The position numbers were made by a program, and so were the translations under genes. From Streptococcus suis (GTDB lineage Bacteria; Bacillota; Bacilli; Lactobacillales; Streptococcaceae), in NCBI RefSeq assembly GCF_016743335.1, contig NZ_WCJE01000001.1, positions 62,001 to 126,000 on the forward strand: a stretch of DNA of 64,000 nt. Reading direction: 5' to 3'. Positions 1 through 64,000 of this stretch are shown in pieces; within the stretch, counting starts at the first letter, position 1; each line of letters opens with the position of its first letter. The notes under the pieces are model-generated. The model was not told the DNA's origin and did no database searches. It worked only from the letters and a program-made list of their open reading frames with translations.

Positions 1-300
1 ACGACCACCGCGTAGAGCGAAGAGACCGATGAATCCTATCAAGCTCAAACCACCAATTTGGATTAGCATCATACAGATAATCTGTCCAAAAGTAGAATAG
101 GTTTCAGCAACGGCTTTGGTAAATAGCCCTGTCACACAAACCATGGAGACAGATGTGAAGAGATGATCCCAATAACTTGCTGTAGAGGTGCTAATTTGTG
201 AGATGGGAAGACTTAGTAAAATTGATCCAGTCAGAATCACGAATAAGAAACTGATAATGATTCGCTGACTGGGAGAAAGTTTGATCCTAAATGGTGACAT
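1..300 (-). CDS. ktrB: KtrB/TrkH-family potassium uptake protein, N-terminal part
   Basis: Reading the minus strand from the ATG at 300 gives an open frame of 100 codons that runs off the window edge. It has a basic N-terminus (MSPFRIKLSPSQR), a first membrane helix, then SVSMVCVTGLFT, which matches the first pore-loop/selectivity-filter region of the TrkH/KtrB family, then a second helix (CMMLIQIGGLSLIGFIGLFA). The family forms the membrane pore of a potassium uptake system whose cytoplasmic RCK partner (KtrA) would lie outside the window. A ribosome site (AAAGGTAG) precedes the ATG, and an extended -10 (TGCTACAAT on the minus strand) ends near 338. KtrB rather than TrkH is inferred from phylum. 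Confidence 0.85.
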   Translation of the reverse strand, partial: MSPFRIKLSPSQRIIISFLFVILTGSILLSLPISQISTSTASYWDHLFTSVSMVCVTGLFTKAVAETYSTFGQIICMMLIQIGGLSLIGFIGLFALRGGR

Positions 301-562
301 AATTCTACCTTTTCTCAAAAAAATAAAAGATGAAGATATTGTAGCACAAAAGAAAGAAAATGTACGACTAAAACACGCAAAGAACCTGATTTTTTCTCTT
401 CTTGAAAGCTTCCTTGTTTTTTATTACCATGGATTTTATAAGTGGTGTTTATATGAGGTGGCTCATTTTACTTGTGACACCAGGATTATGGGGAAATTAT
501 TATGGATAATGAAAAAGTGGTGCGGACCATAAAAAGAATCTCCTTAGTTGACCTAGGGAGAT
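301..562. other. Intergenic stretch between ktrB and the EetB-like gene
   Basis: No convincing gene. It holds the ktrB leader (minus strand, with an extended -10 near 338-343) and the terminator of the EetB-like gene at its right end. Open frames here, including a 26-codon hydrophobic one from 430, lack a ribosome site. Confidence 0.5.
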
Positions 563-566
563 TTAT
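534..566 (-). terminator. Rho-independent terminator of EetB-like gene
   Basis: Inverted repeat AATCTCC (537-543) / GGAGATT (557-563). On the minus strand it is followed by CTTTTT. It overlaps the stop codon of the Gx-transporter gene. Confidence 0.7.
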
Positions 567-1102
567 TTCCATTCTGCTAAGACTTGTTGATGATAGTGAC
601 GTAAAGGTCCGACCTTTTGGAGGAGGTAGGTAGCAGCCAGTCCGACCAATAAGCCTGATAGAATTCCAGTAAAAGCGAGGATTGGCAGGTAGTTCAGTAC
701 ATAGAAAGAACGGGCGATGGTAGCAAAAACAAGAAGCTGACCAAGATTGTGCAACATCCCACCCAGAATAGAAATTCCAATAGGACTGACACGGTTTGGA
801 CCGAGCTGCTTGGCAGAGAGCATTCCTACATAACTCAAAGTAGTTCCGGCAAAGCCATAGAGGAATGTGGAAAAGGTGCCTCCCAGAAAGGTTGAGATGA
901 GCAAGCGTAGTGCGACAACCTTTAGGCTATCCTTTGTAGGGAGGGTAAAGATAGCGATCAAGCTAATTAAATTTCCCAGTCCTAGCTTGGCACCTGGAGC
1001 AAAGGCAAATGGGGGGGTGATGAGTCGTTCAATCAAAGAAATGACAACTGCCTGAGCTGCCAGCATCGTAATAAAGTTAAGTGTTTGACGTTTAGAATTC
1101 AT
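563..1102 (-). CDS. Gx transporter family membrane protein (EetB-like)
   Basis: A 179-residue, very hydrophobic protein with about five membrane segments and the Gx_transp (heptaprenyl diphosphate synthase component I-like) look, including PPFAFAPGAKLGLGNLISL near residues 30-48. In Listeria-type flavin-based electron transfer loci a Gx-transporter protein (EetB) is needed for electron export, though its biochemistry is unsettled. It is divergent from ndh and has its own promoter (1147-1175) and terminator. Homologues are often annotated HepS, but this protein has no prenyltransferase motifs, and the DDxxD-containing synthase is the separate gene at 3196. The EetB assignment rests on family plus neighbours. 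Confidence 0.8.
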   Translation of the reverse strand: MNSKRQTLNFITMLAAQAVVISLIERLITPPFAFAPGAKLGLGNLISLIAIFTLPTKDSLKVVALRLLISTFLGGTFSTFLYGFAGTTLSYVGMLSAKQLGPNRVSPIGISILGGMLHNLGQLLVFATIARSFYVLNYLPILAFTGILSGLLVGLAATYLLQKVGPLRHYHQQVLAEWK

Positions 1103-1146
1103 GGGTGTAGAGAAAAAACTCTTTCTAGTCGATTATCTATTTTACT

Positions 1147-1175
1147 ATCATACTTGTTTTTGTTCACTATGGCAA
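1147..1175 (-). promoter_or_regulatory. SigA-type promoter for the EetB-like gene
   Basis: Minus strand TTGCCA (1170-1175), 17-base spacer, TATGAT (1147-1152). It lies 45 bases upstream of the gene and back-to-back with the ndh promoter, so one regulator could act on both. Confidence 0.6.
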
Positions 1176-1212
1176 GTTTTGTTTGTGTATATTACTAATT
1201 ATTGAAATTCGC

Positions 1213-1241
1213 TTGTCAACTATCTTGGAATACGATATAAT
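1213..1241 (+). promoter_or_regulatory. SigA-type promoter for the ndh operon
   Basis: TTGTCA (1213-1218), 17-base spacer, TATAAT (1236-1241), 43 bases upstream of the ndh GTG. This is a near-consensus promoter. Confidence 0.75.
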
Positions 1242-1284
1242 GGGAACATGTCATTTGTTGTGAATTTCACAAGGAGGTAAAATT

Positions 1285-3177
1285 GTGACGAAAAATATTG
1301 TGATTGTCGGTGCTGGTTATGCAGGGATTGCAGCAGCTCGATTGCTAGGAAAAACCTTTAAAAAGGATCAAGATGTAACAGTTACCTTGATTGATAAGAA
1401 CTCTTTCCATACCTATATGACAGAGTTGCATGAAGTTGCGGCTGGGCGTGTGGAAGCAAGTGCAATCAAGTATGACCTTCAACGTATCTTCAAAAAATAT
1501 CCAAAGGTTCAATTAGTAACAGACAAGGTTGTGGAGATTGACTATGATAAGAAACAAGTCGTAGCAGAGCACCAAACCCTGGATTTTGATTATCTGCTTC
1601 TTGCAATGGGAGGTGAAGCTAATGACTTTGGTGTGAAAGGTGTTAAGGAACACGGTTTTACACTTTGGTCTATCGAGGCAGCAGAACGTTTGCATGACCA
1701 CATGATTGATGCTTGCTATCGTGCCATGCGTGAGCATGATGAAGCCAAACGTCGCGCTCTTTTAACCTTTACCGTTATCGGTGCTGGCTTCACAGGTATT
1801 GAGATGATCGGTGAGTTGATTGACTGGGTACCAATTTTGGCGCGTGAGTTCAAGTTGGATCCAAAAGAATTCTCTCTCAAGGTTGTCGAAGCAACGCCAA
1901 ATATCTTGGCTATGGTTACTGAAAAAGAGCAAGTCAAGGCACGTAAATACCTTGAGAAAAAAGGTGTTGAATTGGTACTTGGCGATGGTGTAGCAAGTGT
2001 ACAAGAAGATAGCTTGACACTTTCATCAGGTCGTCAAATTCCTACCTATACCTCTATTTGGACAGCTGGTGTTCAAGCCAATACAGACGCAAGTGAATTT
2101 GGTATTGAAAAAGCACGTGCAGGTCGTTTGGTAGCCAATGAGTTCATGGAAGCGAAAGGCAAGGAAAATGTCTATGTAGCTGGCGACTTGGTTTACTTTG
2201 AAGAATCAGAAGGAAAACCAACTCCACAGATTGTACAAGCAGCTGAACAGACAGGTCATACGGCAGCAAGCAATATTATTGCAGCAATCAAGGGTGGCGA
2301 AAAGCATAGCTACAAAGGTAAATATGATGGGTTTATGGTGTCTATTGGAGCACGCTACGGTGTAGCCTTCTTGATGGACAAATACCACATGTCAGGCTTT
2401 ATGGCAATGGCTGTCAAACACATGGTAAACCTACTCTACTTCTTTACCATCCGTAGTTTCTTCTACATGGGTTCTTATGTTCGTCATGAATTCTTTGACA
2501 TTCAGAATAAGCGAAACATTTTTGGCGGTCATACTTCAGGCAAAGGAAATCTTCTCTGGTCTGTGCCAATGCGTGTCCTTTATGGTTCAGTATGGCTCTA
2601 CGAAGGTATCAAGAAAGCCTTTGGTCTATTTGGAACAACATCATGGTTTGGGGATCAAGTTGTCTTCCCATTCCCTTGGTTAGCTGATCCAGTATCTGGT
2701 GCATCTGCTGCTGAGGCGGTTTCAAGTGCCTCACAAGCGGCAACTGCTGCGGCAGAAGCAGCTGAACCAATTTTTGGTTTGAGCTATGCCTATGGTGAAG
2801 CACCGATGGCTGTTTTGGACAAAATGCCTGATTGGTTTGCTTCTATCATGGAATTTATGATGCCAAACCAAGAAGTTGCTCTCTTTATGCAAAAATTCAT
2901 GACAGTAGCAGAAATCGGTATTGGTCTGGCTTTGATTGCTGGTGCCTTTGTATGGATTGTATCTGCTGCAACGGTTGCTTTGGTAGTTATGTTCAGCCTG
3001 TCAGGCATGTTCTACTGGGTAAATATTTGGTTCATCCCAGCAGCTATTTCTCTTATGAATGGTGCGGGTAGAGCCTTCGGTCTAGACTACTGGATTATGC
3101 CGTGGTTGGGTCGTTTCCTAGACAAGAAGATTTATGGAAAGCCCAAGCATATTTACCGTATCAAGGATAAAAAATAA
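1285..3177 (+). CDS. ndh: Type II NADH dehydrogenase with C-terminal membrane extension (Ndh2)
   Basis: A 630-residue flavoprotein that would oxidise NADH and reduce a membrane quinone without proton pumping. Two Rossmann dinucleotide motifs are visible: VGAGYAGIAAARLL near residues 8-21 (FAD) and IGAGFTGIEMIGEL near 165-178 (NADH), plus AGDLVYF near 305. Ordinary NDH-II proteins are about 400 residues. This one adds roughly 230 residues with several hydrophobic helices (about 375-400, 430-455, 545-600), as in the Ndh2 of extracellular electron transfer loci. The start is GTG with AAGGAGG 8 bases upstream. It is first in an operon with the polyprenyl synthase 18 bases downstream. S. suis has no full respiratory chain, so electrons may go to DHNA-derived quinone and then extracellular acceptors (inference). 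Confidence 0.92.
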   Translation: MTKNIVIVGAGYAGIAAARLLGKTFKKDQDVTVTLIDKNSFHTYMTELHEVAAGRVEASAIKYDLQRIFKKYPKVQLVTDKVVEIDYDKKQVVAEHQTLDFDYLLLAMGGEANDFGVKGVKEHGFTLWSIEAAERLHDHMIDACYRAMREHDEAKRRALLTFTVIGAGFTGIEMIGELIDWVPILAREFKLDPKEFSLKVVEATPNILAMVTEKEQVKARKYLEKKGVELVLGDGVASVQEDSLTLSSGRQIPTYTSIWTAGVQANTDASEFGIEKARAGRLVANEFMEAKGKENVYVAGDLVYFEESEGKPTPQIVQAAEQTGHTAASNIIAAIKGGEKHSYKGKYDGFMVSIGARYGVAFLMDKYHMSGFMAMAVKHMVNLLYFFTIRSFFYMGSYVRHEFFDIQNKRNIFGGHTSGKGNLLWSVPMRVLYGSVWLYEGIKKAFGLFGTTSWFGDQVVFPFPWLADPVSGASAAEAVSSASQAATAAAEAAEPIFGLSYAYGEAPMAVLDKMPDWFASIMEFMMPNQEVALFMQKFMTVAEIGIGLALIAGAFVWIVSAATVALVVMFSLSGMFYWVNIWFIPAAISLMNGAGRAFGLDYWIMPWLGRFLDKKIYGKPKHIYRIKDKK

Positions 3178-3195
3178 AGGAAATATAGAAAGTTA

Positions 3196-4185
3196 GTGGT
3201 ACATCAAATTTGGAATACCTATCCTGAGATTGAGAGGGGACTTGAAGAGGTAAAATCCATCATCTTATCTGAGATGATGGTCCTGCATCCAGCAGTTACA
3301 TCGAAGATTGTTGAATATGTAGAGGCACCAGGGAAATACCTGCGTGCTGGCCTCTGTCTACTCTTTGCACAAATGACGGAAGGAAAGATTAGCCGTTCAA
3401 AGCTATATTTTGCTGCCCATTTAGAAGTTCTGCATCTGGCGACTCTTATTCATGACGATGTGATTGATGGCGCGGATAAACGGAGGGGAGTCACGGCGGC
3501 TCATCAACAATTTTCGAATCGAATCGCTATCTACACGGGTGATTATCTTCTGGCCTATTCAAGTCGACTATTTGGAAAAGGGCTTCGTTTGCTAGAAGTA
3601 TCATGTGATGATTTGGATTTGGGCAATGATAAGCTGATGGAAACAATTCTTCGAGGAGAATTATCTCAGCTACTCAATCAATTTGATGCCAATATGACTA
3701 TGAAAGCCTATCTCAAGCAAATTCAAGGAAAAACAGCTTTTCTATTTGGACTTGCCTGTCAACTTGGGAGTTTTGTACCAGGTCAATCTAGGAAAGACAG
3801 TAGCATGGCTTTTCGGTCTGGGCAAGCACTTGGCATGGCCTTTCAGCTACGAGATGACTTAATTGACTATCAGCTGGATGTAGCAGAATCAGGAAAACCT
3901 AGATTGCAAGATATTCAAAACGGTATCTATACTGCACCGCTACTATTTGCTATGCGAGAAGACAAGTCTATCCAGCAACAATTGCGGGCTTATATTCAAT
4001 CCCCTACGGCAGAAGGGTTGGAAATCCTTACAGATAGGATTTTTGCAACGCATGCTATTGCCAAAACAGAGAAACTGATTGTTAGCTATTTGGAAAAAAT
4101 GATGAATTTTGTAGATAGAATACCACAGTTATCGACTGCGTCTATGCAAAATTTGGTGGCAATAGTTTTTAGTCATTATTTTTAA
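3196..4185 (+). CDS. Polyprenyl diphosphate synthase (DmkB-like)
   Basis: A 329-residue trans-isoprenyl diphosphate synthase that extends an allylic diphosphate with isopentenyl diphosphate to make a long polyprenyl tail. Both aspartate-rich motifs are present: LIHDDVIDGADKRRG near 90-104 and LRDDLIDYQ near 219-227. The start is GTG at 3196, with a weak ribosome site. It sits between ndh and the PplA-like lipoprotein, so the product is probably the side chain for a demethylmenaquinone-type quinone made with the UbiA protein at 5862. This matches DmkB of the Listeria locus. The chain length cannot be told by eye. Confidence 0.88.
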   Translation: MVHQIWNTYPEIERGLEEVKSIILSEMMVLHPAVTSKIVEYVEAPGKYLRAGLCLLFAQMTEGKISRSKLYFAAHLEVLHLATLIHDDVIDGADKRRGVTAAHQQFSNRIAIYTGDYLLAYSSRLFGKGLRLLEVSCDDLDLGNDKLMETILRGELSQLLNQFDANMTMKAYLKQIQGKTAFLFGLACQLGSFVPGQSRKDSSMAFRSGQALGMAFQLRDDLIDYQLDVAESGKPRLQDIQNGIYTAPLLFAMREDKSIQQQLRAYIQSPTAEGLEILTDRIFATHAIAKTEKLIVSYLEKMMNFVDRIPQLSTASMQNLVAIVFSHYF

Positions 4186-4263
4186 AAAAATACTAGACAA
4201 TTTAGTTTATTAGGTATATCATTATAAATATAAAACTATTTACTTTACAAAAGGAGTATTGTT

Positions 4264-4743
4264 ATGAAAACAACTAAAGTTGTGTTGAAAAGTTTGGTAG
4301 TTCTTGGTGCGGTATTTGCACTTGCTGCTTGCGGTTCTAAACAAGAATCTACTTCAACTTCATCTTCAACTACAGAAACAGTAGTATTGAAAGATGGTAC
4401 TTACAAAGCTGAGTCAGGCAAAGACGATTATGGCTACAAAATTGTTCACACATTGACTGTTAAAGACGGAAAAATCAGTGAGTCAAAATTTGACTACGAA
4501 GCTGAAGATGGAAGTCTTAAATCAGCAAATGAAGAGTACAACAAAAACATGAAAGATAAAGCTGGAGTTTCTGCTGGTGAAGCAATCGAACAACTTAATG
4601 CAGCTTTAGTGAAAGAACAAGACCTTTCAGCTGTTGAAGTTGTCTCAGGTGCAACACAGACTTCAGAAGACTTCAAGAAGAGTACAGAAGCCCTTCTTGC
4701 AGCAGCTGCTGAAGGAAAAACAGAAACTGTAAAACTTGACTAA
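4264..4743 (+). CDS. FMN-binding-domain lipoprotein, PplA-like extracellular electron carrier
   Basis: A 159-residue secreted lipoprotein. It has a signal peptide with lipobox LAAC (acylated Cys23), a Ser/Thr-rich linker (29-40), then one small FMN-binding domain. SGATQTS at 128-134 fits the [S/T]GATxxS flavinylation motif, in which ApbE attaches FMN to the Thr (here Thr131). Listeria PplA carries two such domains; this protein has only one. The ApbE enzyme follows directly. It would sit on the outer face of the membrane and pass electrons from reduced quinone to soluble acceptors. A strong ribosome site (AAGGAG) precedes the ATG. Function is by family and context. Confidence 0.88.
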   Translation: MKTTKVVLKSLVVLGAVFALAACGSKQESTSTSSSTTETVVLKDGTYKAESGKDDYGYKIVHTLTVKDGKISESKFDYEAEDGSLKSANEEYNKNMKDKAGVSAGEAIEQLNAALVKEQDLSAVEVVSGATQTSEDFKKSTEALLAAAAEGKTETVKLD

Positions 4744-4757
4744 TTTAGTCAGTTCAG

Positions 4758-4803
4758 AAAGACACAGTCGCACTTGTTTGGCTACTGTGTCTTCTTATTT
4801 TTT
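4758..4803 (+). terminator. Hairpin between PplA-like and ApbE genes (attenuating terminator)
   Basis: AAAGACACAGT (4758-4768) pairs with ACTGTGTCTT (4784-4793), followed by CTTATTTTTT. It lies inside the operon, so it probably lets only part of transcription reach apbE and menA. The same stem core recurs at 6824-6859. Confidence 0.65.
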
Positions 4804-4819
4804 AGGGAAGGTAAAATCA

Positions 4820-5869
4820 GTGAAAAAAATTGCAAGTCTATTGTTCGTGGGCCTACTGATGGTTTTGCTTGTTGCCTGTGGTGGTAAACAAAACGAAAGT
4901 TTATCTGTTGTGAAAACTCCGTTGACTCGTAGTGAAAGCTTACTTCACACAGTAGTGCAATTGAGCATTTATCATGAAAATCAGGAAGAAGCGATGGATG
5001 AAGCTGTCTCCTATATCAAGGAGATGGAAAGTCTGTTGTCCACAAACTTGGAAGGGGCAGATGTCTACCGTATCAATCAGGCAGCAGGAAAAGAAGCTGT
5101 TGAGGTGGATGAACGTACCTTTGAAGTGATTGAAACAGCTATTGACATGAGTAAAGAAAGTCAGGGGCTATTTGACATTTCCATTGGAGCTGTGAGCAAT
5201 CTGTGGAAAATTGGAGATGAGGATGCACGTAAGCCGAGTGATGAAGAAATCAAAGCTGCTCTGCCATTTATCAATTATAAAGACATTACTTTAGATAAGG
5301 AGAAGAAGACCGTCTTTATCAAAGAAGGAATGACGCTAGAATTAGGAGCCATTTCCAAAGGTTATATTGCAGATAAGGTTAGAGAATTGTTTGTCAGCAA
5401 AGGGATAACGACAGCCATCATCAATCTAGGCGGGAATGTAGTGGTTATGGGGGATTCGCCTACGACGCAAAATGGTTGGAATGTGGGAGTTCAGGACCCA
5501 GACCAAGTGCGTGGAGCAACGGTTGGTTCTGTGCCAGGGACACATAATTCCGTTGTTACCTCAGGTATTTATGAGCGCTACTTAGAGGTGGACGGTGTCA
5601 AATATCACCATATTCTTGATCCCAAAACTGGCTATCCTGTGGAAAATGATATCTCAGGTGTGACAGTCTTTTCCAAAACATCTATCCAAGGAGATGCCTT
5701 ATCCACAACTCTCTTCTTACTAGGTGTGGAAAAAGGTCTTAACTTTATCAATCAGATTGATGGTGTAGAAGCTGTTTTCATCGATAAGGAGCAGGGCGTT
5801 CATCTGAGTGATGGTTTGAAAGAAAGCTTTGAATTAACAAATGAGGAGTATCATCTTGTCAATGAATAA
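4820..5869 (+). CDS. apbE: FAD:protein FMN transferase, ApbE/FmnB-like lipoprotein
   Basis: A 349-residue lipoprotein that transfers FMN from FAD to a threonine of target proteins outside the membrane. The start is taken at the GTG at 4820: it gives a clean signal peptide with lipobox LVAC (Cys20) and a GGGAAGG ribosome site. The longer in-frame start at 4736 would put 28 unrelated residues before the signal and overlap the hairpin. ApbE features include GAISKGYIADKV, NLGGNVVVMG, HHILDPKTGYPV and the GDALSTTLFLLG segment. Its obvious substrate is the SGATQTS lipoprotein just upstream. Equivalent to FmnB in the Listeria electron transfer locus. Confidence 0.92.
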   Translation: MKKIASLLFVGLLMVLLVACGGKQNESLSVVKTPLTRSESLLHTVVQLSIYHENQEEAMDEAVSYIKEMESLLSTNLEGADVYRINQAAGKEAVEVDERTFEVIETAIDMSKESQGLFDISIGAVSNLWKIGDEDARKPSDEEIKAALPFINYKDITLDKEKKTVFIKEGMTLELGAISKGYIADKVRELFVSKGITTAIINLGGNVVVMGDSPTTQNGWNVGVQDPDQVRGATVGSVPGTHNSVVTSGIYERYLEVDGVKYHHILDPKTGYPVENDISGVTVFSKTSIQGDALSTTLFLLGVEKGLNFINQIDGVEAVFIDKEQGVHLSDGLKESFELTNEEYHLVNE

Positions 5870-6818
5870 ATCAACTAAAGGACTCAGTTTGCCTGTATTT
5901 CTAGAATTTGTTGAAATGAAGACCAAGGTAGCCAGTGTATTTCCAATGACCCTGGGGATTTTATGGAGCCTGTATCGCTATCAAGCTTTCAATTGGCTCA
6001 ATACACTTTTGTTCGTTCTTGCCGTACTCAGCTTTGACATGTGTACAACTGCCATCAACAATAGCATGGACTACTACAAGGCCAAGGATGAAATCTATCG
6101 CCAGGAAAGTAATGTGATTGGGAAATTCTCCCTTGATTTTCGGCAGATGATTGGAATCGTCTTTGCCTTACTCATTTTTTCAGTGATTATTTCATTAGTG
6201 CTTGTTTGGCGGACCAGCTGGCTCCTATTACCAATGGGGGCTCTCTGTTTTCTCATTGGTATCTTTTACACCTTTGGCCCTATTCCACTTTCGAGAATGC
6301 CGCTGGGTGAAGTTTTCTCTGGAGTAACCATGGGATTTGGGATTTTCTTCTTAGCAGTCTTTATCCAAGACCCAGCTGGGCTATTGACCAGTCAAGTAAG
6401 TAGTCAATGGATGACCTTGCAGTTCTCTTGGACAAAAATAATAGACATTATTTTCATGTCCCTTCCTTTGGTAACCTTGATTGCCAATATCATGTTGGCC
6501 AACAATACCTGTGATTTAGAAGAAGACATTCGCAACCATCGTTATACTCTGGTTTACTATATTGGCAAGAAAAATGCTCTTAAATTGTATTTTGTCTTGG
6601 CAAGTTTACCATGGTTGCTGTGGATAATTTACTGTCTGACTGGATTCTTACCTATCTGGGCATTGCTTGGTTTATTCGGAGCCTTGCCTGCTTATAAGAG
6701 TCTAGAAATATTTTTGAAAAAGCAAGTCAAACGGGAAACCTTTATCGAGGCAGTAAAGAGTTTTGTACTCTTTGCGCTGCTATATGTGGTGATACTTGCT
6801 TTAGCCCTTATTTTCTAA
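5862..6818 (+). CDS. menA: UbiA-family prenyltransferase (MenA/DmkA-like)
   Basis: A membrane protein of about 318 residues with 8-9 helices. It carries the two aspartate-rich UbiA motifs: NNSMDYYKAKDE near 65-76 and NTCDLEEDIRNH near 215-226. The family prenylates 1,4-dihydroxy-2-naphthoate (DHNA) to demethylmenaquinone. No DHNA-synthesis genes occur in the window, so imported DHNA is the likely substrate (inference; DmkA role). The start is uncertain: ATG 5862 overlaps the ApbE stop, while TTG 5856 has the better spacing from GAGGAG at 5843. Last gene of the rightward operon. Confidence 0.87.
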   Translation: MNKSTKGLSLPVFLEFVEMKTKVASVFPMTLGILWSLYRYQAFNWLNTLLFVLAVLSFDMCTTAINNSMDYYKAKDEIYRQESNVIGKFSLDFRQMIGIVFALLIFSVIISLVLVWRTSWLLLPMGALCFLIGIFYTFGPIPLSRMPLGEVFSGVTMGFGIFFLAVFIQDPAGLLTSQVSSQWMTLQFSWTKIIDIIFMSLPLVTLIANIMLANNTCDLEEDIRNHRYTLVYYIGKKNALKLYFVLASLPWLLWIIYCLTGFLPIWALLGLFGALPAYKSLEIFLKKQVKRETFIEAVKSFVLFALLYVVILALALIF

Positions 6819-6823
6819 AAAGG

Positions 6824-6859
6824 AAAGACACAGTCGTTTATCAGGCTGTGTCTTCTTTC
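6824..6859. terminator. Bidirectional terminator between convergent menA and EetA-like genes
   Basis: AAAGACACAG (6824-6833) pairs with CTGTGTCTT (6846-6854). T-rich tracts lie on the right and an A-rich tract on the left, so it can end both transcripts. It shares its stem with the hairpin at 4758. Confidence 0.7.
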
Positions 6860-7288
6860 TTATAGTGGCAAAATAAGTTCTTCTTCGTCAGTATCCTCTC
6901 CACCGACGGATTTGATTTCAATCAAGAGATTATGAGGTAGACAGACGGAGAGTTGACCCGGCTGGCTAATCCAGCTGGTCATAACGGCAATTTGGTCTGG
7001 GCTATTGTCTTCCTTGACTCGAATGCGTTCGCCATCAACTTCAATGATATTGTATTGCCCTTCATTGGGATAGTAGGTCTTTTCTTGATGGGGTGTGTCC
7101 TTTGATAATTCAAATTGGTCGACCACCTCACCATTGATGCGGACATAGGCAATTGTTTTTGCCTCATTTGTATCTGTTGTCAGATGTGTGTAGGTAAAAA
7201 TTGCTGGAAGAAAGGATAAAATAAGGGTGAATCCGATTAAGATATAATCAAATAGTTTGAGTTGTTTGATAATGGATTTGAATGTCAT
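6860..7288 (-). CDS. NusG domain II-containing protein (EetA-like)
   Basis: A protein of about 142 residues: a short cytoplasmic N-terminus, one membrane helix (near 12-32) and an outer beta-rich NusG-II domain (IAYVRINGEVVDQFELS ... YNIIEVDGERIRVKED ... LSVCLPHNLLIEI). In clostridial and Listeria loci NusG-II proteins occur beside Gx transporters, where the pair is called EetA/EetB. Here it closes the cluster on the opposite strand. ATG 7288 is chosen; a TTG two codons earlier is possible. There is almost no ribosome site, and the promoter lies so close that the mRNA may be nearly leaderless. Confidence 0.78.
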   Translation of the reverse strand: MTFKSIIKQLKLFDYILIGFTLILSFLPAIFTYTHLTTDTNEAKTIAYVRINGEVVDQFELSKDTPHQEKTYYPNEGQYNIIEVDGERIRVKEDNSPDQIAVMTSWISQPGQLSVCLPHNLLIEIKSVGGEDTDEEELILPL

Positions 7289-7297
7289 ATACAATCT

Positions 7298-7326
7298 ATT
7301 TTATAGAAAAAATCCTACTTTGTAAA
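7298..7326 (-). promoter_or_regulatory. Promoter of EetA-like gene, possibly leaderless
   Basis: Minus strand TTTACA (7321-7326), 17-base spacer, TAAAAT (7298-7303). The -10 ends 9 bases before the ATG at 7288, so a normal start point would leave a 5' leader of 2-4 bases. Confidence 0.5.
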
Positions 7327-7340
7327 ATGTTGGATGCAGA

Positions 7341-7688
7341 CTACTTTTTCAATTGTCCATTAAAGAGCAGGAGAGTAAATATTCCCCAAAATCCAGCTAA
7401 GAGTGGTTTGATTTGTCCAGTGAAAAATCCAATGGAGAAGGTTAGGACAAGACCTGCAATGAGAAACCAGAGCAGTGGTTTACGATAAAGATAGATAGCT
7501 TCTTGGAAAGCATTTGATTCTGGGCTGCTAGTCTGCCAGTCACTATTCAAGATTGGAAGTATAGTGAACAGTAAGATAAAGAGTGGTGGATTGTCCCCAG
7601 TCAGAAAACTGTGGATAAACAAGCCACAAATGGTCGCATAGGCGAGAACAAACAAGGAAAGGACTAATTTTGTGTTGAAGTTGTTCAT
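7341..7688 (-). CDS. Small membrane protein, last gene of XRE/DUF3278 operon
   Basis: A 115-residue protein with three or four hydrophobic helices and no known catalytic motif. Its ATG overlaps the stop codon of the preceding gene (ATGA), implying translational coupling. It resembles its neighbour at 7685 in layout: a short polar N-terminus, FVLAYATICGLFIHSF versus FVLFYGLFSALFIYSY, then SIGFFTGQIKPL versus SVGIWLGHVKPL near the C-terminus. The two are probably paralogues. I do not recognise a function. Confidence 0.75.
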   Translation of the reverse strand: MNNFNTKLVLSLFVLAYATICGLFIHSFLTGDNPPLFILLFTILPILNSDWQTSSPESNAFQEAIYLYRKPLLWFLIAGLVLTFSIGFFTGQIKPLLAGFWGIFTLLLFNGQLKK

Positions 7689-8023
7689 CTATATTCCTCC
7701 TTTTTGAAATACAGTCGATAAAGAATAGCAAGAGCAAATCCAGCAGGAAGGATGAGGGCAAGTGGTTTGACATGCCCTAGCCAAATGCCTACGGAATAGG
7801 TCAAGGTCATGGCAAACAGGGCAAAGACGGCTTGGATGATAAAGTAGTGTTTTTCTTCGGCTGTTTTATAGGATTTGATGATTTGAATGGTCGGTAGCAT
7901 GAGCAAGAATGAACCGCTAATCGGCTCATTGACCATGTAAGAGTAGATGAAGAGGGCAGAAAATAAACCATAAAATAGAACAAAAAATTTACAGGTTTGT
8001 TTGGGAGTGAAAGGTTTATTCAT
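7685..8023 (-). CDS. Small membrane protein, paralogue of the downstream gene
   Basis: 112 residues starting MNKPFTPKQTCKF, with about four hydrophobic helices. The start at 8023 has AAGGAGC upstream; a longer frame to 8122 would run into the DUF3278 gene without a ribosome site. The C-terminal YRLYFKKEEYR is basic and likely cytoplasmic. It is tightly packed between the DUF3278 gene (10-base gap) and its paralogue (4-base overlap). No function recognised. Confidence 0.75.
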   Translation of the reverse strand: MNKPFTPKQTCKFFVLFYGLFSALFIYSYMVNEPISGSFLLMLPTIQIIKSYKTAEEKHYFIIQAVFALFAMTLTYSVGIWLGHVKPLALILPAGFALAILYRLYFKKEEYR

Positions 8024-8033
8024 GGGCAGCTCC

Positions 8034-9116
8034 TTATTTTTTCTTAGTAGTTTCTGCTTCCAGTTTATGCAGATAGGCAAAGGCAGACAGGGCAATGCTA
8101 GCAAAGATACCCATCGTGCCACCGAATAGGAGGGATTTTGTATGCAAGATTGAGGCCGTTAGGGGAAGATTGAGGCTAAAGAGGTCTGCTACTCCAGCAA
8201 AAATTGTCGAAAGCAGTGCAACTCCCAGTCCCCAAAGAATTGGGTTAAGGGACCGACCTTGTCTTTCCTCAGGGCTAAGTTCTTCCATGTCATATTGAGG
8301 CAGGTCAGCATGGAGGGTGCGCATATTAACGACACCTAGCAAGATAAAGCTAAAGAGAGCAATTGTCATTGGATAATAGGTGGCAACCTCCACAGGATAG
8401 CGGATAGCTAGGAAGTAGGCAACAGCATTTCCAAGAGCAAGGAAGTAGAAGTGGTAGATAAAGGCAATCCCCCCAATCTCATCAGCCTTGGTCCGTCGGT
8501 ACTCGTCTAAAGGACCACGGATACCATAGAAGTGCCGTATCATATTTTGGAGCCACTTAGGTTCTTCTTTGGAAATAGCAGAGCTGACAGTTAGTTTTTC
8601 TGCCTTTTTCATGCGTTTGCGTAACATGATTTCAAGAGCAATGCCCGTGAAAACACCACCTAGACAGGCAGACAGGACTTTTCGGAGGTCAAATAGGTGG
8701 TCGAGAGGATTGAGCCCCTCCATCCAGGCACCGAAAACAACAGCCCAAATGTACATAACGGTAGTAAAATAGAGGGCGAATTTGATACTTGCTCCCTTGA
8801 GTTGCTTTTGTTCCTTACTAGTCAGTTCTTCTACATCTAAACTGTCCACTTGACTGTGCCGGAGTTTAAACATGATGTAGGTACTAGCAGATAGGTAGGA
8901 TAGGAGCAGAGCAACGGGGTAGCCATAGGCAACGACTTCTGGGTAGCGTTTGGATAGAGTGAGTGCCAGCAGGGTAAGAGCCATGGTGCCCCAAAAGAGC
9001 AGGATAAAGCAGGTATTGCCTAGTCGGAAGGCTTCTTGTTTGCGGTATTCATCAAGGGGACCAGCTATACCGTAAAAGCGTTTAATCAATTTATCTTGAA
9101 AGGTTTCCTTTTTCAT
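8034..9116 (-). CDS. Tandem DUF3278 membrane protein
   Basis: A 360-residue protein made of two homologous halves. Each begins with an amphipathic segment ending in a near-identical signature (KRFYGIAGPLDEYRKQEA at about 12-29; RHFYGIRGPLDEYRRTKA at about 194-211), followed by four membrane helices and a polar stretch (DSLDVEELTSKEQ; QYDMEELSPEERQ). The streptococcal family usually goes by DUF3278 and often sits next to an XRE regulator. No transport or catalytic motif is visible, so its role is unknown. It is the central gene of the operon. Confidence 0.82.
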   Translation of the reverse strand: MKKETFQDKLIKRFYGIAGPLDEYRKQEAFRLGNTCFILLFWGTMALTLLALTLSKRYPEVVAYGYPVALLLSYLSASTYIMFKLRHSQVDSLDVEELTSKEQKQLKGASIKFALYFTTVMYIWAVVFGAWMEGLNPLDHLFDLRKVLSACLGGVFTGIALEIMLRKRMKKAEKLTVSSAISKEEPKWLQNMIRHFYGIRGPLDEYRRTKADEIGGIAFIYHFYFLALGNAVAYFLAIRYPVEVATYYPMTIALFSFILLGVVNMRTLHADLPQYDMEELSPEERQGRSLNPILWGLGVALLSTIFAGVADLFSLNLPLTASILHTKSLLFGGTMGIFASIALSAFAYLHKLEAETTKKK

Positions 9117-9129
9117 ACGATACTCCTAT

Positions 9130-9330
9130 TTACTTACGACGGAAAATGAGTGGCAGGTAAGCTAGTCCAAGAAAGTAGACTGTTCCAGCAATCAGCAGTT
9201 GCACCCAGAACTTCACATGGCTGATGATCTGCAAGATGTCCGCTCTGCTATTGCCCCAAAGCTGAAAGAGGACAAAGAGCGGGATAAAAATAAGGGTAGA
9301 AATCAGGTTTTTGCGTGTATTCTTTTTCAT
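9130..9330 (-). CDS. Small two-helix membrane protein
   Basis: 66 residues (MKKNTRKNLISTL...LIFRRK) with a basic N-terminus, two hydrophobic helices and a basic C-terminus. The start at 9330 is preceded by AGAAAGGA; an in-frame ATG at 9351 overlaps the regulator gene and lacks one. It lies between the XRE regulator and DUF3278 genes, 13 bases from each. No family recognised. Confidence 0.7.
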   Translation of the reverse strand: MKKNTRKNLISTLIFIPLFVLFQLWGNSRADILQIISHVKFWVQLLIAGTVYFLGLAYLPLIFRRK

Positions 9331-9343
9331 GATATTTTCCTTT

Positions 9344-9532
9344 CTATTCATTCCAAAAGAGGCTGTTGAGATCGGTCTGTAAAGCTTTGGCTAGGTTGAT
9401 ACAGAGGTCTAGCGAGGGGTTGTATTTGTTGTTTTCAATCATGTTGATTGTCTGCCTGGATACGCCGATGGCCTTGGCCAAATCTAGTTGGGAAATACCG
9501 AGCAGTAGGCGGTAGTCTTTGACACGGTTCAT
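9344..9532 (-). CDS. XRE-family helix-turn-helix regulator
   Basis: A 62-residue single-domain DNA-binding protein of the compact Cro/C1 type: RLLLGISQLDLAKAIGVSRQTINMIENNKYNPSLDLC gives helices 2-4 with the recognition helix around SRQTINMIE. The start at 9532 follows an AAAGGAGGGC ribosome site. It is the first gene of the membrane-protein operon. Four copies of one palindrome lie just upstream, which makes it the likely repressor of its own operon (inference from position). Confidence 0.9.
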   Translation of the reverse strand: MNRVKDYRLLLGISQLDLAKAIGVSRQTINMIENNKYNPSLDLCINLAKALQTDLNSLFWNE

Positions 9533-9547
9533 GTGCCCTCCTTTCCA

Positions 9548-9741
9548 TGTCAATTATATATGACATATTTGGTTAAAAATGAGAGGATAGGTTGGCTATC
9601 CTTTTAAATGATTGTCAATTATATCTGACATACTAGTGTAAAAAAATGTGGGAACCCTCCCTGTTGATGTCAACTATATGTGACATGTTTCTTTACTGTT
9701 AGTATATACCTGTTCATATAAGTTGTCAACTATATTTGACA
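9548..9741. promoter_or_regulatory. Four palindromic operators, TGTCA-N8-TGACA
   Basis: Copies at 9548-9565, 9613-9630, 9668-9685 and 9724-9741, all close to TGTCAAYTATATNTGACA. Start-to-start spacing is 65, 55 and 56 bases, roughly a whole number of helix turns for the last two. They fill the gap between the XRE regulator and rsmH; the last copy ends about 47 bases upstream of the rsmH -10. They are likely binding sites for the XRE protein. Confidence 0.8.
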
Positions 9742-9782
9742 GTTTTTTTGTAAAAAGTTTGCAACAACTTTTTATTTTAATT

Positions 9783-9793
9783 TGTGGTACAAT
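9783..9793 (+). promoter_or_regulatory. Extended -10 promoter of rsmH operon
   Basis: TGTGGTACAAT (TACAAT at 9788-9793) ends 9 bases upstream of the rsmH ATG at 9803, so the leader is very short. No good -35 at 16-18 bases. Confidence 0.45.
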
Positions 9794-9802
9794 AGAAAAG
9801 AT

Positions 9803-10753
9803 ATGACCAAGGAATTTAATCACACAACTGTTCTCTTGCATGAGACAGTCGATATGTTAGACATCAAACCAAATGGAATTTATGTAGATGCAACGCTGGG
9901 TGGAGCAGGGCATAGTGAGTATCTGCTTAGTCAGTTGACGGATGGGGGGCATCTTTATGCCTTTGATCAGGATCAGACTGCTATTGATCATGCCCATATT
10001 CGCTTGGCATCCTACATTGAAAAGGGACAAGTGACCTTCATCAAGGACAATTTTCGCAATCTCAAGACTCGCTTGGCAGAGCTGGGTGTAACAGAGATTG
10101 ATGGGATTTGTTATGATTTAGGAGTATCTAGTCCACAGTTGGATGAGCGGGAGCGTGGCTTTTCTTACAAACAAGATGCTCCGCTTGATATGCGGATGAA
10201 CCGTGATGGACATTTGACGGCTTATGATGTGGTCAATACCTATGACTATCAAGACTTGGTGCGGATTTTCTTTAAATACGGTGAGGATAAATTTTCCAAG
10301 CAGATTGCTCGTAAGATTGAACAGGCGCGTGCTATCAAACCTATTGAAACAACGACTGAGTTGGCAGAACTGATCAAATCTGCCAAGCCAGCCAAGGAAC
10401 TTAAGAAGAAGGGGCACCCTGCTAAGCAGATTTTCCAGGCCATTCGGATTGAAGTCAATGATGAATTGGGCGCGGCGGATGAGTCTATCCAACAGGCTAT
10501 TGACTTACTGGCAGTGGGGGGGCGCATTTCCGTCATTACCTTCCATTCTTTAGAAGATCGTTTGACCAAACAGCTCTTTAAGGAAGCCAGTACGATTGAT
10601 GTTCCAAAAGGTTTGCCTTTTATCCCAGAAGACTTGAAGGCACCTCTTGAATTGGTCAATCGTAAACCAATTTTGCCGAGTCAGGAGGAGTTGGAGACTA
10701 ATAACAGAGCACATTCAGCTAAATTGCGTGTAGCTAAGAAGGTACATAAATAG
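9803..10753 (+). CDS. rsmH: 16S rRNA (cytosine1402-N4)-methyltransferase
   Basis: 316 residues. The SAM-binding motif [16 protein letters not shown] is near 27-42, with [17 protein letters not shown] near 110-126 and the C-terminal [13 protein letters not shown] typical of RsmH (MraW). It methylates N4 of C1402 in the ribosomal P site. The start at 9803 is preferred over an upstream in-frame TTG because it aligns with the family N-terminus ([16 protein letters not shown]). First gene of the rsmH-ftsL-pbp2X-mraY division cluster, 11 bases before ftsL. Confidence 0.96.
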
Positions 10754-10764
10754 GAGAAGGATTT

Positions 10765-11088
10765 ATGGTACAAGAGAAACGTAGAGAAGCAACCATGCGA
10801 GTAATTGGTGACAAAATCAAGACATTTACTCGTGTTGAAAGAGCCTTCTATTCTAGTATTGTAATTTCAGGTCTGGCATTGGCTGTTGGTATTATTTTTA
10901 TGCAGGCGAGACTTTTGCAAGTTCAATCAGACTTGGCGAAAGTGAATCAAGACATTAACCAAAAACAAGTAGAACTGAATGACTCAAAGCAGGCAAAAAA
11001 TGAGCTAACAAGATCTGCTCGATTAATGGAAATAGCTGAAAAAGTAGGATTAACATTTAATAATGACAATATTGGAGTAGCAGAGTAA
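10765..11088 (+). CDS. ftsL: Cell division protein FtsL
   Basis: A 107-residue bitopic membrane protein: a basic cytoplasmic N-terminus, one membrane helix (about 28-50), then an outer coiled coil (LLQVQSDLAKVNQDINQKQVELNDSKQ, about 52-78). FtsL pairs with DivIC and DivIB in the divisome. It is identified by size, layout and position directly before pbp2X. A GGAGAAGG site precedes the ATG. The stop overlaps the pbp2X start by one base (TAATG), implying coupled translation. Confidence 0.9.
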   Translation: MVQEKRREATMRVIGDKIKTFTRVERAFYSSIVISGLALAVGIIFMQARLLQVQSDLAKVNQDINQKQVELNDSKQAKNELTRSARLMEIAEKVGLTFNNDNIGVAE

Positions 11089-13337
11089 TGTCTAGAAGAA
11101 ACAATCGACTTTTGAGGTATGTTTTACGAAGAAGATATGTTCCAACAAAAAATCGTCAGAAAGTAGGGCAGAATCTACTACTCTTGACGGTTTTCATCTT
11201 TTTTCTTTTTTTGAGTAATTTTGCGCTCATTATTGGAACGGATAGTAAAGCAGGTGTGTCGCTTTCTGAGAGGGCAGATGCTGTTCATCAACAAGAAGTG
11301 ACTGTACAAGCGAGACGTGGTACAATTTATGATCGAACCGGAATTCCAATTGCAGAAGATTCTACCACCTACACAATCTATGCAATTATAGACACAGATT
11401 ATGTTTCAGAATTTAAAGAAGTCTTGTATGTTGAAGCAACACAATTTAGCAAGGTTGCAGAAATACTAAATAAGTACCTTGGTATGGAGACAGACTATGT
11501 CAATCAGCAATTAAATCAACCAGAATTAAAACAAGTCTATTTTGGTACACTAGGGAAGAATATTTCTTACAGTACAATGTCTAGTATCCAAGAGGAGATG
11601 AAGACCGCGGGTATAAAGGGGATTGCCTTTAATGCCAGTCCAGGACGAATGTATCCAAATGGAAATTTTGCCTCAATTTTTGTCGGGTTAGCGAACCCAG
11701 TTGAAAACAAAGATGGCAGTTATAGTTTACAGGGTGTAAGTGGGATGGAGTATTATTTGAACAGCATCCTCGCTGGTCAAGATGGCAAGGTTGTTTATGA
11801 AAAGGACAGTCAGGGACGTGTGCTGCCAGGAACAGAAACAGTTAAAGAAGAAACTATCAATGGTCAGGATGTCTATACGACGATTTCTGCAGACCTGCAG
11901 CGGTCCTTAGAAACCAACATGGATACCTTCTTTAATACTGCCAAGGGGCGCTACGCCAATGCTACTCTGATCTCAGCTAGGACTGGGGAGATTTTAGCAA
12001 CGACACAACGTCCAAGTTATGACTCAGATACCAAGGAAGGCTTGGGACAAGAGGGGGTTCTAGAGCGTTCCCTCCTCTACCAAGAGGCCTTTGAACCAGG
12101 TTCTACCATGAAGGTTTTGACTGTCGCATCAGCTATTGACAATGGAACCTTTGACCCAAATGCCTACTATACCAATAACGAGTATGTGATTGCAGACGCA
12201 AAAATCAATGACTGGACTTTAAACGCTGGCCAATCAGCTGTTACGTTAAATTTTGCTCAGGGTTTTTCACTCTCAAGTAACGTCGGAATGACTTTGTTAC
12301 TACAAGAAATGGGGGATGAAAAATGGCTAAATTATCTTGCTAAATTTCGCTATGGTTACCCAACACGATTTGGTATGGGGGATGAGGAACCTGGTTTGGT
12401 ACCTGAAGACAATATTGTCACAATCGCAATGTCAACTTTTGGTCATGGTATTTCGGCTAACCAAGCTCAAATGCTTCGTAGTTTTTCGGCAATTGCTAAT
12501 AATGGTATCATGTTAGAGCCAAAATTTATTTCAGCCCTTTATAATCCGAATACAGATTCAGCTAGACTTTCTTCAAAAGAAGAAGTTGGAAATCCAGTTT
12601 CTGAACAGGCGGCAGATGCTACCTTAGGGTATATGATAAATGTTGGAACGGACCCAGTCTTTGGTACCTTATATTCTCACGATTTACAAGGACCGGCTAT
12701 TCAGGTTGAAGGCTATGATATTGCGATGAAATCAGGTTCAGCCGAAATCGCAGGTGAGGATGGTCAAGGTTATATTAAGGGTGCATACATTAACTCAGTT
12801 GTAGCAATGATTCCCGCAGAAGATCCAGAATTTATCATGTATGTTACGATTCGACAACCAGAAGTATTGAGTGTTCTCTCTTGGGATAGTATTATTAGTC
12901 CGACCTTAAAAGAAGCGATGTTATTGAAGGATAGCTTGAACATAGATGCTCCAGCTCCGTCCCTAGCTTCTGTTGGAAAAGAAACGGACTACACATTGCC
13001 AGATCTAATTGGTAAGGCACCTGGTGAGTCGGCTGAGGAGCTTCGTCGCTATCTGGTTCAACCAGTTATTTTAGGCAAAGGTGCTGAGATTAAGAAGGTT
13101 TCTTTGGAAAAAGGTAGCTTAGTAGCCCCTAATCAACAGGTTCTCTTATTGACGAATAAATTGGAAGAAATGCCAGACTTGTATGCGGTGACCAAGGAGA
13201 ATATGGATCTACTAGCTGAATGGACAGGTATTGAAGTGACCTATGAGGGGTCTGGTTCCAAGGTTGTGAAGCAGAGCGTAGAAGTGGGGACCAAGTTGAA
13301 TAAAACCAAGAAATTAACAGTTACGTTAGGAGAATAA
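11088..13337 (+). CDS. pbpX: Penicillin-binding protein 2x, septal transpeptidase
   Basis: A 749-residue class B PBP that crosslinks septal peptidoglycan with FtsW. It has a membrane anchor at about 29-50, a dimerisation region, and a transpeptidase domain with S339-T-M-K, S396-S-N and K548-S-G, then two PASTA domains (about 640-749). The third motif reads KSGS instead of the usual KSGT. Residues 437 Leu, 445 Thr, 467 Ser, 525 Phe and 551 Ser together match a substitution set that I recall from penicillin-nonsusceptible S. suis (M437L, S445T, T467S, Y525F, T551S). Base composition shifts within the gene, so a mosaic origin is possible. Confidence 0.96.
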
Positions 13338-13338
13338 T

Positions 13339-14337
13339 ATGCAGTTTGCACTTATGTCGGGATTGGTTGCATTTTTAGCAACGGTAATCCTGATACCACG
13401 ATTTATTACCTTTTATCAAGCCAAGCGCATCGAAGGGCAACAGATGCACGAAGATGTCAAGCAACACCAGTTCAAGGCCGGAACTCCTACCATGGGGGGT
13501 ACAGTCTTCCTAGTTGTTGCTGTCCTTGTTAGTTTTATTTTTGCAGCTAGCCTGAAAATGCTGACAGGTGGTGTCTTGGCTATTCTTTTCATTTTGGCTC
13601 TCTATGGCTTGGTCGGATTTTTGGATGATTTCTTGAAAATCTTCCGCAAAATCAATGAAGGACTTAATCCTAAGCAAAAGCTAGCCCTACAAATCCTGGG
13701 TGGTCTTGTTTTCTATTTTGTCCATGTCAAAGGTGCTGGTGGTGGTGAGCTCAATGTCTTTGGCCACATTATCAATCTTGGGGTACTCTATTTACCATTT
13801 GTTCTATTCTGGTTGGTTGGTTTTTCAAACGCGGTCAATCTGACAGATGGGATTGATGGATTGGCTTCTATTTCTGTGACAATCAGTTTGCTGGCCTATT
13901 CTGTTATTGCTTACCAGGAGCAGAAGTTTGATATTCTCTTGGTCTGTGTGACCATGATCGGTGGCTTGCTTGGTTTCTTTGTCTACAACCGTAAACCAGC
14001 CAAGATCTTCATGGGAGATGTGGGAAGTCTGGCACTCGGTGGGATGTTGGCAACCATTTCCATTGCGCTTCGTCAAGAATGGACCCTCCTCCTAATCGGT
14101 TTGGTCTATGTTATCGAAACATCATCCGTTATGTTACAAGTTTCATATTTCAAATACACTAAAAAACGTTTTGGAGAAGGTCGTCGTATCTTCCGTATGA
14201 CACCTTTCCATCATCATTTGGAATTAGGTGGTTTGACAGGTAAGTCTGAAAAATGGAGCGAGTGGCAGGTTGACTTCTTCCTTTGGTCAGTTGGTCTTGT
14301 CATGAGCCTGATTACCTTGGTCATTCTTTATCTATAG
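13339..14337 (+). CDS. mraY: Phospho-N-acetylmuramoyl-pentapeptide-transferase
   Basis: A 332-residue integral membrane enzyme with about ten helices. It joins UDP-MurNAc-pentapeptide to undecaprenyl phosphate to form lipid I. Signature sequences: [11 protein letters not shown] near 48-58, VGFLDDFLK near 92-100, [11 protein letters not shown] near 166-176, [12 protein letters not shown] near 223-234 and [12 protein letters not shown] near 288-299. It starts one base after the pbpX stop with GGAGAATA upstream. Last gene of the division cluster; a terminator follows. Confidence 0.96.
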
Positions 14338-14345
14338 AATTTCAG

Positions 14346-14374
14346 AAACAGCAGAAATGCTGTTTTATTTTTAC
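14346..14374 (+). terminator. Terminator of rsmH-mraY operon
   Basis: AACAGCA/TGCTGTT hairpin with a GAAA-type loop (14347-14364), followed by TTATTTTTA. Confidence 0.8.
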
Positions 14375-14375
14375 C

Positions 14376-14405
14376 TTGACAAAAATGGTCGATGAGATGT
14401 AGAAT
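14376..14405 (+). promoter_or_regulatory. Promoter of EcsC-like gene
   Basis: Consensus TTGACA (14376-14381), 18-base spacer, TAGAAT (14400-14405), directly after the mraY terminator. Confidence 0.65.
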
Positions 14406-14435
14406 AAAGAGAAGTGGAATAGGCGGAGGATAATT

Positions 14436-15269
14436 ATGGAACAGTTAAATCAAGAACAGCTTTATGGGGTCGTGCTCCAGACCATGACGGCAGCTAGTCA
14501 GCTTCCGATGGTTAAAGTCAACAGGGAAGAATTTTTGAAAACTCGGTTTAAGGATAGTCCCTATTTGGACAAGATTTTAGCGGATGGGCCAACAGCGGTT
14601 TATAGCCTCGAAGCCCTACGCAAAGAGGCCGATAAAATCATCAATGATATGACAACCAAGACCTCGCTTTTATCCTTTGCAGCAGGCTTGCCGGGCAATC
14701 CTTTTACTGCCATAGCAGCTGGGACAGCAGATATTGCTCAGTATTTTGGCTTTGCCTTGAATTTATCGCAGCAAATTGCTTATCTTTTTGGAGAAGATGA
14801 GTTGTTTGTTGGTCAAGGAAAGGAAATTCCAGAAGAGGTTCAAATCCGTATTATTGCCTACATCGGTGTCATGTTTGGAGCAGGTGGTTCAGCAGTGCTT
14901 CTAAATAAAGTATCCAAAACAGTTGGGGCAAATGTTGGTAAGAAAGTAGCCATGCAGGCTCTGACCAAAACGACTTGGTATCCCTTGGTGAGAAAGGTTG
15001 CTGCAGTGATTGGTGTTAAGATTACCAAAAAGACTGTGGAGAAAACCATTGCCAATGCGGTCCCTATTTTGGGTGGACTGATTTCAGGTGGTTTGACCTA
15101 TTTTACTTTCCAACCAATGGGTGGTTTGCTAGCTGATACCTTTGTAAAAAAATTAAAGGGTGATTTCGATAGCGAACTAGAACTCAGCGAAGCCTTCAAG
15201 GCTAGTTTGGCAGAGGAAAAAGAACTAGGGATTATCGAGGCAGAATTTACGGAAGTAAGTGAGAGCTAA
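14436..15269 (+). CDS. EcsC-family protein
   Basis: 277 residues. After a polar N-terminus there is a glycine- and alanine-rich hydrophobic region (LSFAAGLPGNPFTAIAAGTADIAQYFGFALNLSQQIAYLFG, about 80-120), a second one near 140-165, and the PILGGLISGGLTYFTFQPMG segment near 210-229. This pattern fits the EcsC family, whose role is unknown; EcsC itself is named after an ABC transporter operon. A short acidic tail follows. GGAGGATAATT precedes the ATG. It is a single-gene transcript with its own promoter and terminator. Confidence 0.7.
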   Translation: MEQLNQEQLYGVVLQTMTAASQLPMVKVNREEFLKTRFKDSPYLDKILADGPTAVYSLEALRKEADKIINDMTTKTSLLSFAAGLPGNPFTAIAAGTADIAQYFGFALNLSQQIAYLFGEDELFVGQGKEIPEEVQIRIIAYIGVMFGAGGSAVLLNKVSKTVGANVGKKVAMQALTKTTWYPLVRKVAAVIGVKITKKTVEKTIANAVPILGGLISGGLTYFTFQPMGGLLADTFVKKLKGDFDSELELSEAFKASLAEEKELGIIEAEFTEVSES

Positions 15270-15272
15270 TGA

Positions 15273-15293
15273 GGGCGGGCATCCGTCCTTTTT
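15273..15293 (+). terminator. Terminator of EcsC-like gene
   Basis: GGGCGG (15273-15278) pairs with CCGTCC (15283-15288, one G-U pair), followed by TTTTT. Confidence 0.65.
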
Positions 15294-15311
15294 GCTTGTC
15301 AACCTAAATCG

Positions 15312-15320
15312 TGCTATAAT
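15312..15320 (+). promoter_or_regulatory. Extended -10 promoter of DEAD-box helicase gene
   Basis: TGCTATAAT with TTGCTT 17 bases upstream. It leaves a leader of about 160 bases before the helicase ATG. Confidence 0.5.
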
Positions 15321-15360
15321 AGAAGGCAGTATAATGAAGAACCAGTATCCATTGTTGGTA

Positions 15361-15462
15361 TCGTCATTTAGTTTTTCTTTTTAACTCGCCTTGCCTAACT
15401 CCAGTTATGCCTGCGGTTCGTTGACTAGTACTAAAAGTAAGCTAAAAGACTATACTTGCCTT
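15361..15462 (+). repeat. Dispersed repeat in the 5' leader of the DEAD-box gene
   Basis: Contains TTGCCTAACTCCAGTTATGCC-like sequence (15389-15410) that recurs at 53025-53046 inside the FMN riboswitch region, and an AACTCGCC edge like that seen (reversed) near 25740. It reads open in the helicase frame, which is why a falsely long start at 15391 is possible; the extra 33 residues look nothing like a helicase. Confidence 0.6.
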
Positions 15463-15489
15463 GTGAATACGGGTTCTAAAGAGGAAACT

Positions 15490-16833
15490 ATGAAATTTAC
15501 AGATATGAAACTCAAGCCTTACATTCAGGAGGCTTTGAAAGAAATTAACTTTGTTCAGCCGACAGAGGTTCAGGAAAAACTAATCCCAATCGTCTTGTCT
15601 GGTCGTGACTTGATTGGAGAGTCAAAAACAGGCTCAGGAAAGACCCATACCTTCTTAATTCCCATCTTCCAAAAGCTAAATGAGGAATTAGACCAGGTTC
15701 AAGCAGTTATTACAGCTCCATCACGTGAATTGGCGACCCAGATTTATCAAGCAGCACGCCAGTTGGCTAGTCATTCGGACATCGAAGTTCGTGTGACCAA
15801 TTATGTTGGTGGTACAGATAAAAACCGTCAGATTGACAAACTTCAAACTGGTCAGCCACATATTGTTGTTGGGACACCAGGTCGTATTTATGACTTGGTT
15901 AAATCAGGTGACCTGGCCATTCACAAGGCTAAAACCTTTGTGGTGGATGAGGCGGATATGACCTTGGACATGGGCTTTTTGGAAACGGTTGATAAGATTG
16001 CCGGAAGTCTGCCAAAAGATTTACAATTTATGGTCTTTTCAGCCACCATTCCGCAGAAACTGCAACCGTTTTTGAAAAAGTATTTGTCAAATCCAGTCAT
16101 GGAACAAATCAAGACCCAGACGGTCATTTCAGATACCATTGAAAATTGGCTGATTTCAACCAAGGGCCGTGATCGCAATGCGCAGATTTTGGAAGCGACC
16201 AAGCTCATGCAGCCATATTTGGCTATGATTTTTGTTAATACAAAGACCCGTGCAGATGAATTGCACAGTTACTTAACTGCTAATGGTTTGCGGGTTGCAA
16301 AAATTCATGGGGACATTCCACCGCGTGAACGCAAGCGGATCATGAACCAGGTGAAAAATTTGGATTATCAGTACATCGTAGCAACAGACTTGGCAGCGCG
16401 TGGGATTGATATCGAAGGTGTTAGCCATGTCATCAACGATGCCATTCCTCAGGACCTTTCCTTCTTTGTCCACCGTGTGGGTCGTACAGGTCGAAATGGC
16501 TTGTCAGGTATTGCCATTACCCTCTATCAGCCGAGTGATGATGCGGACATTCGCGAGTTAGAAAAACTCAACATCAAATTCTTGCCAAAAGAAATGAAGA
16601 ATGGGGAGTTTGTTGATACCTACGACCGTGACCGCCGTGTCAACCGAGAAAAATCTCGTGAAAAACTGGACTTGGAAATGATTGGCTTGGTGAAGAAGAA
16701 AAAGAAAAAAGTCAAGCCAGGCTACAAGAAGAAAATCCAATGGGCTGTTGATGAGAAGCGCCGCAAGACCAAACGTGTGGAAGCGCGTGCCAAGGGGCGT
16801 GCAGAGCGCAAGGCCAAACGCCAAACCTTCTAG
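15490..16833 (+). CDS. DEAD-box ATP-dependent RNA helicase
   Basis: 447 residues. Motifs: Q-motif area (MKLKPYIQEALKEINFVQPTEVQEKLIP), Walker A SKTGSGKTHTF near 46-56, PSRELA, GTPGRIYDL, VVDEADMTLD (DEAD, near 153), SAT near 183, and motif VI HRVGRTGRNG near 329. The C-terminal 70 residues are very basic (KKKKKKVKPGYKKK), probably an RNA-binding tail. It unwinds structured RNA in ribosome assembly or RNA decay; CshB-like in kind, but I do not assign a symbol. The start at 15490 follows AAAGAGGAAAC. Confidence 0.93.
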   Translation: MKFTDMKLKPYIQEALKEINFVQPTEVQEKLIPIVLSGRDLIGESKTGSGKTHTFLIPIFQKLNEELDQVQAVITAPSRELATQIYQAARQLASHSDIEVRVTNYVGGTDKNRQIDKLQTGQPHIVVGTPGRIYDLVKSGDLAIHKAKTFVVDEADMTLDMGFLETVDKIAGSLPKDLQFMVFSATIPQKLQPFLKKYLSNPVMEQIKTQTVISDTIENWLISTKGRDRNAQILEATKLMQPYLAMIFVNTKTRADELHSYLTANGLRVAKIHGDIPPRERKRIMNQVKNLDYQYIVATDLAARGIDIEGVSHVINDAIPQDLSFFVHRVGRTGRNGLSGIAITLYQPSDDADIRELEKLNIKFLPKEMKNGEFVDTYDRDRRVNREKSREKLDLEMIGLVKKKKKKVKPGYKKKIQWAVDEKRRKTKRVEARAKGRAERKAKRQTF

Positions 16834-16850
16834 GAGGATTGGAAAAGACC

Positions 16851-17075
16851 ATGTTACAAAATATTCTCAGTTTTTATTTGCAGGGGCTTTTGGTTGCAGC
16901 CCTGCTGGCTATTCTATCTAGCTTGATTTATTTTGCTGTAAGAGCAGGTAAAAAAGTTGATCGAACGCCGCAAGAGCGCCAGGATTTTATATTTGATTTG
17001 TTGATGATCAACGTCATGACCATCCCAATTCTTGCTTTTGGGGTCATGGGGATTTTGTTAATGTTTAAAGCATAG
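16851..17075 (+). CDS. DUF4059 family small membrane protein
   Basis: 74 residues with two hydrophobic helices (about 4-26 and 48-70) joined by a basic loop (RAGKKVDRTPQERQ). This is a streptococcal family (DUF4059) with no known function, commonly found just upstream of trxB as here. ATG 16851 is chosen over the in-frame TTG at 16839, which sits right on AGGAGG with no spacing. 11 bases separate it from trxB, so they are probably cotranscribed. Confidence 0.78.
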   Translation: MLQNILSFYLQGLLVAALLAILSSLIYFAVRAGKKVDRTPQERQDFIFDLLMINVMTIPILAFGVMGILLMFKA

Positions 17076-17086
17076 AAGGAAAAGAT

Positions 17087-18004
17087 ATGTACGATACAAT
17101 TGTTGTTGGAGCAGGTCCTGCAGGGATGACTGCTGCCCTCTACGCAGGACGAAGCAATCTAAAAGTAGCTCTTCTGGAACGTGGTATTTACGGCGGCCAG
17201 ATGAACAATACTGCTGAAATCGAAAACTATCCAGGCTATGACCATATTTCTGGTCCAGCCTTGGCAGAGAAAATGTTTGAACCTCTGGAAAAATTCGGAG
17301 TAGATCACATTTTTGGCACCTTGGTGCGTATCGAAGAAGATGGACCAATCAAGAAAGTTATTACAGAAGACGGTGTTTTGGAAACCAAAACTGTCATTCT
17401 AGCTATGGGGGCTAAACACCGCTTATTAGGTGTTCCGGGTGAGGATACCTACAATAGCCGAGGTGTTTCCTACTGTGCAGTCTGTGACGGTGCCTTCTTC
17501 CGTGGTCAGAAGCTCTTGGTAGTTGGCGGAGGTGATTCTGCGGTCGAAGAAGCCCTTTTCTTGACACAGTTTGCTGAAACCGTGACAATTGTTCATCGCC
17601 GTGACCAGCTCCGTGCTCAAAAAGTTATCCAAGACCGTGCATTTGCCAATGAAAAAATTAACTTCATCTGGGATAGCGTAGTGGACGAAATCAAGGGCGA
17701 TGACCTACGGGTTCAAAGCGTGGTTATCAAAAATGTGAAAACAGAGGAAGTCAGCGAAGTGGACTTCGGTGGTGTCTTTATCTATGTTGGTTTGGATCCG
17801 ATGACGGATTCGGTTGCCGATTTGGGTATTACGGATGAGGCTGGCTGGATTATCACGGATGAAAAGATGGAAACCAGCAAGCCTGGTATTTATGCCATCG
17901 GCGACATCCGTCAAAATCAACTCCGTCAGATTGCGACTGCTGTGGGAAATGGAGCAGTTGCTGGACAAGAAGTCTACAACTACATCACAGAACTAGCTGA
18001 ATAG
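17087..18004 (+). CDS. trxB: Thioredoxin reductase (NADPH)
   Basis: A 305-residue flavoprotein that reduces thioredoxin. It has VVGAGPAGMTAALYA (FAD) at the N-terminus, the redox-active pair C130-A-V-C133 in GVSYCAVCDG, the NADPH motif VVGGGDSAVEEALF near 147-160 and AIGDIRQNQLRQIATAVGNG near the C-terminus. Length is normal for low-molecular-weight TrxB. It follows the DUF4059 gene by 11 bases and precedes the DUF177 gene by 9, so it lies in a helicase-to-DUF177 operon. Confidence 0.95.
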   Translation: MYDTIVVGAGPAGMTAALYAGRSNLKVALLERGIYGGQMNNTAEIENYPGYDHISGPALAEKMFEPLEKFGVDHIFGTLVRIEEDGPIKKVITEDGVLETKTVILAMGAKHRLLGVPGEDTYNSRGVSYCAVCDGAFFRGQKLLVVGGGDSAVEEALFLTQFAETVTIVHRRDQLRAQKVIQDRAFANEKINFIWDSVVDEIKGDDLRVQSVVIKNVKTEEVSEVDFGGVFIYVGLDPMTDSVADLGITDEAGWIITDEKMETSKPGIYAIGDIRQNQLRQIATAVGNGAVAGQEVYNYITELAE

Positions 18005-18013
18005 GGGAATTCA

Positions 18014-18553
18014 ATGTTTCATATTTACGATATTCAGAAAAATCCAGATGGAATTTCTTTTGAGAAAACCTTGGATTTACAGGAAGAATTGCAGGCTCGA
18101 AATGGTGAAGTTTTAGGACTATCACCAGTCCATGTAGCTGGAAATGTCCGTTTTGAATCTGGTTTCTTTTTCTTGGACTACCAGATGAGCTACGATATTA
18201 CCTTGGCTTCCAGCCGTTCCTTGCAACCAGTCCTCATGCATGAGGTTCAAGAAGTCAATGAACTTTTTGTAGCCAATGAGGCAGTTCTCAAGGAACAGGA
18301 TTTAATCGATGAAGATATGGTCTTGGTGGTAGAAGATGATCACATTGTCCTTGAGGAAAGTGTGGCGGACAATATTCTTTTAGCCATTCCAATCAAGGTT
18401 TTGACACCTGAAGAAGAAGCTGGCACTGACCTGCCTTCGGGTCAAGCTTGGGCTTTGATGACAGAGGAAGATTTCCAACAAAAAGCGCAAGAGAAAAAAG
18501 AAGCCAATAGTCCATTTGCACAATTGCAGGGCTTGTTTGATAGCGAAGAATAG
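18014..18553 (+). CDS. DUF177 (YceD) family protein
   Basis: A 179-residue acidic cytoplasmic protein. The middle (SPVHVAGNVRFESGFFFLDYQMSYDITLASSRSLQPV) and IDEDMVLVVEDDHIVLEESVADNILLAIP match the DUF177/YceD fold, which in other bacteria is encoded next to rpmF and linked to 23S rRNA processing. Two cysteines usual in many homologues are absent. No rpmF follows here; gnd with its own promoter does. Function is unproven in streptococci. Confidence 0.85.
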   Translation: MFHIYDIQKNPDGISFEKTLDLQEELQARNGEVLGLSPVHVAGNVRFESGFFFLDYQMSYDITLASSRSLQPVLMHEVQEVNELFVANEAVLKEQDLIDEDMVLVVEDDHIVLEESVADNILLAIPIKVLTPEEEAGTDLPSGQAWALMTEEDFQQKAQEKKEANSPFAQLQGLFDSEE

Positions 18554-18581
18554 TTTGAATGGTTGAATTATCTGAAAATTC

Positions 18582-18610
18582 TTGTCAATATTCGCCATTC
18601 AGTGTATAAT
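18582..18610 (+). promoter_or_regulatory. Promoter of gnd
   Basis: TTGTCA (18582-18587), 17-base spacer, TATAAT (18605-18610). Confidence 0.75.
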
Positions 18611-18642
18611 GAAAGAGATACAAATTAGAGGAGTACGAACAA

Positions 18643-20070
18643 ATGACGAAAGCAAATTTTGGTGTTGTAGGGATGGCCGTAATGGGTCGCAACTTGGCAC
18701 TTAACGTAGAATCACGTGGTTACACAGTAGCCATTTACAACCGTTCTGCTGATAAGACAGAAGACGTTGTAGCAAGCAACCCAGGTAAAAACTTGGTCCC
18801 AAGTTACGATGTAGAAAGCTTTGTAGCTTCTATTGAAAAACCACGCCGTATCATGCTTATGGTTCAAGCTGGTCCTGGTACAGATGCAACCATTCAAGCT
18901 CTTTTGCCACACTTGGATGAAGGGGACATCTTGATTGACGGTGGAAATACCTTCTACGAAGACACTATCCGTCGTTCAAAAGAATTGGCAAACTCAGGTA
19001 TCAACTTCATCGGTACAGGTGTATCTGGTGGTGAAAAAGGAGCCCTTGAAGGCCCATCTATCATGCCTGGTGGTCAAAAAGAAGCCTACGAATTGGTGGC
19101 AGATGTCTTGGAAGAGATTTCAGCAAAAGCACCAGAAGATGGAGCACCATGTGTGACTTATATCGGTCCAGATGGAGCTGGTCACTATGTAAAAATGGTT
19201 CACAACGGTATCGAGTATGGCGATATGCAGTTGATTGCGGAGTCTTATGACCTCATGCAACACTTGCTTGGCTTGTCAGTAGATGAAATGGCTGACATCT
19301 TTACTGAGTGGAACCAAGGCGAATTGGATAGCTACTTGATTGAAATCACAGCGGACATCTTGAAACGCAAGGATGACCAAGGTCAAGATGGTCCAATTGT
19401 TGACTACATCATGGACGCTGCTGGTAACAAGGGTACTGGTAAATGGACAAGCCAATCATCACTTGATTTGGGTGTGCCATTGTCACTAATTACAGAATCT
19501 GTATTTGCTCGTTACATCTCTACTTACAAAGATGAGCGTGTGGCAGCAAGCAAGGTCCTTCCAAAACCAGCTCCGTTTGCCTACCAAGGCGACAAGGCTG
19601 AATTGGTGGAAAAAATTCGTCAGGCCCTTTACTTCTCAAAAATCATGTCTTACGCACAAGGTTTTGCACAATTGCGCGTAGCATCTAAAGAAAACAACTG
19701 GAACTTGCCATTTGGCGAAATCGCTAAAATCTGGCGTGCAGGTTGTATCATCCGTGCTCGTTTCTTGCAAAAGATTACAGATGCTTATGGACGTGATGAA
19801 GACTTGGCAAACTTGCTCTTGGATGAATATTTCCTTGATATCACAGCTAAATACCAACAAGCTGTTCGTGATGTCGTAAGCTTGGCTGTTCAGGCTGGTG
19901 TGCCTGTTCCAACCTTCTCTGCGGCTATTACCTACTTCGATAGCTACCGTGCAGAAAACTTGCCAGCTAACTTAATCCAAGCACAACGTGACTACTTCGG
20001 TGCTCACACTTATAACCGTAAAGACAAAGAAGGTGTCTTCCACTACGATTGGTATAGCGAATCAAAATAA
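18643..20070 (+). CDS. gnd: 6-phosphogluconate dehydrogenase, decarboxylating
   Basis: 475 residues, the usual length. It oxidises 6-phosphogluconate to ribulose 5-phosphate and CO2, making NADPH. Visible: NADP motif [15 protein letters not shown] at the N-terminus, [19 protein letters not shown] near 126-144, and the substrate/catalytic region [19 protein letters not shown] near 180-198. Codon choice is strongly biased, as in highly expressed genes. The next gene is the RitR-type regulator, the same order as in S. pneumoniae. Confidence 0.97.
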
Positions 20071-20072
20071 AA

Positions 20073-20100
20073 AGGATGGGCGTGTGAGCGCCCTTCTTTC
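20073..20100 (+). terminator. Terminator of gnd
   Basis: GGGCG-TGTGA-GCGCCC hairpin (20078-20093) followed by TTCTTTC. It leaves the ritR-type gene partly dependent on read-through or its own promoter. Confidence 0.6.
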
Positions 20101-20150
20101 TAATTTGTTGCTTGCCATTCCGATTGATAGAGAGAATAATGAAAGAGATA

Positions 20151-20840
20151 ATGGCTAAGAAAATTTTAATCGCAGGAAGAGAACGAAATCTTTCGCATTT
20201 TGTTTCTATGGAGTTACAGAAACACGACTATTTGGTAGATTATGCCTCAACAGGTGAGGAGGCTATTCAGCTAGCTCATGAAACTGATTTTGATTTGATT
20301 TTGATGAGTTTTCAGCTTTCTGATATGTCCAGCAAAGACTTATCTAGAGAGTTATTGTCTATTAAGCCGGCCAGTGTTATCATCGTTGCGATTGATTCTG
20401 AGGATGTCACTCGGTATGGTGAAGAAGTACTCTCCTATGCAGTTTCTTATGTTGTAAAACCTTTTGTCATTAGTGAATTGGTTGAGCAGATTTCCTCTAT
20501 TTTTCGTGGTAGAGACTTTATTGACAATAATTGCAAACAAGTCCGACTTCATGCAGCCTACCGAGATTTAACGATTGATTTTCAGAATCGAACAGTCACT
20601 CGTGGAGATGAGTTGATTAATTTGACCAGGAGAGAATATGACCTTCTGGCAACATTGATGAACAGCCCAGAACCTGTTAGTCGTGAGCAATTACTTGAAC
20701 GCGTTTGGAAATATGAGGCGGCTTCTGAAACAAATGTTGTTGACGTATATATACGCTATCTACGTGGGAAATTGGATTTACCAGGGAAGTCTTCCTATAT
20801 TAAAACCGTTCGCGGTGTTGGATACGCGATGAGAGATTAA
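20151..20840 (+). CDS. ritR: Orphan OmpR-type response regulator, RitR-like redox regulator
   Basis: 229 residues: a degenerate receiver domain (1-120) and a winged-helix DNA-binding domain (about 130-229, ending SYIKTVRGVGYAMRD). The phosphoacceptor position is Ser53 (LILMSFQLSD) instead of Asp, and the N-terminal acidic pair is also lost (AGRERN). Cys128 sits in the linker, exactly where pneumococcal RitR has its redox-sensing Cys128. RitR is likewise an orphan encoded right after gnd and represses iron uptake. In S. suis literature an orphan regulator called CovR is described and may be this gene; I cannot confirm. No histidine kinase gene is adjacent. ATG 20139 is an alternative start. 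Confidence 0.85.
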   Translation: MAKKILIAGRERNLSHFVSMELQKHDYLVDYASTGEEAIQLAHETDFDLILMSFQLSDMSSKDLSRELLSIKPASVIIVAIDSEDVTRYGEEVLSYAVSYVVKPFVISELVEQISSIFRGRDFIDNNCKQVRLHAAYRDLTIDFQNRTVTRGDELINLTRREYDLLATLMNSPEPVSREQLLERVWKYEAASETNVVDVYIRYLRGKLDLPGKSSYIKTVRGVGYAMRD

Positions 20841-21130
20841 AAGGGAGTGGGAAAGAACTCGACTAGGTCAAAAAGAGTTCCCCTCACTTCCAAATATGCA
20901 GGTTCGGGCTAAAATAGTCCACTGGACTATTTTACTCCCACTCCGCACAGCTCAAACTGTCTGGGAGACAGTTTGAGGTTGGAGATAAAGCGAACTTTGT
21001 TCGCAACAGTCGTAATGGTCAGATTTGGAGTGAAAAACACGAACAAATCTGCCAATCAACCACTGCGCTGAGATGTTGACACGAACTCTGAGTAGTGGTC
21101 CTGGGCTTTTGCCCAGTCTCCTTTTTGTAT
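20841..21130 (+). repeat. Mosaic intergenic repeat (copy 1)
   Basis: Non-coding. It holds, in order, GGGAGTGGGAAAGAACTCGAC, a hairpin TAGTCCACTGGACTA, ACTCCCACTCCGCACAGCTC, a hairpin AAACTGTCTGGGAGACAGTT, GGTTGGAGATAAAGCGAAC, AGTCGTAATGGTCAGATTTGG, and CACTGCGCTGAGATGTTGAC. It ends with a terminator-like CTGGGCTTTTGCCCAG. These blocks recur at 25640, 27109, 36418, 49720 and 58105, sometimes inverted. Confidence 0.85.
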
Positions 21131-21176
21131 TCCTGTGATAAACTGGAAACCAATCATAAAATTTTTCGGAGATAAA

Positions 21177-22307
21177 ATGAACAAAGCATTTAAAGAAAAA
21201 GTTCTTTTGATTTTACTGGCGGGAGCAACGCTTTTAGCGGTTCTCAATTGGTCGAGTATCTATGGGGCTATAGGTGTCTTACTTGGTAGTATGAATTCCT
21301 TGTTTATTGGAGCAATAATTGCCTTTATATTAAATGTGCCGATGAAAAAAATTGAGGACCAGTTGGAAAAGGTATCCTTTCTAAAAAAATCAAAACGCTC
21401 ATTGGCAATTGTTGGGGTATTGATTGGTTTCTTGCTTATTGTAACAGGACTTGTATTAATTGTATTGCCGACTTTGATGACAACTGTTTCACAATTGGTA
21501 ACGGTCAGCAGTACGGCTATTCCTAAATCAGTCAATGCCTTGACAAGTTTCCTAGAAGAAAATGGTCTCTTGACCGGTCAGGTTGGGGATCAAATTGCAG
21601 GAATGTTAGACCAATTAAAAAATCTTACCTTTATTTCCAATCTGGTAACTCCAATCTTGTCTGGTTTGGTGTCAAATGTCACTGGAATTTTTTCAAATAC
21701 TATGACGCTTGTTATGGCCTTCTTCTTCACCTTAGCAATTCTAGGAAGCAAGGAACATTTGCAGTCTATGACAAGGCAATTCCTTCAAGCTACCTTGCCT
21801 GCGAAAGTGGTAAGGGTTATCAGCTACATCGGTGAAGTGATTATCGATACCTATGATAAATTCCTGATGAGTCAGATTGTGGAAGCCTGTATCATTGGAA
21901 CCTTGGTTTTTGTCAGTTACTCCCTATCTGGTATTCCTTATGCCAGCATGGCGGGGATTTTAGCGGGTGTCTTATCATTCGTTCCTTACATTGGCCCCTT
22001 TACAGCCTGTCTGATTAGTGCCTTGTTTGTGGCGGTTCAAAATCCACTCCTGGCACTCTGGTCTATTGTCCTTTTCCAGATTCTTCAGTTGATTGAGGGG
22101 AATGTGATTTATCCGCGCGTGGTTGGTCAATCAGTTGGTCTTCCGACCTTGTTTACCCTTGCGGCAGCCTTGATTGGTGGAAATCTGTTTGGCCTACTTG
22201 GTATGGTCTTCTTTACCCCAATTTTTGCAGTTGTCTACCGCCTGGTTCGTGAATGGGTTGCCAGTCGATTGAAAAAACAGGATGAATTGTTGATGGAAAG
22301 TGAGTAA
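21177..22307 (+). CDS. AI-2E family transporter
   Basis: A 376-residue membrane protein with about eight helices in the arrangement of PF01594 (formerly PerM/YdiK/TqsA). It has a large polar region between helices 3 and 4 (about 120-165) and the conserved LSFVPYIGPFTACLISALF and EGNVIYPRVVGQSVGLP segments. The family exports or transports varied substrates (AI-2, sodium/lithium-proton exchange), and the substrate here is unknown. ATG 21177 with CGGAG upstream is chosen; an earlier in-frame start at 21135 has no ribosome site. Confidence 0.85.
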   Translation: MNKAFKEKVLLILLAGATLLAVLNWSSIYGAIGVLLGSMNSLFIGAIIAFILNVPMKKIEDQLEKVSFLKKSKRSLAIVGVLIGFLLIVTGLVLIVLPTLMTTVSQLVTVSSTAIPKSVNALTSFLEENGLLTGQVGDQIAGMLDQLKNLTFISNLVTPILSGLVSNVTGIFSNTMTLVMAFFFTLAILGSKEHLQSMTRQFLQATLPAKVVRVISYIGEVIIDTYDKFLMSQIVEACIIGTLVFVSYSLSGIPYASMAGILAGVLSFVPYIGPFTACLISALFVAVQNPLLALWSIVLFQILQLIEGNVIYPRVVGQSVGLPTLFTLAAALIGGNLFGLLGMVFFTPIFAVVYRLVREWVASRLKKQDELLMESE

Positions 22308-22341
22308 TTCTCGCTTTCTTTTATTTTTGTTAATTTTATGC

Positions 22342-22347
22342 TATACT
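22342..22347 (+). promoter_or_regulatory. Extended -10 promoter of nrdR operon
   Basis: TGCTATACT (TATACT at 22342-22347), 31 bases before nrdR; no clear -35. Confidence 0.45.
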
Positions 22348-22378
22348 GAAGTGATAAAGTTAATGTAGGAGAAAGAGT

Positions 22379-22870
22379 ATGCGTTGTCCAAAATGTCAGA
22401 GTTTGAAATCAAGTGTCATTGATAGTCGTCAGGCTGAAGATGGCAATACCATTCGTCGTCGCCGTTCCTGTGATCAATGTGGTCAGCGTTTTACTACCTA
22501 TGAACGGATTGAAGAGAAGACCCTTGTGGTTGTCAAAAAAGACGGAACGCGAGAGCAGTTTTCACGGGAGAAAATCTTCAATGGGATTATTCGATCTGCT
22601 CAAAAACGTCCTGTATCAACCGATGATATTGATGAAGTGGTGAATCGGATTGAACAGAAAGTTCGAGCACAAGGTGATAGTGAAATAGAATCCGATGTCA
22701 TTGGGAATTTAGTAATGGAAGAATTGGTCGAATTGGATGAAATCACCTATGTGCGTTTTGCATCGGTTTATCGTTCTTTCAAAGATGTTGGAGAGCTAGA
22801 AAATTTGCTTAAGCAGATGATTTCCAAAGGAAGTAAGGTAAAACCGGGAAAAAAAGATGAAACCAAATGA
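22379..22870 (+). CDS. nrdR: Transcriptional repressor NrdR
   Basis: 163 residues. The N-terminal zinc ribbon has C3-x2-C6 and C31-x2-C34, followed by the ATP-cone domain (about 49-139: [16 protein letters not shown] ... [11 protein letters not shown]). NrdR represses ribonucleotide reductase genes when dATP is high. As in other Firmicutes it begins an operon with the replication genes dnaB and dnaI. AGGAGAAAGAGT precedes the ATG. Confidence 0.96.
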
Positions 22871-24008
22871 TTTATTTGCCTATATAAAAATCAACCCGTT
22901 TACACCTGATATTGTCAGTCTTAGCCAATGCTACCAGCCGATTATCGGTTTTGATGCATTAGCGCTTTATTATTACTTTTATAGTTTTGCCGATCAAGGG
23001 CAAGGCCGTTACAAATGGACTGTCATTCTCAATCACATGGATTTTGGGATGAATCGTTTGGAGAAGGCTCTGGATGTTCTGACTGCCATGGGGCTCCTAG
23101 AACTCTATCGTGCAGATGAATTAACAGGTTTGGCGCTACAAGCCCCTCTGACCGTAAAATGTTTTCTAGCGAAACCCTTGTATAAGAACTTGTTGGCAAG
23201 AAAGATTGGGGAGTCAAGCATGGAGAATCTGCTTGTTCACCTACCCAATCAGGAACAAAATATTTCCAAAACCTTTTCTCAGGTCTTTACTATGGATGGG
23301 CAGGTTCCAGTTGTTTTTGAACCGAAACATGATTTTGACTGGTCTGCCTTCAAGGCATTAATGGCTAAAGATAAGCTTCTTTTTCAGGATGAAGCTGAGG
23401 ATATTATTGCGCTTAGTTACATAGCAGAGCAGGCAGGGTGGACCTGGTTGGAAACCTATCGGCAGGCTAAAGCAACAGCTATTGGACAGACGATCTCGAC
23501 CAAACGCTTGCAGCAGTCACGTCAGTCATTGCCAACAGAAAGCACCAATCTCACTGCCCAAGAACAAGCCATTGTTCGTGAAGCAAAAGCAAAATCCAGC
23601 CTAACCTTCCTGTCCTTTATCAAGGAGCAACGGAAGGCAGCCGTGACAGGAACAGAACGAAAATGCTTGACGGATTTGGCCAATTTGGGTCTGCTTGACG
23701 AAGTTATCAATGTCTTGGTCCTCTATACCTTTAACAAGGTGGACTCAGCCAATCTAAATGAAAAATACGCTATGAAGCTGGGCAATGATTTTTCCTACAA
23801 GGGAATTGGCAGTGCAGAGGCAGCTGTTCTTTACCTAAGAGAGTTGAAGACAGGTCAAGCTGTCACCAAGCCGAGTCAGCCACAGAAAAGCAATGTGCCT
23901 GAGTGGAGTAAGGAAGAGGTTCAGCAAGGACAAACGCAGGAAGGTCAAGCTAAGCTGGCGGCTCTTTATCGTGAATTAGAAGAAATGGAAAACAAAGGAG
24001 GTAGCTGA
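22857..24008 (+). CDS. dnaB: Replication initiation and membrane attachment protein DnaB
   Basis: A 383-residue Firmicute DnaB (helicase loader, not the helicase). The N-terminal region ([31 protein letters not shown]) and two DnaD-like domains are recognisable, including [17 protein letters not shown] near 310-326. With DnaD and DnaI it loads the replicative helicase at oriC. The start overlaps the end of nrdR by 14 bases; the stop overlaps dnaI by one base. Confidence 0.9.
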
Positions 24009-24907
24009 TGAAATCAGTTCAAGACAGGTTGTCGCAAACAACCAATCCAAGTCCAAAATCTTATCAGCAACTCTATCAGGAGATAGTGAGTGATCCTGAA
24101 GTCGCTGCTTTTATCAAAAAAGAAGGTTTGACCCAGCAGGAAATCACACTCTCCATTTCTAAGTTTTTGGAATATATCAGTCAGCGTGACCTCTTTGTCA
24201 AGCAGGATGAATCCTATATTGCCAAGGGGTATCAACCTGTTTTAGTCATGAACGAGGGCTATGCGGATGTTTCCTATCTTGAAACAGAGGAATTGGTCGA
24301 ATACCGTCGTTTGGAAGCTATCAAGAACCGTATCCAGCTCATCAATATGCCGGCGAGTTTGAAGAATGTAACAGTGGCGGATATTGATAAGAGTGATGAA
24401 AATCGTGTGGAAGTCATGCTGGCTATTGCAGATTTTGTCAAACGATTTGAGGAAAAACCAAAAGGCCTCTACATCTATGGCAATTTCGGTATTGGAAAAA
24501 GTTATTTGATGGCTTATTTAGCCAATCTCTTGTCCAAGACCCATCTTCAATCAACCACCATGCTCCATTATCCAACCTTTGTGGTAGACATAAAAAATGC
24601 CATCAAAGATGGTTCTGTCAAGGAGCGAATTGATGAAATCAAGATGGCTCAGGTCTTGGTGCTAGATGACATCGGAGCGGAGCAACATAGTCCTTGGGTG
24701 CGTGACGATGTGCTGCAGGTCATTCTACAATACCGCATGCAGGAAAATCTGCCGACCTTCTTTACCTCCAATTTCTCCTTTGATGATTTGGAGCGTCATT
24801 TCGCCTCTGGTAAGTCTGGTGATGAGACCTGGCAGGCCAAACGGGTAATGGAGCGGATTCGCTATCTGGCTCGCGATTTGCATTTGAAAGGAAATAACCG
24901 CCGATGA
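24008..24907 (+). CDS. dnaI: Primosomal protein DnaI, helicase loader ATPase
   Basis: A 299-residue AAA+ protein. An N-terminal helicase-binding region (1-105) precedes the ATPase domain with Walker A GNFGIGKSY near 158-166, Walker B VLVLDDIGAEQ near 217-227 and FFTSNFS (sensor 1) near 255. It loads the replicative helicase onto DNA. It is coupled to dnaB, and its end overlaps the nitroreductase gene by four bases. Confidence 0.95.
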   Translation: MKSVQDRLSQTTNPSPKSYQQLYQEIVSDPEVAAFIKKEGLTQQEITLSISKFLEYISQRDLFVKQDESYIAKGYQPVLVMNEGYADVSYLETEELVEYRRLEAIKNRIQLINMPASLKNVTVADIDKSDENRVEVMLAIADFVKRFEEKPKGLYIYGNFGIGKSYLMAYLANLLSKTHLQSTTMLHYPTFVVDIKNAIKDGSVKERIDEIKMAQVLVLDDIGAEQHSPWVRDDVLQVILQYRMQENLPTFFTSNFSFDDLERHFASGKSGDETWQAKRVMERIRYLARDLHLKGNNRR

Positions 24908-25617
24908 ATGAAACCATTGATTTGATGCTGAACCATACTTCCGTCCGTCGTTTTACGGAAGAGCCCATTGAGGCGGAACATTTGCAAGCTATTATATCAG
25001 CTGGGCGAGCTGCGTCTAGTTGGAAGAATTTCCAGTCTTATTCCATCATTGTGGTGCAGTCGGAGGAGAAAAAACAGGCTCTCTATGATTTGGTGCCCCA
25101 GCCAGCTATTTTACAGGCTCAGGCCATTCTGGTTTTTGTGGGCGACCATAATCGTGCCAGCAAGGCGGCTCAACTCCATGGTTCAGACTTTGATGCCAAA
25201 GGAACAGAGAATCTCCTGATTTCTTCTGTTGATGCGAGCCTAGCAGGGCAAAACGCCCTCTTGGCAGCGGAAAGCTTAGGTTACGGTGGCGTATTTATCG
25301 GTATGATTCGCCATAAGGCCTTGGCAATAGCAGAGCTGTTCAACTTGCCAGATTATACCTATCCAATTTTCTGCATTGCCCTGGGTCGACCAGCCCAAAA
25401 CCATCCTGTCAAACCACGTTTGGCAAGTGAAACCATTGTCTTTCAGGAAGAATATGTGGAGCAAGGCGTGGAAGTAATCCAAGCCTACGACCAAGTTCAG
25501 TCAGACTATGCAGGAGTTCGTCAGACAGAAACCTGGTCTGAGCGTATGGTTGCCCAGTTTGGTCAGCCAGAGCAGCCTGAAACGAGGGCTGTATTAGAAA
25601 AAAATAAACTATTGTAA
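24904..25617 (+). CDS. NADPH-dependent nitroreductase-family oxidoreductase
   Basis: A 237-residue FMN enzyme. The N-terminus (IDLMLNHTSVRRFTEEPI) carries the phosphate-binding HxSxRxF pattern of the NfsA/FRP group. LGYGGVFIGMIRHKALAIAELFNLP is near 123-147 and CIALGRPAQNHPVKPRLASETIVFQEEY near 159-186. It probably reduces flavins, quinones or nitro compounds with NADPH; the physiological substrate is unknown. It overlaps dnaI (ATGA) and lies at the end of the nrdR operon. Confidence 0.9.
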   Translation: MNETIDLMLNHTSVRRFTEEPIEAEHLQAIISAGRAASSWKNFQSYSIIVVQSEEKKQALYDLVPQPAILQAQAILVFVGDHNRASKAAQLHGSDFDAKGTENLLISSVDASLAGQNALLAAESLGYGGVFIGMIRHKALAIAELFNLPDYTYPIFCIALGRPAQNHPVKPRLASETIVFQEEYVEQGVEVIQAYDQVQSDYAGVRQTETWSERMVAQFGQPEQPETRAVLEKNKLL

Positions 25618-25639
25618 GTTATAGTCTTTTTATTTGCTT

Positions 25640-25770
25640 TTAGTACTCGCTCAAACTGTCTGGGAGACAGTTTGAGATTGGAGATAAAGTGAACCAAGTT
25701 CACATCAAAAGCTGCAGACAGTACTGGAGTACGGCAAAGCGAGTTAACGACGTAATAAAAGATAAACGAA
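25640..25770 (+). repeat. Mosaic intergenic repeat (copy 2, short)
   Basis: CGCTCAAACTGTCTGGGAG / CAGTTTGAG hairpin, then ATTGGAGATAAAGTGAACC as in copy 1, followed by a different tail: GCAGACAGTACTGGAGTACG GCAAAGCGAGTTAACGACG then AATAAAAGATAAACG. The tail resembles the centre of the RUP-like element at 52201 and the right edge of the insert at 53130-53190. Confidence 0.75.
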
Positions 25771-25797
25771 AACGACTATATTAGAAGAGGAGGAGCT

Positions 25798-27108
25798 ATG
25801 GCTCTACCAACTATCGCCATCGTTGGACGTCCTAACGTTGGTAAATCAACCTTATTTAACCGTATTGCGGGGGAACGCATTTCTATTGTAGAAGACGTGG
25901 AAGGTGTGACCCGCGACCGTATTTATGCTACTGGTGAGTGGCTCAACCGTAAGTTTTCCTTGATTGATACAGGTGGTATCGACGATGTGGATGCACCTTT
26001 CATGGAACAAATCAAGCATCAGGCTGAGATTGCTATGGATGAAGCGGACGTTATCGTCTTTGTCGTATCAGGCAAGGAAGGCGTGACGGATGCTGACGAG
26101 TATGTATCGCGTATCCTTTATAAGACAAACAAACCAGTTATTTTGGTTGTCAATAAAGTCGATAACCCTGAAATGCGTAATGACATCTACGATTTTTATT
26201 CACTCGGTCTTGGGGATCCCTACCCAGTATCTTCTGTACACGGTATCGGAACAGGGGATGTCTTGGACGCCATCATTGAAAACCTACCAGCTCAGGAAGC
26301 AGAAGAAAATCCAGATATTATCAAGTTCAGCTTGATTGGTCGTCCAAACGTTGGTAAATCAAGTTTGATTAACGCTATTTTGGGTGAAGAGCGCGTGATT
26401 GCGTCGCCTGTTGCTGGAACGACTCGTGATGCCATTGATACGCACTTTACAGACCCAGAAGGGCAAGAATTTACCATGATTGACACCGCAGGCATGCGCA
26501 AGTCTGGTAAGGTCTATGAAAATACGGAGAAATACTCCGTTATGCGTGCCATGCGTGCCATTGAACGCTCAGATGTCATATTGATGGTTATCAATGCCGA
26601 AGAAGGTATTCGTGAGTACGACAAACGCATCGCAGGCTTTGCCCATGAAGCTGGTAAGGGAATGATTATCGTGGTCAACAAGTGGGATACGCTTGAAAAA
26701 GACAACCATACCATGAAGCAGTGGGAAGACGATATTCGTGACCAGTTCCAATACTTGTCTTACGCACCGATTATCTTTGTGTCAGCCTTGACCAAACAAC
26801 GCTTGCATAAGTTGCCTGAGATGATCAAGGCTATCAGTGAAAGTCAGAATACCCGTATTCCATCGGCTGTTCTCAACGATGTTATCATGGACGCCATTGC
26901 TATTAACCCGACGCCGACCGACAAGGGCAAACGTCTCAAGATTTTCTACGCGACTCAGGTTGCGACCAAACCACCGACCTTTGTGGTCTTTGTCAACGAA
27001 GAAGAGCTCATGCACTTCTCCTATATGCGTTTCTTGGAAAATCAAATCCGCAAGGCCTTTGTATTTGAAGGGACACCGATTCATCTGATCGCACGGAAAC
27101 GGAAGTAA
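25798..27108 (+). CDS. der: Ribosome biogenesis GTPase Der (EngA)
   Basis: 436 residues with two GTPase domains in tandem: GRPNVGKST near 9-17 and GRPNVGKSS near 181-189, with G3 DTGG and DTAG and G4 NKVD and NKWD. A C-terminal KH-like domain (about 350-436) follows. Der is needed for 50S assembly. GAGGAGGAG lies right before the ATG. Flanked on both sides by mosaic repeats. Confidence 0.97.
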
Positions 27109-27395
27109 GGCTGGGCAAAAAGTCCAGCCACGCTTCTCAGAGTTCGGGTCAACATCTCAGCGCAGTGGTTGATTGGTAGATTTGTTCGTGTTTTACACTC
27201 CAAATCTGACCATTACGACTGTTGCGAACAAAGTTCGCTCTATTTCCAACCTCAAAAGGTTCATTGAACCTTTTGAGCTGTGCGGGGGTGGGAGTGAAAC
27301 AGTCTGGGGATAGACTGTTTCAGCTCAACAACCAGAAATAAGGACTTGTTGACGAACTCTTTTAACAATTTGCGAGTTCTGTCCCACTCCCTCTT
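27109..27395 (+). repeat. Mosaic intergenic repeat (copy 3, inverted)
   Basis: Mostly the reverse complement of copy 1: GGCTGGGC..., GTCAACATCTCAGCGCAGTG, TTACACTCCAAATCTGACC, GTTGCGAACAAAGTTCGCTC, CCAACCTCAAAAGG / CCTTTTGAGC hairpin, GGGGGTGGGAGTGAAACAGT, a hairpin AACAGTCTG/ATAGACTGTT, TTGTTGACGAACTC, TCCCACTCCC. The stems differ from copy 1 in sequence but still pair. Confidence 0.85.
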
Positions 27396-27422
27396 TGCAA
27401 TTATTCGTAAATATGCTAGAAT
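27395..27422 (+). promoter_or_regulatory. Promoter of the paired small membrane protein genes
   Basis: TTGCAA (27395-27400), 16-base spacer, extended -10 TGCTAGAAT (27417-27422). Confidence 0.6.
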
Positions 27423-27440
27423 GGACTTGGAGGTGTTGGT

Positions 27441-27779
27441 ATGGTAGCGGTTCCGATTTGGCGTTCTTTTTTGATATTGCTGTCTTTTTCATCATTTTTT
27501 CTTGTATTTTATGAAGACAGTCAGTATAAACCTTTCGGCTTTCGTTATTGGCTGGGACTAGTAGCTTGCATCTGGCTCAATTTTGTGACTTTGGCATCCT
27601 ATTTTATCGCCTTTACTGGTGGTTCAATTATGGTCTATCATCAGTATAAACAGCCATTGGTTGTGATATTCCTTTTTTGTCTATTCGTGGCTAGTATGCT
27701 AACCTTACTTTCCTTTAAGGCTATCAAGATAATGATTCGACGAACCAAATATTACCGACAGCTAAGAAAGGAAGTCTAG
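27441..27779 (+). CDS. Small membrane protein, first of a paralogous pair
   Basis: 112 residues with three hydrophobic helices and a very basic C-terminus (MIRRTKYYRQLRKEV). It shares a KPFGFRYWLG motif and general layout with the next gene (PPFGIRYWLG), so the two are diverged paralogues. No known domain recognised. TTGGAGGTG precedes the ATG; the next gene starts one base after the stop. Confidence 0.7.
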   Translation: MVAVPIWRSFLILLSFSSFFLVFYEDSQYKPFGFRYWLGLVACIWLNFVTLASYFIAFTGGSIMVYHQYKQPLVVIFLFCLFVASMLTLLSFKAIKIMIRRTKYYRQLRKEV

Positions 27780-27780
27780 T

Positions 27781-28089
27781 ATGGAATTTTTTGGTGAGTT
27801 GCTAGTTGAGTTTTTGACTGGTCTAGCAGACTTCGATGAAAAGAAACACCCTCCCTTTGGAATTCGCTATTGGCTGGGCTGGTTGGGAGTTCTGATTCAT
27901 GTTTTACTCCTAGCCTTGCTCACTTGTGTGACTGTCTTCTTTTTCAAGTTTTTCTTGGATGGAAAAGGCTTGATTAATGTAGTAGTGGCAGTTGTTTTCC
28001 TGCTATTTGCCCTATTTTGGCTTTGGAAAAGCGGAAAAACAATCTTGAAAATGTGGCAAGCAACGATTTATTATTTAGCTATTCATTAG
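27781..28089 (+). CDS. Small membrane protein, second of a paralogous pair
   Basis: 102 residues. An acidic N-terminus (MEFFGELLVEFLTGLADFDEKK) leads to HPPFGIRYWLGWLG and two hydrophobic helices (about 35-60 and 66-84). It lies one base after its paralogue and before a strong terminator, so the pair forms a two-gene operon. A role as a heteromeric membrane complex is possible but unsupported. Confidence 0.7.
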   Translation: MEFFGELLVEFLTGLADFDEKKHPPFGIRYWLGWLGVLIHVLLLALLTCVTVFFFKFFLDGKGLINVVVAVVFLLFALFWLWKSGKTILKMWQATIYYLAIH

Positions 28090-28091
28090 AG

Positions 28092-28119
28092 ACACCAGTT
28101 TAACTGCTGGTGTTTTTTT
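28092..28119 (+). terminator. Terminator of the two-gene membrane operon
   Basis: ACACCAG-TTTAACT-GCTGGTGT hairpin followed by TTTTTT. Confidence 0.85.
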
Positions 28120-28151
28120 GATACCTATTTAAACAATTCAAATTGAAAATA

Positions 28152-28160
28152 TGCTATAAT
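28152..28160 (+). promoter_or_regulatory. Extended -10 promoter of SNF2 helicase gene
   Basis: TGCTATAAT (TATAAT at 28155-28160), 68 bases upstream of the ATG. Confidence 0.55.
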
Positions 28161-28228
28161 GAAAAGATAATATTTTAGATATATTTTACAGAAAAGCTGA
28201 TGATTGGTTGAAGGATAAAGGAGTTAGA

Positions 28229-31200
28229 ATGGGTCGCATGATGCCAGGGCGGATTCGCCAAGAAGGAATTGATTTGTACGAGGCTGGAAAACTGACTGTT
28301 CTTCATAGTGAGAATGGAAAGATGGTACTGGATATTGCTGGTGAGCGCTTTACTTACGGCGATGCAGATAGCGATTTACAGTGTAGTTGCCAGTTATTTC
28401 AAAGTAAGGGCTACTGTCAACACCTAGCTGCCACGGAGTATTTTTTAAAAAATGATGCCTCAGGCAAGGATATGAAGCAGTCTTTGAAAGAAGATGGTGA
28501 ACAACATAAGGAAACCGTCCGTCGGACATATTTTGGCGGTCTCTTTTTAGATGAAATTTTGCGGCCAGAACCTGAATTGGGGATTAAGTATCAGTTATCA
28601 GTTGAAGGGAGCTTATTGCCCTATGATCGTCAGATAGATTGGACCTTGAAAATGACCCGCTTGCCAGATACACGTTCGTATATTGTGCGGGACATCGGAG
28701 CTTTTTTGCGCATTGTGAAAGCCAACGGTCACTATCAGATAGGTAAAAATTATTATGAGCAAGTTACTTATGAAAATTTTGATGAACCAAGTCAGGCTCT
28801 CCTGGATTTTCTCTGGGCCTTGGTACCAGAGAAAGTTGGTATAGATTCGGATATTCTTACTCATTTTGGACGACATTTTCGTCTGCCACAAGCCTATTTT
28901 GAGGAGGGGGTGGAGCTGTTAAATCAGCTAGAACATTTTAACTTTTCCTATCAACAGCAGTCCTATTCCTCCTTGATGGTTCTTCCGTTGACAGGGGAGG
29001 AAGGGCTCTATCATTTTGAGGTGACCGTTCACACGCAGATGATTGAAATGGTTATTCACGAAAAACCAGTCCGACCACTTTTTCATGGGCGCTATCTCTT
29101 AGTAAATGGCACGGTTTATAGTGTCAATCGCCATCAAGAACATCTGATTTACCAAATTTCCGAACTTGTTCCAACCGAATCAGGTTTGAGAAAGGTGCAG
29201 GTGGATTTCCCTGACCAAAATCGTCTGGCTTTAAGCTTGCTGGATTTGCAGACAATTGGGACTGTTAAGGCACCTAAGCGCTTCATCATTCATGATTTCA
29301 AGCCAGAATTTCATATTCAGATGGAGGCAAATGAAAGTTTATCACTCCAATTGGTTTTGGATTTTGATGGACGTCAGGTAAGGAGTGAAGAGGATTTGGC
29401 TCTCCTGCCTTTTGCTAGCCATTTCCAACATTTGGAGAGGATCTATCAGGCTATTCGTTTAGCTGGCTTTAGGGGGACATATCATGCCCAGAGAGCGGCT
29501 CTTAGTCAGCAGGAGCTCTATCCATTTTTCCAACAACAATTGCCTATATTACAAAAAATGGGGCAGGTTTATCTAGTAGAAAAGCTCCAGGATTTATATA
29601 TTGAAGCCAAACCTCAATTAGAAATTGTGCGTAACGGATCACTTTTGGATATTTCGTTTGACTTATCAGGTATTGAACAATCTGAAATCGATCAGGCGAT
29701 TACAGCCTTGCTGAATCAAGAGGATCACTATACTAGCCCGAGCGGTAAGGTATTTGTTTTTGATGAGGAAACCAAGAAAATCAGTCAAACCCTAATCTAT
29801 CTGCGGGCCCGTCATGGTAAGGAGGGGCAGGTACAAGTCCATGCTCTTGCCGGTTACCAATTGGCTCAATCCTTGTCACAATTCAACCAAGTCAGTTTCT
29901 CCAAGGAATTTGAGGAAATGGCAAGCTATCTAGCTCAGCCAGATTTGTTCCCGCTTCCTGCTGTGGAAGTAACAACGTCGCTTAGGGATTATCAGCAGAC
30001 AGGGCTTAAGTGGTTGACTATGCTGGATACGTATGGTTTTGGTGGAATTTTAGCTGACGACATGGGGCTTGGAAAGACCTTGCAAACTATCGCCTTTCTG
30101 TCCAGTCGGATGACAAAAGATTCCAAAGTTTTAATATTGGCACCGTCTAGCTTGATTTATAACTGGTTAGATGAGTGTAAGCGGTTTGCTCCAAGTTTAG
30201 ATGTGGCAGTTGTTCATGGAAACAAGGAACAGCGTGAAGAGATCATTGCCAATGGTCACCAAGTCTTAGTTACCTCCTATCCATCCTTCAGACAGGATGT
30301 TGCACTCTATAGACAGGAACGCTTTGACTACCTCATTTTAGATGAGGCGCAGGTCATGAAGAATGCCCAGTCTAAGATTGCACAGCTACTGCGTGAGTTT
30401 GAGGTTGGGAATTGCTTTGCCCTCTCAGGTACGCCGATTGAAAACCATTTGACGGAACTCTGGTCCATTTTCCAAATTGTCTTACCAGGTTTATTGCCAG
30501 GCAAACAAGACTTCGGTAAATTAGCAGCCAAGGACATTGCGCGGACCATTCAACCCTTCGTTCTCAGACGTCATAAGGAAGACGTTCTTCAGGAATTGCC
30601 TGATTTGATAGAAGTCAATGTACTTAATGAACTGACAGATGAACAAAAAGCCATCTACCTAGCCCAGCTTCAACAAATGCGGACTCAAATAGCTGGCGCA
30701 GATGATGCTCAAATCAATCGTAGTAAGATAGAAATCCTATCAGGAATTACTCGCTTACGTCAAATCTGCGATACCCCCAGCCTTTTCATGGAAGAGTTTA
30801 GTGGTGAGAGTGGCAAACTCAATAGTTTGAAAGAATTACTCTTGCAACTAAAAGAAGGTGAACACAGGGTCTTGATATTCTCCCAATTCAGAAATATGCT
30901 GGAAAAAATAGAAGAACAGCTGGTAGAAATTGGGATGACATCCTATACTCTGACTGGTTCAACCCCTGCTAACCAACGCCAAGAAATGACACAGGCCTTC
31001 AATGCAGGAAGTCGAGATGCCTTTCTCATTTCCTTGAAAGCAGGTGGCGTTGGCTTGAATTTGACAGGTGCAGACACAGTCATCCTAGTCGACCTTTGGT
31101 GGAATCCTGCCGTGGAAGCACAGGCTATCAGCCGGGCTCATCGCATGGGGCAGACTGAGAAGGTTGAATGCTATCGCCTGATTACTAGAGGGACAATCGA

Positions 31201-31321
31201 AGAGAAGATTCAAGAATTACAAGAAAATAAAAAGAACCTTGTCAAAACAGTCCTTGATGGCAATGAAAGCCGAGCGAATTTGACGGTTGAGGATATTCGT
31301 GAGATTTTAGGGATTGAGTGA
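28229..31321 (+). CDS. SNF2-family DEAD/DEAH helicase with SWIM zinc finger
   Basis: 1030 residues. The SWIM zinc finger CSCQLFQSKGYCQHLAA lies near 53-69, then a long middle region, the SNF2 ATPase (DDMGLGKTLQT near 611-621, LDEAQVMKN near 709-717, SGTPIENH) and the helicase C domain (LIFSQFRNML, GGVGLNLTGADTV, AHRMGQTEKV). Such proteins translocate on DNA and remodel nucleoprotein complexes; the bacterial role is poorly defined. ATG 28229 has AAAGGAG six bases upstream and is preferred to the in-frame TTG at 28208. Conserved upstream of murC in streptococci. Confidence 0.92.
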   Translation: MGRMMPGRIRQEGIDLYEAGKLTVLHSENGKMVLDIAGERFTYGDADSDLQCSCQLFQSKGYCQHLAATEYFLKNDASGKDMKQSLKEDGEQHKETVRRTYFGGLFLDEILRPEPELGIKYQLSVEGSLLPYDRQIDWTLKMTRLPDTRSYIVRDIGAFLRIVKANGHYQIGKNYYEQVTYENFDEPSQALLDFLWALVPEKVGIDSDILTHFGRHFRLPQAYFEEGVELLNQLEHFNFSYQQQSYSSLMVLPLTGEEGLYHFEVTVHTQMIEMVIHEKPVRPLFHGRYLLVNGTVYSVNRHQEHLIYQISELVPTESGLRKVQVDFPDQNRLALSLLDLQTIGTVKAPKRFIIHDFKPEFHIQMEANESLSLQLVLDFDGRQVRSEEDLALLPFASHFQHLERIYQAIRLAGFRGTYHAQRAALSQQELYPFFQQQLPILQKMGQVYLVEKLQDLYIEAKPQLEIVRNGSLLDISFDLSGIEQSEIDQAITALLNQEDHYTSPSGKVFVFDEETKKISQTLIYLRARHGKEGQVQVHALAGYQLAQSLSQFNQVSFSKEFEEMASYLAQPDLFPLPAVEVTTSLRDYQQTGLKWLTMLDTYGFGGILADDMGLGKTLQTIAFLSSRMTKDSKVLILAPSSLIYNWLDECKRFAPSLDVAVVHGNKEQREEIIANGHQVLVTSYPSFRQDVALYRQERFDYLILDEAQVMKNAQSKIAQLLREFEVGNCFALSGTPIENHLTELWSIFQIVLPGLLPGKQDFGKLAAKDIARTIQPFVLRRHKEDVLQELPDLIEVNVLNELTDEQKAIYLAQLQQMRTQIAGADDAQINRSKIEILSGITRLRQICDTPSLFMEEFSGESGKLNSLKELLLQLKEGEHRVLIFSQFRNMLEKIEEQLVEIGMTSYTLTGSTPANQRQEMTQAFNAGSRDAFLISLKAGGVGLNLTGADTVILVDLWWNPAVEAQAISRAHRMGQTEKVECYRLITRGTIEEKIQELQENKKNLVKTVLDGNESRANLTVEDIREILGIE

Positions 31322-31372
31322 TATGGAATCAGTTGACTCAGCGTAGAATTAGGAAATAAGGCCTAAGTATGG

Positions 31373-31378
31373 TATAAT
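31373..31378 (+). promoter_or_regulatory. Extended -10 promoter before the 31400 gene and murC
   Basis: TATGGTATAAT (TATAAT at 31373-31378); no -35 at normal spacing. Confidence 0.45.
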
Positions 31379-31399
31379 AAGGGTTCGAAAGGATGACTT

Positions 31400-32062
31400 A
31401 TGATTAGACATGAAAAAAGATTTCCACTAGTCGCAGATGATGAGGTACTAGTTGGAGAAAATCCAATTATGAGTTTATATGATGAGAGCGACCTGATTAG
31501 CAATATCAGGGGACCTTATCAAGAAAAGGAATTTAGCTGGTCTACCGATTCACAGCGAGTTGCGTCGGCAAAACCAGTAGCACAAACGGAAGATGAGCTC
31601 CTGCCTCCTCTGTTTGAAGCTAAGCCAAGCCATTATTCTCGCAAGGAACGCCTTCAGCAACTGACTAAAACGAAGCCTTCTCCAGTGAAAACACAGGGGC
31701 AGTTGGCTCGTGAACAGGCTAGAGAAGACTTGAAGAAAAAACGATCAGCAACCTACTTAAGAGATGAAAAACCAGCACCAGCTAAAGTTGTGGTGAAACC
31801 TCCTGTCGTTTCAACAACTGAATCTAAGGCAGGTCGGTTGACACGTTTGGCGGACAACCTACGTCAGACAGACTATATTCTCGCTGATATGCCAGCTGTC
31901 TATTCTTTGAAGAAAGAAGATAGAGAACAGGAGCAGGTTATAAAGAAAAATTCGTATGACTTTTTAAGAAAGAGTCAGGTTTACAATTATCCTGAGCGCA
32001 GACAACAACGAGATCGCCAAGTGGCACAAGAATTAAATTTGACACATATAGAAGAGGGATAA
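31400..32062 (+). CDS. Conserved streptococcal hypothetical protein upstream of murC
   Basis: 220 residues, hydrophilic and highly charged, with no membrane segment or signal. There are lysine- and arginine-rich stretches ([36 protein letters not shown]) and a proline/valine-rich linker near 135-150, suggesting a largely unfolded protein. It ends one base before murC, so the two are cotranscribed. I recognise the position from pneumococcus (between snf and murC) but no function. Confidence 0.75.
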
Positions 32063-32063
32063 C

Positions 32064-33395
32064 ATGACAAAAACCTATCATTTTATCGGAATTAAGGGAT
32101 CAGGTATGAGCGCACTTGCTCTTATGTTGCATCAAATGGGGCACAAGGTTCAGGGGAGTGATGTAGAGAAATACTACTTTACACAACGTGGGCTTGAACA
32201 AGCTGGGATTCAGATTTTACCGTTTGATGAGAAAAATATTACAGCAGATGTTGAATTGATTGCTGGTAATGCTTTTCGTCCAGATAACAATGTGGAAATC
32301 GCTTATGCTGATGCCCAGGGCTATACCTACAAACGTTACCATGAATTTCTAGGTGAATTTATGAAAGGTTTTACGAGCCTCGGTGTTGCTGGTGCCCATG
32401 GTAAGACCTCTACAACGGGATTATTGGCACATGTTATGCGCAATATCACAGATACTTCCTTCTTGATTGGTGATGGTACTGGTCGCGGTTCGGCAAATGC
32501 TCAGTATTTTGTGTTCGAATCCGATGAATACGAACGTCACTTTGCCCCATACCATCCTGAATACAGCATCATTACCAATATTGATTTTGACCATCCAGAT
32601 TATTTCACTAGTCTAGAGGATGTTTTCAATGCTTTCAATGATTATGCGAAGCAAGTAAAAAAAGCTCTCTTCGTTTTTGGTGAAGATGAGCAACTTCGTC
32701 GTATCACGGCAAATGCTCCAATCTACTATTATGGCTTGGAAGACAATAATGATTTTGTTGCCTATGACTTGAAGCCTTCTACAAGTGGTTCACAATTCAA
32801 AGTTCGCCATGGTGAAGAAGAGTTGGGAGAATTCCAAATTCCAACCTTTGGCAAGCATAATGTGATGAATGCAACAGCTGTTATTGCTAATCTCTATATT
32901 GCTGGATTTGATTTGCAACTGGTTGCAGAACACTTGAAGACATTTGGAGGTGTCAAACGTCGCTTTACGGAGAAAATTGTCAATGATACTGTTATCATTG
33001 ATGACTTTGCTCACCATCCAACGGAAATCATTGCAACCATTGATGCGGCACGTCAGAAGTATCCTAGCAAGGAGTTGGTAGCCATTTTCCAACCACATAC
33101 ATTCACTCGTACCATTGCGCTTCTCGATGAGTTTGCAGATGCTTTGAATGAAGCAGATGCAGTTTACCTTGCTCAAATTTATGGATCAGCGCGTGAAACA
33201 GACAATGGTCAGGTTAAGGTAGAAGATTTGGCGGCTAAAATCAACAAAAAAGGTGGACTTGTTACAGTTGAAAACACTTCACCACTTTTAGACCATGACA
33301 ATGCAGTATATGTATTTATGGGAGCTGGTGATATTCAGTCCTATGAATATTCCTTCGAAAGACTCTTGTCAAATCTTACAAATAACGTCCAATAA
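32064..33395 (+). CDS. murC: UDP-N-acetylmuramate--L-alanine ligase
   Basis: 443 residues, a Mur ligase that adds L-alanine to UDP-MurNAc using ATP. N-terminal [19 protein letters not shown] (UDP binding), ATP loop [15 protein letters not shown] near 108-122, DFDHPDYF near 173-180 and [10 protein letters not shown] near 311-320. AGAGGGATAAC precedes the ATG. Normal length. Confidence 0.97.
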
Positions 33396-33402
33396 AAAGA
33401 AA

Positions 33403-33429
33403 GACGGAGGCCTATGGCCCCTGTTTTTC
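33403..33429 (+). terminator. Terminator after murC
   Basis: CGGAGGCC-TAT-GGCCCCTG hairpin (one mismatch) followed by TTTTT. Confidence 0.6.
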
Positions 33430-33450
33430 CGCTATATAAGGGAGAAAATT

Positions 33451-33936
33451 ATGGAAATTCGTTTTGCTACTCCTTCGGATTTAGAACAAGTTGTTTTGAT
33501 TGAAAATGCCAATTTTTCCAAAGAAGAACAAATAGCTGAGTCTGTTCTTGCTATTTATCTGAATGCTTTGAGTAAAACCTGCTTAATAATGGAACACGAT
33601 GGGGAAATAGCAGGATATTTATTATCCTGTCCTTCTGTTTCGCAGACTGTTACAGACGATATTTTTTACTTGACAGAGAGTGACATGCCGACAGGCAGTC
33701 ACCTAGCTATTGCCAGTCTATCCGTAGCGGATACCTATAAGGGACAGGGAGTGGGGACTCTTTTGTTGGCAGCCATAAAAGAAGTGACTTTAGCAGGAGG
33801 ATTTGAAGGAGTTTCCCTGACCTGTAAAGAGTATTTGATTGGCTACTATGAAATGAATCAGTTTGAAGACTTTGGCCCCTCCTTGTCACAATTTGGAGGA
33901 CAAATGTGGAGTGATATGTACTGGAAAGCCTTGTAG
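33451..33936 (+). CDS. GNAT-family N-acetyltransferase
   Basis: 161 residues with the GNAT fold. LAIASLSVADTYKGQGVGTLLLAAI near 88-112 contains the acetyl-CoA pyrophosphate loop (Q/RxxGxG/A as KGQGVG), and ISCK-like SLTCKEYLIGYYEMNQFEDFG follows near 125-145. It transfers acetyl from acetyl-CoA to an amine; the substrate is unknown. The start at 33451 has AAGGGAG upstream. An earlier in-frame start overlaps murC and the terminator and is not used. Confidence 0.88.
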   Translation: MEIRFATPSDLEQVVLIENANFSKEEQIAESVLAIYLNALSKTCLIMEHDGEIAGYLLSCPSVSQTVTDDIFYLTESDMPTGSHLAIASLSVADTYKGQGVGTLLLAAIKEVTLAGGFEGVSLTCKEYLIGYYEMNQFEDFGPSLSQFGGQMWSDMYWKAL

Positions 33937-33948
33937 AAAGGGAAGTTC

Positions 33949-33977
33949 TTGCAATTCATAAGCCTTTAAGATATAAT
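33949..33977 (+). promoter_or_regulatory. Promoter of mltG
   Basis: TTGCAA (33949-33954), 17-base spacer, TATAAT (33972-33977). Confidence 0.7.
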
Positions 33978-34007
33978 GTATAGTAACTGTGTGAAAGGAG
34001 TAACAGC

Positions 34008-35825
34008 GTGACAAAGGATACGAATGAAAAAAACACGCAGTCTTCAAGCTTCCGCGATCAAATTTTACGAGATTTGGAAGAATTGAAGGTGAAACGTTTG
34101 GCGGAACAATCAGCGGATGTTCTTGTTGATAAGCGTAACGAAATTATCAACGAGCTTCAGCCTAGTCTTGCCGAAGAAAAAGCCCCCCATAGAGAGACTG
34201 AAATTGTAAAAGTAGAAGGTATTGCCTTCCCTGATTCATACTTGCCAGAAGAACAGCAAGAATCAGAAGTGATGACGGAAAGTATTGAAGAGCCAACATC
34301 AGAAACTTTGGCTACTCCAGAGACTTTTGTGATTGAAAAAGAAGTCATTTCAAGTCCGGTTCCTCAAGATACGGTGGAGCGGAACTTGGAAGAGCTACGA
34401 AACCTTGTAGCTGCTAATACTGTAGAATTTGATGAGGCTCCATCAAGCTCGTTGGTTTCCGAACCAGTCGAGCCTGTCCTTTCAGAGAAGTCTTCTTTGG
34501 AAGATACATTTTTGGAATTTCCAACGGAAGATGTATCAGCTGTAACGGGTGATACAGAGGTTATCTCACTGGAAGAAACAATTGTTGCAACGAAGGCAGT
34601 AGCTCCAGTTGCAGCGACAGAAGAGCAGATGCAACCAACACAGTCTAGACGATCATCGTCGCACAGAGCAAACAAGCAACGTCGTAAAAAACAGGATAAA
34701 GCCGCTAAACGCATTGTCTCTGTTATCATGTCGATTATTGTAGTGGCGGTTCTAGTGACAGGTCTTACTGGCTATATGTGGGTAAAATCTAGTCTGGAAC
34801 CAGTCAATACCAAAGCTACAGAAGCTATTCAGGTAGAGATTCCAGAAGGCTCTTCAACTTTAGAAATTGGTAAAATTTTAGTTGATAACAAGTTGATTAA
34901 GAATGCTACTATTTTTAACTACTACTCTAAAATTAAGAGCTATAATAATTTCCAAAGTGGTTTTTATAATTTAAAACAAAATATGTCTGTGGATGACATC
35001 GCCAAAGCACTTCAAGAAAGTGGCACTCCGACAGCTCAAAAAGAAGCCGCAGGTAAGATTTTGATTGTTGAAGGGTATACACTGACACAAATTGCTCAGG
35101 CTATTACAGATAATACCAAGACAGAAGATAAAAATGATAAAACACCATTTACCACAGAACAATTTATGGCTACTGTGACCAACCAAGATTTTATTAATCG
35201 AATGGTTGCTACTTATCCAAAATTGTTTGCCAGCTTACCAGCTGCTGATAGTGGAGTTATTTATCAGTTGGAAGGTTACCTCTTCCCAGCGGTTTATGAA
35301 TACAGCGATGAAACAACTATCGAAGAGCTCGTTGAGCAAATGATTGCCGCGATGGATAATCGTTTACAACCATATTATGAAACGATTGCTGCTAAGAATT
35401 TGACTGTAAATGAAGTTCTTACCTTGGCATCTTTGGTTGAAAAAGAAGGTTCTACTGATGAAGATCGTCGAAACATTGCAAGTGTCTTCTTTAACCGCTT
35501 GAATGCAGCAATGCCTCTACAATCCAATATTGCAATCTTGTATGCTCAGGGTAAACTTGGTCAAGAAACAACTCTGGCAGAAGATGCAGCGATTGATACA
35601 TCAATTGAGTCACCATACAATATTTATTGGACACCAGGATTGATGCCTGGACCAGTGGATAGTCCAAGCCTTTCGGCTATCGAGGCAGTGATTAATGCCA
35701 ACACGACAGACTATCTTTACTTTGTAGCAGATGTTACAACTGGAAGTGTTTACTTTACAAATAATATTGATGAACATAACCAAAACGTTGCTAAGTATGT
35801 AAATGCACATCTTAATAATGAGTAA
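34008..35825 (+). CDS. mltG: Endolytic murein transglycosylase MltG
   Basis: 605 residues. It cleaves nascent glycan strands at the outer membrane face and in streptococci works with peripheral elongation. The N-terminal ~230 residues are cytoplasmic, acidic and low complexity (many SEPVEP/EEPT stretches), ending in a basic patch (RRSSSHRANKQRRKKQDK). One membrane helix follows (about 237-259), then a LysM-like part and the YceG domain with the catalytic LASLVEKEGS near 477-486 and TPGLMPGPVDSPSLSAIEAV near 543-562. GTG start with AAAGGAG seven bases upstream. The cytoplasmic extension is typical of streptococci. Confidence 0.93.
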   Translation: MTKDTNEKNTQSSSFRDQILRDLEELKVKRLAEQSADVLVDKRNEIINELQPSLAEEKAPHRETEIVKVEGIAFPDSYLPEEQQESEVMTESIEEPTSETLATPETFVIEKEVISSPVPQDTVERNLEELRNLVAANTVEFDEAPSSSLVSEPVEPVLSEKSSLEDTFLEFPTEDVSAVTGDTEVISLEETIVATKAVAPVAATEEQMQPTQSRRSSSHRANKQRRKKQDKAAKRIVSVIMSIIVVAVLVTGLTGYMWVKSSLEPVNTKATEAIQVEIPEGSSTLEIGKILVDNKLIKNATIFNYYSKIKSYNNFQSGFYNLKQNMSVDDIAKALQESGTPTAQKEAAGKILIVEGYTLTQIAQAITDNTKTEDKNDKTPFTTEQFMATVTNQDFINRMVATYPKLFASLPAADSGVIYQLEGYLFPAVYEYSDETTIEELVEQMIAAMDNRLQPYYETIAAKNLTVNEVLTLASLVEKEGSTDEDRRNIASVFFNRLNAAMPLQSNIAILYAQGKLGQETTLAEDAAIDTSIESPYNIYWTPGLMPGPVDSPSLSAIEAVINANTTDYLYFVADVTTGSVYFTNNIDEHNQNVAKYVNAHLNNE

Positions 35826-35833
35826 ATTCTTAT

Positions 35834-35871
35834 AACAAAATTATGTGGTTTTCCACATAATTTTGTTTTCA
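35834..35871 (+). terminator. Terminator of mltG
   Basis: Long perfect hairpin AACAAAATTATGTGG / CCACATAATTTTGTT with a TTTT loop, followed by TTC. Confidence 0.8.
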
Positions 35872-35898
35872 TGAAAAATAAAAGAAAAGGAAAGACAA

Positions 35899-36381
35899 AT
35901 GGCAGAAAAAACATATCCAATGACCTTGGAAGAAAAGGAAAAATTAGAAAAAGAACTAGAGGAACTAAAGCTAGTTCGTCGACCAGAAATTGTTGAACGT
36001 ATTAAAATTGCTCGTTCATACGGAGACCTTTCAGAAAACTCTGAGTACGAAGCAGCTAAAGATGAACAGGCTTTTGTTGAAGGTCAAATCTCAACAATCG
36101 AAACAAAAATTCGCTATGCTGAAATCGTAAACAGTGATGCAGTTGCTGCGGATGAAGTGGCAATTGGTAAGACTGTGACTGTTCAAGAAGTTGGTGAGAC
36201 CGAAGAAGAAGTCTATCATATCGTTGGTGCTGCAGGTGCAGATGCCTTTGCAAACAAGATTTCAAATGAAAGCCCAATTGGCCATGCTTTGATTGGTAAA
36301 AAAACAGGAGATGTTGCAACAATTGAGACACCTGCTGGTAGCTATGATGTAAAAATCTTGAAGGTTGAAAAAACGAAATAA
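35899..36381 (+). CDS. greA: Transcription elongation factor GreA
   Basis: 160 residues. The N-terminal coiled coil ([52 protein letters not shown]) carries the acidic tip DLSENSEYE; the C-terminal FKBP-like domain has [15 protein letters not shown]. It stimulates transcript cleavage by stalled RNA polymerase. AAAGGAAAGAC precedes the ATG. A single-gene unit between two terminators. Confidence 0.96.
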
Positions 36382-36386
36382 GGTGT

Positions 36387-36416
36387 GGAGAGAGTCGAAA
36401 GATTCTCTCTTTTTGT
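36387..36416 (+). terminator. Terminator of greA
   Basis: GAGAGAGTC-GAAA-GATTCTCTC hairpin followed by TTTTTG. Confidence 0.8.
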
Positions 36417-36417
36417 A

Positions 36418-36600
36418 TAGTCGTTTAGTATAGCTTTGATTTCTTCGACGAGTACTGAGGCGAACAGAGTTCGATTCAGCTCAACAACTTAAAACGAAAA
36501 ATTGTTGACGAACTCTTCTATGAATGGTTGAGCTCCTTTCCCACTCCCTATTTCCAACCTCCAACTATTTCCCAGATAGTTGGAGCACGTACAAAAAGTA
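36418..36600 (+). repeat. Mosaic intergenic repeat (copy 4, inverted, short)
   Basis: Contains CTTTGATTTCTTCGACGAG, GCTCAACAAC, TTGTTGACGAACTC, CCTTTCCCACTCCC and CTATTTCCAACCT, then a hairpin CCAACTATTTCCCAGATAGT-TGGAGC. The first block is the reverse of the right edge at 49895-49915. The hairpin stem differs from those of the other copies. Confidence 0.75.
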
Positions 36601-36621
36601 AACTAAACATACTATATAAGA

Positions 36622-36650
36622 AAACAACCATCTGAAACAGATGGTTGCGA
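36622..36650 (-). terminator. Terminator of yidC
   Basis: Minus strand GCAACCATCTG-TTTC-AGATGGTTG followed by TTTTC; on the plus strand it also has a T-run (ATTTTTT), so it may act both ways. Confidence 0.75.
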
Positions 36651-36654
36651 TTTT

Positions 36655-37569
36655 TTATCTAGAACGTTGTTTACCGGCGTTACGGTTTGATTTCTTAGAC
36701 GTTTTTTCTTCGATGATAGCGGATGCTTTAGGAGTTACATCCTTGATAGTTGATTTATATGGTTTTGGAGGATTATTTTTAAATTCTTCTTCAACCTTAG
36801 CACGGATACGTGGTTTCAAGATGAAGTTTGTAAGAGCTTGTTGAATAAGACCGATAAATCCACCGACTACCCAGTAGAGGGTAACACCAGCAGGTGAAGA
36901 CCAAGAGAACATAACAATCATCAATGGGTTCATGATTGCCACAGCTCTCATTTGTTTCTTCTGTTCTTCGTCCATACCGACTTGCATCAGAAGTGATTGA
37001 GCGTAGTAGAGGATACCAGCAATAGCTGTTAGAATGAGACTTGCAGAACCGAGATCAATGCCAAGGAAGGTTGCTTCTGAGATTCCTTCTGTGTAACGAG
37101 CTGCATAGAAGAGTGCCGTAAAGAATGGCATTTGAATCAAGATAGGAAGACAGCCCATTCCACCAAATACGCTGACACCATATTGTTTTTGAGCAGCAAA
37201 GTATTCCTGTTGGGCAGCTAATTGCTCTTCTTGGGAACTTGCATTTTTCATGCGTTCTTGGATTGGACCTAAAATTGGTTTGAGGTAATTCATTTTCTCA
37301 GACTGATAGGTTGATTTCCAAGATTGGTAAATACCTAGTGGCATGATGAAGAGACGAACAATCAATGTCACGATAATGATAGCAACACCGAAACCGAGTC
37401 CTTGGTTTTCCGCGAAGAATTTAATCAGGTTTCCCATTGGGGCAACAAGGAAGTTGTAGACCCAACCTTCACCAGTAGGAACACCGTTCTTTGTCTGCAC
37501 ACATCCTGATAGAAATACTAGCGTAGACAGGGCTAGACCTGTTAATAAAATTCGTTTATTCTTTTTCAA
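36655..37569 (-). CDS. yidC: Membrane protein insertase YidC/Oxa1 family
   Basis: A 304-residue lipoprotein: signal peptide with lipobox LSGC (about Cys23), then five membrane helices in the Oxa1 pattern. Typical features are YQSWKSTYQSEKMNYLKPILGPIQERMKNASSQEE (cytoplasmic loop), GCLPILIQMPFFTALFYA near 148-165 and the basic tail (KTSKKSNRNAGKQRSR) that binds ribosomes. Firmicutes often have two copies; yidD, another insertion factor, is in this window at 49440. It forms a leftward unit with acyP. Confidence 0.94.
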   Translation of the reverse strand: MKKNKRILLTGLALSTLVFLSGCVQTKNGVPTGEGWVYNFLVAPMGNLIKFFAENQGLGFGVAIIIVTLIVRLFIMPLGIYQSWKSTYQSEKMNYLKPILGPIQERMKNASSQEEQLAAQQEYFAAQKQYGVSVFGGMGCLPILIQMPFFTALFYAARYTEGISEATFLGIDLGSASLILTAIAGILYYAQSLLMQVGMDEEQKKQMRAVAIMNPLMIVMFSWSSPAGVTLYWVVGGFIGLIQQALTNFILKPRIRAKVEEEFKNNPPKPYKSTIKDVTPKASAIIEEKTSKKSNRNAGKQRSR

Positions 37570-37635
37570 AATGATACATTCCTTTTTTTACAAGATACAT
37601 TCTATTTTACTTTTTTTGTTCAAAATATACAAGTT

Positions 37636-37917
37636 TTATCTATAAGCCACCTGAAAATCCTTATAGTCTTCGAAGTTGGCTAGGGTGACATCTAGATAGG
37701 TGACTTTGGCCATACGAGAAGGCCCTTTCCGAATTTCATGGATAAAATGGCTGAGCTTCTCAGCATTATCTGACTGAGCTAAAATGGTGACAGTTCCATC
37801 ATCATTATTCCAAACTCTGCCGTAGATGTCGCCTATTTCCACAGCTAAAAATTGAACAGACCAACGAAAGCCGACTCCTTGCACACGACCAGATGCAATC
37901 ATTTTTATCTTTCGCAT
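37636..37917 (-). CDS. acyP: Acylphosphatase
   Basis: A 93-residue small enzyme that hydrolyses acyl phosphates. The phosphate-binding loop GRVQGVGFRWSVQ (about 9-21) and the catalytic Asn region GRVWNNDDGTVTILAQ (about 35-50) match the family. The start at 37917 has AAGGAG upstream; a frame to 37941 has none. It is transcribed leftwards 66 bases upstream of yidC and divergently from the methyltransferase gene, as in pneumococcus. Confidence 0.93.
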   Translation of the reverse strand: MRKIKMIASGRVQGVGFRWSVQFLAVEIGDIYGRVWNNDDGTVTILAQSDNAEKLSHFIHEIRKGPSRMAKVTYLDVTLANFEDYKDFQVAYR

Positions 37918-37948
37918 AAGTTTCTCCTTTTGACAAGACATTTACTTT

Positions 37949-37978
37949 ATTATATCATGGTTGGGTAAGACTGTTCAA
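37949..37978 (-). promoter_or_regulatory. Promoter of acyP
   Basis: Minus strand TTGAAC (37973-37978), 18-base spacer, TATAAT (37949-37954). Confidence 0.65.
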
Positions 37979-38047
37979 AAATCAAGATAATTGATTTAGC
38001 CGTTGGGAAATTGAAGTTGCTGAGCAGTAAAAGAAAAAGGGGCATTC

Positions 38048-38788
38048 ATGGAGATCATTCGCTCAAAGGCCAATCATTTGGTCAAGCAGGTTAAGAAATT
38101 ACAACAGAAAAAATACCGTACTTCTTCTTATTTGATTGAAGGTTGGCATTTGTTGGAGGAGGCTTTGGCAGCCAAAGTACCTATTGAACATATATTGGTA
38201 TCAGAAGAACATGTTCATCGGGTTGCTGGTTTATCCAATGTAACAGTTGTTAGTTCAGATATTATGCAGGATTTAGCAGACTCACGGACACCGCAAGGGG
38301 TAGTAGCTCAACTGTCCTTACCAAATCAGACCTTACCCGATGTCTTAACAGGAAAATTTTTGGTTCTGGAGGATGTGCAGGACCCTGGAAATGTTGGTAC
38401 CATGATTCGTACAGCTGATGCAGCTGGTTTTGATGGAGTATTTCTATCGGATAAGTCGGCAGATATTTACAATATGAAAGTTCTGCGTTCCATGCAAGGG
38501 AGTCATTTCCACTTGCCAGTTTATCGGATGCCGATGACTGCTATTTTTTCTGCTTTAAAAAGCAATCAGCTACAAATCTTGGCAACAACCCTCTCTAGTC
38601 AGTCGGTTGACTATAAGGAAGTTACGCCAAATCCGAGTTTTGCCTTGGTCATGGGAAATGAAGGTCAAGGAATTTCAACTTTTGTAGCCGATGAGGCGGA
38701 TCAACTTGTCCATATTACCATGCCAGGGCAGGCGGAAAGCCTCAATGTGGCGATTGCAGCAGGAATTTTATTGTTTAGCTTTATTTAA
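38048..38788 (+). CDS. TrmH/SpoU-family RNA 2'-O-methyltransferase
   Basis: 246 residues. A short N-terminal substrate-binding domain (SKANHLVKQVKKLQQKKYRTSSYLIEG) is followed by the SPOUT knot domain with motif 1 EDVQDPGNVGTMIRTADAAG near 115-134, motif 2 VMGNEGQGIS near 201-210 and motif 3 IPM-like ITMPGQAESLNVAIAAGILLF. It methylates a ribose in rRNA or tRNA (family includes RlmB and TsnR-like enzymes); the target is not clear from sequence. AAAGGGG precedes the ATG. Confidence 0.88.
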   Translation: MEIIRSKANHLVKQVKKLQQKKYRTSSYLIEGWHLLEEALAAKVPIEHILVSEEHVHRVAGLSNVTVVSSDIMQDLADSRTPQGVVAQLSLPNQTLPDVLTGKFLVLEDVQDPGNVGTMIRTADAAGFDGVFLSDKSADIYNMKVLRSMQGSHFHLPVYRMPMTAIFSALKSNQLQILATTLSSQSVDYKEVTPNPSFALVMGNEGQGISTFVADEADQLVHITMPGQAESLNVAIAAGILLFSFI

Positions 38789-38809
38789 GCCAAGTGTACT
38801 ATAGTGTGG

Positions 38810-38815
38810 TATAAT
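38810..38815 (+). promoter_or_regulatory. Extended -10 promoter of HD-domain gene
   Basis: TGTGGTATAAT (TATAAT at 38810-38815), 19 bases before the ATG. Confidence 0.5.
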
Positions 38816-38834
38816 ATTCCAACGAGGTTAACGA

Positions 38835-39317
38835 ATGGTTGCATATAAACAAGATAAAGAATACATGCATTACGTGGGGCACTTGATTGCCACACCCAAG
38901 GTGCAAAAATTGGGGAAAATCCCTCATCATTATTACTCCACGCGCTTGGAACATTCCATCAATGTCTCTTATACAAGCTATAAGATTGCGAAAAAATTTG
39001 GTTGGGATGCCAAGTCAACAGCTCGTGGTGGTCTATTGCATGATTTATTCTTCTATGATTGGAGAGATACCAAATTCAACAAGAGCCATGCTTGGGTTCA
39101 TCCACGAATTGCTAAACGCAATGCTCAGAAACTCATTCAACTCAATAAACTAGAAGAAGACATCATTGTGAAGCATATGTTTGGTGCGACAATCGCTCCT
39201 CCTCGCTACAAGGAATCTTGGATTGTGACATGTGTGGATAAGTATTGGGCTGTGAGAGAGTGGAGTCTGCCCTTACAACACAAGTGGAAAAATCGTAAGG
39301 TCTTTCGGTTTCAATAA
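38835..39317 (+). CDS. HD-domain phosphohydrolase-like protein
   Basis: 160 residues. HD-type metal ligands are visible as RLEHSINVSYTSYKIA (H near 41), GGLLHDLFFYDW (HD near 74-75) and TCVDKYWAVRE (D near 135). The family cleaves phosphate esters of nucleotides or second messengers; the substrate is unknown. Acts in the cytoplasm. It sits 21 bases upstream of the BI-1 gene, probably cotranscribed. Confidence 0.85.
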   Translation: MVAYKQDKEYMHYVGHLIATPKVQKLGKIPHHYYSTRLEHSINVSYTSYKIAKKFGWDAKSTARGGLLHDLFFYDWRDTKFNKSHAWVHPRIAKRNAQKLIQLNKLEEDIIVKHMFGATIAPPRYKESWIVTCVDKYWAVREWSLPLQHKWKNRKVFRFQ

Positions 39318-39338
39318 AATGATTTAAAGGAGAATAGT

Positions 39339-40040
39339 ATGAATAACGATTCATTTATTATTAATCAGGTGGATAATACCGCCCTCAACCGTTTCTTCGG
39401 TAAAATTTATGGTGTGGTTGCCATGGGAATTGGTCTATCAGCTCTAGTTTCTTTCTTGGCTGTGACCGTCTTTCAATCTTTATTGCTTAGTCTGCTGAGT
39501 GCAGGTTCCATCATCATGATGCTGATTATGATTGGTCAGATTGCCTTGGTTGTTTCTGCTTCAGCAATGGCAGCTAAAAATAGCCCAATGGCTCTACCAA
39601 TGTTTCTTGCCTACTCAGTAACAAATGGGATTACCATCAGCATGATTTTGATGTTCTATACTAGCGAAACAGTTGTACTCGCCTTCGTGTCAGCGGCTCT
39701 CATGTTTGCTATCATGGCTGTAATTGGGATGACAACGAAGAAAGATCTTTCTGGTATGGCCCAGGCATTGCGTGCAGCTCTATGGGGAATTATTATTGCA
39801 AGTGTTATTAATATCTTCCTTCGTAGCTCAGGTCTAAGCTTTATGATGTCTATCATTTCTGTTTTGGTATTCTCAGGTTTGATTGCTTATGACAACCAAC
39901 GTATCCGCAATGTTTTCGAACAAACTGGTGGTAATGTTGGCCAAGGTTGGGTCGTATCCATGGCGCTTCAGCTCTATCTTGACTTTATAAACCTTTTCCT
40001 CAACTTACTCCGTATCTTTGGTGGATTGAGTCGAGACTAA
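39339..40040 (+). CDS. Bax inhibitor-1/YccA family membrane protein
   Basis: 233 residues, seven hydrophobic helices. The N-terminus NRFFGKIYGVVAMGIGLSAL and C-terminal ALQLYLDFINLFLNLLRIFGG are typical of the TMBIM/BI-1 (UPF0005) family, members of which act as pH-sensitive calcium leak channels; the role in streptococci is unknown. The AAAGGAG ribosome site is well placed. A strong terminator follows, then the IS element. Confidence 0.9.
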   Translation: MNNDSFIINQVDNTALNRFFGKIYGVVAMGIGLSALVSFLAVTVFQSLLLSLLSAGSIIMMLIMIGQIALVVSASAMAAKNSPMALPMFLAYSVTNGITISMILMFYTSETVVLAFVSAALMFAIMAVIGMTTKKDLSGMAQALRAALWGIIIASVINIFLRSSGLSFMMSIISVLVFSGLIAYDNQRIRNVFEQTGGNVGQGWVVSMALQLYLDFINLFLNLLRIFGGLSRD

Positions 40041-40051
40041 TTATGACATAT

Positions 40052-40082
40052 AAAAAAGAGGGTAACCCTCTTTTTTATATGT
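40052..40082. terminator. Bidirectional terminator after BI-1 gene
   Basis: AAAAAAGAGGGT-TA-ACCCTCTTTTTT, a perfect palindrome with A and T tracts on both sides. Confidence 0.85.
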
Positions 40083-40132
40083 CGTTTATTATGTGACTTT
40101 TAGTCCGTCACGCTCCGTAAGGTGCGTGACAA

Positions 40133-40845
40133 ATAAACCACCCGCTATGCGGGTGCGCGATGAAGGTTATACCAAAAAAACTCCAAACGCGATACAATAA
40201 AGGTGTTCAAGCCTATTGTAAAGCGAAAGGAGAAAAATATGGCGCAAAAGGCACATAGTTTATCACATACAAAATGGCTGTGTAAATACCACATTGTCTT
40301 CACACCTAAGTATAGACGAAAAATCATCTATAATCAATATCGAAGTAGTTTGGGAGAAATATTCCGACGTTTGTGTACTTATAAAGGTGTTGAAATTATC
40401 GAAGGTCATCTGATGCCAGACCATGTTCACATGTTAGTCAGTATTCCTCCAAGGCTAAGTGTATCAAGTTTTATGGGCTATTTAAAAGGCAAGAGTGCTC
40501 TTATGATGTTTGATAAACACGCCAATCTCAAATATAAATTTGGCAATCGTCATTTCTGGGCAGAGGGATATTATGTAAGTACGGTTGGACTTAATGAAGC
40601 CACAATTAAGAAATATATACAAGAACAGGAAAAACATGATATAGCACTTGATAAGTTAAGTGTAAAAGAGTATGAAGATCCCTTTAGGGATAATGGCAAG
40701 TAGTACGAATGCCTCTTTAAGAGGCTAGTGACGAGTCAAAAGCAGTGAGGCTTGAACAAAGTGAAAGCCAGCGTCTTTAGGCGCTGGCTGGTGATGTGGG
40801 CTTATAGCCCTTGTTCAAACCACCCGTTTGACGGGTGGTCATGAT
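40133..40845 (+). mobile_element. IS200-type insertion sequence (IS200/IS605 family, tnpA only)
   Basis: About 713 bp carrying a single Y1 transposase and no tnpB. As in the family, ends are not inverted repeats of each other but carry subterminal hairpins: left CACCCGC-TAT-GCGGGTG (40139-40155), right ACCACCCGT-TTG-ACGGGTGGT (40819-40839). A GC-rich hairpin (AGCCAGCG / GCGCTGGCT, near 40768-40791) follows tnpA as a likely terminator. No target duplication is expected. Exact ends are estimated to within a few bases. The right end abuts the pepC stop codon. Confidence 0.85.
40239..40703 (+). CDS. tnpA: IS200/IS605-family transposase TnpA
   Basis: A 154-residue HUH single-strand transposase, full length and uninterrupted. 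The HUH motif is in EGHLMPDHVHMLVSIPP (H-V-H near 63-65) and the catalytic tyrosine is in FWAEGYYVSTVGLNEATIKKYIQEQ (near 115-139). N-terminal LSHTKWLCKYHIVFTPKYRR is typical. It moves the element as a single-stranded circle through replication forks. AAAGGAG precedes ATG 40239; an earlier in-frame ATG at 40203 lies in the element's left region. It is likely still active, judging by intact motifs and ends. Confidence 0.95.
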   Translation: MAQKAHSLSHTKWLCKYHIVFTPKYRRKIIYNQYRSSLGEIFRRLCTYKGVEIIEGHLMPDHVHMLVSIPPRLSVSSFMGYLKGKSALMMFDKHANLKYKFGNRHFWAEGYYVSTVGLNEATIKKYIQEQEKHDIALDKLSVKEYEDPFRDNGK

Positions 40846-42177
40846 TTATGCTAGAGCTCCCATTGGATCCCATGGGGCAAGGACTTGTGGTTGAGCTTGA
40901 TAAGCTGCTAGTTCTTCTTGTGTGAGGAATTCTTTTCGGACAACAATCTGATAAGTGTACTCATCCATCCAGCTATCTGATGCGACGAAGTATCCCTTGT
41001 CACCAACCTTGTCACCCCAAGAGTTTTCCACTTTCCATTTGAGAGGTTGCTCATTGTCATCTAAATCAACACCAGTTAAGACCATAGCGTGGGTCATCAA
41101 GCTCTCGGAGTAGTCTAATCTTCCAGCCTTGTCTTGATGGAAACGGATACCCAGACCTGAAGAGAAGTCGTAGGTGTTGGTTGCCATAATACCAGTTTGA
41201 CGGTTGCTGCTTTGACCGACATCGGAACCAAACCAAACGGACTCACCAGCTTTGAGTTGGGCAATAGCTAGTTCTTTAAAACGGTTCATTTCTACATTGA
41301 GATAGCGGACAGCAGGGGCACCAATGACGTTCCCCAACAATTCGACTGTATAAGATTTATTGTAAGGTTTATCAGTAGTTGGAGCGTTGATAATGGAGAC
41401 ATAGTCAGATAGTTTCAAACCAACGTATTTCTCGTAGAATGCCTGAGGTGTCACATTTGTATCGCGGTGATAAACATTGTCTTTATCTCTATATGCAAAA
41501 TCAAAGCTGCGTGGAGGGAGTCCAAGGTTAACAGCTAGGAAGTTAAAGATTTCTTGAAGCAAGTTTTCTTTTTGTGTTTGAACCTCTTCCGGAGATGCTC
41601 CTTTGGCAAGGAGGTCTCGCAAGATTTGTGCATCTTGACGGAGCAATTTGTTAAGGTACTGATTGAGCTCACGGCTGGCACTGGATGAGATAGATTCTGG
41701 ATAGACGGATTTCGGTACCACACCATATTTTTCAAATAGGGCAACAACCATATCCCATTGACCGCCATCTTGTTGCGGGGTATCCAATAAGAATTTTACC
41801 TTACGGCTACCAATTTCTTGGTCAGCTGTGGCAATGATTTGTTCGAGGAACCAGTTGGATTTTTCATATTTATCCCAAAAGAAGGTATGGGCCTGTGATA
41901 GCTCAAAATTCTCCAGTTTGAAGTCAGAGATGAGTTTGTGGCGGAAGGTGTTTAATGCAGCAAACATCCAGCAACGTCCAGAAGCCTTTTGGTTTGAAAC
42001 AGCGTCCTTTGTCAAGTCGATTGAAAAGACATAGTCATTGTCGATGGCGCTTTGGCGTGTTTCTAAGGATTTCAAAAGCCCGTTATGGCTAACGGCATTT
42101 TCGGTTGCCTGTAGGCTTGGATTAGCTAGATAGTTGGCATACAAGCGTTCTGTAAAATCAAAATCTAGTGTTGACAT
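40846..42177 (-). CDS. pepC: Aminopeptidase C (bleomycin hydrolase family)
   Basis: A 443-residue cytosolic papain-fold cysteine peptidase that trims peptides from the N-terminus. Catalytic Cys in QKASGRCWMFAALN near 68, His in MTHAMVLTG near 359 and Asn in KVENSWGDK near 380. It keeps the C-terminal arm ending DPMGALA that acts as the exopeptidase latch. An IS200 element begins right after its stop codon, so the native 3' region and terminator are displaced. AAGGAG precedes the start. Confidence 0.95.
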   Translation of the reverse strand: MSTLDFDFTERLYANYLANPSLQATENAVSHNGLLKSLETRQSAIDNDYVFSIDLTKDAVSNQKASGRCWMFAALNTFRHKLISDFKLENFELSQAHTFFWDKYEKSNWFLEQIIATADQEIGSRKVKFLLDTPQQDGGQWDMVVALFEKYGVVPKSVYPESISSSASRELNQYLNKLLRQDAQILRDLLAKGASPEEVQTQKENLLQEIFNFLAVNLGLPPRSFDFAYRDKDNVYHRDTNVTPQAFYEKYVGLKLSDYVSIINAPTTDKPYNKSYTVELLGNVIGAPAVRYLNVEMNRFKELAIAQLKAGESVWFGSDVGQSSNRQTGIMATNTYDFSSGLGIRFHQDKAGRLDYSESLMTHAMVLTGVDLDDNEQPLKWKVENSWGDKVGDKGYFVASDSWMDEYTYQIVVRKEFLTQEELAAYQAQPQVLAPWDPMGALA

Positions 42178-42205
42178 ATATTACTCCTTTTTTAATGATA
42201 ATCAC

Positions 42206-42233
42206 ATTATAGCGCTAGAAATTTATTTTGCAA
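42206..42233 (-). promoter_or_regulatory. Promoter of pepC
   Basis: Minus strand TTGCAA (42228-42233), 16-base spacer, TATAAT (42206-42211). Confidence 0.65.
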
Positions 42234-42274
42234 GTATTTGGTGGAGTTGAAGGCTACAGTTCCTCACATATTTG

Positions 42275-42283
42275 TGATATAAT
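42275..42283 (+). promoter_or_regulatory. Extended -10 promoter of lysA
   Basis: TGATATAAT (TATAAT at 42278-42283), 27 bases before the ATG. No lysine riboswitch or T-box is visible in the short leader. Confidence 0.5.
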
Positions 42284-42310
42284 AAGAAAAATATTTGATG
42301 AGGTAGAGAT

Positions 42311-43558
42311 ATGACCAAGACACCATTTGTCAGTAAAGAAGTTTTAGAAACCGTTACGGAGCAATTTCCGACTCCTTTTCATTTGTATGATGAAAAAGGC
42401 ATTCGTGAGAAGGCGCGTGCCCTTAATGCAGCTTTTTCATGGAACAAAGGCTTTAAGGAATATTTTGCGGTCAAGGCGACTCCAACTCCAGCTATTTTAA
42501 AAATTCTTCAAGAAGAAGGTTGTGGAGTGGATTGTGCCACCGATGTGGAAGTGCTGATGAGTGAAAAATTGGGCTTTAAGGACATCATGTTCACATCTAA
42601 TGACACCCAGGCACAAGAATTTGTTTATGCCAGAAAAGTTGGGGCGACCATTAACCTTGATGCCTATGAGCATATTGAGTTTTTGAAAAATGTTGCTGGG
42701 ATTCCAGAAACGGTCTGTCTCCGTTACAATCCTGGAGGAATCTTCTCGCTGGGAACGGATATTATGGACCACCCAGAAGAGTCTAAGTTTGGGATGACCA
42801 AGGAACAGTTGATGAAAGGCTATAAGGAACTGAAAGAGCTAGGTGTCAAGGAATTTGGTATTCATGCCTTTCTAGCTTCGAATACAGTAACAAATGACTA
42901 TTATCCTGTTCTGGCGCGTCAGTTGTTTGAATTGGCCTTGGAAATTCGTGAGGAAACAGGTGTGACCTTGGACTTCATCAACCTATCAGGTGGGATTGGA
43001 GTCAACTATCGTCCTGAGCAAGAACCGAACGACATTGCTGTCATTGGTGAGGGTGTTCGTAAGGTTTACGAGGAAATTCTCACGCCAGCTGGTATGGAAC
43101 ATATAAAAATCTTTACAGAATTGGGGCGCTTTATGTTGGCGCCACACGGTCACTTGATTACAAAGGTGCTCCATCGTAAGGAAACCTATCGGACTTATAT
43201 TGGTGTCGATGCATCAGCAGCCAACCTCATGCGTCCTGCCTTCTATGGCGCCTACCACCATATCACCAATATCACGCGCCCTGATGCGCCAATCGAAGTG
43301 GTGGATGTGGCAGGTTCCCTCTGTGAAAACAACGACAAGTTTGCGGTTAATCGTGACTTACCACGGGCAGAAGTAGGAGACACCTTGGTCATTCATGACA
43401 GTGGTGCACACGGCTTCTCCATGGGCTACAACTACAACGGTCGTCTGCGTTCTTCTGAAATTCTTTTGCAGGAAGATGGCACAGCGCGGATGATTCGTCG
43501 TGCTGAAACTCCTGAGGATTATTTCGCGACCATTTACGGTTTTGAATTTGACAAGTAA
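42311..43558 (+). CDS. lysA: Diaminopimelate decarboxylase
   Basis: A 415-residue PLP enzyme, alanine-racemase fold, that decarboxylates meso-diaminopimelate to lysine. The PLP lysine is in EYFAVKATPTPAI near 50-62; INLSGGIGVNYRPEQ near 222-236 and ELGRFMLAPHGHLITKV near 273-289 bind cofactor; VAGSLCENNDKFA near 337-349 has the active-site Cys. Lysine is needed for protein and for the Lys-type peptidoglycan crosslink. It stands alone, with no other lysine genes nearby. Confidence 0.92.
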   Translation: MTKTPFVSKEVLETVTEQFPTPFHLYDEKGIREKARALNAAFSWNKGFKEYFAVKATPTPAILKILQEEGCGVDCATDVEVLMSEKLGFKDIMFTSNDTQAQEFVYARKVGATINLDAYEHIEFLKNVAGIPETVCLRYNPGGIFSLGTDIMDHPEESKFGMTKEQLMKGYKELKELGVKEFGIHAFLASNTVTNDYYPVLARQLFELALEIREETGVTLDFINLSGGIGVNYRPEQEPNDIAVIGEGVRKVYEEILTPAGMEHIKIFTELGRFMLAPHGHLITKVLHRKETYRTYIGVDASAANLMRPAFYGAYHHITNITRPDAPIEVVDVAGSLCENNDKFAVNRDLPRAEVGDTLVIHDSGAHGFSMGYNYNGRLRSSEILLQEDGTARMIRRAETPEDYFATIYGFEFDK

Positions 43559-43561
43559 GTC

Positions 43562-43590
43562 TTGGAAAAGACTGTTGAATTTGGTATAAT
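43562..43590 (+). promoter_or_regulatory. Promoter of yneF
   Basis: TTGGAA (43562-43567), 17-base spacer, extended -10 TGGTATAAT (TATAAT 43585-43590). Confidence 0.65.
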
Positions 43591-43630
43591 AGATGTAGTT
43601 ACGTAGAAATAAAGATTTGAGGAGATTGAT

Positions 43631-43873
43631 ATGCAATTAGGTATCGGTTTAGTAATTGTTTTGGTGCTTGTGGCATTTGCAGGTGGTGTAGCCTTGGGTA
43701 TTTACTTGTCACGCAAACAAGTGGAAAACTACATTGCTGATAAGCCAGTTTTGGATGAAAATGCTTTGCGTTTGATGATGAGCCAAATGGGTCAAAAGCC
43801 AAGCGAAGCAAAAGTACAACAAGTACTTCGCCAAATCAAGAGCCAACAAAAAGTGGCAAGCAAGAAAAAATAA
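43631..43873 (+). CDS. yneF: YneF family (UPF0154) small membrane protein
   Basis: 80 residues: one N-terminal membrane helix (IGLVIVLVLVAFAGGVALGIYLSRK, about 4-28), then a charged cytoplasmic part with LMMSQMGQKPSEAKVQQVLRQIKSQQK, the family's conserved MGxxPSxxKVxQ region. Function unknown; widely kept in Firmicutes. GAGGAGATTGAT precedes the ATG. Single-gene unit with its own promoter and terminator. Confidence 0.9.
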   Translation: MQLGIGLVIVLVLVAFAGGVALGIYLSRKQVENYIADKPVLDENALRLMMSQMGQKPSEAKVQQVLRQIKSQQKVASKKK

Positions 43874-43885
43874 TCAAACTGGGAC

Positions 43886-43916
43886 TGGGATATTCATTCC
43901 TAGATCCCATTTTTTG
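43886..43916 (+). terminator. Terminator of yneF
   Basis: TGGGAT (43886-43891) pairs with ATCCCA (43904-43909), followed by TTTTTT. Confidence 0.7.
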
Positions 43917-43962
43917 AGTAGAAAAGAAAGGCTAGTCAGATTTTCTGGCTAATCTCAGTATT

Positions 43963-44757
43963 ATGGATAATCGACCAATAGGTTTTTTAGATTCAGGTGT
44001 GGGGGGATTAACGGTTGCGCGTGAGTTAATGCGCCAACTTCCCCATGAAGAAATCGTTTATATAGGGGACTCGGCACGGGCACCTTATGGACCCCGTCCA
44101 GCGGAACAAATCAGAGAATATACGTGGCAGTTGGTCAATTTCCTTTTGACAAAAAATGTAAAAATGATTGTCTTTGCCTGTAATACGGCAACAGCGGTAG
44201 CCTGGGAAGAAGTCAAGGAAAAGTTGGATATTCCTGTTTTGGGTGTTATTTTACCAGGTGCTTCGGCAGCTATCAAGGCAACGCAAACTGGTAAGGTTGG
44301 TGTCTTAGGAACGGCTATGACCATTCAATCCGATATCTATCGTGAAAAAATTCAGGCCCTTTCTCCAGAAACGCAGGTAGACAGCCTAGCCTGTCCCAAA
44401 TTTGCCCCTCTGGTTGAGTCCAATAGCCACCAATCTAGTCTTGCCAAAAAGGTTGTTTATGAGACACTTCGACCACTCGTTGGGAAAGTGGACACCTTGG
44501 TCTTGGGATGTACCCATTATCCCCTACTTCGCCCCATCATCCAGAATGCCATGGGCAAGGATGTCAAGTTGATTGACAGTGGGGCAGAGTGCGCGCGAGA
44601 TATTTCTGTTTTATTAAATTATTTTCAAATCAACCGCAGCCGTACCGAAAAGGATATTCAGCACAGATTTTACACAACAGCTAGTCCGGCAGCTTTTAAA
44701 GAAATAGCTGAAAGCTGGATGGGCATTGATATTCATGTGGAGCATGTAGAACTATGA
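43963..44757 (+). CDS. murI: Glutamate racemase
   Basis: 264 residues. It converts L- to D-glutamate for peptidoglycan. N-terminal [19 protein letters not shown], catalytic cysteines in [13 protein letters not shown] (near 73) and [11 protein letters not shown] (near 184), GDSARAPYG near 36-44. It starts a long overlapping operon (murI-rdgB-yfcE-cbpB-xerD-like-scpA-scpB-rluB-yidD), the usual streptococcal order. The stop overlaps the next start by four bases. Confidence 0.96.
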
Positions 44758-45764
44758 CAGACAAGATATACGAATACAGAGATGAACACAATTGGTTTAT
44801 TGGAAAGGCTAGCTTTGCCAACCTATTTGGTTCATTTGGAGTAAATGGAAGAGAGCAGGAAATTTACCAGATTGGTCAGTTGTTTGACAAACTGATTGCG
44901 GGTAATGTTGAAGATGAGAATTTCAACCAGTGTGTCAACATTGAAGTGATCAAACTTCAGTCTGAATTTGCCCTCTTTCAATTTGCCTGTGATATTTTGA
45001 ATGAGTTAAACAATCGACAGTTCAAAGTTCTCCAACACCAAGGAGCTATTCTGGTCACAGAAGCTGACAAATTGCTCTTGGTTCATCTGCCCCAAACAGG
45101 GGTTAGCACGGCAGATTTCTTCGGTCAAGACAAGGGATTGGCAAGCGTGGGAGATACCGTCTTGATTGCCACTAAAAATGAAGGTAAGACCAAGGAATTT
45201 CGCAAGTTTTTTGAGCGTTTTGGCTACCAGGTCGAGAACCTCAACAATTATCCTGACCTGCCAGATGTAGCAGAGACAGGTATGACTTTTGAGGAAAATG
45301 CACGGCTCAAGGCTGAAACCATAGCAGAGCTGACAGGCAAAATGGTCTTGGCAGATGATTCAGGTTTGAAGGTTGATGCTTTAGGTGGCCTGCCAGGGGT
45401 CTGGTCTGCTCGTTTTTCAGGCCCAGATGCCACAGACGAGCTCAATAATGCCAAACTCTTGCATGAGTTAGCTATGGTCTTCGACTTGAAAAATCGTTCT
45501 GCTCAGTTCCATTGTACTCTGGTCATGGCTGCTCCAAATCGTGACAGTTTGATTGTCGAAGCGGACTGGGAAGGTTTTATCGGTATGGAACTTCGTGGGG
45601 AAAATGGGTTTGGATATGATCCACTTTTCCTCGTGGGCGAAACAGGTAAGACCTCGGCAGAATTAACTCTAGAAGAAAAAAATAAGATTTCCCACCGTGC
45701 ACAAGCACTAGAAAAATTAGTGGAGGCATTTCCAGTATGGCAGGAGCAAGCAAAACAATCCTAG
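44754..45764 (+). CDS. rdgB: XTP/dITP diphosphatase with streptococcal N-terminal extension
   Basis: 336 residues. The C-terminal ~200 residues are a complete Ham1/RdgB domain: [18 protein letters not shown] (near 140-157), [40 protein letters not shown] near 199-224, and GFGYDPLFL near 286. It removes non-canonical purine triphosphates. The first ~135 residues ([24 protein letters not shown]...) are an extra domain kept in streptococci but absent from other bacteria; no function is known. It overlaps murI (ATGA) and yfcE by 28 bases. Confidence 0.92.
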
Positions 45765-46264
45765 TCATGAGCGACTCTCATGGGGATAGACAGATTGTAG
45801 AAGAGATTAAAAACCACTATCTTGGCAAGGTCGATGCTATCTTTCACAATGGTGATTCGGAGCTGGACAGTCAAGATAGTTTGTGGGACGGCATTCAAGT
45901 GGTCAATGGGAACTGCGACTATTTTGGTGGTTACCCTGACCAGCTCATTACTCAATTGGATGGTGTGACTATCGCTCAGACTCATGGTCATCTTTATGGC
46001 ATTAATTACGGCTGGCAACGGTTGGATTATTGGGCACAGGAAGTTGATGCGGATATTTGCTTGTATGGGCATCTGCATGTGCCTGATGCCGAAGTGCGTG
46101 GCAAGACCCTCTTCCTCAATCCTGGCTCCGTTAGTCAACCTCGTGGTTTGGTCAGAGAATGTCTCTATGCTCTTGTGACCATCTATGATGATCACTTCCA
46201 TGTGGATTACTATAATCGACAGCACCAACTTTACCCAGCATTGACAAAGGATATTTCAAGATGA
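45737..46264 (+). CDS. YfcE/MJ0936-family metallophosphoesterase
   Basis: 175 residues with the calcineurin-like metal-binding motifs: [10 protein letters not shown] (DxH), FHNGDSE (GD), [10 protein letters not shown] (GNCD), TQTHGHLYG (GH) and [10 protein letters not shown] (GHxH), then [12 protein letters not shown]. It hydrolyses phosphodiesters; the natural substrate in streptococci is unknown. The 28-base overlap with rdgB implies translational coupling. An internal start at the next residues would lose family sequence. Confidence 0.9.
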
Positions 46265-46719
46265 TTGCAAGAGAATTTGAAGCCTTTTTATTGGACCAGG
46301 AAGAAACTTTCTTGACACCAGCGGATAAATTGGCAGTAATTATTGATACGCATAATATTGACCATGCAAAACTGTTACTCAGTCACATGACCTATTCACG
46401 CGTACCCGTGGTAACAGAAGATGGCCGCTTTTTTGGAACCATCGGCTTGACGGAAATCATTAAATATCAAGCTGAAAATGAACTATCGGATGATGAGTTA
46501 AACAGAGATATTTCCTTGATTGCTAAGACAGATGAAGAGACGGTTGGTCTGGATTATGATTTGACAGAAGTGATGCGCAAGCTAGTAGATCAATCTTTCC
46601 TACCTGTTCTAGGGGAAAACAGAGAATTTCTAGGCATTATTACCCGCAAATCCATTCTCAAAGCCATTAATGCCCTCTTGCATAATTTTCCCCTAGCATC
46701 AAAAGAAGGCAAGAAATGA
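46261..46719 (+). CDS. cbpB: CBS-pair protein CbpB, cyclic-di-AMP receptor
   Basis: 152 residues with two CBS motifs (about 18-75 and 85-140; TYSRVPVVTEDGRFFGTIGLTEIIKYQ and QSFLPVLGENREFLGIITRKSILKAIN). Homologues (B. subtilis YkuL/DarB, streptococcal CbpB) bind cyclic-di-AMP and modulate the stringent-response enzyme Rel, linking potassium and osmotic state to (p)ppGpp. A potassium channel gene (ktrB), another c-di-AMP target class, is at the left end of the window. Overlaps its neighbours by four bases on each side. Confidence 0.88.
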   Translation: MIAREFEAFLLDQEETFLTPADKLAVIIDTHNIDHAKLLLSHMTYSRVPVVTEDGRFFGTIGLTEIIKYQAENELSDDELNRDISLIAKTDEETVGLDYDLTEVMRKLVDQSFLPVLGENREFLGIITRKSILKAINALLHNFPLASKEGKK

Positions 46720-47447
46720 AGCAGGCGATTGAATCTTTTATCCAGAGCAAAAAGGTCAGTGTCAACAGCCAAAAGTCCTATACCTATGACCTGCAGCAGT
46801 TTGTGACAGTAACAAAGGGGGAGATTAGCCAACAGTCTCTTTGGGTCTATCAGCAGTCTCTTCTAGACTTGAAGCCTGCTGCTCAGAAAAGAAAAATGTC
46901 AGCGGTCAATCAATTTCTCTACTTTCTTTATGAAAATAATCTCCTGGATCGTTTTTATAAATTACAAACGATGTCAGGTCCAGCCAGCGTCAAAAAGAAA
47001 CTGGAGCGTGAGGATTTAACTCTCCTCTTTCAAGAAAGTCCTTGGCTTGATGGGCAACTGATTGCTCTTTTGATTGCCTTACTAGGGCTGACTCCTAGTG
47101 AAATAGCAGAGCTGATTAGCCAGCAGGTCAATCTGGATTTTCAAGTCCTAACAGTTGAGAAAGGGGGAGCCAAACGCGTCCTCAACTTGCCCAAGGAATT
47201 ACTTGTTTATTTGGAAGGGCATTTGACTGGAATGTATGTCTTTGACAAAAAAGGGCAGACCTATTCTCGTCAGTGGTTTTTTAATCGTCTGACAGAATTT
47301 GTCCAGTCCATCGGCAAGCCTGATTGGACAGCCCAAAAATTACGGGAGCAGTATATTCTAAAACAGATAGACGAAGGAAAATCCTTGGACCAAATCGCCA
47401 AGCAGTTGGGACTAAAAACAAGCATGAGTTTGGAAAAATTTAGATAA
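46716..47447 (+). CDS. Tyrosine recombinase XerD-like protein, catalytically degenerate
   Basis: A 243-residue protein with the two-domain XerD layout: an N-terminal SAM-like core-binding domain (1-85) and a C-terminal recombinase fold. The catalytic set is lost: the first Arg position reads [10 protein letters not shown], the H-x-x-R box is AQKLREQ (Arg kept, His lost), the following LGH becomes [13 protein letters not shown], and the nucleophilic Tyr is Phe in the penultimate position. Streptococci use XerS for chromosome dimers, so this family (XerD-like) probably has a non-catalytic role. It sits immediately before scpA. Confidence 0.88.
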
Positions 47448-48166
47448 TGGATATAAAATTAAAAGATTTTGAAGGGCCACTTGATCTCCTGCTACACCTG
47501 GTGTCCAAGTATCAAGTAGATATTTACGAGGTTCCGATTACAGAGGTTATTGAGCAATATTTGGCCTACATTGCTACCTTGCAAGCCATGCGTTTAGAGG
47601 TAGCGGGAGAATATATGCTCATGGCTAGTCAATTGATGGTCATCAAAAGTCGTCGATTATTGCCGAAGGTTGTTGAGCAAATTGATCCCGAAGATGATCC
47701 TGAAATGGACCTCTTGGACCAGTTGGAAGAATACCGCAAGTTCAAACTTCTCAGTGAGAAATTAGGGGAGCAACATGATGAACGGGCCAACTATTTTTCA
47801 AAACCCAAATTAGATTTGATTTATGATGATGTACAGTTAGCCAAGGATAAGACCGTCATTGACATTTTCCTAGCTTTTTCTAAAGTAATGGCTGAAAAAC
47901 AGGCAAGCCTCCGTCAGTCTCATGCGACCATTGCCCGTGATGAATATAAAATCGAAGACATGATGGACTTTGTTCGCAGTCGTTTCGAGATTGGTCCACG
48001 CCTTGAACTCCGTCAGCTTTTTCAAGAAAGTCAAGATGTTAATGAAATGATTACGATCTTCCTTGCGACTTTGGAATTGGTCAAGGTTCATGAAATCGTC
48101 TTGGAGCAGACAGAGACTTTTGGAGATATTTATCTAGTAAGGAGTGAAGATGAATCGCTTAGCTGA
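47447..48166 (+). CDS. scpA: Segregation and condensation protein A
   Basis: A 239-residue kleisin that bridges the SMC dimer. N-terminal [34 protein letters not shown] is the family signature and the C-terminal winged helix is near 165-239. With ScpB and SMC it condenses and segregates the chromosome. The start overlaps the XerD-like stop by one base; its end overlaps scpB by 17 bases. Confidence 0.95.
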
Positions 48167-48719
48167 AATCGAAGTCCTGCTCTTTGTGGCAGGTGAGGAT
48201 GGCTTGACGTTACGAAATTTGGCAGAGATGTTGGAAATGCAGCCGACAGCTGTCAGCCAGCAGTTAGAGAAACTTAGTGAGAAATATATGGCAGACAAAG
48301 CCTCAGGCTTAGCCATCTTAGAGTCTTCCAATCGCTACAAGTTGGTTACTAAAAAAGAATATGCAAACCTTTTGCGAATCTATGCCAAAACACCAATCAA
48401 TCAGACTATGTCACGGGCTCTTTTGGAAACCTTATCAATCGTAGCCTATAAGCAACCCATTACTCGGATTGAAGTTGATGATATTCGCGGAGTCAATTCC
48501 AGTGGTGCCATCAGTAAATTACAGGCCTTTGACCTCATTCGTGAGAACGGTAAGAAAGAGGTTCTTGGCAGACCAAATCTCTATGTGACAACAGATTATT
48601 TCCTGGATTACATGGGAATTAATAGTCTAGAAGAATTGCCTGATGTGTCTGAAATAGATTTGATTCAAGAAGAAACAGAGCTATTCGTAGAAAGAAATGA
48701 GTTAGAAAATGAGAATTAA
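48150..48719 (+). CDS. scpB: Segregation and condensation protein B
   Basis: A 189-residue protein with two winged helices: [24 protein letters not shown] at the start and [24 protein letters not shown] near 92-115. It forms a dimer binding ScpA. ATG 48150 has AAGGAG five bases upstream; the GTG at 48144 overlaps that site. Overlaps scpA and rluB. Confidence 0.95.
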
Positions 48720-49440
48720 TAAATACATTGCCCATGCTGGAGTTGCCAGTCGTCGTAAGGCAGAAGAATTGATAAAACAAGGCCTAGTAACTGTAAATGG
48801 TCAAGTTGTCCGTGAGTTGGCAACTACTATTAAGTCTGGAGATATTGTGGAAGTCGAAGGACAACCAATCTACAATGAAGAGAAGGTTTACTACCTCCTC
48901 AATAAACCACGTGGTGTCATTTCTAGTGTGTCAGATGATAAGGGCAGAAAGACGGTTGTGGACTTGTTGCCAACAGTTAAGGAGCGGATTTATCCTGTAG
49001 GACGTCTGGACTGGGATACATCTGGGGTCTTGATTTTGACCAATGACGGTGATTTTACAGACGAGATGATTCACCCACGAAATGAGATTGATAAGGTTTA
49101 CTTGGCGCGTGTCAAAGGGGTTGCCAACAAGGAAGTTTTGCGTCCTTTGACCCGTGGTGTTGTCATTGATGGCAAAAAGACCAAGCCTGCGGTGTACGAG
49201 ATTATCAAGGTGGATCCTGTTAAGAACCGCTCAGTTGTAGAATTAACAATCCATGAAGGTCGAAACCACCAGGTTAAGAAGATGTTTGAGGCTGTCGGCT
49301 TGCAGGTAGATAAACTGTCTCGTACTCGCTTTGGTAATCTTGACTTGACCGGCCTACGTCCAGGAGAATACCGAAAACTCAACAAGAAAGACATCAGCAA
49401 ACTACATACCCTGGCTGTTACTAAGCCAGTTAAAAAATAA
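48709..49440 (+). CDS. rluB: rRNA pseudouridine synthase, RluB-type
   Basis: 243 residues. The N-terminal S4 RNA-binding domain ([31 protein letters not shown]) is followed by the synthase domain with the catalytic [17 protein letters not shown] near 104-120 and [15 protein letters not shown] near 183-197. It makes a pseudouridine in 23S rRNA near position 2605. Overlaps scpB by 11 bases and yidD by one base, a conserved trio in Firmicutes. Confidence 0.94.
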
Positions 49441-49679
49441 TGACAAGACTCTTGATCGGCTTGGTCCGATTCTATCAGAAATTTATTTCCCCCCTTTTTC
49501 CGCCCTCTTGTCGCTACCGTCCAACTTGTTCCACTTATATGATCGAGGCCTTGCAAAAACATGGACTCAAGGGCTTTTTGATGGGGTTGGCTCGAATTGG
49601 TCGCTGTCATCCCTTTGTGGAAGGTGGGGAAGATCCTGTGCCGGACAGGTTTAGTTTGAAAAGAAATAAGCAGAAGTAG
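49440..49679 (+). CDS. yidD: Membrane protein insertion efficiency factor YidD
   Basis: 79 residues, the usual size. The signature [32 protein letters not shown] with two conserved cysteines is complete, followed by GRIGRCHPF. It aids YidC-dependent insertion of inner membrane proteins. Last gene of the murI operon; its stop lies inside the terminator stem. Confidence 0.94.
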
Positions 49680-49695
49680 GGTAACCTACTTTTTG
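49675..49695 (+). terminator. Terminator of murI-yidD operon
   Basis: AGTAGG-GTAA-CCTACT hairpin followed by TTTTTG; overlaps the yidD stop codon. Confidence 0.75.
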
Positions 49696-49719
49696 TTTTG
49701 TATAAATATAGGTTTTTAG

Positions 49720-49930
49720 GTTGCCTTTAGTACTCTCTCAAAAGGTTTGGGGAACCTTTTAAGGCCTGGAGATAGGGCGAAGCAAGTTCGCCTCAATATT
49801 AACAGTCCACTGGACTGTTATAGCCAATCAATCACTGCGCTCAGATGTTGACACGAACGCTGAGAAGCGAGGTTGGTCTTTTTGCCCAGCCTCCGCTCGT
49901 CGAAGGAATCAAAGATAAACCAAATGACTC
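49720..49930 (+). repeat. Mosaic intergenic repeat (copy 5)
   Basis: CTCAAAAGGTTTGGGGAACC-TTTT hairpin, GCCTGGAGATAGGGCGAAGC, a hairpin AACAGTCCACTGGACTGTTA, then CACTGCGCTCAGATGTTGAC, AGCGAGGTTGGTC and the edge CGAAGGAATCAAAGATAAACC. Same order as copy 1 but with different stem sequences. The rest of the gap (to 50176) holds only the promoter of the next gene. Confidence 0.8.
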
Positions 49931-50118
49931 TCCGTTTTGTTACAGACAAGACTATACTTATCCGAGTTCATTGAGTATTGGGCTTAGTGGACTATCATAA
50001 AAAACGAAGAAGCAGTAGTGGCTGAAGAGGTACTCTTTTTTACCTCTATTCGCTGCTATTTTTAGTTAAAATGGAAAAAAGTGAGAATACTCAAAGGCGA
50101 ACATTGTTGGTAAGATAG

Positions 50119-50148
50119 TTGCATATTTATGCTAAATCGTGCTATACT
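50119..50148 (+). promoter_or_regulatory. Promoter of peptide-binding lipoprotein gene
   Basis: TTGCAT (50119-50124), 18-base spacer, extended -10 TGCTATACT (TATACT 50143-50148). Confidence 0.65.
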
Positions 50149-50176
50149 ATTCAAAATAAATAAATGGGGTAGGGAT

Positions 50177-51952
50177 ATGAAAAGAATGAAAAACATCGCT
50201 TTAACTGGTATCGGTCTGCTTTCTATTGCAACGTTAACAGCTTGCCAAACTAAAGAAAAGACGAGTGATGTTGCTCTGACATTTAAATCAGAAGTGACAC
50301 ACGAAGGACAAACTATTGAAGGCGGAAGTCTCAAATATGCCTTGGTAGCTTCGGCACCTTCGACCGGTATCTTAATTGATGAATTATCGCAGACGGCGGT
50401 AGACTCAACCTTTGCAGGCATGGTTGATATTTCTATGTTTGGATATGATTCAGCTCGGACGTTAGACGATTCAGGCCTTGCTAAGGCAGAGTTTGATGTA
50501 GACGCAAAGACAGTTACCGTTAGTTTGACAGGCAAGGACTATAAGTGGTCCGATGGGCAAGCCTTCACCATCGATGATTATATTTTCACAATCGAACAAC
50601 TAGCTAGTCCAGACTATACAGGGGTTCGTGCAGATACTACCTATACAAATATCATTGGCTTTGAAGAATTTCAGGCTGGAACAGCAAGTGAAATTTCAGG
50701 TGTTAAGAAGGTTGATGACTATACGGTAGTCCTCTCAGTGAAAGACATGTCTCCATCCATGATGTATGCTGGTGGTGGAGTACCTTATTTAGTCATGCCG
50801 AAACACATTTTTAAAGACATTGCAGTCAAAGATTGGGAATCAAGTGAGTATTCTCGTACGGCAAAAGTTGTCGGTATGGGTCCTTATAAGGTCAAGGAAA
50901 TTGTCAATGGCGAGTCGGTGACCTATGTACCAAATGAGTACTACTTTAAAGGGAAAGTTAAGCTAGATAGTTACAGGATTGATATTGTTTCACCAGATAC
51001 GATTGTTGCAGAAATGAGAGCAGGCAATTATGATATTGCTGATATGCCAACAGACCAGTACGAATCTTACAAGGACTTATCAAATATTACTTTGTTAGGT
51101 AGTTTGGATGGTATTTACAATTATATTGGCTTTAATCTTGGTAAGTACGATGATGCTAGTGGTAAGAATGTGACCAATCCTAATGCTAAGATGAATAATG
51201 TTAAATTGCGTCAAGCAATGGGATATGCGTTGGACAATGCGGTGATTGGAGAGAAATTATATAACGGCTTGTATCACCCGACAAACTCACTAATTATCTC
51301 TTTCTTTGGAGATGTTCACGATTCAGAACTAGCTGGCTATAGTTATAATCCTGAAAAGGCTAAAAAACTTCTCGATGAGGCAGGATATAAAGACGTAGAT
51401 GGAGACGGTATGCGTGAAGATGCTGAAGGAAAATCGCTTACCATCAGTGTTGCAGCACAGAAATCAACCGAAACGCAAGAAACCATGGTACAGCAATACC
51501 TTACATGGTGGAAAGAAATTGGTTTGAATGTGGAACTCTATACAGGAAGAACTATTGAGTACAATACTTTCTATGAATCAATTGCTGCCAATGATGAGGG
51601 GATTGATGTCTATCTTGCTGCTTGGATTGCCGGCCTAGATCCAGACCCGACATCATTGTGGGGACCTGAAGCGATGTACAACTATACTCGCTTCGTTTCA
51701 GATGAAAACACAGCACTTTTAAATAAAATTACCTCTGCTGAGTCATTTGACGAACAAAAAAATATTGAAAACTACAAAGCTTGGCAAGAATATGCATTCG
51801 AACAAGCCTTTGCAATTCCAACCTTTGAACGTGAAAGTATTACTGCCGTTAACAAACGCGTTAAATATTACGACGTTTATATCGGTTCGGATAGTAAATC
51901 AGGCCATGAAAATCTTGAGTTGACTGCGGAAAAAGGGATTGCAGCAGAATAA
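50177..51952 (+). CDS. Peptide ABC transporter substrate-binding lipoprotein (family 5, OppA-like)
   Basis: A 591-residue lipoprotein: signal peptide with lipobox LTAC (Cys at about 22), then the SBP_bac_5 fold. Visible parts are GKDYKWSDGQAFTIDDYIFTIEQL near 115-138, VGMGPYKVKEIVNGESV near 232, NNVKLRQAMGYALDNAVIGEKLYNG near 337-361 and YNPEKAKKLLDEAGYKDVDGDGMRED near 390-415. It binds oligopeptides outside the membrane and delivers them to an Opp-type ABC permease. No permease or ATPase genes are adjacent, so it works with a system encoded elsewhere. GGGTAGGGAT precedes ATG 50177. Confidence 0.93.
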   Translation: MKRMKNIALTGIGLLSIATLTACQTKEKTSDVALTFKSEVTHEGQTIEGGSLKYALVASAPSTGILIDELSQTAVDSTFAGMVDISMFGYDSARTLDDSGLAKAEFDVDAKTVTVSLTGKDYKWSDGQAFTIDDYIFTIEQLASPDYTGVRADTTYTNIIGFEEFQAGTASEISGVKKVDDYTVVLSVKDMSPSMMYAGGGVPYLVMPKHIFKDIAVKDWESSEYSRTAKVVGMGPYKVKEIVNGESVTYVPNEYYFKGKVKLDSYRIDIVSPDTIVAEMRAGNYDIADMPTDQYESYKDLSNITLLGSLDGIYNYIGFNLGKYDDASGKNVTNPNAKMNNVKLRQAMGYALDNAVIGEKLYNGLYHPTNSLIISFFGDVHDSELAGYSYNPEKAKKLLDEAGYKDVDGDGMREDAEGKSLTISVAAQKSTETQETMVQQYLTWWKEIGLNVELYTGRTIEYNTFYESIAANDEGIDVYLAAWIAGLDPDPTSLWGPEAMYNYTRFVSDENTALLNKITSAESFDEQKNIENYKAWQEYAFEQAFAIPTFERESITAVNKRVKYYDVYIGSDSKSGHENLELTAEKGIAAE

Positions 51953-51961
51953 ATGTAAGAA

Positions 51962-51990
51962 AGGGGAGTTTATTTGCTCTCCTTTTTCAT
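51962..51990 (+). terminator. Terminator of peptide-binding lipoprotein gene
   Basis: GGGGAG-TTTATTTG-CTCTCC hairpin followed by TTTTTC. Confidence 0.75.
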
Positions 51991-52026
51991 TTTCTATGAA
52001 AATTTGAAAAAAATGGGGCAAAACTC

Positions 52027-52055
52027 TTGATTTTCAGCCTTCTTTAAGCTACAAT
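52027..52055 (+). promoter_or_regulatory. Promoter of trmL with long leader
   Basis: TTGATT (52027-52032), 17-base spacer, TACAAT (52050-52055). The leader before trmL is about 275 bases. It contains two hairpins, TAACTCA/TGAGTTA (near 52077-52099) and GTGAATGA/TCATTCAC (near 52101-52120), and the RUP-like element. Confidence 0.55.
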
Positions 52056-52200
52056 AGTATCACGATTTCATTGATTTAACTCAAACCTGTTGTGAGTTAA
52101 GTGAATGAATCATCATTCACCATGCTGTTTGCTGAGCTTGACTCCGGGCAGTGTGGCTATTTTTTTGTCTTTCTTGCCATAGGAGACAGTCGAGTCTTTT

Positions 52201-52305
52201 TACTCAATGAAAATCAAAAAAAGAAACTAGAAAACAAGCAGCAGACTGTACTGGTATACGGCAAAATGAAGCTGACATGGTTTGGATTTGATTTTCGAGG
52301 GTATT
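52201..52305 (+). repeat. RUP-like miniature element
   Basis: A 105-bp element beginning TACTCAATGAAAATCAAA and ending TTTGATTTTCGAGGGTA, whose ends are imperfect inverted repeats. The body (CAGACTGTACTGGTATACGG, GAAGCTGACATGGTTTG) follows the RUP repeat of S. pneumoniae, a roughly 107-bp non-autonomous element thought to move with IS630-type transposases into TA sites. Here it lies in the trmL leader and produces a spurious open frame. Confidence 0.85.
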
Positions 52306-52338
52306 CGTGTTTAGTGAAATGTCACCAGAGAGGTCCTT

Positions 52339-52884
52339 ATGAATATTGAAACATTAGAGTATATAGAAGAAACAGCCAAAAACCACATTGTCTTATTTGA
52401 ACCACAGATTCCACAGAATACAGGCAATATTGCTCGAACTTGTGCTGCAACCAATAGTCCTCTCCATATCATTAAGCCTATGGGATTTCCAATTGATGAC
52501 CGTAAGATGAAACGTGCAGGACTAGATTATTGGGATAAGTTAGATGTTCGCTTCTATGACAATTTAGCAGAATTTATGGATTATGCCAGCAAACAAGGAC
52601 GTGTTCACTTAGTATCTAAATTTGCTGATAAAACCTATTCGGATGAAGACTATAATGATGGGAACATTCATTATTTCTTATTTGGTCGTGAAGATAAGGG
52701 CTTGCCAGAAGATTTTATGCGTGAACATCCAGAGAAGGCTATCCGTATTCCAATGAATGATGAACATGTGCGTAGTCTTAATGTCTCTAATACAGCGTGT
52801 ATGATTGTATATGAGGCTCTTCGGCAGCAACAGTTCGTTGGTCTAGATTTGGTTCACACCTATGATGGGGACAAGTTAAAATAG
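52339..52884 (+). CDS. trmL: tRNA (cytidine/uridine(34)-2'-O)-methyltransferase TrmL
   Basis: A 181-residue SPOUT methyltransferase acting on the wobble base of tRNA-Leu. Motifs: [24 protein letters not shown] near 14-37, [21 protein letters not shown] near 46-66, [14 protein letters not shown] near 114-127 and [28 protein letters not shown] near 135-162. Full length. GAGAGGTCCTT precedes the ATG. Confidence 0.95.
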
Positions 52885-52937
52885 TGAAAACTTACCAAGC
52901 TCTTGCAAATGCAAGGCTTTTTTGGTATGATGAAATA

Positions 52938-53266
52938 GTCTTCAGGGCAGGGTGAGATTCCCGACCGGCAGTGATTTTTTTGATTCTTGCTTTTCTTTTT
53001 CTCTCATTCGTCGTTGACCAGGCTTGCCTAACTCCAGTTATGCCTTCGCCTTGTCGCCTAGACTGATAGAAAAATCTTAAGCAACACTCAAAAAAAGTGT
53101 TTTTGTTTCATTTTAGGGCTAGGCAAGGAGGTGCAGACTATACTAAGGGTATGTCAAGCCGACTTAACGAAGCCATAAAATAGAAAGAAAGACACGTACA
53201 GTCTGCGAGCGAAAGCTGATGTGGTGCAATTCCACAACCGACAGTAAAGTCTGGATGGGAGAAGAC
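52938..53266 (+). promoter_or_regulatory. FMN riboswitch (RFN element) split by an insertion
   Basis: The 5' part 52938-52974 (GTCTTCAGGGCAGGGTGAGA TTCCCGACCGGCAGTGA) and the 3' part 53198-53266 (CAGTCTGCGAGCGAAAGC, GATGTGGTGCAATTCCACA, ACCGACAGTAAAGTCTGGAT, GGGAGAAGAC) are the conserved RFN segments. The closing helix GTCTTC (52938-52943) / GAAGAC (53261-53266) is intact. Between them lie about 220 bases not found in ordinary RFN elements, placed in the variable peripheral arm. It sits upstream of ribU, so FMN would turn off riboflavin import. Confidence 0.9.
52975..53195 (+). repeat. Dispersed repeat inserted in the FMN riboswitch arm
   Basis: Contains GCTTGCCTAACTCCAGTTAT (from about 53024), also present in the DEAD-box leader near 15388, and GTGCAGACTATACTAAGGGT / GACTTAACGAAGCC near its right end, related to the tail of the repeat at 25715-25765. 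Edges TTCGTCGTTGACC and GACTTAACGAAG are an imperfect inverted repeat. It includes an internal hairpin AACACT-CAAAAAAA-GTGTTTTTG that resembles a terminator (near 53083-53108). Confidence 0.7.
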
Positions 53267-53329
53267 GAAGTGGCGGCTTTTTGCCTGCCCTTCCACGCTT
53301 CTTCAATTTTCAAAAATTGGAGGAACCTT

Positions 53330-53887
53330 ATGACAAACACACGCAAAATGACGATTATAGCCATTCTCTCAGCAGTATCCTTTCTGCTCATGTATTTGAA
53401 ATTTCCGCTAATTCCAACAGCCAGTTTCCTGGAAGTGGATTTTTCTCTCGTACCGATTTTATTTGGTCTGCTTGTTTTAGATATGAAGTCTAGTTTTGCT
53501 ATCCTTTTGGTACGAACTTTTCTCAAACTGATTTTAAATAATCAGGGACCATCGACAATTATTGGCTTACCGATGAATATTGCAGCTATGTCAGTTTTCA
53601 TTTTAGCAGTAGCTCATTTCTGGAAAAATGAACAAACGTTAAAAAATTATTTAAAAGCAGCCGCTGTTGCGACGCTTGGTTCGACAGCAGTGATGCTGGT
53701 ATTAAATTACGTTTATGCGGTGCCTGTCTATGCAGCCTTTGCAAATTTTGATATTAAAGAAATCTTGGGTCTGACTAACTATCTTTTGATGATGGTACTT
53801 CCTTTTAATCTTTTACAAGGGATTGTGCTTTCAGCAATATTTTATATCTGTTACAAAGCAGCCCAACCTATTTTAAAGAAAGTTTAA
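53330..53887 (+). CDS. ribU: Riboflavin ECF transporter substrate-binding subunit RibU
   Basis: A 185-residue protein with six membrane helices, the S component of an energy-coupling factor importer. ILSAVSFLLMYLKFPLIPTASFLEVDFSLVPILFGLLVL near 12-50 and the Gly-Asn-rich NNQGPSTIIGLPMNIAAMSVF are typical of RibU. It joins the shared EcfA-A'-T module encoded elsewhere. Control by an FMN riboswitch fixes the substrate. ATG 53330 follows TTGGAGGAACCTT; a frame reaching back to 53219 runs into the riboswitch. Confidence 0.95.
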   Translation: MTNTRKMTIIAILSAVSFLLMYLKFPLIPTASFLEVDFSLVPILFGLLVLDMKSSFAILLVRTFLKLILNNQGPSTIIGLPMNIAAMSVFILAVAHFWKNEQTLKNYLKAAAVATLGSTAVMLVLNYVYAVPVYAAFANFDIKEILGLTNYLLMMVLPFNLLQGIVLSAIFYICYKAAQPILKKV

Positions 53888-53911
53888 CCTTTATAAGGTA
53901 AACTATACTGT

Positions 53912-54565
53912 ATGAAGAATAAACAAATCCATTTACGAAACGCATCTTTTTTTGCTCTAGCCTTTGTGATATTGGGCTATGTAGTAAAATTTTATCCTAG
54001 TACCCTAGCAGGTTTTGACTCGACTGTCCAGTCTGCCATTCGTGGAAATTTGCCAAGTGGAGCCAGTCAATTTTGGACCTCTATTACTGTTTTAGGAAAT
54101 ACGGTTATTATTTTAGCTATTACCATGATTCTAGCTGCTATCTTTTACTACTATAAAAAATGGAAGATAGAAGCTTATTTCCTACTTGCTAGTTTTGCGG
54201 CGATGGGTGTGGCATCCACAGCCCTGAAATATGTCTACCAACGTCCGCGTCCAAGTATTGAATGGTTGATTGATACCATCGGTTATTCATTTCCTAGCTG
54301 GCATACTGCATCAACTATGATGATTGCAGGAGCAGTTGTTATTATTGTTCACCAGAGGATGAAGAAAGGCATAGCTAGACTTGTGCTACAAGCCGTGTTG
54401 ATTCTACTTGCTGTCCTAGTAGCTGTATCCCGTATCTATATTGGGGTTCACTACCCGACAGATATTATCGGCGGTTGGCTACTTGCCGTCACTCTTTTAC
54501 AAATGATGTATCCATTTTACGATCAGAAACGCTTTGAATGGCGTTTCCAAAGTAAGCAAAAATAG
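53912..54565 (+). CDS. PAP2-family membrane phosphatase
   Basis: A 217-residue protein with five or six helices and the three phosphatase motifs: KYVYQRPRPS near 107-116, SFPSWHTAS near 128-136 and SRIYIGVHYPTDIIGG near 172-187. It dephosphorylates a lipid phosphate at the outer membrane face, perhaps undecaprenyl diphosphate or phosphatidylglycerol phosphate; the substrate is not certain. It starts 24 bases after ribU, but no strong ribosome site is visible. Confidence 0.9.
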   Translation: MKNKQIHLRNASFFALAFVILGYVVKFYPSTLAGFDSTVQSAIRGNLPSGASQFWTSITVLGNTVIILAITMILAAIFYYYKKWKIEAYFLLASFAAMGVASTALKYVYQRPRPSIEWLIDTIGYSFPSWHTASTMMIAGAVVIIVHQRMKKGIARLVLQAVLILLAVLVAVSRIYIGVHYPTDIIGGWLLAVTLLQMMYPFYDQKRFEWRFQSKQK

Positions 54566-54577
54566 TCAATTTGACAC

Positions 54578-54605
54578 CAACTCCTACTGTAAAAGGTAGG
54601 AGTTT
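54578..54605 (+). terminator. Terminator after PAP2 phosphatase gene
   Basis: AACTCCTAC-TGTAAAAG-GTAGGAGTT hairpin followed by TTAA; T-run short. Confidence 0.6.
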
Positions 54606-54628
54606 TAACTTGTCATCTTTCTATTATA

Positions 54629-54748
54629 GACAATATGTAAAGACCTCCAATTGAGTGTGGTAATTCCTGTTAGAAGTTGATTGTTTTTTTTTATTCTAGT
54701 GTACAGGTAAATCCACGAATTCTCAACTGGGGGTCTTTACATATTGAC
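54629..54748. repeat. MITE-like element with 27-bp inverted ends
   Basis: Left end 54629-54655 (GACAATATGTAAAGACCTCC AATTGAG) and right end 54722-54748 are inverted copies of each other with about four mismatches. The 66-base core is AT-rich and has no open frame. The element is 120 bp. Flanking bases are TTATA on the left and TATAT on the right, so a short TA-type target duplication is possible. I do not recognise the parent IS. Confidence 0.7.
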
Positions 54749-54875
54749 TATATCGTTACTTCGCTTTTCCGTCCTTTGTAGAAGTGGCTTATTTCACAAG
54801 ATTTATTGAGACTGAGCTCAGGCACAGCGCCATTTCTTAGAGTTCGCGCTGGACTTATCGGAAAATCGTGCAAAA
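54749..54875. other. Intergenic remainder between MITE-like element and acyltransferase terminator
   Basis: About 130 bases with no gene or clear signal. It may be decayed repeat sequence (CAGCGCCATTTCTTAGAGTT resembles edges of the mosaic repeats). Confidence 0.4.
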
Positions 54876-54902
54876 ATCCTCCGAGAAATTCTCAGAGGAT
54901 GA
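54876..54902 (-). terminator. Terminator of acyltransferase operon
   Basis: Minus strand TCCTCTGAGAA-TT-TCTCGGAGGA hairpin followed by TTTTTG. Confidence 0.8.
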
Positions 54903-54914
54903 TGATGTATAAAT

Positions 54915-56714
54915 CTAGTTTTTGATTGGGCCATCAGCAACGGCTTCGACAGCATTTTTTATCGTTTGGGCGAAGACTTCGCCTCCATTACTTTCAAGAT
55001 TGAAATGAACAAGGTCGGTATTGTACCAAATTGGTGGATTATCCTTTGCAACTTGATACCAGTCTGCAATGGAAATGTAATCATATTTTTCAGCCAATTC
55101 TTTCTCGTATTGACCTGTTTGATAGGAAATGGATTCGCTTGGAGTGAAGTTTCCATCGTAAGGAGTAACAAAAATAAGGCGACGTCCTTTAGGAAAATCT
55201 TTGACTAGCTGGTCTAGTAGTTCCTGATAATTATCCGTAGTATTTGTACCTAGGGCTACAACTACAGTCTCTTTCAAGCTATTATTTTGCTTATAAAGAT
55301 TTATCAATTTAGCAATTTCAGAGAGATTTCGACTGACAGTTCCATCGATCTGTGCATCTGGTAGCGTGGTCTGTATGGCAGCACTTGCGCGAACAGTAAC
55401 AGAATCGCCAAAGATGATAACTCCTTTTTGAATTTCAAAACTAGTAGCTTTAGCGTTTTCAGCAGCAGATCGTGTTGTATTTAGTTGGGTCTGAGCTTGG
55501 TAAAGATTGCTAACCATGCTCTCTTGTTCAAAACTTCCTAATTTTGGTGCAAACAGACAGATACCTAAGCCAACTATGGTCAAGCAAGCAAAGCTACCAA
55601 GAAGCCATTTTTTATATGGTTTCAAATCTATGGGTAATCCAAACAAGCTTCCTACTTTTCCAGCAATATATGGTTCTAGAATATAAAAGGAAATAGTTGA
55701 TAGGATAGTAGAAAAAACAAAGGATAATCCCGCAGCGATAGTGGCATTTGTCAGTTGTGTAAAGATAATGAGTAAGGGCCAATGGAAGAGGTAGATACCA
55801 TAAGAAATACTTGAAAAGAAGAGGATAATTGCAGGTTCTTTGACATCTTCGGTTTTCTCGTGAAGTACCCGAGCAGCAAAAATCATAGTTGCTGTAGCTA
55901 AACTGGATAGAAGAAAACCAATTAGATAGGTCCAGATGGAACTGAATTGAAGAGTAAAGAGAAGAAGAAGTTCTACTCCTAGTCCTCCAAGAAACAGACC
56001 TATAGCTTGTTTGATAGTCAATGTATTCACTTGTTGCTGGAAGGCAGTTGTTGTATTTCCGATACCAGCGATGGTTGCGAGAATGCTTCCGAGGAAGAAT
56101 GGGAAGGTATGTGTGAAGCTCGAGTAGTAAATGGTTGAGAAATTATCTACAAAGAAACTTGAGATAGACATTGCTAAAAAACTTAGCGAGAAGAGGCTTA
56201 TAGATGTTAGAAAAATTGATCCACGTAGTTGCCCCACACTTTTTGAGATGCGAGTCAGATACCAAACTAAACCAGCCCAGACAAGGTAATACTGAACTTC
56301 TATGGCTAGTGTCCAAGTATGCATAAATAGATGAGGTGAAAATTGATTCTCGTAACTACCACCTGATAGAATTTCAAAGAAGTTTGTCATGAATCCGAGC
56401 GCAGCGGCTATCTGATTGCCGATATTGGCAATGAAATCATTGCGGACAAGCAGAGCAAGTGGAAGAACCAAAAGAATCGTTAAAACCAGAGGGGGGAGAA
56501 TGCGATAGAACCTTCTTCTGAAAAAGCTGACAATATCTATTTTTTTATGTTTTGCAAACTCATCAATCAAAAGGGCGGTTGTCAAATATCCAGACAGGGT
56601 AAAGAAGAGGTCAACCCCCACAAAGCCACCTGGGAAATATTTGATAAAGAAATGATAGAGTAGGACAAAGACTAATCCAATCACACGTATAACGGATAAC
56701 CATTTAATTTTCAT
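54915..56714 (-). CDS. OatA/OafA-type acyltransferase with SGNH domain
   Basis: 599 residues. The N-terminal ~380 residues hold about ten membrane helices of an acyltransferase-3 domain (VIGLVFVLLYHFFIKYFPGGFVGVDLFFTLSGYLTTALL). The outer C-terminal SGNH domain has Ser in GVIIFGDSVTVRASA near 437, ALGTNTT (N block) near 496 and DLVHFN near 580 for Asp/His. The layout matches peptidoglycan O-acetyltransferase OatA/Adr. It follows the MORN gene with an 11-base overlap. OatA activity itself is inferred, as other wall or teichoic substrates are possible. Confidence 0.88.
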   Translation of the reverse strand: MKIKWLSVIRVIGLVFVLLYHFFIKYFPGGFVGVDLFFTLSGYLTTALLIDEFAKHKKIDIVSFFRRRFYRILPPLVLTILLVLPLALLVRNDFIANIGNQIAAALGFMTNFFEILSGGSYENQFSPHLFMHTWTLAIEVQYYLVWAGLVWYLTRISKSVGQLRGSIFLTSISLFSLSFLAMSISSFFVDNFSTIYYSSFTHTFPFFLGSILATIAGIGNTTTAFQQQVNTLTIKQAIGLFLGGLGVELLLLFTLQFSSIWTYLIGFLLSSLATATMIFAARVLHEKTEDVKEPAIILFFSSISYGIYLFHWPLLIIFTQLTNATIAAGLSFVFSTILSTISFYILEPYIAGKVGSLFGLPIDLKPYKKWLLGSFACLTIVGLGICLFAPKLGSFEQESMVSNLYQAQTQLNTTRSAAENAKATSFEIQKGVIIFGDSVTVRASAAIQTTLPDAQIDGTVSRNLSEIAKLINLYKQNNSLKETVVVALGTNTTDNYQELLDQLVKDFPKGRRLIFVTPYDGNFTPSESISYQTGQYEKELAEKYDYISIADWYQVAKDNPPIWYNTDLVHFNLESNGGEVFAQTIKNAVEAVADGPIKN

Positions 56715-57126
56715 ATTGATAAATCCCCTGTTTAAAAGTTCCTTCGTAGGTAGCTTGTCCTTCGGTGGTCAATTTTCCTTTTCCATCGGCGTAGCCGTTT
56801 TTAAATTGCCCGGTATAAACCCACCCACTTGCAGATGTGTAGGTTCCTTGACCGTGGAAAATTCCATTTGTAAATTGTCCTTCGTAGACATCTCCATTAT
56901 CAAAGGTCAATTTTCCTTGACCATTCATTTTATTTGCGACCACATAACCGTTGTACTGCAGGGCGCCATTATTGAAAGTTATGGCTTGCTTGCTGGCAAT
57001 TCGCCCTGTAAATACAGAGAGGGCACAGATGAGGATGATAATAAGGGAGAGGATTTCAAGTTTTGGACGGGTGAAATGACTTGTTATATCATGCCATTTT
57101 ATACTAGGTAATTTAAACTCTTTCAT
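56704..57126 (-). CDS. Membrane-anchored MORN-repeat protein
   Basis: A 140-residue protein: a cytoplasmic N-terminus, one membrane helix (about 25-47), then three or four MORN repeats outside (YNGYVVANKMNGQGKLTF, YEGQFTNGIFHGQGTYTS, YTGQFKNGYADGKGKLTT, YEGTFKQGIYQ). MORN repeats form an extended beta sheet that binds membranes or proteins. It lies between the LMW phosphatase and the acyltransferase, a trio also found together in S. pyogenes, so it may be a scaffold for them (inference). Confidence 0.88.
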   Translation of the reverse strand: MKEFKLPSIKWHDITSHFTRPKLEILSLIIILICALSVFTGRIASKQAITFNNGALQYNGYVVANKMNGQGKLTFDNGDVYEGQFTNGIFHGQGTYTSASGWVYTGQFKNGYADGKGKLTTEGQATYEGTFKQGIYQYEN

Positions 57127-57257
57127 CGTTTTACTCTTTCATAGGATTTGACCGATGCTAATCAGTTCTTTCTAGGATACAGTAAGAAATTATCAGTTCA
57201 GTCAGAAATAGTTTACCATTTTTTTACAAATATTACAAAAATATTACATAGAAAATC

Positions 57258-57692
57258 TTATTCTTGGTCAAATGACTGTAACCTGTCCAACCAGTCTTGG
57301 CAACCTTTCTTTACCATTTCGTAGGTTTCGTCAAAATCTCCAGTATACCAAGGGTCTGGTACGGATTTTTCTGCGAATTGAAAAATCTTATTTTGTGCAT
57401 GTGCTGGTGCCATTTTCTGTAAATCTCGGACATTATTGCCGTCCATACCGATGATAACATCAAATTCCTCAAAGTCTGCTTGAGAGATTTGTTGAGAAGT
57501 TTTGGTCTTATCATAGGGAATCTTGTGCTTTTGGAAAATTTTCTGTGTTCCAGGGTAGATAGGATTACCATGCTCCCAGTTTGAAGTAGCACGACTTTCA
57601 ATATGAAATTGATTTGTTAAATCTTTCATGACAAATTCAGCCATAGGACTACGACAAATATTTCCAAGACAGACAAAAACGATTTTTTTCAT
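57258..57692 (-). CDS. Low-molecular-weight protein tyrosine phosphatase
   Basis: 144 residues with the signature loop V-C8-L-G-N-I-C13-R14-S and the catalytic acid in SVPDPWYTGDFDETYE near 110-125. It dephosphorylates phosphotyrosine. In S. pyogenes the homologous secreted or cytosolic SP-PTP lies before the same MORN and acyltransferase genes. A GAAAGGAGA ribosome site precedes the start. A 131-base gap separates it from the MORN gene. Confidence 0.93.
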   Translation of the reverse strand: MKKIVFVCLGNICRSPMAEFVMKDLTNQFHIESRATSNWEHGNPIYPGTQKIFQKHKIPYDKTKTSQQISQADFEEFDVIIGMDGNNVRDLQKMAPAHAQNKIFQFAEKSVPDPWYTGDFDETYEMVKKGCQDWLDRLQSFDQE

Positions 57693-57711
57693 AGATTCTC
57701 CTTTCGTGGCA

Positions 57712-57770
57712 TAAGAAAAGAGAAGGTAGACTCGACAGGTAAATGTCTGAGTTCCCCTCTCTTGTATATT
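57712..57770 (-). terminator. Terminator of csbD-like gene
   Basis: Long imperfect hairpin (AAGAGAGGGGAACTCAGACA ... TGTCGAGTCTACCTTCTCTT on the minus strand) followed by TTCTT. Confidence 0.5.
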
Positions 57771-57861
57771 TTTGTTCGGGCTATAGGTAAAAGACCAAAT
57801 TAAGTGTAATGTTCATTATCAAACAGTGCACGACCAATCCTATCTATATTGAACTCTTTGT

Positions 57862-58074
57862 TTATTTCTCTTCTTTGTCGAAAGCATTTTTGATGCCGTT
57901 AATGGCACCTTCAAGCCCGTCTTTTGCATCTTCGACTAGCTCTTTTGCCTTGCCAATTCTTTTCTCAACAAGTCCTTCAACTTCGATTGTCTTGTCGCCG
58001 GTCAGCTTACCAATTACCTCTTTTGCAGAGCCAGATAGCTGTTCTAGTTTTGCGTCAAATTTTTCTTCTGACAT
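57862..58074 (-). CDS. CsbD family stress protein
   Basis: A 70-residue, charged, helical protein: MSEEKFDAKLEQLSGSAKEVIGKLTGDKTIEVEG is the CsbD-like domain, followed by a second helix-rich part (AKELVEDAKDGLEGAINGIKNAF). The family is induced by general stress in Firmicutes; its molecular role is unknown. ATG 58074 follows AAGGAGGAATTTT. A longer frame reaches into the mosaic repeat and is not used. Confidence 0.88.
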   Translation of the reverse strand: MSEEKFDAKLEQLSGSAKEVIGKLTGDKTIEVEGLVEKRIGKAKELVEDAKDGLEGAINGIKNAFDKEEK

Positions 58075-58104
58075 AAAATTCCTCCTTGATATACACATAT
58101 GGGG

Positions 58105-58460
58105 GCGATGAGGCTGGGCAACAAGCCCAGGACCACTTCTCAGAGCTCGTGTCAACATCTCAGCGCAGTGGTTGATTGGGTTTAACAGTCCAGTGGACTG
58201 TTAAAGGTTGGAGATAGGATTTGCGAAGCAAATCTCAGCAATTCGTGTTTTGCACTCCAAATCTGGCCACTACGACTGATGCGAACTTTGTTCGCTATAT
58301 CTCCAACCTCCAACAGTCAGAGTAGTGACTGTTGGAGCTGTGCGGGGGTGGGAGTGAAACAGTCTGGGAATAGACTGTTTCAGCTCAATAACTAGAAATA
58401 AAGACTTGTTGACGAACTCTTTTTGAACTAGTCGAGTTCTTTCCCACTCCCACATACTAT
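58105..58460 (+). repeat. Mosaic intergenic repeat (copy 6, longest)
   Basis: GAGGCTGGGCAACAAGCCCAG, GTCAACATCTCAGCGCAGTG, hairpin TTAACAGTCCAGTGGACTGT, GGTTGGAGATAGGATTTGCG, GCACTCCAAATCTGGCCAC, GCGAACTTTGTTCGC, hairpin CCAACAGTCA/TGACTGTTGG, GTGCGGGGGTGGGAGTGAAA, hairpin AAACAGTCTG/TAGACTGTTT, TTGTTGACGAACTC, TTTCCCACTCCC. It combines blocks seen in both orientations in copies 1 and 3. Confidence 0.85.
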
Positions 58461-58541
58461 TCTTACTTACTAGTCTATCGTATATAAGTTAATATAGCAA
58501 GGGATTTGTCTGCCAATAAGTCAGAGGATGAGGGATAATTC

Positions 58542-58570
58542 TTGCATTTTTCTCTTCTTTTATTTATAAT
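58542..58570 (+). promoter_or_regulatory. Promoter of dpr
   Basis: TTGCAT (58542-58547), 17-base spacer, TATAAT (58565-58570); the -10 lies within the PerR box. Confidence 0.75.
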
Positions 58571-58578
58571 AATTATAA
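58564..58578. promoter_or_regulatory. PerR box upstream of dpr
   Basis: TTATAATAATTATAA, a perfect match to the consensus PerR operator TTATAATNATTATAA, set in a longer palindrome (TTTATTTATAATAATTATAA then ATAAA). A bound repressor would cover the -10 and be released by peroxide. Confidence 0.9.
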
Positions 58579-58597
58579 ATAAAAGAAAGGATGATAT

Positions 58598-59116
58598 ATG
58601 ATGAAACAAAAATATTATCAATCTCCAGCAGAAATTGCGTCTTTCAGCCCGCGTCCATCACTGGCTGATTCTAAGGCTGTTTTGAATCAAGCGGTGGCTG
58701 ATTTATCAGTAGCCCATTCAATCCTCCATCAAGTTCATTGGTATATGCGTGGTCGTGGCTTTATGATTTGGCATCCAAAGATGGATGAATATATGGAAGA
58801 AATTGATGGTTATTTGGATGAGATGAGTGAGCGTTTAATCACCGTAGGTGGGGCACCATTTTCTACCCTTAAAGAGTTTAGTGAAAATAGTCAGCTTAAG
58901 GAAGTTCCTGGTGACTACAATAAAACGATTGAAGAGCAATTGGCGCGTGTGGTAGAGGTGTTCCGCTATCTGGCTGCTCTTTTCCAAAAGGGATTTGATG
59001 TCAGTGATGAAGAAGGTGACAGCGTAACCAACGACATTTTCAATGTGGCTAAGGCTAGTATTGAAAAACATATTTGGATGCTGCAGGCAGAATTAGGTCA
59101 AGCTCCAGGATTGTAA
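58598..59116 (+). CDS. dpr: Dps-like peroxide resistance protein
   Basis: 172 residues, ferritin-like. It forms a 12-mer that oxidises and stores iron, protecting DNA from Fenton chemistry. The ferroxidase site residues are in [42 protein letters not shown] (about 43-84). S. suis Dpr is structurally well studied. Two ATGs in a row (58598, 58601) follow GAAAGGATGATAT. Control by PerR is indicated by the operator at 58564. Confidence 0.95.
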
Positions 59117-59124
59117 ATAGTTGA

Positions 59125-59151
59125 AGGGTCCAGTAGGACTCTTTTTTTGAT
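59125..59151 (+). terminator. Terminator of dpr
   Basis: AGGGTCC-AGTA-GGACTCT hairpin with one G-U pair, followed by TTTTTT. Confidence 0.7.
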
Positions 59152-59163
59152 GCAGATACGATA

Positions 59164-59190
59164 TGACATTTGTCACATGAGTCAATGACA
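59164..59190. promoter_or_regulatory. Candidate response-regulator site upstream of ABC-TCS operon
   Basis: TGACATTTGTCA (59164-59175) followed by TGACAAAGTC near 59185-59194: a palindrome with a further half-site. The downstream -10 TATACT (59222-59227) lacks a good -35, as expected of an activator-dependent promoter. Binding by the NarL-type regulator at 61971 is inferred only from position. Confidence 0.5.
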
Positions 59191-59264
59191 AAGTCTTCTA
59201 GTAGGGCTTCCCTTTTCTAGATATACTATGTATGTAAGATGTTCAAGAAGTAGGAGGTAGAAAA

Positions 59265-60143
59265 ATGATAGAAGTACAAGCACTAGAAAAAATCATCAAA
59301 GGACGGACAATTTTGTCCAATATTTCCTTTGAAATCAAGTCAGGAGAATGTGTGGCTTTAATCGGTCCAAACGGGGCCGGGAAAACAACGCTCATGTCCT
59401 GTTTGTTGGGAGATAGGAAGGCGACGAAAGGCCAGGTTTTGTTGGACGGTCTGGCTCCACAGGCTCAGTCTAATAAGGAAAAGGTAGCAGTCTTACCACA
59501 AGAAAATGCCATTCCGACAGACCTGAAGGTCAAGGAATTGCTCCGCTTTTTCCAAGCCATCTACAAGGATAGTCTGACAGATGTGGAAATCGACAGCCTG
59601 CTCTGCTTTTCCCCAGAGCAAAAAAATCAACTGGCCGGCAAGCTATCGGGTGGTCAGAAACGGCTCTTGGCTTTCGTCATCTGCCTGATTGGCAAGCCCA
59701 AGTTGCTTTTCTTGGATGAGCCAACGGCGGGCATGGATACGTCGACCCGCCAGCGTTTTTGGGAGATTGTCCATGAACTTAAGGCTCAGGGTGTGACTAT
59801 TTTTTATACCAGCCACTATATCGAGGAAGTGGAGCATACGGCGGAGCGGATTTTGGTTTTGCACCAGGGGCGGCTACTAAGAGATACCACGCCATTTGCT
59901 ATGCGGAGTGAGGAGCAAGAAAAAGAAGTGACATTGCCGATTGCTTTTGCGGCGGTGGTGGAGAGCTTGGCTGAAATCAATGAAATCAGCTACAAACAAG
60001 ATACGGTTAGCTTTAAGACCCGAGCTATTGAGCAGGTTTGGGCTAGCTTGCAGGAGGCAGGTTGTCGGATTTCGGATCTAGAGGTTCAGAACAAAACCCT
60101 GCTCAACAGCCTATTTGACAAGACGAGGGAGGAAGAATCATGA
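59265..60143 (+). CDS. ABC transporter ATP-binding protein
   Basis: 292 residues. Walker A LIGPNGAGKTTLM near 32-44, signature LSGGQKRLL near 129-137, Walker B KLLFLDEPTAGMD near 146-158 and H-loop YTSHYIEEVEH near 180-190. It powers the permease encoded next (4-base overlap). The group is the ABC-2 drug/peptide/antibiotic export type, often controlled by a neighbouring DesK-like kinase. Substrate unknown. Confidence 0.93.
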   Translation: MIEVQALEKIIKGRTILSNISFEIKSGECVALIGPNGAGKTTLMSCLLGDRKATKGQVLLDGLAPQAQSNKEKVAVLPQENAIPTDLKVKELLRFFQAIYKDSLTDVEIDSLLCFSPEQKNQLAGKLSGGQKRLLAFVICLIGKPKLLFLDEPTAGMDTSTRQRFWEIVHELKAQGVTIFYTSHYIEEVEHTAERILVLHQGRLLRDTTPFAMRSEEQEKEVTLPIAFAAVVESLAEINEISYKQDTVSFKTRAIEQVWASLQEAGCRISDLEVQNKTLLNSLFDKTREEES

Positions 60144-60871
60144 AAGCATTAGTTCAAGTAGAGGCGGTAAAATTATCCAGAAGTTTGGGAGTATTTCTCC
60201 TGTCTATCGGCATGCCCGTCATCTTTTTCCTGATTTTCTCATCGACGGTCCAGTTTGACGATGTGGCCATGCAAAAGGCCTTTATCCAGTCCTATATGCT
60301 GACCATGACAGGTTTTTCCATGTCGGGCTTTGCCCTTTTCACCTTTCCAACGATGCTGGCAGAGGACAGAAAAAATAGCTGGTTGACCTTTATCCAGCAT
60401 TCGCCCCTGCCAATCTGGCAATACTATCTTTCCAAACTGGTGCGGGTCTTGCTCTGCTTTGTGTCTTCTATTGCCATTGTCTTTGCGGTGGGTGGCTTAG
60501 TTAAGGGTGTAGAGATGACAGCTCAAGAATGGGTAATTTCGGCTCTCTTACTTTTAGTAACCTCTATCGTATTTCTAGCTATTGGCTTGCTCTTGGTGCA
60601 AATTCAGTCGGAACAAACCATGTCGGTGGTGGCAAACTTGCTCTACTTTGTTCTGGCTATCATGGGCGGCTCTTGGATGCCTGTTTCCCTCTTTCCAGAC
60701 TGGGTACAGCGAATCTGCAAACTCATGCCCAGCTACCATGCCAACCAGCTGGTGACCATCTATGCCCAAGAGGGAGATTTTCTCTGGAAATCCTTGCTAA
60801 TTGTCCTAGGCTATGCGATAATTTTCTTAGGAATTGCTCTAGTTCTGAATAGAAAATCGGAGCAACAGTGA
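60140..60871 (+). CDS. ABC-2 type transporter permease
   Basis: A 243-residue protein with six membrane helices, no signal peptide and no catalytic motif. SMPVIFFLIFSSTVQFDD-like helix 1, MTGFSMSGFALFTFPTMLAEDRKNSWLTF between helices 2 and 3, and MGGSWMPVSLFPDWVQRICKLMPSYHANQL before the last helix are typical of ABC-2 exporters. Works with the ATPase upstream, probably as two of each. Substrate unknown. Confidence 0.9.
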   Translation: MKALVQVEAVKLSRSLGVFLLSIGMPVIFFLIFSSTVQFDDVAMQKAFIQSYMLTMTGFSMSGFALFTFPTMLAEDRKNSWLTFIQHSPLPIWQYYLSKLVRVLLCFVSSIAIVFAVGGLVKGVEMTAQEWVISALLLLVTSIVFLAIGLLLVQIQSEQTMSVVANLLYFVLAIMGGSWMPVSLFPDWVQRICKLMPSYHANQLVTIYAQEGDFLWKSLLIVLGYAIIFLGIALVLNRKSEQQ

Positions 60872-60879
60872 GGTGACAG

Positions 60880-61974
60880 ATGATATTTGAAAAAAGAAAG
60901 GTACCGCTCATGTTCTTCGTGGGCATGGTCTTTCTCTATTTTCCCTTTTACTATGCCCAGTATAGTCCCAATCCGACGGCAGTTGTCCTAGCGACCATTC
61001 TCTTTGCCTTGGTCTATTGTTCTCTCTTTTACACCGACCACAAGCTCTATTCCCTGCTGGGGTGGTTTTACCTGATTGGCTATATCGCCGTCATGAGTTT
61101 TTGGGGCAATCTGCAATTCTCCCTCTTTATCTTTAATCTGTCCACTATGCTGGGCTGGTATTATAAAGAGAATCGACCGACCTATCGGACGGTGTCCTAT
61201 GGGATCTTGTTACTGGCCATTATCCTCTGGGCTCTCTTTGGCCCTGTTCCTTTTGAGATGAGAGCTTTTGCACTCATCATTCACTTTTTCGGCTTGGCCT
61301 TGCTGATTTTCAGTTGGATTGAAACCAAGCGGGAAGCCCTTCAGCAACGCCTACAGGAGCAAAATGCGTCCATCAATCTCCTGCTGGCTGAGAATGAACG
61401 CAACCGTATCGGTCAGGACTTGCACGACACACTTGGTCATGTCTTTGCCATGCTGTCTGTCAAGGCTGAGCTGGTCCAGACACTTTTAGACCACGACCAG
61501 ATTGACCAGGCCAAGAAGGAGGTGGCAGACCTTCAGACCTTGGCCAAGGACTCCATGCAGGATGTCCGCCAGATTGTCCAGTCCCTCAAGCAGCACACCG
61601 TGGCAGAGGAACTCCAGATTTTGCAGCAGATGTTGGACTTGGCAGGAGTGGATTTGGTCGTCTTGGGCGGGGAAATAGCAGAGCAGCTCAGCTTGCCCGT
61701 CCAGAACAAGCTGGCTATGGTGCTGAGAGAGTTGGCCAATAACCTGCTCAAGCACAGCCAGGCTAGCAATTGTCGTTTGGTTTTTGAAAAAGACCAGCAA
61801 GAATTGGTTGTATACTACGAAGACAACGGTGTGGGCTTTGCCCAGTTGACTGGTCAGGAATTGCATACCATAAAGGACAGGTTGGTAACGGTGAAAGGAA
61901 GTTTGGAATTTATCTCTCTAGCCAAGCCCACCCGCCTGTCCATCCGAATTCCGTTTGAGGAGGTGGTAGAATGA
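60880..61974 (+). CDS. DesK-like sensor histidine kinase
   Basis: 364 residues: six hydrophobic helices (about 8-145) with short loops and no large outer domain, a coiled-coil linker (147-172), then HisKA_3 with His182 in [13 protein letters not shown] and HATPase with NNLLKHS near 290 and [10 protein letters not shown] near 315. It phosphorylates the regulator that overlaps its end. Sensing is probably within the membrane, perhaps of lipids or of an antibiotic handled by the ABC exporter (inference). Confidence 0.92.
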
Positions 61975-62573
61975 GAATCTTAGTCGCTGAAGACCAGGCC
62001 ATGCTGCGGGACGCCCTCTGTCAGCTCTTGGGCTTTCAAGATGCGGTTGAGGCTGTTTTACAGGCAGAAAATGGCAGTCAGGCCCTTGCTCTTTTGGAAA
62101 AAGAGCAAGTAGATGTGGTACTGCTAGACATTGAAATGCCTGAGAAGACGGGGCTGGATGTCTTGGAATGGGTGCGAGCGAAATCCTTGCCCGTCAAGGT
62201 TGTCATCATGACCACCTTCAAGCGACCAGGTTATTTTGAGCGAGCGGTCAAGGCAGATGTGGATGCCTACGTGCTAAAAGAACGCTCCATTTCGGACCTT
62301 ATGCGGACTATTGAAACGGTCTTGTCAGGGCGAAAGGAGTACTCGCCAGAGTTGATGGATATCCTCCTAACCCAACGCAGTCCCTTGACGGACCAGGAAA
62401 GCCAGCTGCTCAAGCTGGTTGCTGATGGCTTGTCCAACAAGGAAATCGCTAGTCAGCTCTACCTGTCTGACGGGACGGTCCGCAATTATATGACCTCTAT
62501 CCTGTCCAAGCTGGGTGCAGAAAACCGCACGGCTGCTGTTAAGATTGCACAGGAAAAGGGTTGGATAGCATAA
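61971..62573 (+). CDS. NarL/DesR-family response regulator
   Basis: 200 residues. The receiver has acidic residues EDQ (7-9), the phosphoacceptor Asp53 in [13 protein letters not shown] and Lys near 103; the LuxR-type HTH ([49 protein letters not shown]) fills 138-186. It overlaps the kinase gene by four bases (ATGA). Probably activates the ABC operon in front of it. Confidence 0.94.
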
Positions 62574-62579
62574 CGAATG

Positions 62580-62606
62580 AGATTGGGCTAGAACCCAATC
62601 TTTTTT
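62580..62606 (+). terminator. Terminator of ABC-TCS operon
   Basis: AGATTGGG-CTAGAA-CCCAATCT hairpin followed by TTTTT. Confidence 0.85.
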
Positions 62607-62641
62607 GATGAATGCAGGGAAACAGCACTTGAGTTTTTATA

Positions 62642-62670
62642 TTGAAAATCTTCGGATATTCTGCTAAAAT
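62642..62670 (+). promoter_or_regulatory. Promoter of yqgQ, probably leaderless
   Basis: TTGAAA (62642-62647), 17-base spacer, extended TGCTAAAAT (TAAAAT 62665-62670). The -10 ends seven bases before the ATG at 62678, so transcription would start at or next to the start codon. Confidence 0.6.
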
Positions 62671-62677
62671 TTACTAT

Positions 62678-62896
62678 ATGAAACGACTATATGATGTGCA
62701 ACAGTTGCTAAAACGCTTTGGTATTATCATCTATATGGGCAATCGTCTCTATGACATCGAGATGATGCAGATAGAGCTCAATCGCGTTTATCAGGCTGGT
62801 CTTCTGGATAGGATGGACTACATGGAGGCCGAATTGGTTTTGCGACGGGAACATCGTTTGGAATTAGAGTATCAGAAATCAAGGGAGAATGAGTGA
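62678..62896 (+). CDS. yqgQ: YqgQ family (DUF910) protein
   Basis: A 72-residue protein. MKRLYDVQQLLKRFGIIIYMGNRLYDIEMMQIELNRVYQAGLLDRMDYMEAELVLRREH aligns with B. subtilis YqgQ over its length. The family forms a small three-helix fold; suggested nucleic acid binding is unproven. The start at 62678 fits the family N-terminus; a frame back to 62642 would begin inside the -35. There is no ribosome site. The rhodanese gene starts on its stop codon (TGATG). Confidence 0.85.
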   Translation: MKRLYDVQQLLKRFGIIIYMGNRLYDIEMMQIELNRVYQAGLLDRMDYMEAELVLRREHRLELEYQKSRENE

Positions 62897-63282
62897 TGGC
62901 AACATTTTGGGTATTTTTAGTATTTTTGGCAGTATTGGGAGCCTGGATGGGTTTTAATTACTGGAGATTGCGCCGTGCGGCGACGGTGATTGATAATGCA
63001 GAATTTGCAGAAAAGATACACGGAGGTCAGTTGATTGACCTGCGAGACCCGAGTGAGTTTAATCGTAAGCATATCTTAGGTGCGAGAAATATTCCTTACC
63101 AGCAATTGCGCCAGTCTACAGCTGCTTTGCGTAAGGACAGACCTGTCTTAATCTATGAGAATGATCGTGGTCAGTTGGTAACGCCTGCAGCTCTTCATCT
63201 GAAGAAACAGGGCTTTAACGAAATCTATATTTTAAGCTATGGTCTAAACGGATGGAATGGTAAGGTAAAAACGACTAAGTAG
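62896..63282 (+). CDS. Membrane-anchored rhodanese-like domain protein lacking the catalytic Cys
   Basis: 128 residues: an N-terminal membrane helix (about 4-22), then a rhodanese fold (NAEFAEKIHGGQLIDLRDPSEFNRKHILGARNIPYQQL). Where active enzymes have Cys at the end of strand 4 (VLYCxxGxRS), this one reads PVLIYENDRGQLV, so sulfur transfer is not expected. It is B. subtilis YqgP/YqhL-like in context (YqgQ and rhodanese often neighbour glcK). ATG 62896 has AGGGAG upstream; the GTG at 62893 is an alternative. Confidence 0.85.
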   Translation: MATFWVFLVFLAVLGAWMGFNYWRLRRAATVIDNAEFAEKIHGGQLIDLRDPSEFNRKHILGARNIPYQQLRQSTAALRKDRPVLIYENDRGQLVTPAALHLKKQGFNEIYILSYGLNGWNGKVKTTK

Positions 63283-63338
63283 CATTGTCAGTAGGCTAGA
63301 GTATTTTCTTATGCAATAAGACGGATAAGGGCAAAAAT

Positions 63339-64000
63339 ATGGAAAAGAAATTTGAAAAGTTGTCATTGGCAGAAATTGGCATTATTTCTTTTATGGGACT
63401 TATTTTATTGATTAGCTTAGGCGCTAGTTGGTATAAAAATGCTCAAAGCGAAACAAGTGATACAAAGACAGTACAGCAAGTGCCCAATCAGAAAAAAACG
63501 GTTGATACATTATTTCAGGATGCTGAGAATGCTGTCATTGTATTAGAAGGAACACATACTGAAGAGAAACTTGCAGAGGCACAATCTGCAGTAAACAAGG
63601 TTACGGATGCGACTAAAAAAGCAGCATTACAGAAACGGATTGACCAAGTAAAAGAGCTAGTGGGACAGCAGATAGATGCTCAAACACAGGCTAAGCTAAA
63701 AGCGGAGTTGGTCAGGGCGGAAGCAGCCCAAAAAGTAGCTGATGAGAAAAAAGTATCTGAAACAGGGACTAGTCAGTCAACGGACCTTGCTGAAGCTAGT
63801 GAGACCTCACAAGAATCCTATGTAGTGCCTAATCAAAATATATATGGAAATCAAAGTGTGAGTTCAACAAGCCAGTATACAAGCAGCGTGGCGTCAACTA
63901 GTACAAGTACTTCAGTGCCTCCGACTAGTGAAGGAGCACCTGTGGTAGAAACTCCAACAGTTTCTGAAACACCGGCGGAAACGACGGATTCAACAACTAG
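63339..64000 (+). CDS. Membrane-anchored, Ser/Thr-rich extracellular protein, N-terminal part
   Basis: An open frame of 220 codons from ATG 63339 that runs off the window. It has a cytoplasmic N-terminus (MEKKFEKLSLAEIG), one membrane helix (about 15-32), then an outer helical, charged, alanine-rich region (about 55-130: AENAVIVLEGTHTEEKLAEAQ..., KAELVRAEAAQKVADEKK) predicted as coiled coil. A long Ser/Thr/Pro-rich stretch follows (SSTSQYTSSVASTSTSTSVP, PPTSEGAPVVETPTVSETP). Such spacers lift a C-terminal domain away from the membrane, but that domain is outside the window. Ribosome site is weak (AAGGGCAAAA). Confidence 0.75.
   Translation, partial: MEKKFEKLSLAEIGIISFMGLILLISLGASWYKNAQSETSDTKTVQQVPNQKKTVDTLFQDAENAVIVLEGTHTEEKLAEAQSAVNKVTDATKKAALQKRIDQVKELVGQQIDAQTQAKLKAELVRAEAAQKVADEKKVSETGTSQSTDLAEASETSQESYVVPNQNIYGNQSVSSTSQYTSSVASTSTSTSVPPTSEGAPVVETPTVSETPAETTDSTT

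Follow-up and report, generated by a model that had tools for sequence, protein, structure and literature searches.

The P3 arm of the streptococcal ribU FMN riboswitch as a probable landing site, and apparently exchangeable cassette, for BOX-like repeats

The 64,000-nucleotide stretch of Streptococcus suis DNA analysed here (the window) carries on its forward strand a gene for the riboflavin transporter RibU (ECF S component; 53330–53887, start codon ATG at 53330), identified by phmmer matches to the RibU chains 3p5n, 5kc0 and 5kbw. Its upstream neighbour on the same strand (52339–52884) encodes a trmL-like methyltransferase (TIGR00185, E 5.1e-55, 185.6 bits, just below the cut-off of 190.6), upstream of which a 23S-methyl RNA motif (RF01065) occurs at 52065–52163. 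The region between the two genes includes a putative sigma-70-like promoter (TTGCAA-17-TATGAT; 52903–52931, +), recognised by consensus match only, whose -35 element is situated within a terminator-like hairpin (52901–52916) that follows the trmL-like gene. Just after this promoter lies an FMN riboswitch aptamer, which extends from P1 to P1 (52938–53266, +) as delimited by split Rfam RF00050 matches and a constrained fold, and its 3' end overlaps the expression platform (53258–53324, +). Elsewhere in the window, the genes at 563–6818 encode ApbE-like and NAD(P)H-dehydrogenase-like proteins, both under their NCBIfam cut-offs, as well as a DHNA polyprenyltransferase above its cut-off, and fit an electron-transfer locus, to which the initial annotation had supposed that RibU supplies flavin.

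The initial annotation had described the conserved RFN segments and the closing helix of the switch as intact, and this was borne out. The P1 halves GTCTTC and GAAGAC occur at 52938–52943 and 53261–53266, and P2, the base of P3 (GCAG/CTGC), P5 and P6 could all be located, so that the core letters and helices of RF00050 are present. When the window was scanned at the Rfam gathering score of 66.2, a curators' threshold rather than a structural feature, no FMN switch was reported. Below this score, RF00050 yields two partial matches (53106–53270, 49.3 bits; 52934–53091, 29.1 bits), the split being due to the 227 nt length of the P3 arm. The element is nevertheless classed as an FMN switch, since its near-twin in genome G021, which has a 105-nt arm and core halves identical to those of the window at 32/33 and 83/85 positions, scores 102.5 bits and passes the cut-off. 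Among 147 Streptococcus genomes, 146 have an FMN match, with 126 above the Rfam cut-off and twenty only below it; routine annotation can thus miss this switch.

The P3 arm (52973–53199, +) is bounded by GGCAGT and AGTCTGCGAGC and contains two oppositely oriented members of a single repeat family. Repeat A (52986–53083, +), a BOX-like sense copy with its own stem at approximately 52975–53096, was detected with covariance models R1 (94.2 bits) and R2 (E 9.3e-13), and repeat B (53097–53195, −), the stem of which spans the same coordinates, with R1 (89.8 bits) and R2 (E 8.8e-16). As the R1 training set includes A and B, the R1 scores of these two are not independent. R2 was built from thirteen dispersed copies in the same genome, none of them from the arm, to limit circularity. 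The claims about arms rest on R2 alone because R1 contains arm sequences, although the R2 training copies were located by BLAST with the arm as query and were therefore selected for their likeness to it. The arm insert has fourteen BLAST matches within its own genome, itself included, while R2 finds the family in sixty places, namely A, B and 58 others. The description of a large dispersed-repeat insert in the variable arm therefore holds, with the correction that the insert consists of two elements rather than one. By eye, the main genomic copies are about 106 bp long, with complementary ends and TA at their border; many dispersed copies with complementary ends are what is expected of a MITE-type element. 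Two further copies were found with R1 in the window, at 15358–15450 and 25675–25770.

Pairwise scores, each set against 200 shuffles, form a chain that connects A and B with a consensus made from the genomic copies and with arms from other species. Repeat A scored better than 200/200 shuffles against B, the genomic consensus, the arm types alpha and beta, and the copy nested in genome G006, as did B against every other non-BOX element. Several direct links failed, with the alpha–beta score reached by sixteen of the 200 shuffles, alpha–genomic consensus by six, alpha–G006 copy by seventy and A–S. suis arm of 105–106 nt by one. The BOX-like copy beat all 200 shuffles against 2/7 elements, the remaining five being reached by 1 to 24 shuffles, and the link of the family to BOX thus appears weaker than the links among the non-BOX elements. 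R2 does detect BOX-like copies in the arms of five relatives (E 2.3e-8 to 8.7e-7). We take these elements to be BOX-like on the strength of their BOX letters.

The parsed P3 arms of the genus span 3 to 328 nt, with neither sequence nor orientation being uniform, and reach at least 60 nt in 94/146 parsed FMN loci. The family, as detected with R2, occurs in the arms of 80/146 parsed loci, including sixty with one sense copy, nine with antisense copies only and eleven with two or three copies. The notion that the insert is an event unique to the source strain was rejected, as was that of one conserved native arm. The parsed set retains the second loci L062, L064, L141 and L148 and excludes five others (L004, L006 and L007, with arms of 15, 1 and 1 nt, and the unparsed L046 and L047), the addition of which would give 80/151. 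Four loci (L021, L022, L030 and L067) could not be parsed, and duplicate places (L033–L039 and L048–L058) were omitted. R2 is without a match in 14/94 long arms. Arms of at least 60 nt that lack an R2 match, and which perhaps hold other elements, include those of L060, L069, L075, L078, L081, L084, L085, L086, L091, L120, L141, L148 and L150, with L069 showing a weak R1 match. R1 itself found no match in 16/147 genomes, zeros that may conceal weak copies as strict filters were used and at most 27 candidates were scored per genome, and 15/16 of these genomes have arms of 13–18 nt; the exception, G129 (L076), has an 85-nt P3 arm. The FMN switch of the ribD operon of G060 (L064), where RibD lies above the NCBIfam cut-off, has an R2 match in the same arm, so that the repeat has entered the corresponding structural position of a second switch. 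The sole genome of the 147 without an FMN match is G110 (L229, 2049–2061), in which ribU begins approximately 11 bp after the trmL-like gene, leaving no space for a switch.

Outside the genus, R2 gave no match over forty outgroup genomes, and the 88 FMN matches from 79 outgroup genomes, which belong to the same order, are 111–149 nt long. On this basis the long arms look confined to Streptococcus, with the proviso that a strongly split switch could escape the outgroup search and that the remaining outgroup genomes were inspected only by eye.

Nested copies in relatives are evidence of insertion. Genome G006 has a window-type arm with a third copy inside B, and reads CCA-TA-[copy]-TA-AAATAG where the window reads CCATAAAATAG, so that TA stands on both sides of the copy and only once in the window. 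Similarly, in Streptococcus mitis SK642 (L196, the same as L066) a BOX-like element is located within another repeat (ACTT-TAA-[..]-TAA-GTATT versus ACTTTAAGTATT). Another BOX-like element is common to L042, L043, L070 and L072. The target-site duplications, TA for the nested copy of G006 and TAA for S. mitis SK642, were thus read in relatives only. No target duplications of A and B themselves were seen, and no empty S. suis site was found among records retrieved by one exact pattern, which strains with other letters at that place would escape. By judgement rather than computation, we infer seven to nine separate insertions, comprising A, B, the G006 copy, the antisense S. suis arm, alpha, beta, two BOX-like elements and that in the ribD switch of G060; A and beta are alike enough that they may represent one event.

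Strains that are otherwise nearly identical at this locus can differ in the arm. Among the records retrieved by the one pattern, S. suis strains 2256, 2187, 15 and 614 have a 106-nt arm, while strains 10581, YS56 and YS161 have an arm of 226–227 nt. The flanks of G021 and the window are identical at 329/330 upstream and 323/329 downstream positions, whereas their arms, of 105 and 227 nt, reach a local similarity of only 0.30 of the maximum. The single-contig genomes G014 and G021 have arms that likewise differ, between flanks that are 98.8 and 99.4 % identical. Clearly different arms (similarity 0.13–0.38) were found in 19/44 locus pairs with at least 97 % upstream identity, pairs which share members and are hence non-independent; in one of the nineteen, L066–L149, the difference is the nested BOX-like element. 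In the case of G133 (L073) and G080 (L165), 330 nt on each side and both core halves are identical, with upstream identity of 99.6–100 % across 2 kb, and yet the former has a 125-nt beta arm and the latter a 108-nt alpha arm. A phylogeny of the trmL flank (111 rows) requires the arm class to have changed at least 37 times, but 46/107 of its inner branches are unresolved, and the pair comparison is preferred on account of this weak resolution. Streptococci are often naturally transformable, and the alignments suggest that strains may exchange arms through homologous recombination in the two conserved halves of the aptamer. What looks new here is this apparent use of the P3 arm as an exchangeable cassette.

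Folding models point to an aptamer that could accommodate such elements. A (fold of 52986–53097) and B (−37.8 kcal/mol) each fold alone better than shuffled sequences (z −4.05 and −7.39), and their hairpins are identical with and without the imposed aptamer helices. The unconstrained minimum-energy fold of the window switch retains P1 and P2, lacks P3 and has P4–P6 rearranged, and the imposition of six helices costs 9.8 kcal/mol. When P1, P2, P3, P5 and P6 were imposed, a comparison that omits P4 and from which 3/146 loci with fewer than fifteen imposed pairs were dropped, the median cost was 7.1 kcal/mol in both 51 short-arm and 92 long-arm loci, with 7.5 kcal/mol for the window and 12.9 kcal/mol for G006 with its three repeats. 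As short- and long-arm loci pay alike, the reluctance of the folding model is not due to the insert. The cores of 94 long-arm loci have a mean of 0.87 mismatches, versus 1.40 in 52 short-arm loci, against a consensus of our own which may favour the majority. In 32 alpha arms 98.6 % of pairs are kept, with 44 double-change cells versus 14.5 in shuffles, counts that are inflated by related sequences. Window-type arms keep 97.9 % of pairs, with five double changes, all read as from L071, in an alignment of eight rather than nine independent rows (L065 and L195 are the same genome; L074 was omitted). Crystal structures of the FMN aptamer describe the P2/P6 and P3/P5 domains as a rigid scaffold (PMC7573352). 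The window insert lengthens the loop of P3, and the GU and AGUC letters that flank it are undisturbed. The proposal that the aptamer can accept mobile repeats in one of its outer arms, made from this locus alone, is thus backed by sequence, modelled folding and comparison, and applies far more generally than could be seen in one window.

The expression platform was modelled from folds of 53267–53335 and 53255–53335. In the fold without the 3' side of P1, a hairpin at 53299–53324 pairs the Shine-Dalgarno sequence GGAGG (53319–53323). An alternative pairing of 53258–53264 with 53298–53304 draws on the 3' side of P1 and disrupts this hairpin, although the minimum-energy fold of this state still weakly pairs part of the Shine-Dalgarno sequence and only the centroid frees it. 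These two states predict translational repression of ribU by FMN: FMN would stabilise P1 and release the CUUCUUC strand, which would pair with the ribU Shine-Dalgarno sequence and turn translation off, while in its absence this strand would pair with the 3' side of P1. Since transcription of the arm precedes completion of the aptamer, the arm should not shorten the decision time of the switch. A study of Streptococcus pneumoniae TIGR4 describes the tested regulators, including the FMN switch of ribU (SP_0488), as OFF switches in lacZ fusions, reports that the ribU switch responds to riboflavin in these reporters, and states that the tested regulators are highly conserved across strains (PMC10942264). 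A 109-nt repeat arm is present in two records named S. pneumoniae, the TIGR4 arm itself not being among those read.

The sequences by themselves establish that the arm holds two oppositely oriented elements of one family, that relatives carry nested insertions with apparent target duplications, and that different arms occur within near-identical flanks. Together with the folding models and the analogy to known systems, they make it highly likely that this is a working ribU FMN switch, into the P3 arm of which small palindromic repeats of BOX-like (MITE) type have landed recurrently, the arm also being apparently exchangeable as a cassette. These elements would enter the arm at TA and each form a separate hairpin, which would leave the core of the aptamer able to fold. 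A bolder version, in which streptococci acquire repeat hairpins at the arm as a plug-in site, nest them and trade them horizontally with the conserved aptamer halves as homology arms, and in which the different arms adjust how the ribU leader folds, how stable it is or how RNases process it, with arm type under selection and not merely tolerated, is conceivable but rather doubtful.

If the insert instead broke or weakened the switch, ribU expression would be either constitutive or permanently low, and the core would survive as a leftover. Both Rfam matches fall under the gathering score, the unconstrained fold loses P3 and rearranges P4–P6, and the apparent loss of the switch in G110 indicates that such loss is survivable. 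Against this stand the long-arm cores, which are no more mutated than those of short-arm loci, and the similar folding costs; furthermore, the same insert is found in several S. suis records and, with most pairs kept, in the more divergent G125 (L071), and is therefore not recent. This reading is improbable. A conditional or leaky expression of ribU through an internal terminator or processing site within the arm is still harder to credit. The terminator-like hairpin noted in the initial annotation (AACACT-7-AGTGTT followed by T, 6 bp; 53084–53108, +) is present in its letters, and long arm hairpins may be cleaved by RNase III. As a terminator, however, it was rejected: its fold is weak (−3.8 kcal/mol, z −0.63, with 47/200 shuffles equally good), it is absent from the output of the terminator scan, the stems of A and B take up most of its letters in their own pairing, and it is not kept in L071.

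A further reading, in which the long arm belongs natively to the streptococcal switch and is of old date, the repeats having arisen from it or resembling it by convergence, agrees with the frequency of long arms in the genus and with the pairing retained in alpha arms. The initial annotation had reserved this reading for the case of one conserved long arm in all streptococci, and what was found is the wide range of lengths, sequences and orientations given above. Nested copies with apparent target duplications, the short arms of nearly all genomes without R1 matches and the compact outgroup switches likewise speak against it; it is already largely contradicted, and we consider it extremely improbable. 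In preferring recurrent insertion into a working switch, we regard the locus as a ligand-binding RNA with a conserved core and one arm that has been repeatedly invaded and apparently exchanged, and thus as a natural experiment on the tolerance of an aptamer to insertion. The FMN switch has been studied as a drug target (PMC10942264).

No account of repeats inside an FMN aptamer was found in the titles and abstract openings listed from open-licence literature. Relative to the RFN element (RF00050), the window switch shares the core segments, the helices P1, P2, P3 base, P5 and P6, and the site upstream of ribU, but differs in a P3 arm built from two repeats and in its two sub-threshold matches. 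BOX-type elements have been reported in S. suis (Croucher 2011, PMC3049150). With these and the BOX elements of S. pneumoniae, as described in that paper, the arm family shares its small size, palindromic non-coding sequence, inverted ends and nested insertions; the termini differ from those of BOX, and the family is here called BOX-like rather than equated with RepSU1 or with box modules. The same source places a BOX element between the two T-box riboswitches of the pneumococcal trp operon. There, as in the window, a repeat is incorporated in a riboswitch leader, but the trp operon BOX is situated between two switches, whereas the repeats of the window lie inside a single arm of one aptamer.
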